IMG/VR virus record: IMGVR_UViG_3300044798_000668
Location: 1-29,921 of that record
DNA length: 29,921 nucleotides
Source of the DNA: a virus
Strand: one strand, 5' to 3'
Positions within the stretch are counted from its first letter, which is position 1; the number at the start of each line of letters is the position of its first letter. A program made the position numbers and the translations under genes. Of the stretch, positions 1 to 29,921 are shown one piece after another. Below the pieces are notes generated by a model, which made no database searches, had not been told where the DNA came from, and saw only the letters and a list, made by a program, of their open reading frames with translations.

Positions 1-426
1 TCACCAAAGGACCTTTTCTCCTGTGTTTAGAACCATTCCCTTTTTCAGATCTTCACCGCGCACCTTGCGAACGCGTCGTCCGTCGTGCACAAGGAAGACG
101 TTATCTGAGGTTGTCGACATGACGACGGAGCCGATCTGGCGCCGCATTATCTTAGTTGGAAATCGGGCTGTTGAGATCTGAAGAACCTTCTGACCCCAAT
201 GACCGTTATGGTCTGGTGACGGTTCGCCTGTGATTGGATCAGCGAAGCCGGACACCCTATAGATGTCCAAGTCGCCAACGTAGACTACGATTCCAATCTC
301 GTCGTCGGCCAAGATCCGTCTCGGTTCCTTTCTACAGGTTCCGATTACTTCGTCGATGTCGATTCTCCCGCGTTTTTGGTCGAACAGTATCGGCTTTTCG
401 GTCGAGATCACGTGCCTATCGCTCAT
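1..426 (-). CDS. Hypothetical protein with a Hint-like C-terminal stretch
   Basis: A complete 141-residue ORF on the reverse strand with an ATG at 424-426; its stop codon is the first three bases of the window. I do not recognise the whole protein. The last 40 residues (VFLVHDGRRVRKV, then DLKKGMVLNTGEKV) resemble the strand pattern of intein/Hedgehog Hint domains, where a 'dLk.Gd.v' motif is usual, but no N-terminal Cys and no His-Asn C-terminal splice junction is present, so protein splicing is not supported. It overlaps the upstream zinc-ribbon gene by an ATGA, so the two are probably co-translated. No signal peptide or membrane segment is visible. Confidence 0.6.
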   Translation of the reverse strand: MSDRHVISTEKPILFDQKRGRIDIDEVIGTCRKEPRRILADDEIGIVVYVGDLDIYRVSGFADPITGEPSPDHNGHWGQKVLQISTARFPTKIMRRQIGSVVMSTTSDNVFLVHDGRRVRKVRGEDLKKGMVLNTGEKVLW

Positions 427-749
427 GGTGTGTTCTTCTCTTTCATCTTTCTCAATAGGCGTCCTCTCTCTTCTTTGGTTAGCGCGAGCGCCCTCTTCGA
501 GCTGCCTTGGACTGGGATTAGGATCGGTTCGCCATCATGGTTCCTCCCTAAGACGTAGCCAGGATCTCCCCCGAGAACCATTATCTTGATGAAAGATTCA
601 CAGCTTGGACATATGACAAACTTCTCCTGAAAAGGAGGCATTATTGTGATAACACCGCCGCAGTTACAGTGGAGTGGGAAGGGCTCACCCTTTCTTATGC
701 CGTATTCGGCGACAAATGTGTAAAGATCAAAACGGACCTTTTTCGGCAA
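423..749 (-). CDS. Small zinc-ribbon protein
   Basis: A 108-residue protein with a TTG start at 749. The pattern C-N-C near residues 28-30 followed by CPSC near residues 47-50 is a plausible four-cysteine zinc site on a beta-rich ribbon. The C-terminal third is basic and helical (ALALTKEERGRLLRKMKEK), which suits nucleic-acid or protein binding. No enzyme motif is seen. It is the first gene of a two-gene reverse-strand unit and its stop overlaps the start of the next gene. The TTG start lacks a convincing Shine-Dalgarno motif, so the N-terminus is uncertain. Confidence 0.6.
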   Translation of the reverse strand: MPKKVRFDLYTFVAEYGIRKGEPFPLHCNCGGVITIMPPFQEKFVICPSCESFIKIMVLGGDPGYVLGRNHDGEPILIPVQGSSKRALALTKEERGRLLRKMKEKNTP

Positions 750-885
750 GAATCTGTTACCGTATCCCTACTTTACTTGATATTCCGTGGGGTACTTTGA
801 GCCTTTCGATGGTCATGTATCAATCGGAAGCTGAGCCAGAATCCATAGCTCGGGACTCTTTGTTCGGTCTTGTGTGTGTGGGTCC

Positions 886-912
886 CTTGGTGCGAGCGTC
901 GTAATTTGAACC
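886..912 (-). repeat. tRNA-3'-end-like repeat, copy A
   Basis: This 27-bp segment matches 2473-2499 at 24 of 27 positions in the same orientation. Read on the reverse strand it gives GGTTCAAATT, then ACGACGCTCG, then CACCAAG. That resembles a T-loop followed by an acceptor strand and CCA. The bases before the T-loop do not make a proper T-stem and no tRNA body is present, so it is a remnant, an attachment-like site or a dispersed repeat rather than a tRNA gene. Confidence 0.5.
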
Positions 913-933
913 CTCATAGGATGGGCGTTTTTC

Positions 934-967
934 GTCGTCGTCGCGCACCAAGAAGGGCGACGACGAC
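934..967. repeat. GC-rich hairpin at the 3' end of the HEPN gene
   Basis: GTCGTCGTCGC (934-944) and GCGACGACGAC (957-967) form a perfect 11-bp stem around a 12-nt loop that contains GCACCAAG. The hairpin begins directly after the HEPN stop codon. Read in the HEPN direction it is followed by an A-run rather than a U-run, so it does not look like a standard terminator; it may stabilise the mRNA 3' end or belong to the repeat unit next to it. Confidence 0.55.
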
Positions 968-1759
968 TCACAGAATTCCGAATTTCTTGAATAATCTGCG
1001 TCTACCGCTTGGTTTCAGTGCAAGTTTCGCCTTGGTGATAACCCTTCTTTTCCTCAGCTGGCTTACTTGGCTCTCAAGCTGATCAACGTGATAGCCACTG
1101 TAGTTGAGCGACTTCTCTAGCTCATCCGTGGTTGGCGGTCTTCCAAGCTTCTTGCCCAACCCATGGATGGCTGCCTGAATAGCTTCGGTGTTCTTCAGGA
1201 CAACATTCGTCTCCACCTTGACGAGACCGTCTTCGGTCGCGCTAAATAGCACCATCCTTGGTTGTTGGCCCCTGAAAAGGGAGTTCCCAACGTTCCGCTT
1301 CTTCATTTGCCACCCTTTTTCGTCGAACGAGACTGCGAAAAGGTCTGCTAGTGCTTGTCTCGCCAGTCCGAGATAGTCTTCGAATTGTTTCTGTTCCACA
1401 GACAGGGGTGAGGACTGATGATAGAGCGCATTTCTTGTGTCATGATACGGGTTAATTGTCCCGGCAGTCAACGAGGTAGTTACATTCGGAAGAATCCAGT
1501 ACAGCAAGAGACTAAAGTTCCTCTTGTCTTTGATGCTTTTCCATTCCGTCATGGTCAATTGTTTTCCAGTCTGAGCGGGATTGGGACATGACTTGACTAT
1601 TTGTCCGACCAGCTTTGTGTCGCCGAAGGCCTTGAGCATGTATTCTACGCAATTGTCAACAAGGATGAATGCCAATCTTCTACCGGTGACGGCCTTGCTA
1701 GAGGCCAAGGTATCAGCGATACAAAGCTGTTCGATAACATGCTCTATCCAGGGATCCAC
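968..1759 (-). CDS. HEPN-domain protein, putative ribonuclease
   Basis: A 263-residue protein with a GTG start at 1759. Residues 109-114 read RNALYH, an exact R-(N)-x3-H motif of the kind that forms the active site of HEPN ribonucleases (R109, N110, H114). It sits in an otherwise helical region (about 1-145), as HEPN domains require. The C-terminal 60 residues (LGRPPTTDELEKSL and on) look like a helix-turn-helix with a basic tail, suggesting nucleic-acid or partner binding. HEPN proteins with this motif often act as toxins or antiviral RNases. The gene starts one base after the stop of the upstream gene, so the pair is almost certainly one operon. The assignment rests on motif and helical context, not on a database match. 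Confidence 0.6.
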   Translation of the reverse strand: MDPWIEHVIEQLCIADTLASSKAVTGRRLAFILVDNCVEYMLKAFGDTKLVGQIVKSCPNPAQTGKQLTMTEWKSIKDKRNFSLLLYWILPNVTTSLTAGTINPYHDTRNALYHQSSPLSVEQKQFEDYLGLARQALADLFAVSFDEKGWQMKKRNVGNSLFRGQQPRMVLFSATEDGLVKVETNVVLKNTEAIQAAIHGLGKKLGRPPTTDELEKSLNYSGYHVDQLESQVSQLRKRRVITKAKLALKPSGRRRLFKKFGIL

Positions 1760-1760
1760 G

Positions 1761-2252
1761 TCAGCTCACTGCCTCATGGGTCCCTTGCCCCATTGCCGCA
1801 GTCTTCTCTCGAATCTTAGGAATAATCTCTTCTATTACCCATCTCTTTCCTTCTGGCGACAAGGTGTAGCCGTCAGGAGTTTTCGTGAAATACTTCTTGT
1901 AGCTCGGCTGGCGCATGTAGACTGTCGGGTTCCTTACCCCACTTGACAGGAAGATTCGCTGAGGTGAAGCTAGGTTGGGGTCATATCCGAACAGTGCCAA
2001 TCCAATCGCATCAATATTCTGTCCACTGGAGACAGGCAGTTCGACGATGCCATCCTCCGTGAATCGGTATATGTCTTCGTATCCCTGTTTCGGTTCTCTT
2101 GATCTCCTCGCAACTAAAGAGTCATCAGCTTCAAGAGTTTGGATTGCTTCATTGAGTTGGGGAAGCTTCTCCTTCAGCTCTTGATTGCTTTCAAAAGTGG
2201 TCGAAAGCTCGCCAAAAGCTCTGCGTATTCTCAATTCAAATGGCATAGACAC
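1761..2252 (-). CDS. Winged-helix-like partner of the HEPN protein
   Basis: A 163-residue protein with start codons near 2252 (MSMPFELRIRRAF). Two segments have the 'strand, then T/S-x-E/D-G, then helix' pattern of a wing or beta-hairpin beside a helix: YRFTEDGIVELP in the middle and YTLSPEGKRWVIEEIIPKI at the end. That suggests a DNA- or protein-binding winged-helix-type fold. I do not recognise a named family. It is the first gene of the two-gene unit and ends one base before the HEPN start, the layout expected of an antitoxin, regulator or sensor for a HEPN effector. Function is inferred from position only. Confidence 0.55.
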   Translation of the reverse strand: MSMPFELRIRRAFGELSTTFESNQELKEKLPQLNEAIQTLEADDSLVARRSREPKQGYEDIYRFTEDGIVELPVSSGQNIDAIGLALFGYDPNLASPQRIFLSSGVRNPTVYMRQPSYKKYFTKTPDGYTLSPEGKRWVIEEIIPKIREKTAAMGQGTHEAVS

Positions 2253-2788
2253 CAGACCCTTGTCTTGCCGTGCATGTAATGCTTAAGAGACGATCATAAC
2301 GTTTGCGGCAGTTCAGGATTCTAGGGTAAGCAAGCAGCGTCGACCATTGTATGCAGCAATCGAATCAGTGTCAAGGAAGAGCAAAAGGCAATCGCGTCGT
2401 TGCGAGACTTGGTTGACCTGATTGGAACCAAGCCCTCATGAGAGGAGTAGGATATTCGTCGTCGTCGGGTCGCTTGGTGCGGGCGTCCCAATTTGAACCG
2501 TGGGTAGGGGACACTGTCTTATGTGCGTCTTTCGGTATCGAAGAGACGCACAGCACGAGCGAGACCGACACGACCTCAATGACTAGCTGATCTATTTGGC
2601 ACACGCTCTCGCCAGAATGCCAGAACCAAGATGAGTGGTCTTGCATGAGACGGATGTTTGTTGACATAGGCCCGTAGTCAGATCCGTCTCCCTCACGTCC
2701 GGATCGATCACATCACATTGGCTCTCAGACTAGGTCACATTCACCCTACCGAAAGGTTATCCATTACGATCGGGCTGATGGAACGACT
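2253..2788. other. Gene-poor interval containing repeat copy B
   Basis: No convincing gene lies in this 536-base stretch. It holds the second repeat copy (2473-2499), the TCGTCGTCGTCG run at 2456-2467, and presumably the promoters of the divergent units on each side. A reverse ORF at 2371-2667 runs through the repeat and is not credible as a protein. No clear TATA box could be assigned by eye. Confidence 0.5.
2473..2499 (-). repeat. tRNA-3'-end-like repeat, copy B
   Basis: The partner of 886-912 in the same orientation, differing at three of 27 positions. On the reverse strand it reads GGTTCAAATTGGGACGCCCG then CACCAAG, again like a tRNA T-loop, acceptor strand and CCA. A CGACGACGACGA run lies just beyond it, as a similar run lies near copy A. 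The two copies bracket the HEPN cassette about 1.6 kb apart. Confidence 0.5.
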
Positions 2789-3013
2789 TTGAAGATTCAT
2801 CCCCGAGTTTATTCCAAGAAGTACATGAGAAAGCGCGTGTACCAGTATGTGCGCTATTATCTGGAGATTCCGAAACGGATCGCCGAACCGAGTTTGGGAA
2901 TCCAGCTCGAAGCACGACGTCTAGGTGAACACATCATAATCGGCCCCGCCGGGCACTCAAATTCCTTTTCGCTCATCGAAAAAGCGGTACGGCAGGACGA
3001 CGAAAACCGCTGA
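2789..3013 (+). CDS. Small basic hypothetical protein
   Basis: A 74-residue ORF with a TTG start. It is rich in Arg, Lys and Tyr in the first half (KKYMRKRVYQYVRYYLEIPK) and ends in a short acidic tail. The pattern of strand-forming residues (LGEHIIIGPAG) suggests a small folded domain, possibly nucleic-acid binding, but no family is recognised. It stands alone between the repeat copy B and the operator-like cluster. The start is uncertain because no strong Shine-Dalgarno motif precedes it. Confidence 0.45.
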   Translation: MKIHPRVYSKKYMRKRVYQYVRYYLEIPKRIAEPSLGIQLEARRLGEHIIIGPAGHSNSFSLIEKAVRQDDENR

Positions 3014-3031
3014 GACTGTTGTCATGTTTGT

Positions 3032-3057
3032 GTGGACAGTCGTTCAAATAGTGGACA
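3032..3057. promoter_or_regulatory. Direct repeat GTGGACA, two copies 19 bp apart
   Basis: GTGGACA occurs at 3032-3038 and 3051-3057, close to two helical turns apart, upstream of the ribbon-helix-helix gene. The phasing is what a dimeric regulator would need. No regulator can be assigned from sequence alone. Confidence 0.35.
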
Positions 3058-3062
3058 CCTCC

Positions 3063-3095
3063 GCGAAAAACCGTAGAACATTTTCGCTAGCGAAA
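3063..3095. promoter_or_regulatory. Operator-like palindrome cluster (GCGAAA boxes)
   Basis: TTTCGCTAGCGAAA at 3082-3095 is a perfect 14-bp palindrome. A further GCGAAAA at 3063-3069 is the inverse of TTTTCGC at 3081-3087, giving three related half-sites in 33 bp. The cluster lies about 100 bp before a ribbon-helix-helix gene, a class that typically binds such palindromes and represses its own promoter. Confidence 0.45.
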
Positions 3096-3192
3096 TCGTT
3101 TTCCGCCTATTGAAAGAGAGCAATCCATTGGTTCGAAAGCTGAATACAAGGTTGAACTCACATCTTAGAGAACCATCAGCGCTACGAGGATC

Positions 3193-3456
3193 ATGGCTGT
3201 GCAGAATTCAGGACCCGGAAGGAAACCTCAATTCTCGGCGGAGAATCGGCGACCGAGAGGAGTGAGAGTGAGTGTCAGCCTTGACGAGGAGCTCATCAAG
3301 ACTTTGGAACAGATCAGAGTAGACATAGGTGAGCCCTCGTTTAGCGGCCTTGTGAGAAGACTCCTCAAGGAACGGCTAGGTGAACTCGGTATGCTCAAGG
3401 AAGATGCGAGAAAAGCTCTTGGACTGCCGCGTATGAGAAATTCCGAAGACATCTGA
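3193..3456 (+). CDS. Ribbon-helix-helix transcriptional regulator
   Basis: An 87-residue protein with an ATG preceded by GAGGAT. Residues 22-60 fit the ribbon-helix-helix (CopG/Arc-type) fold: strand RGVRVSVSL, helix DEELIKTLEQIRVDI, turn GEPSF, then helix SGLVRRLLKERLGEL. The N-terminal 20 residues are basic and probably disordered. Such proteins bind DNA as dimers through the paired strands. The palindromic cluster just upstream makes autoregulation likely. It may control the forward block that follows. Confidence 0.8.
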   Translation: MAVQNSGPGRKPQFSAENRRPRGVRVSVSLDEELIKTLEQIRVDIGEPSFSGLVRRLLKERLGELGMLKEDARKALGLPRMRNSEDI

Positions 3457-3528
3457 AGCGTTCAGCGAATTGCATCCATTTGTCGGAATACTTCCCAAGC
3501 GGCCTTAACTAATTCTTCTCCATCATGA

Positions 3529-3894
3529 TTGGCAAAGCTCGGTTTCAGACATAGGATTTTCGACCGCCCCTTTGGGACTGGAACACTCATGACAAACCCT
3601 CATCTTTGGCACTCTAGGTTGACGCACACACTCCCCCGATGCGCAGGTGACCATTCACACGAAAGGTGTTCAAGTCCTTCGAGAATTCTCAGAAACAAGG
3701 CGCGAGCGAAAAAGCATCTCTCGCTGCTCGCCGCTAGAGCCTCATTACAGAGTGTTTTCCAAGAATCTTACGTAGACAAGGAGAGATCTGAGATCATCTC
3801 TTTGAGAGACTCTGATGACATCGATGTGATCAGAGGAGAAGTTCTCAGGTCGCCCAGGTATACACGCAAGTTCCAGTTCGAGCATCGATCATGA
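3529..3894 (+). CDS. Doubtful ORF in the 3457-3925 interval
   Basis: A 121-residue ORF fills most of an otherwise empty 469-base gap. Its first half is low in structure and rich in His, Arg and Ser, and reads like non-coding DNA. The last 40 residues (DKERSEIISLRDSDDIDVI and on) look more protein-like and may be the remains of a gene. No Shine-Dalgarno motif precedes the start. I keep it only as a possible fragment; nothing else is seen in this interval. Confidence 0.22.
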   Translation: MAKLGFRHRIFDRPFGTGTLMTNPHLWHSRLTHTLPRCAGDHSHERCSSPSRILRNKARAKKHLSLLAARASLQSVFQESYVDKERSEIISLRDSDDIDVIRGEVLRSPRYTRKFQFEHRS

Positions 3895-3925
3895 TTCAAG
3901 TCGGACTTAGTCGGCGACGCGTCCC

Positions 3926-4720
3926 ATGCAAGTTGTCAGGGCACTAGTCATCAGCGACATGCATGTCGGCAGCGTGTTCGGGATCTGGAACAAATCCTAC
4001 CCGATTGGCGTCTCCACTTTGGCGAATCCGATTCAGAAAGTCCTCTTTCAGTACTGGACGAACCTGTGCACGGTTCTGCATCACTGGAAACCAACGATCC
4101 TGTTGCTGAATGGTGATCTCATTGACGGGCCCAATTACCGATGCGGAGGACGATATCTAACCACGACTAGCATGACTGAGCAGGCTGAGTGCGCCCTGAG
4201 TCTTCTCAGGATGATACCAATCAGAGGCGTCGAGGTCTATGGAATTGGCGGCGGCGACTACTCAAGGAGTGAGTTCATCGATTCGCATAAGATGATCGTC
4301 GAATCTCTTAGAGGTGAGTTCTGTGATGATCAGCTATTTCTTGATGCGAAAGGACATACGATTCATCTCTCGCATGGCAGCTCAACAGCTTTCGTGTACT
4401 ATGAGCAAGTCTTGGCACGAGAGGGCATGTTCGCAGACCAGACCTCAGTTGCTGGCCAGACCCCAGATGTGGAAATCCTTCTGCGAGCGCATTGGCACAA
4501 GTGGATACATATTCAACGCGCTTGGAAGGGTGAGGTCGACAGGCACATCATAGTTGGACCGGGCTTTCAGGGGCAAGATGAATACATGTCAAAGCGAAGC
4601 CCCCTGAGACTAGTCCCTGATGTCGGAGTAGTGCTCTTGTCCGTCTCTCGGGATATAGTGCTCGTTGACCGGATCCTCTACCCAACACCTCTAGTTAGGG
4701 AAAGGACGGTGAAGCTGTAA
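3926..4720 (+). CDS. Calcineurin-like metallophosphoesterase
   Basis: A 264-residue protein with most metal-binding motifs of the metallophosphoesterase fold: D11-M-H13 in ISDMHVGS, G63-D64 in LNGDLIDG, H150 in LSHGS, and H189-W-H191 in RAHWHK. The third motif, normally GNHD/E, reads GGGD (108-111), so the usual catalytic His is not conserved. The family hydrolyses phosphomono- or diesters, often nucleic acids or cyclic nucleotides, with a two-metal centre. There is no signal peptide, so it is presumably cytoplasmic. It is followed after two bases by a winged-helix gene, so the two are probably co-transcribed. The substrate cannot be deduced. Confidence 0.8.
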   Translation: MQVVRALVISDMHVGSVFGIWNKSYPIGVSTLANPIQKVLFQYWTNLCTVLHHWKPTILLLNGDLIDGPNYRCGGRYLTTTSMTEQAECALSLLRMIPIRGVEVYGIGGGDYSRSEFIDSHKMIVESLRGEFCDDQLFLDAKGHTIHLSHGSSTAFVYYEQVLAREGMFADQTSVAGQTPDVEILLRAHWHKWIHIQRAWKGEVDRHIIVGPGFQGQDEYMSKRSPLRLVPDVGVVLLSVSRDIVLVDRILYPTPLVRERTVKL

Positions 4721-4722
4721 TC

Positions 4723-5016
4723 GTGACAAACGCCGTAATCATCGATGCCAAGCGTCTCAGAGAAGTCCTTAGACCGAAATCAATGCTGGAACTGTGGCCC
4801 CAAGCTTACGAAACCGTCCAAGTCGTTGCCAGCGCACCCGGAATCACCATTCGTCAACTGTACAACTACTTCGGTTGGAAAAAGAACCTCAAGGATAGGA
4901 TGATGTGTCGGCTCGTGGAAGAGGGGTATTTGATGATGAAGATGATTCGAGTCACTGGAAAATACGGCAAGATAGGCCGAACAAGAGCTTACTGGGTTCG
5001 AAAAAGCCGTCGCTGA
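4723..5016 (+). CDS. Winged-helix DNA-binding protein
   Basis: A 97-residue protein with a GTG start two bases after the phosphoesterase stop. Residues 28-62 (VQVVASAPGITIRQLYNYFG and on) have the pattern of a helix-turn-helix, and residues 65-92 (VEEGYLMMKMIRVTGKYG, then TRAYWVRK) look like the wing hairpin. It is probably a transcription factor or a DNA-binding accessory of the phosphoesterase. The basic C-terminus supports nucleic-acid contact. Confidence 0.65.
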   Translation: MTNAVIIDAKRLREVLRPKSMLELWPQAYETVQVVASAPGITIRQLYNYFGWKKNLKDRMMCRLVEEGYLMMKMIRVTGKYGKIGRTRAYWVRKSRR

Positions 5017-5139
5017 ACATGAACTTGCGCATATGTTCTCAGCCGTGTTGTTCGACCTCAGACGCTTGATTCCAGGACCCCTTCCAGGTGTGCATTCGGC
5101 GATCAATCGATCTAGGTAGGACTGTGAGGAGGTGAACGT

Positions 5140-5394
5140 ATGCCAAAAGATGATAATTCTCAGACCGTGGAGCCGGCAGCGGACCTTAGCAATCCCCGCG
5201 AGACTCAGTCCATTCTCGCGTATATTCTGACGATCGGCTTCCTGCTGGTCATCGGTTATGCCGTCGCGAAGGCATCGACCTTCCAAGACATCGCGACGGT
5301 TCTAGGCAGTCTGTCTCCGCTCGCCACGATGGTCTTGGCGTTCTACTTCGCGAATAAGGCGGCACAGCAGGCTCAGGCCGCTGCGTCTGCCTAG
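5140..5394 (+). CDS. Small two-helix membrane protein
   Basis: An 84-residue protein with a strong Shine-Dalgarno motif (GAGGAGGTG) nine bases before the ATG. Two hydrophobic segments, about 24-44 and 51-71, form a helical hairpin between a charged N-terminus and an Ala/Gln-rich tail. Size and topology resemble phage holins, but many unrelated small membrane proteins look the same, and the gene lies at the head of a block of membrane proteins rather than beside a lysin. The function is unknown. It is likely to start an operon running to about 9.9 kb. Confidence 0.65.
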   Translation: MPKDDNSQTVEPAADLSNPRETQSILAYILTIGFLLVIGYAVAKASTFQDIATVLGSLSPLATMVLAFYFANKAAQQAQAAASA

Positions 5395-5436
5395 TCCGGC
5401 TTTTCCCGGTCACGATCGTAACGGAGGTGAATCTGC

Positions 5437-5835
5437 ATGACTGCAGACAATGGAAATGGGAATGGTGAGCTCAGGCAACTGCTTGAGCTCAAACGTGCGT
5501 ACCGTCGGGACTTGACATCTCTCGAGAAGGAGCTGAGGGTCAAGTTCGAGCGCGAGTTGGTCGATGGCAAGAAGCGTCTGAAAGAGCAGTACCTCGAGAG
5601 CGTTGTCGACACAGTATTCGCTGAACTGGCTCCGGTGAAGCCGGCGCCGGAAGCCGCGCCGCCTGAAGCTTCTGTGCCGAAAGCCGACGTGCCGCCGAGA
5701 TGTCCTGACTGCGACGCGCCTGTCGATCCAACCGACAAGTTCTGTGCCGAATGCTCCTACCCCTTGAAAGAGGATGTGAAGGATGATGCGCCAGTGGTTA
5801 GTACGGGTCGCCGACAGAGCCCAAGACACCGCTAA
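5437..5835 (+). CDS. Coiled-coil and zinc-ribbon protein
   Basis: A 132-residue protein. Residues 11-60 form a strongly charged helix with coiled-coil character, 65-87 are a Pro/Ala-rich linker, and 89-106 hold a zinc ribbon (C89-P-D-C92 and C103-A-E-C106). The ATG follows GGAGGTG at close spacing. The layout suggests an oligomeric adaptor that binds a partner through the ribbon. Its last 53 bases overlap the next gene in another frame, so the Arg-rich end may be shaped by that overlap. Confidence 0.65.
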   Translation: MTADNGNGNGELRQLLELKRAYRRDLTSLEKELRVKFERELVDGKKRLKEQYLESVVDTVFAELAPVKPAPEAAPPEASVPKADVPPRCPDCDAPVDPTDKFCAECSYPLKEDVKDDAPVVSTGRRQSPRHR

Positions 5836-6604
5836 ACGCATACTCGAGTCCGATCTCGAGCAAGCGGCCATGATCCTGACGACTCTCGTCGCTTCCACAA
5901 CCTACGGTTGGATCGAGGGTTTCGCGATTGAGACGCCACGTTACCAAGCGACTCAGATCTGGTGGATCCTCGGCCACTTCAGCACCTACTCGTTTGCGAT
6001 GGGCGTCATGTTCGCATGCATCACAGGCAGCTTCGGTCTACTGAAAGCGCGGTCAATGTTTGCCAGAGGCAAACGCTATTTCCTGTTCACTTTCGCAGGC
6101 AATTTTCCGTTCTCATGGCTTGTTGAGGACTTCGCGTTCTTCTGGTTCTCACCCGAGTGGCGTCTCACGAGCGACCGATGGACGAACTGGATTCTCGGAG
6201 GCATCTGGATTCTCGACCCATGGCGAACAGGAATCCAGATCTGGATTCCGAACTGGTACTGGCCTGTGCTCGCGTTCTGGGCCTGCATGATGTGGTACGC
6301 TCACCGATGCACCGTCTACGACAACCTCGTCAAGGATGAGATCGCGCGAGAGATCGTGCCGCGCAAGATTGAGATTCCGCATGTCGAGGTGAAGAAACCT
6401 GTTCGAACATCCGAAGAAGCGGCTGAAAGGCGAGACGCCTCCGCTGAAGAGAAGCTGCAGACGCCGGAGGCAGAACATGTGAGAGCCGAGCCCGAGCGGT
6501 CGTCTACCGAGCAGCCGATTCCAGAGCAGAAGAGCCCCCCACGTTCCGTCGAAGCTGAAGAGGCCCTGAAGAAACTGCGCTCGAGGATCTTGAAAGATGC
6601 GTAA
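5783..6604 (+). CDS. Polytopic membrane protein with a charged tail
   Basis: A 273-residue protein. Hydrophobic, Trp-rich segments lie at about 28-46, 59-86, 99-122 and 156-174, with shorter aromatic stretches between them (NWILGGIWILDPW, IQIWIPNWYWPVL). From about residue 180 the protein is a highly charged, probably cytoplasmic tail rich in Glu, Lys and Pro. No known transporter motif was recognised. It overlaps the upstream zinc-ribbon gene by 53 bases and the downstream small membrane gene by eight, pointing to coupled expression. It could be a membrane anchor for the neighbouring soluble proteins. Confidence 0.65.
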   Translation: MMRQWLVRVADRAQDTAKRILESDLEQAAMILTTLVASTTYGWIEGFAIETPRYQATQIWWILGHFSTYSFAMGVMFACITGSFGLLKARSMFARGKRYFLFTFAGNFPFSWLVEDFAFFWFSPEWRLTSDRWTNWILGGIWILDPWRTGIQIWIPNWYWPVLAFWACMMWYAHRCTVYDNLVKDEIAREIVPRKIEIPHVEVKKPVRTSEEAAERRDASAEEKLQTPEAEHVRAEPERSSTEQPIPEQKSPPRSVEAEEALKKLRSRILKDA

Positions 6605-6779
6605 CTACGCCCTAAGCTACTACGTTGGCATGTTCCTCATCTTGCTCTTCCTCTTGGTATCGCTCCTGCGGCACTTCGGCGACATACGCCTGGAAGAGAC
6701 CGCATTGCTCGTGGCGCTTGGTGCGACAATCCTCTTCGCGATCTTTGCGGCTTGGAGGACGAACCAGCATGGCGGGTGA
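6597..6779 (+). CDS. Small membrane protein
   Basis: A 60-residue protein with an ATG inside the end of the preceding gene. Two hydrophobic segments (about 8-25 and 34-51) are joined by a short charged loop (RHFGDIRLEE). The C-terminus is short and polar. No family is recognised. The overlaps on both sides place it firmly in the operon, and its size is typical of virus-encoded membrane peptides. Confidence 0.6.
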   Translation: MRNYALSYYVGMFLILLFLLVSLLRHFGDIRLEETALLVALGATILFAIFAAWRTNQHGG

Positions 6780-7140
6780 ACTTGCGCGACAGCTCGGACA
6801 GTTTCCGTTCACAAAGCTGAAGCCACGGAGCTTTCGACTTGCAATTGCAGGCCTCAGCACGCGCGAACTCGAGACGCATCCCGTCAAGGTCTGGGTTGAA
6901 GTTGACGACATCGGCAAAGTCGTCAAGATCGCGGGTTTCGCTCGCGTCCTACGCGCCTATCCACATCTCAACTTCGTCTATCTCGAAACCTACGCAAGTC
7001 ACCTTGCATCGCTTGTCAGGAGCGATCTTGTGCGTTCGGTTTGGAACGATGAACCTGTGAGAGCTGAGGGCTGTGTGGTCACTGAAACGTATTCAAGCGC
7101 CCGCGCTCTGGCGCTTGGGTTTCACGGGCGACCGTGTTAG
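6769..7140 (+). CDS. Subtilase propeptide-like protein
   Basis: A 123-residue ORF starting at an ATG at 6769 behind GGAGG (6754-6758); the open frame extends further upstream but that part is a shadow of the previous gene. Residues 36-95 have the alternating pattern of a subtilisin propeptide (I9 type): VKVWVEVDDIGKVV, a helix, then a segment like 'L..L..sdlV.sVW.DepV'. Such domains normally sit at the N-terminus of the protease and act as folding chaperone and inhibitor. The protease catalytic domain starts in a different frame at 7073, so the two are separate ORFs here. There is no signal peptide. The last 25 residues overlap the protease and are probably not functional. Confidence 0.5.
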   Translation: MAGELARQLGQFPFTKLKPRSFRLAIAGLSTRELETHPVKVWVEVDDIGKVVKIAGFARVLRAYPHLNFVYLETYASHLASLVRSDLVRSVWNDEPVRAEGCVVTETYSSARALALGFHGRPC

Positions 7141-8011
7141 GGTCGGCGTTGTCGGCACCGGTGTAGATCTTGCGCATCCAGACTTTGCAAGCTGTACAAT
7201 TAACGCCTTCAGTCTCGTCGGTTCGGATGTGAGCGATTCGGTGGGCCATGAGACAGGCATTGTTTGGTTGATCACGCGTATCGCTCCGCGAGCGGATGTT
7301 GTGGTCGCGAAGGATCGCATAGGCGCATACGGATACATGCACCAAGTCATAGATGCATGCGAGCGTCTGCGCCAACTTGGCGTTCAGATCGTGAACCTCT
7401 CAGTTGCGACCGACTTCCCAACAGACGGAACGGACCCGATCAGCCGAGAAGCAAACTATCTTGCTGAGAATGGTATTGTCGTCGTCACGGCAGCAGGCAA
7501 CAGGGGTCCCCGGTTTCAGACGATTGGCGCTCCTGGAGCTGCTGAACACGCTCTTACGGTTGGCAAGACGAACGATCGCGACCAGGTAAGTTGGGATAGT
7601 TCACGTGGTCCCACACTCGATGGCCGCCCAAAACCTGACTGCGTGGCACCGGGCGCTCGAATAATGGCTGCATCCCCACTTGCTCTACACAAGGGTGCAT
7701 ACTTCACCTTCGATTGTACGAGCTACGCGGTCCCGCACGTCGTCGGCACGCTTGCCCTACTGAAGGAAGCAAGTCCCGACGCCACGGCAAGCGCTCTGAA
7801 ACAAGCGATCATGGCGGGATGCGAACCAGCGAAACCATCCCTTCTCTCACGAACCGTCGGGCGATCTAGCTTCCGCGAGCGGCTTGCAACCAAGCTCAGT
7901 GTTGGTTTCGCAAGTCATGCAGACCCTCGGTGGAGCGCTGGCGTGGGTCGTGTGAACGCGTATCGAGCGTATGAGTGGTTGAGGAAGAATGAATCGACGA
8001 GTCCTAGTTGA
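7073..8011 (+). CDS. Subtilisin-like (S8) protease domain, catalytic Asp replaced
   Basis: A 312-residue protein that begins exactly where an S8 catalytic domain normally begins (WSLKRIQAPALWRLGFTGD). The His motif is GHET (H59), the oxyanion Asn is in AAGNRGP (N143), and the Ser motif is CTSYAVPHVVG (S217). The Asp motif, normally DTG, reads GTG (G28, codon 7154-7156), so the triad Asp is missing; GAC to GGC is a one-base change. The GTG start at 7073 follows GAGG at four bases, so independent translation is possible. A +1 shift between 7061 and 7137 would fuse it to the upstream propeptide. It may be an inactive binding protein, or the sequence may contain an error. Confidence 0.8.
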   Translation: MWSLKRIQAPALWRLGFTGDRVRVGVVGTGVDLAHPDFASCTINAFSLVGSDVSDSVGHETGIVWLITRIAPRADVVVAKDRIGAYGYMHQVIDACERLRQLGVQIVNLSVATDFPTDGTDPISREANYLAENGIVVVTAAGNRGPRFQTIGAPGAAEHALTVGKTNDRDQVSWDSSRGPTLDGRPKPDCVAPGARIMAASPLALHKGAYFTFDCTSYAVPHVVGTLALLKEASPDATASALKQAIMAGCEPAKPSLLSRTVGRSSFRERLATKLSVGFASHADPRWSAGVGRVNAYRAYEWLRKNESTSPS

Positions 8012-8330
8012 GCACCTGCTCCGCGGGCACGAGTTCATCCTGACAAGAGCGATGTCAAGCCATGACCGTTTCGCTACGTTGAAGAATCTTGAACGAGCGG
8101 AGAAGCGGTTTCTACTCAGCTTTCTCGCAAGTCTTGTTGGAAGTTCCTATTGGCTTGCGATGGAACTGTGGGGCCTGAACGTAGACGATTTGCTTGCACT
8201 CCCGGTTCACCGTGCCATCTCCATCGCTTCCGGCATCGCGCTTGGGGCCACATCGATTCTCGCCATTCTTGGATATCTCTCAATCGGACTCGTGATTGAG
8301 CGGGCCGTAGAGATCAAGCCGCGTGATTAG
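7989..8330 (+). CDS. Membrane protein with two helices
   Basis: A 113-residue protein whose ATG lies within the end of the protease gene behind GAGG. Residues 1-38 are basic and amphipathic; hydrophobic segments lie at about 42-62 and 76-103. No motif was recognised. The 23-base overlap suggests coupled translation with the protease, so the two may act at the same membrane. An internal ATG at residue 22 would give a shorter protein that keeps both helices. Confidence 0.55.
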   Translation: MNRRVLVEHLLRGHEFILTRAMSSHDRFATLKNLERAEKRFLLSFLASLVGSSYWLAMELWGLNVDDLLALPVHRAISIASGIALGATSILAILGYLSIGLVIERAVEIKPRD

Positions 8331-8332
8331 CG

Positions 8333-8689
8333 TTGAGCCGCAAGGATCCGTATGAGATCTGTACCATCTGCGAGACTATGCATCCCGCATCTGAGATGTG
8401 CGACAAATACGTTCGAAACGCGGAGACTAGTCTACCAGTACGCCTGCGCATCTGCCACTCGTGCCTGCATCCACGAATCACATACATTCAGAGCCGGATG
8501 CTACCAGCATTCGCGTTTGATGTGCCGCGAACTCTCATGGCGGCGCTCGCAAGTGTGCTTGTTGCGTTGAATGTGATCTTCGGCCTCATCATTGGCGGTT
8601 CTGTGGGTTTCGCTGTCGCGTTGAGCGGAATCATGGTTGGTGCGGGGATCCTCGTGGCGGTGGCGGCATCATGCATCCAATCCTCTTAG
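8333..8689 (+). CDS. Zinc-finger membrane protein
   Basis: A 118-residue protein with a TTG start two bases after the previous stop. C10-T-I-C13 and C41-H-S-C44, with C23 between them, form a probable zinc-binding head of about 45 residues. Two hydrophobic helices follow (about 66-85 and 88-114). A cytoplasmic zinc-ribbon head on a helical hairpin is a common adaptor design in archaea. It overlaps the next gene by 19 bases. Function is unknown. Confidence 0.6.
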   Translation: MSRKDPYEICTICETMHPASEMCDKYVRNAETSLPVRLRICHSCLHPRITYIQSRMLPAFAFDVPRTLMAALASVLVALNVIFGLIIGGSVGFAVALSGIMVGAGILVAVAASCIQSS

Positions 8690-9192
8690 TCGCGCTTGTC
8701 ATGATTGCCCAAGTGAACCCGAGCGTCACCGTAAGCACTGACAAGGGCTGGTACAGTCCCGGGGAACAAGTCATAGTTCGCGTCTCCACCACAGGCTTCG
8801 TCTCGAGTGAGCGGCTTTGGCTCTACGTGGACAAGCCTGACGGCCATAATCTCTACTTCACAGAACTATCCGCCTGTGGCGACACCATCATCGTGACACT
8901 ACCTCAGGATGTGCCTGACGGCATCTACACGATCACCGTCACGTGGGACCACAGATACGTAGAGACAGGATTCGTCGTCAAGAGCCAACCCGTTCCCGAG
9001 TTTCCCTTCACATTCTTGGTGTTGATTCTTGCCCTCGCGGTTGCGTCTACTGCCGTATCTCGGCGGAAAGCAAGCGTTAGTGCCGAGACTGTTGCCTTTG
9101 ATCCCCGAGCACACATGTTATGTCGAGGTGTTCGGCGGCGCCGCTGCGCTTCTCTTGAACAAGCCTCCGAGTCCCGTGGAGGTCTACAATGA
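8671..9192 (+). CDS. Secreted Ig-like protein with PEF-type membrane anchor
   Basis: A 173-residue protein. Residues 1-15 are a signal peptide-like segment, 16-104 a beta-sandwich with the pattern of an MG2/Ig-like domain (STDKGWYSPGEQVIVRVS, then DVPDGIYTITVTW), and 108-133 the sorting signal: VPEFP, a hydrophobic helix and RRK. VPEFP anchors are characteristic of surface proteins in many archaea and are the main host clue in the window. A 40-residue tail follows the RRK; it lies wholly within the overlap with the methyltransferase gene and is probably a by-product of it. The protein would be displayed on the outer face of the host membrane. Confidence 0.7.
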   Translation: MHPILLVALVMIAQVNPSVTVSTDKGWYSPGEQVIVRVSTTGFVSSERLWLYVDKPDGHNLYFTELSACGDTIIVTLPQDVPDGIYTITVTWDHRYVETGFVVKSQPVPEFPFTFLVLILALAVASTAVSRRKASVSAETVAFDPRAHMLCRGVRRRRCASLEQASESRGGLQ

Positions 9193-9886
9193 CGCTGATT
9201 CGGAACTAGTCAACCTCTTCGAGGTCGTGCGTGACGATGTGGACGCTTTCGTTAAGCGGGCTGATTGGCTGCTGTACAGTCGGGAACTCTATGAGAAGTG
9301 GAAAGGTGAGCTGAAAAACGGTAATGTGCCTGGGGATCGCGTTGAGCGTGCACTCAGATTCTGGTACCTGATGCGGTCCTCATTTGCCGCTCATCCGTAC
9401 AAGGGATGGGCGTTCTGCAGGAATGTGGGACGGAACCGCCCGCAGAGTTTGACAAACGCGCTCACCAGCATAGCCACAATCCATGACCGCCTCAAATCGG
9501 TCGAGATTGATCATCTTGACTTTAGGCGATGCATCAAGAACCGCGATGCATCGTCAACGTTCCTATTTGTCGATCCACCGTACTTGGATGCAGAAGAGTA
9601 CAGGCTCGGCGTCTTCACACTTGAGGATCATATAGACCTCGCTGACATCCTACATCACACGAAGAGCAAGTGGCTCCTGACGATCGGAGACCATCCCAAG
9701 ATACGCAGACTCTACACTGGCTTCCGGACAGAACACGTCAAGACGTACTTGTCGGTTCCGAAGACTATCGATGACAAGCGGCCCACATTCAAGCAGCGGA
9801 TCATCCGCAACTACGAGATACCCAAAGAACCTCTCTATGTGCCCAGCGCCGCGCAAGTAGCTCCTCTGGACTTGTTTGACATTTGA
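9029..9886 (+). CDS. Dam-type DNA adenine-N6 methyltransferase
   Basis: A 285-residue protein with the order of motifs of the D12 class: YLGGKQALVP (10-19), the AdoMet-binding VEVFGGAAALL (32-42), YNDADSELVNLF (53-64), and the catalytic D182-P-P-Y185 in FVDPPYLDAEEY. It transfers methyl groups from AdoMet to adenine in a short DNA site. The start at TTG 9029 is chosen because homologues begin just before the YLGGK motif, which leaves a 164-base overlap with the anchor gene in another frame. No restriction enzyme is seen nearby, so it is probably an orphan methylase protecting viral DNA or marking it for packaging. Confidence 0.88.
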   Translation: MPSRLRLLPYLGGKQALVPRLLPLIPEHTCYVEVFGGAAALLLNKPPSPVEVYNDADSELVNLFEVVRDDVDAFVKRADWLLYSRELYEKWKGELKNGNVPGDRVERALRFWYLMRSSFAAHPYKGWAFCRNVGRNRPQSLTNALTSIATIHDRLKSVEIDHLDFRRCIKNRDASSTFLFVDPPYLDAEEYRLGVFTLEDHIDLADILHHTKSKWLLTIGDHPKIRRLYTGFRTEHVKTYLSVPKTIDDKRPTFKQRIIRNYEIPKEPLYVPSAAQVAPLDLFDI

Positions 9887-9904
9887 TCTTGAAGGGTCGA
9901 GGAC

Positions 9905-10414
9905 TTGCACGGTAAGGGTACGCCCTTCTTCTCGCTGAGGCTCCCGAAGGCCATTCGAGCTAGGCTGGAAAGCGACGCAACAGACCTCGGCGTGACCTCA
10001 TCGGGCTACGTTCGCGCAATCCTGGTGGCCCACCTGAGCCTCGGAAGACGAGAGAATCAGGGTGTGATACACCCTGTGTCACATTCCGATCTTGACCACG
10101 CCGTGAAGCGGTTCCTGCTCGCCTACCACATGAGCGTCTCGGTAGCCGGTCTACCAGGTAAGGAGAGACGGAACGACCTCGAGGGGCTCAGCTGGACGGC
10201 CGTCGAGGAGGCTGTCAAATTCGCCAAAGCCCAGGAAGACCCCATCGTGCGCCTCTTGGCGATGCGGGTCGTCAGTTCGCTCATCCGCACCGAACTAGCC
10301 ATCCTACATGAGCAGGATCAAGCCTACGTCGACGAACTCGTCGCGGAAGTAGAGGCTAACCGCCGTGAGCTTGAAGCGAAAATTAGAGCGATCGCGGGAA
10401 GGAAAGCGTCTTGA
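9905..10414 (+). CDS. Ribbon-helix-helix protein, probable small terminase subunit
   Basis: A 169-residue protein with a TTG start. Residues 7-47 fit a ribbon-helix-helix domain (FFSLRLPKAIRARLESDATD, then GVTSSGYVRAILVAHL). The remainder is helical, ending in a charged helix (VDELVAEVEANRRELEAKIR) suited to oligomerisation. Position directly before, and overlapping by 50 bases, the large terminase gene is what is expected of a small terminase that recognises the packaging site. The fold and position support that role; no direct homologue is recognised, and a transcriptional regulator is the alternative. Confidence 0.55.
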   Translation: MHGKGTPFFSLRLPKAIRARLESDATDLGVTSSGYVRAILVAHLSLGRRENQGVIHPVSHSDLDHAVKRFLLAYHMSVSVAGLPGKERRNDLEGLSWTAVEEAVKFAKAQEDPIVRLLAMRVVSSLIRTELAILHEQDQAYVDELVAEVEANRRELEAKIRAIAGRKAS

Positions 10415-11261
10415 GGCAAACGCCACGCCCGACGCCTTTCTCCGCCTCAAAGAGATCGCTGCAAAGGGCGTTGTCCCATTCTGCCGTGAAGCTCTAGGTT
10501 TCGATCCTACAGACTATCAGGTGAGATTTCTCCAAGACACGGGGCAGTTCATAGCGCAGTGCTGGTGTCGACAGTCCGGGAAAGACCACTCGGCCTCCAG
10601 CAAGTTCTTCTGGTATGCGGTTGACAATGACGCGGTCCAACTCGCCGTCGTCGGCCCAAGCTTCCGGCAAAGCAAACTCGTGATCCGCAAGATCAACTCC
10701 TTCATCCAGAACAAGCTGCCCGAGGACATTCCCTACCGCGAGGTCATAGTCGGCCGAAAACTCCTGAGAACCAAGGTCGCCTTGGTCAACGGATCGGTGA
10801 TCGAGGCCTACCCCTGCAACGCCGACACGATCAGGGGGCCCACGCTCAACGGGATCCTGGCGACGGAGTTCAACTTCGTCAGAGACGACGAGGACCTATA
10901 TGATGCGATTCTCTTCACGCTTGGCACGACCAACGGCTTCTTGATAGCAAACTCGACGCCCTGGTCTCGGGATCATCTCTTCTACAAGATGTGCAAGGAC
11001 CCGGACTTTAGCGACTTCAAGTGCTCCCACGTCACCTGGGAAGACGCGCAGGAACCGAAGGGCCCGCTCAAGAAGAGCATACTTGCGAAGATCAGGAAAC
11101 AGCTTGCCGCCGACCCTTGGCGATGGCAGCGTGAGATGGAAGCCGAATGGAGCGAAGACGAGTCAAGCTGGCTCCCGCAGACACTGATCGGCCAATGCCA
11201 GGACAGCATGCTCGAGATCCGCCTGATCGATAAACGTCACAGCTTCTGGACCGTGAACTGA
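10365..11261 (+). CDS. Large terminase, ATPase part
   Basis: A 298-residue protein carrying the packaging ATPase domain. The adenine-binding Q motif is at TDYQVRFLQ (49-57), Walker A at CRQSGKDHS (68-76), a Walker B-like strand at GILATEF (163-169) with E168 but Thr in place of the usual Asp, and the coupling motif ANSTPW at 195-200. The C-terminal WRWQREMEAEWSEDESSWL is the usual bridge into the nuclease domain, yet the ORF stops 36 residues after that. The nuclease domain is encoded by a separate downstream ORF. The GTG start overlaps the upstream gene. ATPases of this type drive DNA into the prohead at the portal. Confidence 0.88.
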   Translation: MSLKRKLERSREGKRLEANATPDAFLRLKEIAAKGVVPFCREALGFDPTDYQVRFLQDTGQFIAQCWCRQSGKDHSASSKFFWYAVDNDAVQLAVVGPSFRQSKLVIRKINSFIQNKLPEDIPYREVIVGRKLLRTKVALVNGSVIEAYPCNADTIRGPTLNGILATEFNFVRDDEDLYDAILFTLGTTNGFLIANSTPWSRDHLFYKMCKDPDFSDFKCSHVTWEDAQEPKGPLKKSILAKIRKQLAADPWRWQREMEAEWSEDESSWLPQTLIGQCQDSMLEIRLIDKRHSFWTVN

Positions 11262-11446
11262 CCCGCGACACATCATCCGGTCAAAGCTAGGCAGAGCAGC
11301 CAAGTCGCGACGCAAACCAAGTATCCTGGAAGCGCTCGTGTGAATGTGATGCGCTCGAACTCTTCCCAGAAAACCTCGTCGAAGATCCACAAGGCCAGTC
11401 CAGATCAGATGATCCCTTTCTCGTTTATGAGTCTGGTGGCATCACC
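11262..11446 (+). other. Interruption between the two terminase domains
   Basis: A 185-base stretch between the ATPase stop and the nuclease TTG. The nuclease frame is open from 11291 and reads like protein (CECDALELFPENLVEDP, then DDPFLVYESGGITL), but has no ATG, GTG or TTG before 11447 and meets stops at 11231 and 11288. The ATPase frame stops at 11259. One frameshift cannot therefore join the domains; an intron-like insert, two lesions or real gene fission remain possible. Confidence 0.5.
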
Positions 11447-12016
11447 TTGGCTGCGACGATTCCCGAACTCACCGGCAACTTCTACGTCGGCGTCGACCTT
11501 GCAAAGAAGGAAGATTTCACCGCTGTCGCGGTGCTAAGAAAAGACGAGGATGCGTTTCGGCTCGTCCACCTGAATGTGTTTCCGCAAGGCACCGAGTACG
11601 TGGGCATCATCAACTACTTGAAAGCGCTCAGCGAGCGGCTCAAGACAATTCATCGCTTCCTCGTCGACCAGACAGGCGTTGGGGAGGCTGTCCTTGAGCA
11701 AGCACAGAAAACCGTGCCCAACATCGAAGGCGTTGTGTTGACGGCGCCGCAGAAACAGGACATCCTCGGATATCTGAAGTTGATGATGCAGGAGCGCCGC
11801 GTGCTCTTCCCATACGAGCTCGACTTTCTCCAGGAACTGAATGTAGAACGCTTCGAGCTATCGAAGTCAGGGCAAGTCCTGTTCTCGCATCCGGCTGGAA
11901 CGCATGACGATCGCTTGTGGGCATTTGCCCTTGCCGTCTTCGCGACAAAGGCGACGCCGTATCCGCAGCTGAAACGTTCCCACACGACATGGCTTGATCG
12001 TTCAACCTCCTCTTGA
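11447..12016 (+). CDS. Large terminase, nuclease part
   Basis: A 189-residue protein with the RNase H-like fold of terminase nucleases: strand NFYVGVDLAKKEDFTAVAVL with D17, a second acidic site at FLVDQTGVGE (D74), and HDDRLWAFALAVFA near the end (D154/D155). These acidic residues bind two metals and cut concatemeric DNA. TTG 11447 is the first usable start, about nine bases after GGTGG. The stop overlaps the region just before the portal start. In most viruses this domain is fused to the ATPase; here it would have to associate with it in trans unless the transcript is processed. Confidence 0.85.
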   Translation: MAATIPELTGNFYVGVDLAKKEDFTAVAVLRKDEDAFRLVHLNVFPQGTEYVGIINYLKALSERLKTIHRFLVDQTGVGEAVLEQAQKTVPNIEGVVLTAPQKQDILGYLKLMMQERRVLFPYELDFLQELNVERFELSKSGQVLFSHPAGTHDDRLWAFALAVFATKATPYPQLKRSHTTWLDRSTSS

Positions 12017-12027
12017 GGCGTCACCGC

Positions 12028-13491
12028 ATGAAGAAGAAAGACCGCAAGCCAAAGCCTGAGCGACGTATCGCGATTACTGCTCGCGCTGTCACAATCTCAG
12101 CTCAACACGTCAGTCGGAGACGCAAGCCCAGAGATACGCTCGTGAATGTTGCAGGCGGGCCGCCGCATGGTCACTCTGGTCGCAAGCGCTTGATCATGAC
12201 GGTCCGCGGCGCGGCCACGTCTGGCGTCACATTTCTGCGACGCACCGACACGATATGGAGAGGCCTCGACGACTACTACCGAGAGTATTGCCGCAACTTC
12301 CTAGTGCGCGGCGCCATTGATGCCCGCGCGTTCTGGGCCACCAAAGAAGGATTTGAAACCGTCATTGAGGATGTGGTACCTGGCAAGATCTCCGAAGAGA
12401 AGAAGGTTGAGCTGAAAGCCTACGTTGACAAGATCAACGGTGATGTGAAGCTCGACAATCGCTTGCGGTTGGCGTTGGTCAAGGCGCCGATTTGGGGCAA
12501 GGCTGGTTTCGAGATCGAGTTCCAGAAGAAAGACGCGCCTTGGCTTCCAGGAAACCCGCCAGTCAGCCTGAACTCGCTCAAGTCAACGCTGCTCGCCCCT
12601 AAGGTGGATCCTGACGTCTGGAAGCTCACCAGTTTCGAGTACAATGGAAGGCCAGACTTCTACAAGCCTGAGGAGGTCATATTCTTTGTCCGCAACGAGA
12701 TCGATGACGACTGGCAGGGAAGAAGCGATATCGAACCCGTGCTAGTCGAGTCGATACTCGATGACCGGATAATACGTGAGGACTTGATGGAGGCCGCAAC
12801 GACTCTCTGGGCAGGGATTGCGGTTCATCAGCTGAATCTGGAGAAGGCAGCGAAAGCGGGCATCACAACGGACGAAGATATCGACAAGATCATGGAAGAC
12901 TATCGAGAGCAACTCAAGCCGGGAAAACACGTCATCACCGACGATCTATGGGATATCCAAGTTCACGACCTGAAACCTGATCTCGGGCAGCTCTTAGCTG
13001 TCTCTGACAAACTGGAGCGCCGGATACTGGGCTCATTCAAAGTGCCGCGCTTCCTGCTCAACATCGAGAAGGAACTCAACCGTGCCACCGCCGAGAAGGA
13101 ACTCGAGGGCTTCGTAGAAGGGCCTGCGGCGGATGATCAGCGCTGGCTCAAACGTATCGTGGAAGCACAGTGGTACGATCGCCTCACACGACAATTCCTG
13201 CAGTTGAAGCCGGAAGATCCACTCCCTGTACGCGTGGTGCACCGCTGGCGGCAGATCAGAGTCGAAGACTGGTTGAACTTGCTTGATGCGGCGGTGAAAG
13301 GATACGGCGAAGGCCGCGGTCCACTAAGTCTGCCGAAATTCTATGAACTCGTGCGCGACGGAAGAGCAACCAAGTTCGACCCGCAAGAGGCGGCGTCTCA
13401 GCCTACCAGTCAGCCGGTTGAGATCCCACTTGACATTGTCGCTCGTCCGAAACGGAGCCAAGAGAAGCCACAGATCAACACCCCAGCCTGA
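12028..13491 (+). CDS. Portal protein
   Basis: A protein of 487 residues from the ATG at 12028, which follows a GAGG motif; a TTG five codons earlier is possible. The length and features fit a portal: a basic N-terminus, the wing-like core with YKPEEVIFFVRNE and WQGRSDIEPVLVE, then the conserved block GSFKVPRFLLNIEKELNRAT and a long helix, and a Pro/Gln-rich tail. Twelve copies would form the ring at one capsid vertex that docks the terminase and later the tail. Position between terminase and protease genes is canonical. Confidence 0.88.
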   Translation: MKKKDRKPKPERRIAITARAVTISAQHVSRRRKPRDTLVNVAGGPPHGHSGRKRLIMTVRGAATSGVTFLRRTDTIWRGLDDYYREYCRNFLVRGAIDARAFWATKEGFETVIEDVVPGKISEEKKVELKAYVDKINGDVKLDNRLRLALVKAPIWGKAGFEIEFQKKDAPWLPGNPPVSLNSLKSTLLAPKVDPDVWKLTSFEYNGRPDFYKPEEVIFFVRNEIDDDWQGRSDIEPVLVESILDDRIIREDLMEAATTLWAGIAVHQLNLEKAAKAGITTDEDIDKIMEDYREQLKPGKHVITDDLWDIQVHDLKPDLGQLLAVSDKLERRILGSFKVPRFLLNIEKELNRATAEKELEGFVEGPAADDQRWLKRIVEAQWYDRLTRQFLQLKPEDPLPVRVVHRWRQIRVEDWLNLLDAAVKGYGEGRGPLSLPKFYELVRDGRATKFDPQEAASQPTSQPVEIPLDIVARPKRSQEKPQINTPA

Positions 13492-13500
13492 GGAATAATC

Positions 13501-14871
13501 ATGCCCCTGCCCACACCGGACAAGAATGAGTCGGAATCAGACTTCATCACTCGCTGCCTAGCAGATGAGACTGTGAAGAATGATTTTGCAGGCGAGAACC
13601 AGCGCCTCGCTGTCTGTTACGCTCAATGGCGCCGGGATAAACCTCAAACACTGGGCAAGCTGCAATACTGCGTCAGAGCGCAAGCCGTCGAGCAGGATGG
13701 AAAGAAGTACGCGCTGATCGAAGTCATAGATGAGAATATCTCCGGTCCCTGCGAGTCACCGCCAGGCACGAAAGTCCGCATCAACCCTGCCGGAAAGGCC
13801 AGAGCTCTCGGCAGCCTACTCGATAAACCTCTGCTTGGTCCACCCGAATTAGCGCATGAGGCCACACAGGTTGTCGGGCATCCGGTTGATTTTACCAGCA
13901 ATCACGCAACACGCGTCCTCTACGAGATCCCCGATTCAGGAAATTGGGACCGGATAGACCGTGGTGAGTGGGGCCCCGTAAGCCCGAAGATGACACCCAT
14001 CAAAGCTCACTATGAGGGCGACACATTCGTCCTAGACGAGTGGACGTGGGACAATGTGGCCTTCGTGCCCAAAGGCGCCTTCCTGAATGCAGGCGTCAAA
14101 TCCACATGCATCGATGATCCGCGCCTTTGCGGCTTCACCCCTGAGAAGCCCTACGGTTTCTATGGGGCGATCGCCGCGGCGCTTGATTCACAGTCACGGC
14201 TGAAGGCCCAAAGGCCGAGAACCGAGACAGATGTGGCCCACTATTCGCCGGAAGGCAAGCAAGTGGACCGAGAAAAAACCGGAGGTCCACCAGGAGGTGT
14301 GACCATGGAAAAATACGAACATGAGAAAGTGATCGCTGAACTCACAGACAAGAACACGAAACTCGACGCTGAAGTGAAGGATCTGAAGGCGAAGGCCGCA
14401 GAACTGACCAAGACAAACGAGAAGCTCGGCGCTGAGGTCAAGGACTTGAAAGCGAAGGCAGCCGCTCCTGCGGCAGAAGCGAAGCCAGCGGCACCTGTTG
14501 CCGCGTCGGACGCTATGGTCGCGGTTCAAGCGGAACTGAAGGCCGTCAAGGCTGAGTACGAAGGTCTGAAGGCTTGGAAAGTCGCCGCAGAAGACGCGGA
14601 CCACATGCACCGCGTGCAGGATGTGGTGGATCTACGCATCAAGAACGGCGTGCTTGACGCGAAGAACGTTCAGGCAGCCGTTGAATCTCTCAAGAAATTA
14701 CCGAACGATGCGCTCGACGCGATGAAAGCAGACCTCGAAGCCGTGAAGGGCAAGTTCGATTCTTTGCCCAGCGGCCCGAAGGCTCGCTTGATCCCATCCG
14801 TCGCGGCTCGTTTCGACCCAATGCAAGCCACGATCGGTGACCTCGTTGGCAAGAAGCCAGGTGAGAAGTAA
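13501..14871 (+). CDS. Fused prohead protease and scaffold
   Basis: A 456-residue protein. Residues 9-43 carry the phage head-protein signature ESESDFITRCLADE, then NQRLAVCYAQWRR. Residues 50-200 are a beta-rich domain suited to a prohead protease; H127 (VVGHPVDF) and S161 (WGPVSPKM) are candidate catalytic residues, but the family assignment is by pattern only. Residues 269-325 form a heptad-like coiled coil with repeated AEVKDLKAKAAEL/A, then an Ala/Pro linker and a helical tail: a scaffold. An in-frame start inside the gene would make the scaffold alone. The protease would remove scaffold before DNA is packaged. Confidence 0.75.
   Translation: MPLPTPDKNESESDFITRCLADETVKNDFAGENQRLAVCYAQWRRDKPQTLGKLQYCVRAQAVEQDGKKYALIEVIDENISGPCESPPGTKVRINPAGKARALGSLLDKPLLGPPELAHEATQVVGHPVDFTSNHATRVLYEIPDSGNWDRIDRGEWGPVSPKMTPIKAHYEGDTFVLDEWTWDNVAFVPKGAFLNAGVKSTCIDDPRLCGFTPEKPYGFYGAIAAALDSQSRLKAQRPRTETDVAHYSPEGKQVDREKTGGPPGGVTMEKYEHEKVIAELTDKNTKLDAEVKDLKAKAAELTKTNEKLGAEVKDLKAKAAAPAAEAKPAAPVAASDAMVAVQAELKAVKAEYEGLKAWKVAAEDADHMHRVQDVVDLRIKNGVLDAKNVQAAVESLKKLPNDALDAMKADLEAVKGKFDSLPSGPKARLIPSVAARFDPMQATIGDLVGKKPGEK
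14305..14871 (+). CDS. Nested scaffold protein (internal in-frame start)
   Basis: An ATG at 14305 is in frame with the protease gene and is preceded by GGAGGTG at 14293-14299, five bases away, a better ribosome site than most real starts in the window. It opens precisely at the junction between the protease domain and the coiled coil, giving a 188-residue scaffold. This is the arrangement of lambda C and Nu3, where one gene yields protease-scaffold and free scaffold. Expression from the internal start is inferred. Confidence 0.65.
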   Translation: MEKYEHEKVIAELTDKNTKLDAEVKDLKAKAAELTKTNEKLGAEVKDLKAKAAAPAAEAKPAAPVAASDAMVAVQAELKAVKAEYEGLKAWKVAAEDADHMHRVQDVVDLRIKNGVLDAKNVQAAVESLKKLPNDALDAMKADLEAVKGKFDSLPSGPKARLIPSVAARFDPMQATIGDLVGKKPGEK

Positions 14872-15383
14872 TGCCGTTCACCATTCCGTCAGGGCGTAAG
14901 GTTGTCATTGCTGGCAACCCCGTCATCGAGGAACTCACCGCCGAAGGCACGGGCGTGAAGCCTGGCCGACTCGTCAAGAAAGGCACCGCCGCCACACAGG
15001 TCGTCGTTGTCGCGGCCGCCACCGATAAGCCGTCAGGCTGGGTCGGCTGGGACGGCGAAGGCACCCACCCAAGCGCATCGCCGGCAACCCGCGACACAGC
15101 ATACGCGACCGGCAAGCTGGGTCCGATCGTCTACGGTCCTGGCACCATCCTGGTCGGCAAACTTGCCTCAGGCCAGAATGTGACCAAGGACGCTCCGCTT
15201 GTCTCCGCAGCGGACGGGGAACTCCAAGCTGCAGCTACCATCTCAAACACAGGCTCGTCAGGGCACGTTGGAGCAACACTTGCAGGATCGTTCGCGCCAG
15301 GGGGCATGATCGTTGCCCTTGCGAAGCAGGACTGCAACGCATCCGGAGCTGCCACAGACATCATCGTTGAGAGTCTAATCTAG
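14871..15383 (+). CDS. Probable capsid decoration protein
   Basis: A 170-residue protein whose ATG overlaps the last base of the scaffold gene. It is Gly-, Ala-, Thr- and Val-rich with few charged clusters, as in beta-rich head-stabilising proteins; the 'maGnPVieEl..egTgvkpGrLVkkg' opening resembles the decoration/stabilisation family next to many HK97-fold capsid genes. Position between scaffold and capsid genes supports this. It would bind at symmetry axes of the expanded shell. The exact family is not proven. Confidence 0.65.
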   Translation: MPFTIPSGRKVVIAGNPVIEELTAEGTGVKPGRLVKKGTAATQVVVVAAATDKPSGWVGWDGEGTHPSASPATRDTAYATGKLGPIVYGPGTILVGKLASGQNVTKDAPLVSAADGELQAAATISNTGSSGHVGATLAGSFAPGGMIVALAKQDCNASGAATDIIVESLI

Positions 15384-15397
15384 GAGGCTGACTGAAT

Positions 15398-16228
15398 TTG
15401 GTAACCTTAACCAATGAGCAGTACAAGTACATCGATGAGGCAGTTGCCTGGCCACCGCGCCAGATGCTCATCGGCAGACGCGTTGCACGAACCTTCGGCC
15501 CATTGGGCGAAGGCAAACTCACAATCGAGTGGACCAAGATCGCTGAAGCTGGCCCCGCTCAGTTGTTCCGCAGCGAGAAGGTCACCCTAAGCGAAGACAC
15601 CATCGACAACACTGTTGGCTCACTGGATATCCCCGCGATCGCGAGAGGTTTCAGGATCCCGCGCAGAAGCATCGAAGCCTCACGCACAACAGGAACACCG
15701 CTTGATATCGCCACGGCGAAGTCAGCGAGCTACAGAGTCTCACTGCTTGAGGATACGCTCATCCTGAAAGGGTCAGGTGGCCTCAACGGGTTCTATGACT
15801 CTGCCGGGAACGACTACTCGAGCTCGGCTGATTGGGATACCGCCACGAATATCCTTCCGGCCGTAAACGGTGGCATCGACCTACTAACGGCTGACAACAT
15901 ATTTCCGCCATACAACCTCGTCGTGAACCCGACTCAGTACGGCCAGCTCTTCGCGCTGGTTGCGAACACGAGCGAGTTCTACTACGATGTTGTCCAGCGG
16001 AGAATTGGCGGCCAGATCTTCCAGAGCCCCGCATTGACAGCGGGAACCGGTATGTTCCTCGCAAGCCCCGACGCTGGATTCTTCGACCTACCGCTAGGCA
16101 TAGATATCCACGCTGAGGTTGAGGAGCTCCCCCTGAACGAGTTCAAAGACTTGTACGGCGTCGTGTGGGACGCGATCACTCCACGCATTCGAGAAGCAAA
16201 CGCAATCTGCAAACTTTCCGCGATTTGA
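15398..16228 (+). CDS. Major capsid protein, HK97 fold (encapsulin-like)
   Basis: A 276-residue protein with a TTG start behind AGGAGG. The order of elements fits an HK97-fold shell protein of the encapsulin-like group: VARTFGPLGEGKLTIEW (residues 29-45), DIPAIARGFRIPRRSIEASR, the helix and loop around KSASYRVSLLEDTLILKG, and a C-terminal strand block HAEVEELPLNEFKDLYGVVW. Its place after protease, scaffold and decoration genes is decisive. There is no long N-terminal delta domain, in keeping with a separate scaffold. The gene is followed by hairpins that would end or reduce transcription. Confidence 0.85.
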   Translation: MVTLTNEQYKYIDEAVAWPPRQMLIGRRVARTFGPLGEGKLTIEWTKIAEAGPAQLFRSEKVTLSEDTIDNTVGSLDIPAIARGFRIPRRSIEASRTTGTPLDIATAKSASYRVSLLEDTLILKGSGGLNGFYDSAGNDYSSSADWDTATNILPAVNGGIDLLTADNIFPPYNLVVNPTQYGQLFALVANTSEFYYDVVQRRIGGQIFQSPALTAGTGMFLASPDAGFFDLPLGIDIHAEVEELPLNEFKDLYGVVWDAITPRIREANAICKLSAI

Positions 16229-16235
16229 AAGTCGC

Positions 16236-16300
16236 CACACAGCCTCATCCGAGGCGAGTGTGCGTGCAAACTTCTTTCCGCCATCTTTCTTGACTGGCGG
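16236..16300 (+). terminator. Tandem hairpins after the capsid gene
   Basis: The first hairpin pairs CACAC (16236-16240) and GCCTC (16242-16246) with GAGGC (16251-16255) and GTGTG (16258-16262), ten base pairs with a small bulge. The second pairs CCGCCA (16278-16283) with TGGCGG (16295-16300) and is followed by pyrimidine-rich TCTTTCC. They sit 8-72 bases after the capsid stop and are a good candidate for a terminator or an mRNA-stabilising end. Confidence 0.5.
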
Positions 16301-16315
16301 TCTTTCCGAATCATC

Positions 16316-16334
16316 GGTACTGATCATCAGTACC
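16316..16334. promoter_or_regulatory. 19-bp palindrome downstream of the capsid hairpins
   Basis: GGTACTGAT and ATCAGTACC are perfect 9-bp inverted arms around a single C. The site lies after the hairpins and about 40 bases before the next possible gene, a sensible place for an operator controlling the neck and tail genes. Its near-perfect symmetry with a one-base centre fits a DNA-binding dimer rather than an RNA hairpin. Confidence 0.45.
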
Positions 16335-16374
16335 ATTCACAAGGTTTCATGCGGAGGCAAGCGTCACGTCCTGT

Positions 16375-16740
16375 GTGATCAACGCCCTCCGCTATCCCAC
16401 ATATCTCCAGCTGTTCTATGGTGAGTATGACCCGGAGGATCGATACGATGAGCACTCGGTCACTCACATGGAGATCCGAATCCGATACGATAACCTTGCG
16501 AAGCTGCCGCGCCGACGCTTCGCTCCGCCCTGTCGCTCGTTGTGCGGCTTCGATCTGCATCGCTGGCACCTGACCTGCCTGCTGAGTTGTCTCCTGAGGA
16601 GAGTGCATTACGGAAAGATGCCTGCCAAGATTCCGGTCCAAGGATACACGCTCTGGATAGATCGAGGGCGACGGTTCGAGCGTGTGAAGGCGCTGCTCCT
16701 CAAACGGGTCATGACGATAGCTGAACAACTCGCGAAGTGA
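16375..16740 (+). CDS. Hypothetical small basic protein
   Basis: A 121-residue ORF with a GTG start. The second half is strongly basic (KIPVQGYTLWIDRGRRFERV, then KALLLKRVM). The first half is less convincing and holds several Cys and His without a clear zinc pattern. Support for a real gene is its stop, which overlaps the GTG of the next small ORF (GTGA), as coupled genes do. A reverse ORF covers the same bases but looks less protein-like. An internal ATG (residue 32) is a possible start. Confidence 0.4.
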   Translation: MINALRYPTYLQLFYGEYDPEDRYDEHSVTHMEIRIRYDNLAKLPRRRFAPPCRSLCGFDLHRWHLTCLLSCLLRRVHYGKMPAKIPVQGYTLWIDRGRRFERVKALLLKRVMTIAEQLAK

Positions 16741-16850
16741 CCAGATTGATCACGGCTCGACTCGTTCTCTACGTCATCGTTCTCATAGTGGCAGTCATCC
16801 TCGCCAGCCTCGCATGGAAGACCTGCATGTTCGTTCGGCTCCCGGAGTAG
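16737..16850 (+). CDS. 37-residue membrane peptide
   Basis: GTG at 16737 overlaps the stop of the previous ORF and runs to TAG at 16848. The product is MTRLITARLV, then a continuous hydrophobic stretch of about 19 residues (LYVIVLIVAVILASLAW) and a short CMFVRLPE tail. It is a single-pass membrane peptide with a basic N-terminus. It lies ten bases before the connector gene. Unrelated small membrane peptides are common in late regions; a holin or an antiholin role is only a guess. Confidence 0.45.
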   Translation: MTRLITARLVLYVIVLIVAVILASLAWKTCMFVRLPE

Positions 16851-16859
16851 TGAAGATAG

Positions 16860-17318
16860 ATGACCGCTTGGACAACCGCAACTGAAGTCCGCAAGTATGC
16901 GCAGGCCAAACTGGAGAGCATCAATTACGACAAGAACACGCCGTTCGCAAACGACGCTGCTTTCGAGGCTTTTATAACGGACACGCTGATTCCTCGAGCT
17001 CAAGGTCACATCAACGCTTTCTGTAAGCGGGACTTCGACGCGGACTATCCGACCGGGATCCCCGAAGCCATCGAGGACGTTGCCGCTCGAGCGACAGCCA
17101 ACATGGTCCAGTACTTGATCATGAATAAGATGGGGCCGCTCATCCGCACCGGAGACTATCAGATCTCGATTCCAAACCAGTCCGTCCTGACGAAGGAACT
17201 CCGCGACCTACTCGCGCCCTGGGTGAAGCGAGGCGGCCACGTGAAAGCAACCGACTGGAAGACCAAGGAGATCACCGACACTTGGGACTATCCAGAGAAG
17301 GATCCATTCCTGGTTTGA
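16860..17318 (+). CDS. Head-tail connector (gp6-like)
   Basis: A 152-residue, mostly helical protein. The pattern WTTATEVRKYAQAKLESI near the start, then the helix DTLIPRAQGHINAFCKRDF and IPEAIEDVAARATANMVQYL, matches the helical bundle of adaptor proteins that sit under the portal (HK97 gp6/SPP1 gp15 group). Such proteins bind the portal ring after packaging and receive the tail. Its position between the capsid gene and a gp10-like gene agrees. Confidence 0.7.
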   Translation: MTAWTTATEVRKYAQAKLESINYDKNTPFANDAAFEAFITDTLIPRAQGHINAFCKRDFDADYPTGIPEAIEDVAARATANMVQYLIMNKMGPLIRTGDYQISIPNQSVLTKELRDLLAPWVKRGGHVKATDWKTKEITDTWDYPEKDPFLV

Positions 17319-17342
17319 AGCGCTTGACAGGAGGGATGACCG

Positions 17343-17528
17343 CTGAGTAAGATCAGAGTAGAGGTCAAGAGCGGCGACCAGGTGCTGACGACCTTCGAGC
17401 TCGCTGAGAAACAGGTCAAGACGGGCTCTCGCGGATTCCACGCCCAAGGCAAAGTGGAACTAGAGGGCAAGCGCTACCAAGCAAACTTCCTACTGGTCGA
17501 GATCGGAAGCAAGCCCAAGAAGTCTTAG
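17343..17528 (+). CDS. Small beta-rich neck-region protein with a CTG start
   Basis: A 61-residue product, LSKIRVEVKSGDQVLTTFEL and on, reads as a compact all-beta protein (FHAQGKVELEG, then YQANFLLVEIG). The frame has a TGA at 17337, so the start must lie after it; CTG 17343 follows GGAGG (17330-17334) at eight bases, while the next GTG lies well inside the first hairpin. A CTG start is therefore the best reading. It lies between connector and gp10-like genes; the role is unknown. Confidence 0.55.
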   Translation: MSKIRVEVKSGDQVLTTFELAEKQVKTGSRGFHAQGKVELEGKRYQANFLLVEIGSKPKKS

Positions 17529-17728
17529 CAGTCTGCACCACAGTTGCGGAAGATCCGGCCTATGCCGTCGACTACTCCAGTTACATACGCGAGCACCAGA
17601 ATCGCCGGAGCGCCAATGAACAAGGCGAGTAAGAAACCGACCAGCGCATGTTCGGCTGGACTCACACGCCACACCACCCGCACAAGTTGAAGGGCCTGTA
17701 TTTGGGGATTGTCATAAGTGGCAGACAT
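17525..17728 (-). CDS. Reverse-strand single-pass membrane protein
   Basis: On the reverse strand an ATG at 17728 opens 67 residues (a GTG at 17749 would add seven). The middle is a clear membrane helix (LVGFLLALFIGAPAILVLAY) followed by VTGVVDGIGRIF and a CGADC end. The forward frames over this interval read like shadows. It is opposite to the late operon and its stop overlaps the end of the neighbouring forward gene by four bases. It is one of three small reverse-strand genes in this stretch, perhaps an early or accessory gene. Confidence 0.45.
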   Translation of the reverse strand: MSATYDNPQIQALQLVRVVWRVSPAEHALVGFLLALFIGAPAILVLAYVTGVVDGIGRIFRNCGADC

Positions 17729-17855
17729 CACTCTCGCAGTCTCGGTCACGAAACTCGAAATCAGGTGGCTAGCGCATAGGGGTCACGGCAGGATCTACGT
17801 CGCGCTTGAACTGAAGGTGGAAGATAGAACATGCCAAACTGGTCTGCCAGAATAA
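17718..17855 (+). CDS. 45-residue forward ORF
   Basis: GTG at 17718, eight bases after GGGGAT, opens MADITLAVSVTKLEIRWLAH then RGHGRIYVALELKVED. The pattern is of two or three strands and it ends inside the gp10-like gene. It could be a small neck-region protein. Its start overlaps the start of the reverse-strand membrane gene, so both may not be functional. Confidence 0.4.
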   Translation: MADITLAVSVTKLEIRWLAHRGHGRIYVALELKVEDRTCQTGLPE

Positions 17856-18184
17856 TCGCAGATACGGTCACGCCGAAACTGGTAGCTTTCCCTGGAAGAC
17901 TCGAAGGCGAGATTGAAAGAGAACTGGATCCTGTCGGCGCTGACATGGAAGATCATGCTAGGTCCCTCGTGCGAGTACGCACGGGTTTCCTTCGGTCCAC
18001 GATCTACCACAAAGCGACCGGCCTAGTGCTTGACTTTGGAGCAACGGCGGATTATGCTTCGTACAACGAGTTCGGAACATGGAGGATGTTGCCGCAGCCA
18101 TTCATGCGACCAGCTCTGGACGCGAGTTCGCAGAAGATCCTTGACGCGATTCTCGTGGGCGCAATGAACGCTCTAGGCGTTTGA
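17831..18184 (+). CDS. Tail-completion protein, HK97 gp10 family
   Basis: A 117-residue protein with the family's signature blocks: ARSLVRVRTGFLRSTI (residues 43-58), then GATADYASYNEFGTWRM and QPFMRPALDAS. These are typical of the gp10-like neck proteins that join the head connector to the tail tube. Position after the connector gene and before the tail terminator supports this. Its ATG follows GGTGGAAGATAG. It precedes two reverse-strand genes. Confidence 0.85.
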   Translation: MPNWSARIIADTVTPKLVAFPGRLEGEIERELDPVGADMEDHARSLVRVRTGFLRSTIYHKATGLVLDFGATADYASYNEFGTWRMLPQPFMRPALDASSQKILDAILVGAMNALGV

Positions 18185-18188
18185 GGAA

Positions 18189-18365
18189 CTAGGTCTTGTC
18201 AGCTTCAACCGTCTCAATCGTAACTCGGATCTTCTTGCCCTCAAGGTCTTTGAAGAAGTCTAAGGTTCCTACTGCCGCGCCATCGTGGTCCTCGATATAG
18301 AGTCGCTGATACTGGGCATTAACCGTCTTGTCTTCGCACACATTGCCCTCAAAGATCCGCTTCAT
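18189..18365 (-). CDS. 58-residue reverse-strand protein
   Basis: From an ATG at 18365 the reverse strand encodes MKRIFEGNVCEDKTVNAQYQ, then RLYIEDHDGAAVGTLDFF and EGKKIRVTIETVE, a balanced small beta-rich protein with alternating strands that clearly looks coding. It ends eight bases short of the gp10-like stop in convergent orientation. It lies ten bases downstream of another reverse-strand gene, so the two form an operon. No family is recognised; the pattern recalls small DNA-mimic or inhibitor proteins, but that is speculation. Confidence 0.6.
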   Translation of the reverse strand: MKRIFEGNVCEDKTVNAQYQRLYIEDHDGAAVGTLDFFKDLEGKKIRVTIETVEADKT

Positions 18366-18375
18366 AATGCTCGTC

Positions 18376-18648
18376 TCACTCTATCTTGCAGGAATAGTCC
18401 GTCCCGTTGTATTCCTTTGCCTCAAGGGCGCTGCCATCTCGAACCACGTCGACTGTGATCCTCAGTCCTTTCGTCTCATCCCTCATGTGCTCTAGCTCAT
18501 TCACGATTCGACAGATCCCAAGGACTATACAGAGCAGCTTCTCGCTATCCCTAACCTGACTGGCCACGCGGATCTCTTGCACCAGGTCTGAGACAACCCG
18601 CTCGTTCTTGATGCCCCTCGGAATGTTGAGGCCAATCTTTGCGCTCAT
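18376..18648 (-). CDS. 90-residue reverse-strand protein
   Basis: The open frame is longer, but the part upstream of the ATG at 18648 is a shadow of the forward tail gene. From this ATG the protein reads MSAKIGLNIPRGIKNERVVS, with a helix (DLVQEIRVASQVRDSEKLL, then VLGICRIVNELEHMRDE) and a final strand region (GLRITVDVVRDGS) ending in DYSCKIE. It looks like a real alpha-beta protein. Together with the next gene it makes a two-gene reverse unit set into the late operon. No motif tells its function. Confidence 0.6.
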   Translation of the reverse strand: MSAKIGLNIPRGIKNERVVSDLVQEIRVASQVRDSEKLLCIVLGICRIVNELEHMRDETKGLRITVDVVRDGSALEAKEYNGTDYSCKIE

Positions 18649-18730
18649 AGTGACATCAAATGGATGATGGCGCCAAGTTCCAATAAGGCTTGTTGCGTTG
18701 ACGAAATCAAGAGCGGGATGATAGAGAAGA

Positions 18731-19165
18731 TTGCCTTCAACCACCACGCGAGCCGATGCCAAGGATGCGTTCAAAACTATTCTGGACGCTGCGCAACTTG
18801 GCGTTCCAGTGTTTCGGGATCTGCCGCCTGAAGGTGCTCCCGCACCCAGCGTTGTGCTGACCCTTGTAAGTGGCAGCAGCCGAAGTGGCGCTATCGGTCT
18901 CCAGGAGACGAAGACGCAGCGTGCTCTGGAAGTGCGCCATCGCATCCAGATTGATTGTTATCATGATGACAAGGTCGAATGCGACCGGGTCGCTGACCAG
19001 GTAGAGCAAGCCATCGCGGATCGTGAGGACACGCTGCGTTCCACGTATGGGATCGAGAACGTTCAGAAGGTAGACGATGCCGACGTTTCTATGCCGAATG
19101 AGCTCAGTCGGCAATGCCGAGTCCGACTGGACTTCGGCTTCACCACGTACCGCGCTGTGGCATAG
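18731..19165 (+). CDS. Probable tail terminator protein
   Basis: A 144-residue protein with a TTG start. An N-terminal helix (TRADAKDAFKTILDAAQLG) is followed by strands (APSVVLTLVSGSS, LEVRHRIQIDCYH), a helix (VADQVEQAIADREDTLRS) and final strands ending RVRLDFGFTTYR. This order matches tail terminators that cap the tail tube, and it sits between gp10-like and tail-tube genes as expected. Identification is by fold pattern and position. The start lacks a good ribosome site. Confidence 0.6.
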   Translation: MPSTTTRADAKDAFKTILDAAQLGVPVFRDLPPEGAPAPSVVLTLVSGSSRSGAIGLQETKTQRALEVRHRIQIDCYHDDKVECDRVADQVEQAIADREDTLRSTYGIENVQKVDDADVSMPNELSRQCRVRLDFGFTTYRAVA

Positions 19166-19247
19166 CGGCGTGGTTTCTCAGGGTCATGGCCCTAACGGCT
19201 TCGAGTCGGGGGCTTTGACGAAACAAACTAGGAGGTAGGAAAATAAT

Positions 19248-19520
19248 ATGACAGCAACAGACATCAAAGAAACCGTGACCTCATCCAAACAGACCGTTGT
19301 GACCGCAGCGGTAGAGAAGAAATACGTGACCTTCGAAGCGCTGGCAGTGAGCGAAACCAACACCATAACGCTCGGTGATTTCACCACAATCGCCGGGGCC
19401 GTCTTGCTGAAGAAATCAGACGGCGCGACTGTGACCTTCACGAAAGCAACAAACGTGCTGACAGTCACCGAAGCAGATCTCACAAACATCGACCTCGTGG
19501 GCTTCGCCTACGGAACCTAG
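19248..19520 (+). CDS. Small beta-rich virion-like protein
   Basis: A 90-residue protein preceded by AGGAGGTAGG, one of the strongest ribosome sites in the window, which implies high expression. It is Thr- and Val-rich with alternating strands (KKYVTFEALAVSETNTITLG, then GATVTFTKATNVLTVTEADL). Its place next to the tail tube suggests a structural protein, such as a tail-tube partner or decoration protein. No family is recognised. Confidence 0.55.
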   Translation: MTATDIKETVTSSKQTVVTAAVEKKYVTFEALAVSETNTITLGDFTTIAGAVLLKKSDGATVTFTKATNVLTVTEADLTNIDLVGFAYGT

Positions 19521-19533
19521 GAGCGAGACAAGA

Positions 19534-19962
19534 ATGACAAAATACCTAGGCAAAGACTACGAGTTGCGTCTCGCGACCACAGAGGGTGGCCTCGATTCCG
19601 CTCCGGCGTTATCGCGCTGGGAAAGCATCAACACCAAGACAGGGCAAGGCCGCAAGAAGGATCCCGTCGGGCTCGGTTCACGCCTTAAGGAAGTCAGCGT
19701 GGGCCTGCTGGACTACTCGGGCTCCGCAAGTGGATGGTATGATGAGACTGCAGCAGGCGGATCCGCAGACATTCTAACCGCTTTCGGCATGTTCGAGCAG
19801 TCAGACGTCACTCCACTGTACGTGCAGCTGAAGAACAAGAAGACCGGATCGCTCATCACACTGAAGAAGTGCATCGGCGACGCGGCGTTGAAGGTCGACT
19901 CGCCTGAGGGTTACGCGATGTGGTCATGGGACTTTGACTTCGAGGATATCTCGAAGACCTAG
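19534..19962 (+). CDS. Probable major tail tube protein
   Basis: A 142-residue protein with an ATG behind GGAGCGAG. The pattern of strands, YLGKDYELRLATTEGG at the N-terminus, KEVSVGLLDYSGSASGWYDE in the middle and YAMWSWDFDFEDISK at the end, fits the small beta-barrel tail tube fold of siphoviruses. It lies between the terminator and the tail chaperone genes, the standard place. Many copies would stack as rings around the tape measure. Confidence 0.72.
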   Translation: MTKYLGKDYELRLATTEGGLDSAPALSRWESINTKTGQGRKKDPVGLGSRLKEVSVGLLDYSGSASGWYDETAAGGSADILTAFGMFEQSDVTPLYVQLKNKKTGSLITLKKCIGDAALKVDSPEGYAMWSWDFDFEDISKT

Positions 19963-20025
19963 AAACTCCCCACTTTCTTGGGACTAGACGTTGAGATAGA
20001 CGATTGAGATTGGAGATTTCCGTTC

Positions 20026-20304
20026 ATGTCAGATGCATCGCTAGATGGGAAGTTCTACGTTAGTTTCGGCGTGGTCATGAGCGTTCAACACGCCGACGTC
20101 GAGACGGTACGCGCCGCTATCGAAGGGTGCGGCGGTAAGATTGTTTTTCAGACCGTCTCGAAGGACCCACTCTACTTGCTTAGACGCAACCAGGTTGAAA
20201 AAATCCTCAACGGTGACACCTCGTGCCTCAAAAAGGTCCATGCTCGGAAGTCGCGAGAACGGTCGCGACCCGCGATTGAGAAAGATAGCGAGGGATCTCG
20301 GTAA
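20026..20304 (+). CDS. Hypothetical protein after the tail tube
   Basis: A 92-residue ORF with an ATG behind TTGGAGAT. The first 65 residues look folded: strand KFYVSFGVVMSVQ, a helix (ADVETVRAAIEGCG), a strand (GKIVFQTVSKDPLYLL) and a helix. The last 27 residues are basic and overlap the end of the reverse-strand endonuclease gene by 77 bases, so they may be unimportant. No family is recognised. Confidence 0.5.
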   Translation: MSDASLDGKFYVSFGVVMSVQHADVETVRAAIEGCGGKIVFQTVSKDPLYLLRRNQVEKILNGDTSCLKKVHARKSRERSRPAIEKDSEGSR

Positions 20305-20662
20305 GTATCTTTGGGTGCCTCTCGGCATATCCTAGAACCCTATTGCAAGTGCTGCAAAGAAGACCTCTAACGGCGCCAGTTTGATGATCGTGGTCCACGG
20401 TCAGTTTTGCGAAGAACCGCAGGCAGATAAGACACTGGCCTTTCTGCCTCTTGTAGAGAGTTTGATACTCGCTTTCACTTATTCCATATTTCGTCAGGAG
20501 TAGATATTGGCGGTGACAGGCCGCGTCCAAGAGTCGGAGACGCGGGTCAGCTCGGCGTTTGGCCTTGTACCTGCGAACTCTCTCACAATGCTGTTGTTTG
20601 TGGCCATTGTAGTACTCACGACAGCGGATACGATTCCGTTCTGACTGGTCAGATAACGTCAT
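20228..20662 (-). CDS. Endonuclease VII-like HNH nuclease
   Basis: A 144-residue reverse-strand protein; the ATG at 20662 is chosen because AAGGAT lies six bases upstream and residues before it look non-coding. It matches the recombination endonuclease VII family: KYGISESEYQTLYKRQKGQC, C77-x2-C80, the catalytic block VDHDHQTGAVRGLLCSTCN (D90-H91-D92-H93, C103-x2-C106-N107), and a final helix (PKILTEIPRYL). The family cuts branched DNA, and free-standing members can act as homing endonucleases. The basic N-terminus should bind DNA. It is inserted against the direction of the tail genes, which favours a mobile nuclease. Confidence 0.85.
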   Translation of the reverse strand: MTLSDQSERNRIRCREYYNGHKQQHCERVRRYKAKRRADPRLRLLDAACHRQYLLLTKYGISESEYQTLYKRQKGQCLICLRFFAKLTVDHDHQTGAVRGLLCSTCNRVLGYAERHPKILTEIPRYLSQSRVATVLATSEHGPF

Positions 20663-20789
20663 AGGAAATCCTTCACGTCTTGGGCGTGCAGCTTTCTCAG
20701 ACATAAGAATTGAGGGGAGTTCAGAGTGATGCCTTCCATCTGAAGGGAGGTTCACAAGAAGAAGCAAGAACAAAGGAGGGTGGATAGAA

Positions 20790-21182
20790 GTGAGTGAAGA
20801 AGAGAGAAGACGACAAGAGATTCTGGGCACTCGGGCGGAGCACAAGCGCCTGAGCGAGATGATTCCACTGGGCACCGAATACTCGGAACTCGTGACTGTT
20901 CAAGGCATCGACAAGAAGGAGCACACTGTCAAGGTGTATCCGCTCTCGGACAAGGCTCTGGCCGAGGTGTTGACGGCGTCCGGGGCTGAGTTGGCAGACA
21001 TCGGGAATCGGGCGAAGGTGGTTTCAAACCTGAAGCTGCTGCAACTTGTAGCAGTCAAGGCAACTAAGGATCCTGACATCTGCAGTTATCTGATGCCGCT
21101 TCAGAGTCTGCCGATCGCGTTGAAGGCATTTGAGCTCAGCGGCTTGACGGAAGGCCCAAAACCCGAATCGACCTCTTCGTAG
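20790..21182 (+). CDS. Tail assembly chaperone, short form (gpG-like)
   Basis: A 130-residue protein with a GTG start ten bases after GGAGG. Sequence is largely helical with the pattern of tail chaperones (MIPLGTEYSELVTV, then YPLSDKALAEVLTASG and a C-terminal helix). It lies immediately before the tape measure, and a CCCAAAA slip site eight codons before its stop allows a longer form. The short form would coat the tape measure while the tail is built. Confidence 0.75.
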   Translation: MSEEERRRQEILGTRAEHKRLSEMIPLGTEYSELVTVQGIDKKEHTVKVYPLSDKALAEVLTASGAELADIGNRAKVVSNLKLLQLVAVKATKDPDICSYLMPLQSLPIALKAFELSGLTEGPKPESTSS

Positions 21183-21316
21183 ACGGCATCTACTCAGGCC
21201 CCCTCGAAGTGCTCGTCACATACTTCCATCTTAGTCTCCGAGAGGCGGCTGAACTCACGCCTCTACAGCGCCAGTGGTACTTGGCGATCGCCGCGAAACA
21301 ACATCCTCAATCATAG
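20790..21316 (+). CDS. Tail assembly chaperone, -1 frameshift product (gpGT-like)
   Basis: Slipping back one base at 21155-21161 lets the ribosome read on past the stop of the short form as TRIDLFVDGIYSGPLEV, then LTPLQRQWYLAIAAKQHPQS, to TAG at 21314. The extension is clearly coding and has the 'LTP.QR.WYL' end typical of the T part of gpGT. The full product would be about 175 residues. Its start signal is that of the short form. This mirrors lambda G/GT, where the T part recruits the tail tube. Confidence 0.78.
21155..21161 (+). promoter_or_regulatory. Slippery heptamer CCCAAAA for -1 frameshifting
   Basis: In frame the codons are CCA AAA preceded by a C, so the site fits X-XXY-YYZ exactly (C-CCA-AAA) and both tRNAs can re-pair after a -1 slip. 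It lies within the overlap of the two frames and 19 bases before the short-form stop. Confidence 0.78.
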
Positions 21317-21325
21317 GTGAGAGAA

Positions 21326-24148
21326 ATGTCTAGCAGCTCGCTTGGAAGCGTAGTTATCGCCATCAAGGCGGTCGATGAGGCTTCCGGCGTTATGGGAAAG
21401 ATTCAGGCTAGCATGAGCCTTGTCGGTGGTCAACTTAGCCAACTAGGCGGCGGCTTCGCTCAAGTCGGCGGGGTGATTCAAGGCTTTGCAGCGGGTGGTG
21501 TGGCTGGTGCCGCCGTTGTCGCTGTTGGTGAAATTGCTAAAGGCCTTCAAGACTGTATCAGGGAAGCGACATCTTCTGAGGCTATCTTTGCAAGCCTCGG
21601 CGCCGCAGTAACCCGATCCGGTGTAGCATGGGACACTGTGAGCGCAGCTACGAAGAACGCTCTGCTTGCCATGCAGAAGACGACCACATACAGCGACGAG
21701 GAACTGGCGGCTGCGCTTGAGCGGCTGATGACTTTCGGCCTCTCATACGACGATGCGATGAAGGCGCTCGGCAAGACCCTTGACTTCGCATCAGCAAAAC
21801 ACATGGCCTTGGAATCAGCCGCTACACTTGTCGGCAAAGCGATGGATGGCAACACCACGATTCTGAAGCGGTACGGTGTCGATATTGCAACCTCGAAGGA
21901 TGCGGCTGCAGCTCTAACAGCCGCGCATGACGCGGCAGCCAAAGCAATCAAGGCAATGGGCGCAGGTGTTGATGCTTGGGTCACTTCAGTCACAGCAGCA
22001 ATCGGTGCGGACTCAGCCTTTGAATCGGGCCTAGCAGGCGCGAAGGACAAGGCGCAATATCTAATCGATCAATTCAAGCAAGGCAACATTGACCTGCCCC
22101 AATTCACGCAGGCGATGATCTCTCTCGGAGTTCCACTTGACGAAGCCAAAATGAAAGGCGGCACCGCAGCCGAAGTCCTAGCGAAACTGAATGAACAATT
22201 CGGAGGCGCAGCCCAAGCCGCAGCGAGCACCTACGCAGGAATCCAAGAACGCCTCAAGAACGCAACTAGCGAAGTGGGAGAGAAGATCGGCACTATCTTC
22301 CTTCCCGCTCTCGCCTCAATGACTGAGGCTATGATTCCTATCGTTGATTCATTTGGCAAGGGGATCGATGCTATCAGTTCTTGGCTGACCGAAGTTGGCA
22401 AGATGCCTGAAGTTCAAGGAATCGTCACGGCTGTTGGGGAAGCATTCGGTGGCTTCATGAAGTACCTGCAAGACCTCTGGGGTTTCATCGTTGAGCAATT
22501 CAGTCCAGTCCTCACAGAGTTGATGGGCGCCTTCAAGGAACTATGGGACGCGCTCTCACCGATAGGCGAAGCGATCAGCGAGATCATGGCTGCCTTCGGC
22601 GACGCGGGAGATGTTGACCTGCTCAAGATCGCGGTGCAGGCGATAGTGCTAGAGATCAAGGGACTCGTGGAAATCATCAAAATAGTTGTACCAGTCATCA
22701 AAACGTTCGCAGATGCTTTCAAGGCCGCAGCGGATTTCATCACGCCGATTCTGAAGCAGGTCGGAGATGGAATCAGAACATTCCTCGATGACCTCAAGAC
22801 TGCTTTCCAAGGCTTCTACAACTGGCTTGTCGGCGGCTCGCTTTGGGTTGATCTTTGGAACAAGATGCTTAGCATCGCCTCAAACGTGATCGGTCAACTC
22901 ATCGGGGCGCTCTCAAGTAGCCTATTCGGCCCGTTACAGTCAGCCTTCGAGGCGGGTATCAGTGCAGTCGCGGCATTATGGGATGCTGGTTGGCAGGGCG
23001 TTCAAGGAACCTTCGAGACAGTCATTGGCGCGATTCAAACATCAGTCAACACGAATTTCGACGCGATCAAGAACTATGTCCAAACTAGCACGGGCGAGTA
23101 TGCTCCGATCGCAACCGAAGCCTTGAACGGAATGGAGGCGGCGGTCAATGCAGGGCTGGATCTAATTCACGGCGACTGGAAAGGCGCTCTCGACGAACTC
23201 AATACGATGCTAACCAGTTTCGGGGCAGCCGCTCAAGATACAATCGGACTCATCTTCACGAATCTGGAGGGCGTCTTGACAAGCGGTATCGCTGGCATGA
23301 AGTCTCTCTGGGATGGCTTCGTGTCAGGCCTCTCAAGCGCGATCCAGAAGATCGGTCAAGCCTTCGGATGGGTTGCCAACGCAATCGCTGGCGGTTCCGC
23401 GCAGGCCAGCTCCACGACTTCAGATGCCATGTCAACGGTCACAGACGCTATCACTGGCGCTATTGAAGGCGCTCAAGCTGTGACGCAGGATGGCATGAAC
23501 GCCGTCACAGGAGCTTTCAGCTCGGCTTTCGACACGGTTAGCAACGCCGCTTCCGGCTTCTGGAACTGGCTTGTCGGTGGTTCCATCTGGCCTGAAGGCA
23601 TGGACCAAATCGCGCAGTCAACATTGGCAGGAATGGACGTCGTCGTATCCGTTCTATCTGAAAGGCTCACTACGATGATGGTTCTGATCGAAGAAGGCCT
23701 GACCTCCGTCGCAAATTCTTGGTATGACACTTTCACCTACCTAGTCTCAGTCACGGATGGAGCGATGAGCGCTGTCGTCGGACGAATGCAGTGGGCCGTC
23801 AACGAGATCAAGAGGCTCGCCAAAGAACTTCAAGACGCGATGGTTACTCACTCAATCTGGCCTGATATGCTCTCGGAGATGCAGAGCCAAACCTATGCGG
23901 CGCTCGGCAACATCGTAGGCGCCTTCAATGGCATGACGCTCGCCATTCCTGCGACTCTCCCATACACGGCCGCTACCAGTTCAACTCCGACAGCAGCGCC
24001 TCCAACAAGATCATCTGAGCAATCGTTCGCCGCGCAGCAAAGCATCACGATTCCGATCACGGTCACGCTTGACGGTGAAGTCATCCGCCGCCAGGTGGAG
24101 CAGCGAATCGTTAGGACAGTTCTGAATCGTGGAAAGAAGGTCGCATAA
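21326..24148 (+). CDS. Tape measure protein
   Basis: A 940-residue protein, starting at ATG 21326 behind AGGTGA rather than at a GTG nine bases earlier. It is long, helical and Ala/Gly-rich, and the largest gene in the window, directly after the chaperone frameshift gene, as a tape measure must be. The N-terminus has a Gly-rich hydrophobic stretch near residues 30-70. The motif F-x-x-WLVGGS-x-W occurs near residues 500 and 750 and a related HSIWPDM near 845. Its length implies a tail of roughly 140 nm at 1.5 angstroms per helical residue. Confidence 0.92.
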   Translation: MSSSSLGSVVIAIKAVDEASGVMGKIQASMSLVGGQLSQLGGGFAQVGGVIQGFAAGGVAGAAVVAVGEIAKGLQDCIREATSSEAIFASLGAAVTRSGVAWDTVSAATKNALLAMQKTTTYSDEELAAALERLMTFGLSYDDAMKALGKTLDFASAKHMALESAATLVGKAMDGNTTILKRYGVDIATSKDAAAALTAAHDAAAKAIKAMGAGVDAWVTSVTAAIGADSAFESGLAGAKDKAQYLIDQFKQGNIDLPQFTQAMISLGVPLDEAKMKGGTAAEVLAKLNEQFGGAAQAAASTYAGIQERLKNATSEVGEKIGTIFLPALASMTEAMIPIVDSFGKGIDAISSWLTEVGKMPEVQGIVTAVGEAFGGFMKYLQDLWGFIVEQFSPVLTELMGAFKELWDALSPIGEAISEIMAAFGDAGDVDLLKIAVQAIVLEIKGLVEIIKIVVPVIKTFADAFKAAADFITPILKQVGDGIRTFLDDLKTAFQGFYNWLVGGSLWVDLWNKMLSIASNVIGQLIGALSSSLFGPLQSAFEAGISAVAALWDAGWQGVQGTFETVIGAIQTSVNTNFDAIKNYVQTSTGEYAPIATEALNGMEAAVNAGLDLIHGDWKGALDELNTMLTSFGAAAQDTIGLIFTNLEGVLTSGIAGMKSLWDGFVSGLSSAIQKIGQAFGWVANAIAGGSAQASSTTSDAMSTVTDAITGAIEGAQAVTQDGMNAVTGAFSSAFDTVSNAASGFWNWLVGGSIWPEGMDQIAQSTLAGMDVVVSVLSERLTTMMVLIEEGLTSVANSWYDTFTYLVSVTDGAMSAVVGRMQWAVNEIKRLAKELQDAMVTHSIWPDMLSEMQSQTYAALGNIVGAFNGMTLAIPATLPYTAATSSTPTAAPPTRSSEQSFAAQQSITIPITVTLDGEVIRRQVEQRIVRTVLNRGKKVA

Positions 24149-26380
24149 ATGCCAGTCAGTAAAACAATCAACGGGTTAGTCGCTGAGATCACATGTGATG
24201 TCGCGCCTGGATATGCGACGAACTTGGCCTCGTCTATAATTGCTGACACGACTACGAAAAAAGAGGGGTTAGCCAGCACCAAGCAGTACGGTGTAACGAC
24301 TGTGCCTGCTGCTTGGGGCGTTGCCTATGCGGCATGGGCTAACGTTCCAATGGCAAACGGGGACCTAATTCGTTTCTGGCATAAATCGACTGACGCGAAA
24401 CATAATTGGGGTATCATGGCTTTCGCAGGTTTCCCCTATAACCCTCCCGTAGATGGCCGGCCAGACGTCAACTGCGCTGTAACGGACGGCGCATTCAATC
24501 GTTGGTCGGGGGGTCCGACGCCGCATGATTTTCGGCGGTACACTCGGTATGGGTCTTTCACTGAGCCACAGTTTCACGGTGAATATTGGGATGGCCTCAT
24601 AACTGGCAGACTGAACGGGATTGAAGATTGGACCGTCCGCGAGTACACTGTGGACTGGTGTACGGCTTATGATTATGTCCAAGCATTATACTACCTAATC
24701 GAATCAGGACAAGACGTGACTCCTGGCAATGAGCCGGGCACAGTACCTTTCCAACAGAACTGGGCCGACTGGATTGACCATATCGTCGTCTGCACTGGCC
24801 ACGATCTCACATTCACGGGTCTCTTGCCTGGCCAGAAGGTCGAGATGTATCGCTCGCCTAGCACGAAAATCTATGAGCAGACATGCGGTGGTGGAGCGGC
24901 ATCTGTCATCTTCGACCTATCTGCAGACGATTTCCCCATGAACGGGTACTTCAAAGTCTATGCGACTGACGGCGTTACGCTGATTGAAGTCACTCCCGTC
25001 GTCCGATTCAGCGGCGGCGACACCTGGTACTGGGTCAGCCCATACGGCACGATGAAGGCTGAGACATCAGCATTCGTCATCATTCGCCAGTCAGGCTCAG
25101 GAACGCCAAAGTCCGCAACGATCACCGCGACGCTCCTGAAACCAGATACGACACCAGGGGTAGGGAAGACGCTCTATTTCACAACAAGTAAAGGCTCAGT
25201 CATCCCGACATCGGCCGTCACCAATTCAAACGGTCAATGCCAGACGGTCTTGACCAGCAACGATCACGGCCTAGCAGTCGTCAAGATCAACTGGCCAGGC
25301 GATACTGATGTCCCTGCTTGCATGACATGGGCCGTTCACCATGTCCTCTACACGGCCGAGGTGGCCGACGCGACGAAGAAGTATCAGCTCTTCATTGAAG
25401 GCGTCGAACTCGATTATGATACTGGTTACTATTCGCTTTCAACGGAGACTGAGCCTCAAGAATTCGAGGCCACAATACCCGCATGGAACGCCCTAATCCT
25501 ACCCATGTCGCTTGTCTCAATCTACCGCTGGGGCATCAAAGAATACTCTGGCATCCTCACTGGAATCGAGCGGGACATGGGAACTGATCTGCCCGTGATT
25601 CTTTCAGGCATGGATTCAAAGATGTTGCTTGCTGATAGAGTGATCACGCTCAAAGACTACCTCGATTGGCCTCTAGCAGACCTGCTGGATGATATTCTCG
25701 ACACATATCCTTGCGGTATAACCCTTGGAACGGTCGGTGAATATCCAAGCAACATCAACGTCACTTTCTCAGATGAGAATATTGTCTCATCAGTAAGCCG
25801 CCTGACTGGCGACATTCTAGGATGGCTCTATCGCGTCGCCATTGGTAACGAGCTTGAGGTCATGTCATCGTTCGGTGCAGCGAAGCCCAACATTGTTTTC
25901 GAGCAGGGCGTCTCAATGTTCAACGCGAAGTATCGTCTGAACTACACTGAAATGTCAAACAGTGTTCGCGCTAGAGGTAAAGAAACACTCGTCAGCACGA
26001 TCTTCGATCCCGCCTCGATTGAGGAATTGGGAATCAAAGAGAATGTGGCCTTCCAGAAATCTATCGACGTGCAAGGGACGCTAGATTTGTTCGCGCAGAC
26101 GGAGCTTGCCAAACAAATCGGTGCGGCGGTCGAGATTTCCTGCGATGTTATCGACTCCGCGTATGAAGCGGGAAGCTGGGGCATTGACGACTGGGTTGTG
26201 TTGACCGCTGCCGAAGCCTCTCTCTCAGACCTTTACAAGGTGGTTAAGATCAATCGGGACATGAGAGACCCGAACACCGCAACAATCCAGTGTTCAAACC
26301 GATTCTCGGTTGAGCTGAGCGACGTGATTGATAAGTTCAGGCGCGAGCTGAAGGACTTGAGCGCCAAATCCACGATTTGA
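24149..26380 (+). CDS. Tail hub protein with lectin-like and Ig-like parts
   Basis: A 743-residue protein starting at the base after the tape-measure stop. Residues 1-230 resemble a jelly-roll, carbohydrate-binding module (Trp- and Asp-rich, for example IEDWTVREYTVDWCTAYDYV). Residues 320-395 look like an Ig/Big-type domain (TTSKGSVIPTSAVTNSNGQC). Residues 405-743 have the pattern of a siphovirus hub (YSGILTGIERDMG, then SGMDSKMLLADRVITLKDYL). The protein would close the tail tip and may make the first contact with the host surface. Fusion of a hub to an N-terminal lectin-like domain is notable. Confidence 0.65.
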   Translation: MPVSKTINGLVAEITCDVAPGYATNLASSIIADTTTKKEGLASTKQYGVTTVPAAWGVAYAAWANVPMANGDLIRFWHKSTDAKHNWGIMAFAGFPYNPPVDGRPDVNCAVTDGAFNRWSGGPTPHDFRRYTRYGSFTEPQFHGEYWDGLITGRLNGIEDWTVREYTVDWCTAYDYVQALYYLIESGQDVTPGNEPGTVPFQQNWADWIDHIVVCTGHDLTFTGLLPGQKVEMYRSPSTKIYEQTCGGGAASVIFDLSADDFPMNGYFKVYATDGVTLIEVTPVVRFSGGDTWYWVSPYGTMKAETSAFVIIRQSGSGTPKSATITATLLKPDTTPGVGKTLYFTTSKGSVIPTSAVTNSNGQCQTVLTSNDHGLAVVKINWPGDTDVPACMTWAVHHVLYTAEVADATKKYQLFIEGVELDYDTGYYSLSTETEPQEFEATIPAWNALILPMSLVSIYRWGIKEYSGILTGIERDMGTDLPVILSGMDSKMLLADRVITLKDYLDWPLADLLDDILDTYPCGITLGTVGEYPSNINVTFSDENIVSSVSRLTGDILGWLYRVAIGNELEVMSSFGAAKPNIVFEQGVSMFNAKYRLNYTEMSNSVRARGKETLVSTIFDPASIEELGIKENVAFQKSIDVQGTLDLFAQTELAKQIGAAVEISCDVIDSAYEAGSWGIDDWVVLTAAEASLSDLYKVVKINRDMRDPNTATIQCSNRFSVELSDVIDKFRRELKDLSAKSTI

Positions 26381-26401
26381 CAGTCATTCGACGTGAATGA
26401 T

Positions 26402-26423
26402 CTCGCCTCCTCAAAGCGGCGAG
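26402..26423 (+). terminator. Hairpin after the hub gene
   Basis: CTCGCC (26402-26407) pairs with GGCGAG (26418-26423) around a ten-base loop, 22 bases past the hub stop. No U-run follows. It may protect the mRNA end or slow transcription. Confidence 0.35.
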
Positions 26424-26462
26424 TAACAAGTAGAGAGGAATTTCTGGAGTGAAACATCGAAA

Positions 26463-26681
26463 ATGAGCAGAAAGACTAACCATTCTAATGTACGGTCGGC
26501 AAGCCGCGAATTATTCGCTGTGATGAACGACTGGTGGAAGATCCGCGAGACGTCATCGGGACTCTACGAGTTGTCAGCAAGAGACGGCTCTAGCAAACTT
26601 GCCCCGATAGACGGTAAGTCGCTGACTGGTCTTCTCGCGGTGATCAGTGAACTTGACCGACACTTGCACGTGGGGAGGTGA
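26463..26681 (+). CDS. Small hypothetical tail-region protein
   Basis: A 72-residue protein with an ATG that is not preceded by a strong ribosome site. The centre (MNDWWKIRETSSGLYELSAR, then DGSSKLAPIDG) looks like a small beta domain followed by a helix (SLTGLLAVISELDRHLHV). Its stop overlaps the open frame of the next gene. A structural or chaperone role is likely from position only. Confidence 0.5.
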   Translation: MSRKTNHSNVRSASRELFAVMNDWWKIRETSSGLYELSARDGSSKLAPIDGKSLTGLLAVISELDRHLHVGR

Positions 26682-26689
26682 AACAAGAC

Positions 26690-27256
26690 ATGGATACACA
26701 AGAATTAGGACCAGGCATGGATTTGGCAGGTGCTCTGGCTCTCGTCCACGCCGCAGATCACCCGATCATGATCAGGCGACACTGGAAGATTGAGAAATAC
26801 CTCGGCGACTTCAAGGAAGCCAAAGACATCCCCAAAGACCTGAAGCCCTACGCTACCGTAGACTTCGAAGGTAATGTACTCTTGAACGAGGGAATTAATG
26901 AGCTTTGGACGCTTGTCGCTGGAACGGGTGCGACGAAGTTCGACAGCGGTAACGCGTACATAGGCATCGGCGACTCTAGCGCGACCCCGACAGATCCTAC
27001 CCTGACGGGACTACAGGCCGCAACGAACAAACTCTACAAGGCGATGGATAGTTCATACCCTACGTATGGATCTTCACAGAAGGCTACATGGCGCAGCACG
27101 TTCGGAGTAGATGACGCGAACTGGGCCTGGAATGAGATCACAGTCGCGAACGGCGGCTCGAATGCAGCGAAGAACCTGAACCGCAAAGTACAGGCAATGG
27201 GCACGAAGGCCAGTGGAACAACATGGGTTTGCACATTGGAGATCACGGTCACGTAG
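26690..27256 (+). CDS. Minor tail or fibre-associated protein
   Basis: A protein of 188 residues from ATG 26690, twelve bases after GGGGAGG; a GTG four codons earlier overlaps the ribosome site and is less likely. It has the pattern of a widespread phage structural protein: LLNEGINELWTLVAGTGATK, then AYIGIGDSSATPT, LQAATNKLYKAMDSSYPT and a final block ending TWVCTLEITVT. Such proteins are found among tail-tip and fibre genes, but a precise role is not known. Confidence 0.65.
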   Translation: MDTQELGPGMDLAGALALVHAADHPIMIRRHWKIEKYLGDFKEAKDIPKDLKPYATVDFEGNVLLNEGINELWTLVAGTGATKFDSGNAYIGIGDSSATPTDPTLTGLQAATNKLYKAMDSSYPTYGSSQKATWRSTFGVDDANWAWNEITVANGGSNAAKNLNRKVQAMGTKASGTTWVCTLEITVT

Positions 27257-27273
27257 AGCGATTGAACTTCTCT

Positions 27274-27296
27274 GCTGAGTTTTCTTCAATCTCAGC
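27274..27296 (+). terminator. Hairpin before the fibre gene
   Basis: GCTGAG (27274-27279) pairs with CTCAGC (27291-27296) around TTTTCTTCAAT. It lies 18 bases past the previous stop. ACATTAATGT just after it (27301-27310) is a 10-bp palindrome and could be part of a promoter. Both are weak calls. Confidence 0.35.
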
Positions 27297-27334
27297 CTTA
27301 ACATTAATGTGAACTCTGAAGGAGACGAAGCGAG

Positions 27335-28345
27335 TTGAATCATGGTTTAAACTTCTTCACGAACGCAGTGGATAAGACCCCGGCTGCGGGGTCATGGCAG
27401 ACCGTTGACGTCAGCGCCAATGGAGTGCCAGTCGGTGCAAGTGGTGTGATCCTAGATATCCACAATACCCACGGTTCAACCGTATACAAGGCCGACGTCC
27501 GAAAGAAAGGCAGCTCAGACGATGACTATGCGAACGGGAAGATCGCCGCCACGAATGTCGGCTCTTCCCATGGATATGCGATGGTAGGCATTGATGGGAA
27601 CCGCCAATTCGAAGCCTACATCGAAAATGCGACATACATCAAGATTTGGCTTGTCGGATACACTGGGGATGGTGTGGTCTACTTCCTCAACAAGAAGGGC
27701 TACCAGATGGGTACGACAATCACGTGGGTTGACATCAACCCGAGCGCCGACGTGCCTGCTGGCGCAACAGGAGTCATCATGAAGATAATCAACACTGCAA
27801 CAGCGTCCTACAAGGGCTCAGTACGAAAGAATGGAAGCAGTGATGACGATAATGCTACTTCGAATATCTTAGCCAATGCTTCGATTTGGGCCATGTGCGG
27901 GGTTGATGCAGACCGGCTACTTGAAGGCTACATCGGCAACACACTTGTAGATCACTATCTTGTCGGATACTTCTCGTCAACTTCAAAAGTTATCTTCAAA
28001 ACAAATTGGGTTGATAAGACCCTAGCGGGAACTGGATGGCAAGATTTAGATCTGACCGCAGACACATCCGCGATTGCTGACGGAGCCATATTCCGTTTGC
28101 GCCAAGGAGCAGGCGCCGCGCGGGACGAGATACGAAAGAAGGGCAGTGGAGATGATCGAAATGCCTCCGCGGTGATAGCCAGCACTTGTCACGTTTGGGC
28201 TCTCACCGGTCTGGACGCTGACCAGGTATGCCAAACATACTGTAGCGACATGACCTTCGCGAAGTTCTATTTGATGGCCTACCATGACCCTGTCGTCGTT
28301 CCAACCGTGACAACTCAGGCGGCAAGCGGCCTCGGACTAGACTAG
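27335..28345 (+). CDS. Repeat-built tail fibre protein with split fibronectin end
   Basis: A 336-residue protein with a TTG start nine bases after GGAG. It is made of three related units of about 105 residues, each with R-K-K/N-G-S-S/G-D-D (residues 56-63, 164-171, 267-274) and then a GxDxxR..EGYI..YLVGY-like strand block. The last 15 residues (VPTVTTQAASGLGLD) are the first strand of a fibronectin type III domain whose remainder begins in the next ORF, in the same frame. The stop codon is TAG (28343-28345). The units are likely beta-sandwich modules exposed on the tail fibre. Confidence 0.65.
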   Translation: MNHGLNFFTNAVDKTPAAGSWQTVDVSANGVPVGASGVILDIHNTHGSTVYKADVRKKGSSDDDYANGKIAATNVGSSHGYAMVGIDGNRQFEAYIENATYIKIWLVGYTGDGVVYFLNKKGYQMGTTITWVDINPSADVPAGATGVIMKIINTATASYKGSVRKNGSSDDDNATSNILANASIWAMCGVDADRLLEGYIGNTLVDHYLVGYFSSTSKVIFKTNWVDKTLAGTGWQDLDLTADTSAIADGAIFRLRQGAGAARDEIRKKGSGDDRNASAVIASTCHVWALTGLDADQVCQTYCSDMTFAKFYLMAYHDPVVVPTVTTQAASGLGLD

Positions 28346-28363
28346 GAATGAGGCCACCGAATC

Positions 28364-29557
28364 TTGACGGCTAAGGCGACATGCAACGGCAACATCACTG
28401 CAATAGGTGGAGAGAACTGTACAAGTCGCGGGTTCGAATGGGGTCTAGTTCAAGGCGGTCCTTACGGGAATAGTTGGACAGAAAACGGTGACTTCGGTAC
28501 AGGCACGTTCAGTCACGAGTTCACAGGGCTCGTTGAGAACACGGTTCATTACTATCGCGCGAAAGCCTACAATTCCGCTGGATGGGGCTATGGTGGCGAG
28601 CAGTCGTTCACGACATGGAAAGCAGTTAACGCACCAGATACGGGCAGCGGCACCGAAGCCCCAGGCATCAGCGCCCAAATTGCCTACACCGAGACGGGTG
28701 CGGGTGTGGAGAGCACCCCGACGCCTCAAGGCCAGATCAGCCTGACAGACTTAGGGGCGGCTACAGAGAGCGCCCTTCTCGAAGGATCACAAACTCTTTC
28801 AGATATAGGAACAGGAATAGAAGTACCGATAATCGATTCCACTGCAACAGTGACGATCAGTGACTCAGGGGCAGGAGTAGAGAGCCTTGTAACCGTCACC
28901 GCATCCTTCACAATCTCTGATGTCGGTGCGGATGTTGACGCTATAACGATAGAGCTTCCGATCATAGATGCAGGAAGCGGGGCTGATGTTTGGGGCCTAG
29001 CCACGTCGTTCACTGCGACAGACTCAGCATCCGGCATTGAGACTTGGGGTGAAACCGCATCTTTTACCATCTCAGACTTTGCAAGTGGAACTGATGTTCG
29101 ATCGGTCACGGCCACTTTCAGTATTTTCGACGTAGGCTCGGGCATAGATAGCCTCAATATCCTGCTTCCGCCGTTGACGATCACCGACACAGGGTTCGGG
29201 GTTGACATCACATATCGAGTGCAGGGCCAATTACTCATCGACGATGCCCCCCTACCCCATATTGATTCACTCGACATCGCTGAGCCCTCAATCATGCTAA
29301 GCAAGCCAAGAACAACAGGTGTGCCGGAACGCCTATGGCGAGGAAAAAGAGGCCGCGAAGTTGCCATCAAGGGCCGCACCGATACGGTTGCCGAAATCGA
29401 AGCGATCAAAGCCCTCAACGATGGAGAACCGCATCTACTGATTCTGCCGACAGGAGATTCATTCTATGTCTTGGTCCTAGAAGCCAAGCCTGATAACACG
29501 GTGGAATCACCAAGTCAGATCGCCTACGCAATCACCGCGAAGGAGGTCACGACCTAG
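28364..29557 (+). CDS. Fibre protein with fibronectin-like head and 18-residue repeats
   Basis: A 397-residue protein with a TTG start nine bases after GAGG. Residues 5-84 are a fibronectin-like domain (ATCNGNITAIGGENCTSRGF, then YYRAKAYNSAGWGYGGEQSF) lacking its first strand, which lies at the end of the upstream ORF. Residues 92-285 hold about eleven repeats near 18 residues long with the core D-x-G-x-G-x-D/E. Residues 335-393 are a compact alpha-beta domain (TVAEIEAIKALNDG, then LLILPTGDSFYVLVLEA) similar in pattern to the next gene. It probably forms the shaft of a fibre. Confidence 0.65.
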   Translation: MTAKATCNGNITAIGGENCTSRGFEWGLVQGGPYGNSWTENGDFGTGTFSHEFTGLVENTVHYYRAKAYNSAGWGYGGEQSFTTWKAVNAPDTGSGTEAPGISAQIAYTETGAGVESTPTPQGQISLTDLGAATESALLEGSQTLSDIGTGIEVPIIDSTATVTISDSGAGVESLVTVTASFTISDVGADVDAITIELPIIDAGSGADVWGLATSFTATDSASGIETWGETASFTISDFASGTDVRSVTATFSIFDVGSGIDSLNILLPPLTITDTGFGVDITYRVQGQLLIDDAPLPHIDSLDIAEPSIMLSKPRTTGVPERLWRGKRGREVAIKGRTDTVAEIEAIKALNDGEPHLLILPTGDSFYVLVLEAKPDNTVESPSQIAYAITAKEVTT

Positions 29558-29558
29558 C

Positions 29559-29921
29559 ATGACTACGTTCGGAGGTTTGCCGCTTCCTCATGTCTTGGAT
29601 ATTCAGACTACAAAGTCCCGAATTATGATCGACCGGGACCTGCCGTATGGATCAGTGGCATACCGCGCCGACGACCGCGACCTCGGCCAATCCTTCATCC
29701 TCACAGGCGAGATCAGAGAGACAACCATCGATGCCGTGTACACTCAGATCGAGCGAATCAGGCGGTTGAACGACGGGGCCGCCAGAAGCCTTGATCTTGA
29801 AGATGGAAACACCACGATCACCAGTAAGCTAACTGACCCATCATTCAACTTCGCAGCTGAGAACTGGTTCACCGGCAAGTATCACGTTCCCTATCAGGTC
29901 ACGTTTTTGGAGGTTGCGTAG
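29559..29921 (+). CDS. Small tail-tip protein related to the preceding fibre's end
   Basis: A 120-residue protein ending on the last base of the window. TTIDAVYTQIERIRRLNDGA, then a strand (RSLDLEDGNTTITSKL) and YHVPYQVTFLEVA repeat the layout of residues 335-393 of the preceding protein, so the two probably share a fold. Such domains occur at the tail tip. It starts two bases after the previous stop. It is complete but the operon may continue beyond the window. Confidence 0.55.
   Translation: MTTFGGLPLPHVLDIQTTKSRIMIDRDLPYGSVAYRADDRDLGQSFILTGEIRETTIDAVYTQIERIRRLNDGAARSLDLEDGNTTITSKLTDPSFNFAAENWFTGKYHVPYQVTFLEVA

Follow-up and report, generated by a model that had tools for sequence, protein, structure and literature searches.

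The window analysed here, an entire IMG/VR record of 29,921 bp (54% G+C) that is possibly a fragment of a virus, contains a fibronectin-type (FN3-like) domain which is distributed over two neighbouring tail genes. We conclude with high confidence that this locus encodes two separately started tail proteins and not one broken fibre. Separate initiation is indicated because two in-frame stops lie between the halves, the frame relation of the halves varies among related loci, and the second start codon is placed at a fixed residue of the domain. With moderate confidence we further propose that the two proteins dock, in that the first contributes its strand A in trans to the FN3 domain of the second, which is thereby completed.

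The features of the locus are summarized in Table 1. An earlier note on this DNA had described a fibronectin-type domain split by TAG GAA TGA in one frame. Direct reading confirms this description, as does the read-through frame, which gives a single FN3-profile match that crosses the junction and extends from position 4 to position 113 (profile A3, which includes the window's own row; E 4.5e-42). This match contains one TAG and one TGA.

Table 1. Coordinates of the split-domain locus in the window.
Feature	Position	Strand	Details
Upstream tail protein	27335..28345	+	336 aa, TTG start, TAG stop; direct reading and ORF list
C-terminal tail VPTVTTQAASGLGLD, corresponding to FN3 strand A	28298..28342	+	sole PTVTTQ match in the record
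TAG GAA TGA, two in-frame stops located in the A-B loop	28343..28351	+	TAG 28343-28345, GAA 28346-28348, TGA 28349-28351
GAGG, possible Shine-Dalgarno, 10 nt ahead of TTG	28350..28353	+	15.7% of random window 20-mers equal or better
TTG start codon	28364..28366	+	position homologous to the ATG of L011, L013 and L033
FN3 strands B-G without strand A, N-terminus of the downstream protein	28364..28618 (end approximate)	+	alignment and profile
Downstream tail protein, 397 aa	28364..29557	+	ORF in frame 0 relative to ORF 27335..28345

Because Pfam yielded no match for the 111-aa stretch even at E<=10, the domain, with strand A and strands B-G read together, is termed FN3-like on the basis of its predicted fold and of a profile search against the PDB. 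Foldseek searches with the model of the read-through domain returned PDB FN3 domains as best matches (best E 3.5e-5), with phage FN3 matches as well, and the A3 profile matched FN3 proteins in the PDB including NCAM, titin and contactin chains. Among the fold matches obtained for the half without strand A, PDB 4m6a (E 2.7e-2) bears the title 'N-Terminal beta-Strand Swapping in a Consensus Derived Alternative Scaffold...'; we take this scaffold to be FN3-based. The read-through domain is predicted by AF2 with a mean pLDDT of 90.7. Its first ten residues reach a pLDDT of 95, a strand is placed at residues 9-16, and the junction residues 21-30 show a pLDDT of 61.

The same cut, which falls in the loop linking strand A to strands B-G, is present in four loci, namely the window, L011, L013 (= L002) and L033. 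The three relatives are two IMG/VR contigs and one metagenome-assembled genome (MAG) of Chloroflexota (L033). In L013 the upstream ORF ends in VPTVTTQAVDNIGFD-TGA and one base later ATG-AAHGTLHGSIT begins; L011, found via a pattern scan, reads GPTVTTQAATTIEEY-TAG-A-ATG-PVRATFNGNIT, and the Chloroflexota MAG reads PPTVTTQEVDGIGTE-TAA-A-ATG-SAHGTLHGTIT. In all four loci the distance from PTVTTQ to the stop amounts to eight codons, and the start codon occupies the same aligned residue, 11 residues ahead of the T of a GNIT-like motif. Each of the four records holds one PTVTTQ match and one FN3 domain devoid of strand A. The window differs from the other three in the frame relation, since its stop is followed after 18 nt by a TTG in frame 0, whereas L011, L013 and L033 show a stop-N-ATG arrangement with a gap of 1 nt and the second half in the +1 frame. 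As to retrieval, the pattern that led to L011 had both PTVTTQA and a stop at this position built in, and L013 was most probably retrieved by way of the VVPTVTTQ pattern. L033 was obtained with the downstream half only and is the sole relative unbiased for the tail. The domain search gave eight loci (one split, seven fused), and the 31 loci of later searches comprised 28 fused and three split ones, the latter being L033 together with L017 and L018, whose contigs are those of L011 and L013.

Cuts at an ORF boundary are rare in this domain, and the split goes beyond chance. A scan with a profile of fused domains, which leaves the window out, yielded 152 FN3 matches in 51 sources, counted after dropping overlapping or near-identical loci and chance matches. 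Hereof 127 were full, 16 were partial inside an ORF, 5 were cut by contig ends and 4 were truncated at the ORF start. The last four are the window, L011, L013 and L033, all of which begin at profile positions 21-25, and L011 alone among them had been fetched via a pattern for a stop at that place. In the FN3 arrays of L035 and L037, several matches are interrupted at profile positions 65-71 and continue only after 100 or more residues, which gives the impression of an additional domain inserted in the FN3 loop.

Whole-protein searches with both window proteins against viral_contigs and phages returned no relative, and the 111-aa domain did match; against phage records it gave three matches, two of which (H1, H3) lie uncut inside long ORFs. 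The tail-plus-stop pattern gave seven stretches, two of them real (L011, L013) and five unrelated (L010, L012, L014, L015, L016). A start-position pattern gave three stretches (L011, L013, L048), of which L048 is fused. The NSAGWxYG pattern found L013 alone, a query with the L033 domain led back to the L013 contig and to no other, and phage searches with the L033 and L011 domains gave no match. In Chloroflexota, A1 matched in 10 of 400 genomes; among the matches listed, all but G001's sit in open frames of 414 aa or more. Seven of the loci in such frames were looked at (L050, L051, L053, L054, L056, L057, L058), of which L050 is fused, and the profile scan, which took in a single locus per place from these genomes, revealed no truncation at an ORF start in them. 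Within the class of G001, A2 matched in 4 of 393 genomes at 1e-18 and a relaxed start pattern in 2 of 393 (G001 and G613). Portal and capsid searches in eight related records, carried out without a positive control, found none.

The upstream proteins of the four loci show substantial similarity only in their last 12-18 residues. L013 and the window match at 72% over 18 aa (E 6.5e-5); all other matches are weak, at E 0.012 or above, and the strongest one overlaps the tail. In the PTVTTQ codons, all six pairs show 0 non-synonymous and 2-5 synonymous differences, in a comparison for which two of the three relatives had been found through that very motif. Since the codon differences are always synonymous in the six pairs, they point to selection acting on the PTVTTQ peptide, and part of this codon divergence may predate the splits. 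The downstream proteins have the B-G half in common; L013 and L033 share forty or so more residues, and the downstream proteins of L013 and the window match at ~30% over 231 aa. Judged by eye, the C-terminal part of the window's downstream protein (28640-29557) also looks like the next small protein (29559-29921), as if a module had been duplicated.

Comparison with fused homologues, the check that had been suggested for this locus, provided fused counterparts for two bodies and in part for the window. In L023, a complete FN3 domain and an L033-type body (46% over 219 aa) are encoded in one ORF, and the gene ahead of it resembles, by eye, the gene ahead of the L033 body. The L013-type body occurs in fused form in L021 (51% over 128 aa), and none of the loci compared gave a fused counterpart of the L011 body. 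The upstream body of the window matches part of a fused viral ORF in L019 at 30% over 302 aa. The part of the window's downstream protein that follows FN3 matches its counterpart in L007, where the fibre ORF is fused (29% over 195 aa), and further upstream L007 carries a relative of the window gene at 26678 (47% over 147 aa).

A tree of the B-G half, which covers 28 of the 35 fused loci (left out were L024, L029, L041 and L044-L047), places the split rows in two groups, L013 with L033 and the window with L011, the latter with the fused L034 inside. The examples of the split are thus four in two groups. A single split clade is disfavoured (AU p 0.028), in a tree with 15 of its 29 inner branches open. 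The clustering of the split and fused labels is not significant, as 77 of 500 shuffles were as low. Alignment A3 comprises 25 of the 28 fused loci of the tree. From this topology, repeated splitting, or one split followed by re-fusion, is possible.

For the two halves we propose the following mechanism. Translation of the first protein stops in the A-B loop of the FN3-like domain, and the second start codon, just ahead of strand B, opens the next protein. The first protein ends in strand A (PTVTTQ...), and the second begins with a B-G domain lacking this strand. We infer that both proteins are made and meet in the virion, where the first protein's strand A would most likely fill the open edge of its partner's domain and thereby join two fibre modules non-covalently. 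Because the strand-A tail is conserved on largely unrelated proteins, completion of a neighbouring domain in trans appears to be its simplest use. In line with the role of an acceptor, the B-G half starts at profile positions 21-25, and the missing strand A is held by the upstream tail.

It is also conceivable, though unlikely, that two proteins are made of which the B-G half folds without strand A, the tail being a leftover, a linker or some other binding motif. The half without strand A is indeed predicted on its own as an FN3-like sandwich (AF2, mean pLDDT 90.1), and the tree shows split and fused forms intermixed, hence some splits may be young. What speaks against this reading is a tail that keeps PTVTTQ, with synonymous change only, on largely unrelated bodies, and that is still carried by L033, which was retrieved without it. 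In the model without strand A, the end blocks show pLDDT values of 87 and 86 at the start and 81 and 61 at the end. With strand A, the corresponding values are 95 and 98 (start) and 97 and 79 (end). Its omission also lowers the quality of the best Foldseek match from E 3.5e-5 to E 3.2e-3. The two models, which differ in alignment and length and of which the read-through one is a covalent chain, so that neither tests docking, agree weakly with completion in trans.

Programmed decoding, by readthrough or frameshift, would yield some full-length fused fibre, similar to the known frameshifted Ig-like and FN3 extensions of phages (PMC5009743, PMC7666168), and the +1 frame of the second half in three relatives would suit a frameshift, though not a plain readthrough. 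We nevertheless regard it as improbable. In the window the second half lies in frame 0 behind two stops that are two codons apart, the +1 frame ends in TGA after eight codons, and no extension in the +1 or -1 frame continues the first ORF. In the +1 cases, inspection by eye revealed no slippery run ahead of the stop. Moreover, the cut lies inside the domain, with the start codon at the identical residue in all four loci. A recent break in a single fibre gene, be it a mutation, an assembly error or a phase switch, is more doubtful still: fused counterparts do exist, but the cut agrees to the residue in all four records, which are distant loci whose upstream proteins are largely unrelated, and no other break at an ORF boundary occurs among the 152 FN3 matches. 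Decoding of UAG as pyrrolysine or another residue can practically be dismissed. A weak PEF-CTERM-like match (E 0.029, below the cut-off) does hint at an archaeal host, but a second stop, TGA, comes two codons later, TAG ends 12 of the 35 ORFs taken as genes and so behaves as a stop, two of the three relatives carry TGA or TAA at the corresponding position, and the window record contains no tRNA gene.

Thus, of the options offered in the earlier note, restart by reinitiation giving two parts fits the four loci, with their start codon at a fixed residue and their varying frame. The options leading to a single long fibre (stop readthrough or a reassigned UAG) fall, as homologues with the same separate genes, named there beforehand as the refuting result, were found; a recent break is poorly supported. 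For the separate start of the second protein, initiation is probably coupled to termination in the stop-N-ATG loci. Shine-Dalgarno-like matches are present in all four loci, with random 20-mers equal or better in 15.7% (window), 8.9, 34.6 and 24.0% of cases; the predicted ribosome sites are no better than background and are therefore putative as initiation signals.

Judged by its gene matches, the surroundings of the split pair in the window are a tail module. A tape measure protein (21317-24148) is followed by a protein (24149-26380) with a sub-threshold Prophage_tail match (29.9 bits, cut-off 31.3), by a phrog_23653 protein (26678-27256) and then by the two split-domain ORFs. In L033, tape measure and Dit genes border the pair at one end and a Prophage_tail hub gene at the other, and for this reason the split pair likely encodes tail-tip proteins. 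A further cut seems to affect the tail hub protein of L033 (5786-5791): the beginning of hub families is matched by the C-terminus of the FN3-half protein, and their continuation by the next ORF, whose TTG overlaps the TGA. Another split gene of the window record is the large terminase, present as two ORFs in different frames and 185 nt apart, with the Terminase_6N ATPase part at 10365-11261 and the Terminase_6C nuclease part at 11447-12016. The window further encodes a Subtilase-family protease at 7073-8011 (PF00082, E 2.6e-31) and, at 8671-9192, a protein with PEFPFTFLVLILALAVASTAVSRRK, which gives the sub-threshold PEF-CTERM match (E 0.029) hinting at an archaeal host.

Docking of the two tail proteins via strand A would, by analogy, act like donor-strand complementation. 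Donor-strand exchange is described for TasA fibres, with chaperone-usher pili named too (PMC9674648). As in these systems, a terminal beta-strand would complete the beta-sandwich of another subunit. Unlike in TasA and pili, the domain in the window is the FN3-like domain of a viral tail protein, the proposed donor is the C-terminal end of another protein, the product of the gene immediately upstream, and fused relatives have the domain in one piece. Programmed frameshift adds Ig-like or FN3 extensions to phage structural proteins (PMC5009743), with SPP1 gp17.1* as an example (PMC7666168). There, too, an FN3-type domain of a tail protein coincides with a translational discontinuity, and in-frame and discontinuous forms both occur in nature. 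In contrast to such extensions, which are added to part of the product, the window is cut inside the domain between strands A and B, the second part has its own start codon, and the frame varies between viruses. Going by its title, PDB 4m6a is similar in that an N-terminal strand is exchanged between molecules, but it is a designed scaffold, whereas the window shows a natural cut between two genes. A limited search of titles and abstract starts in the open-access literature revealed no paper about a naturally split FN3 domain in a phage tail, and likewise none on a donor strand in a phage tail or on a strand-swapped FN3 domain in a bacteriophage.

Beyond this locus, we tentatively suggest, with less than even confidence, that some tailed viruses of uncultured prokaryotes may use a plug-and-socket joint. 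Hereby, strand A would be the plug that ends varying adhesin proteins, the B-G half would be the socket that starts the neighbouring fibre protein, and modules could be swapped without keeping the reading frame. If true, this would represent a donor-strand joint in a viral tail that is made by a gene-level cut of an FN3 domain, and it would explain the combination of unrelated fibre bodies. The two halves would then also provide a natural split-FN3 pair for protein engineering, and the locus would serve as a warning that 'interrupted' fibre genes are not necessarily broken.
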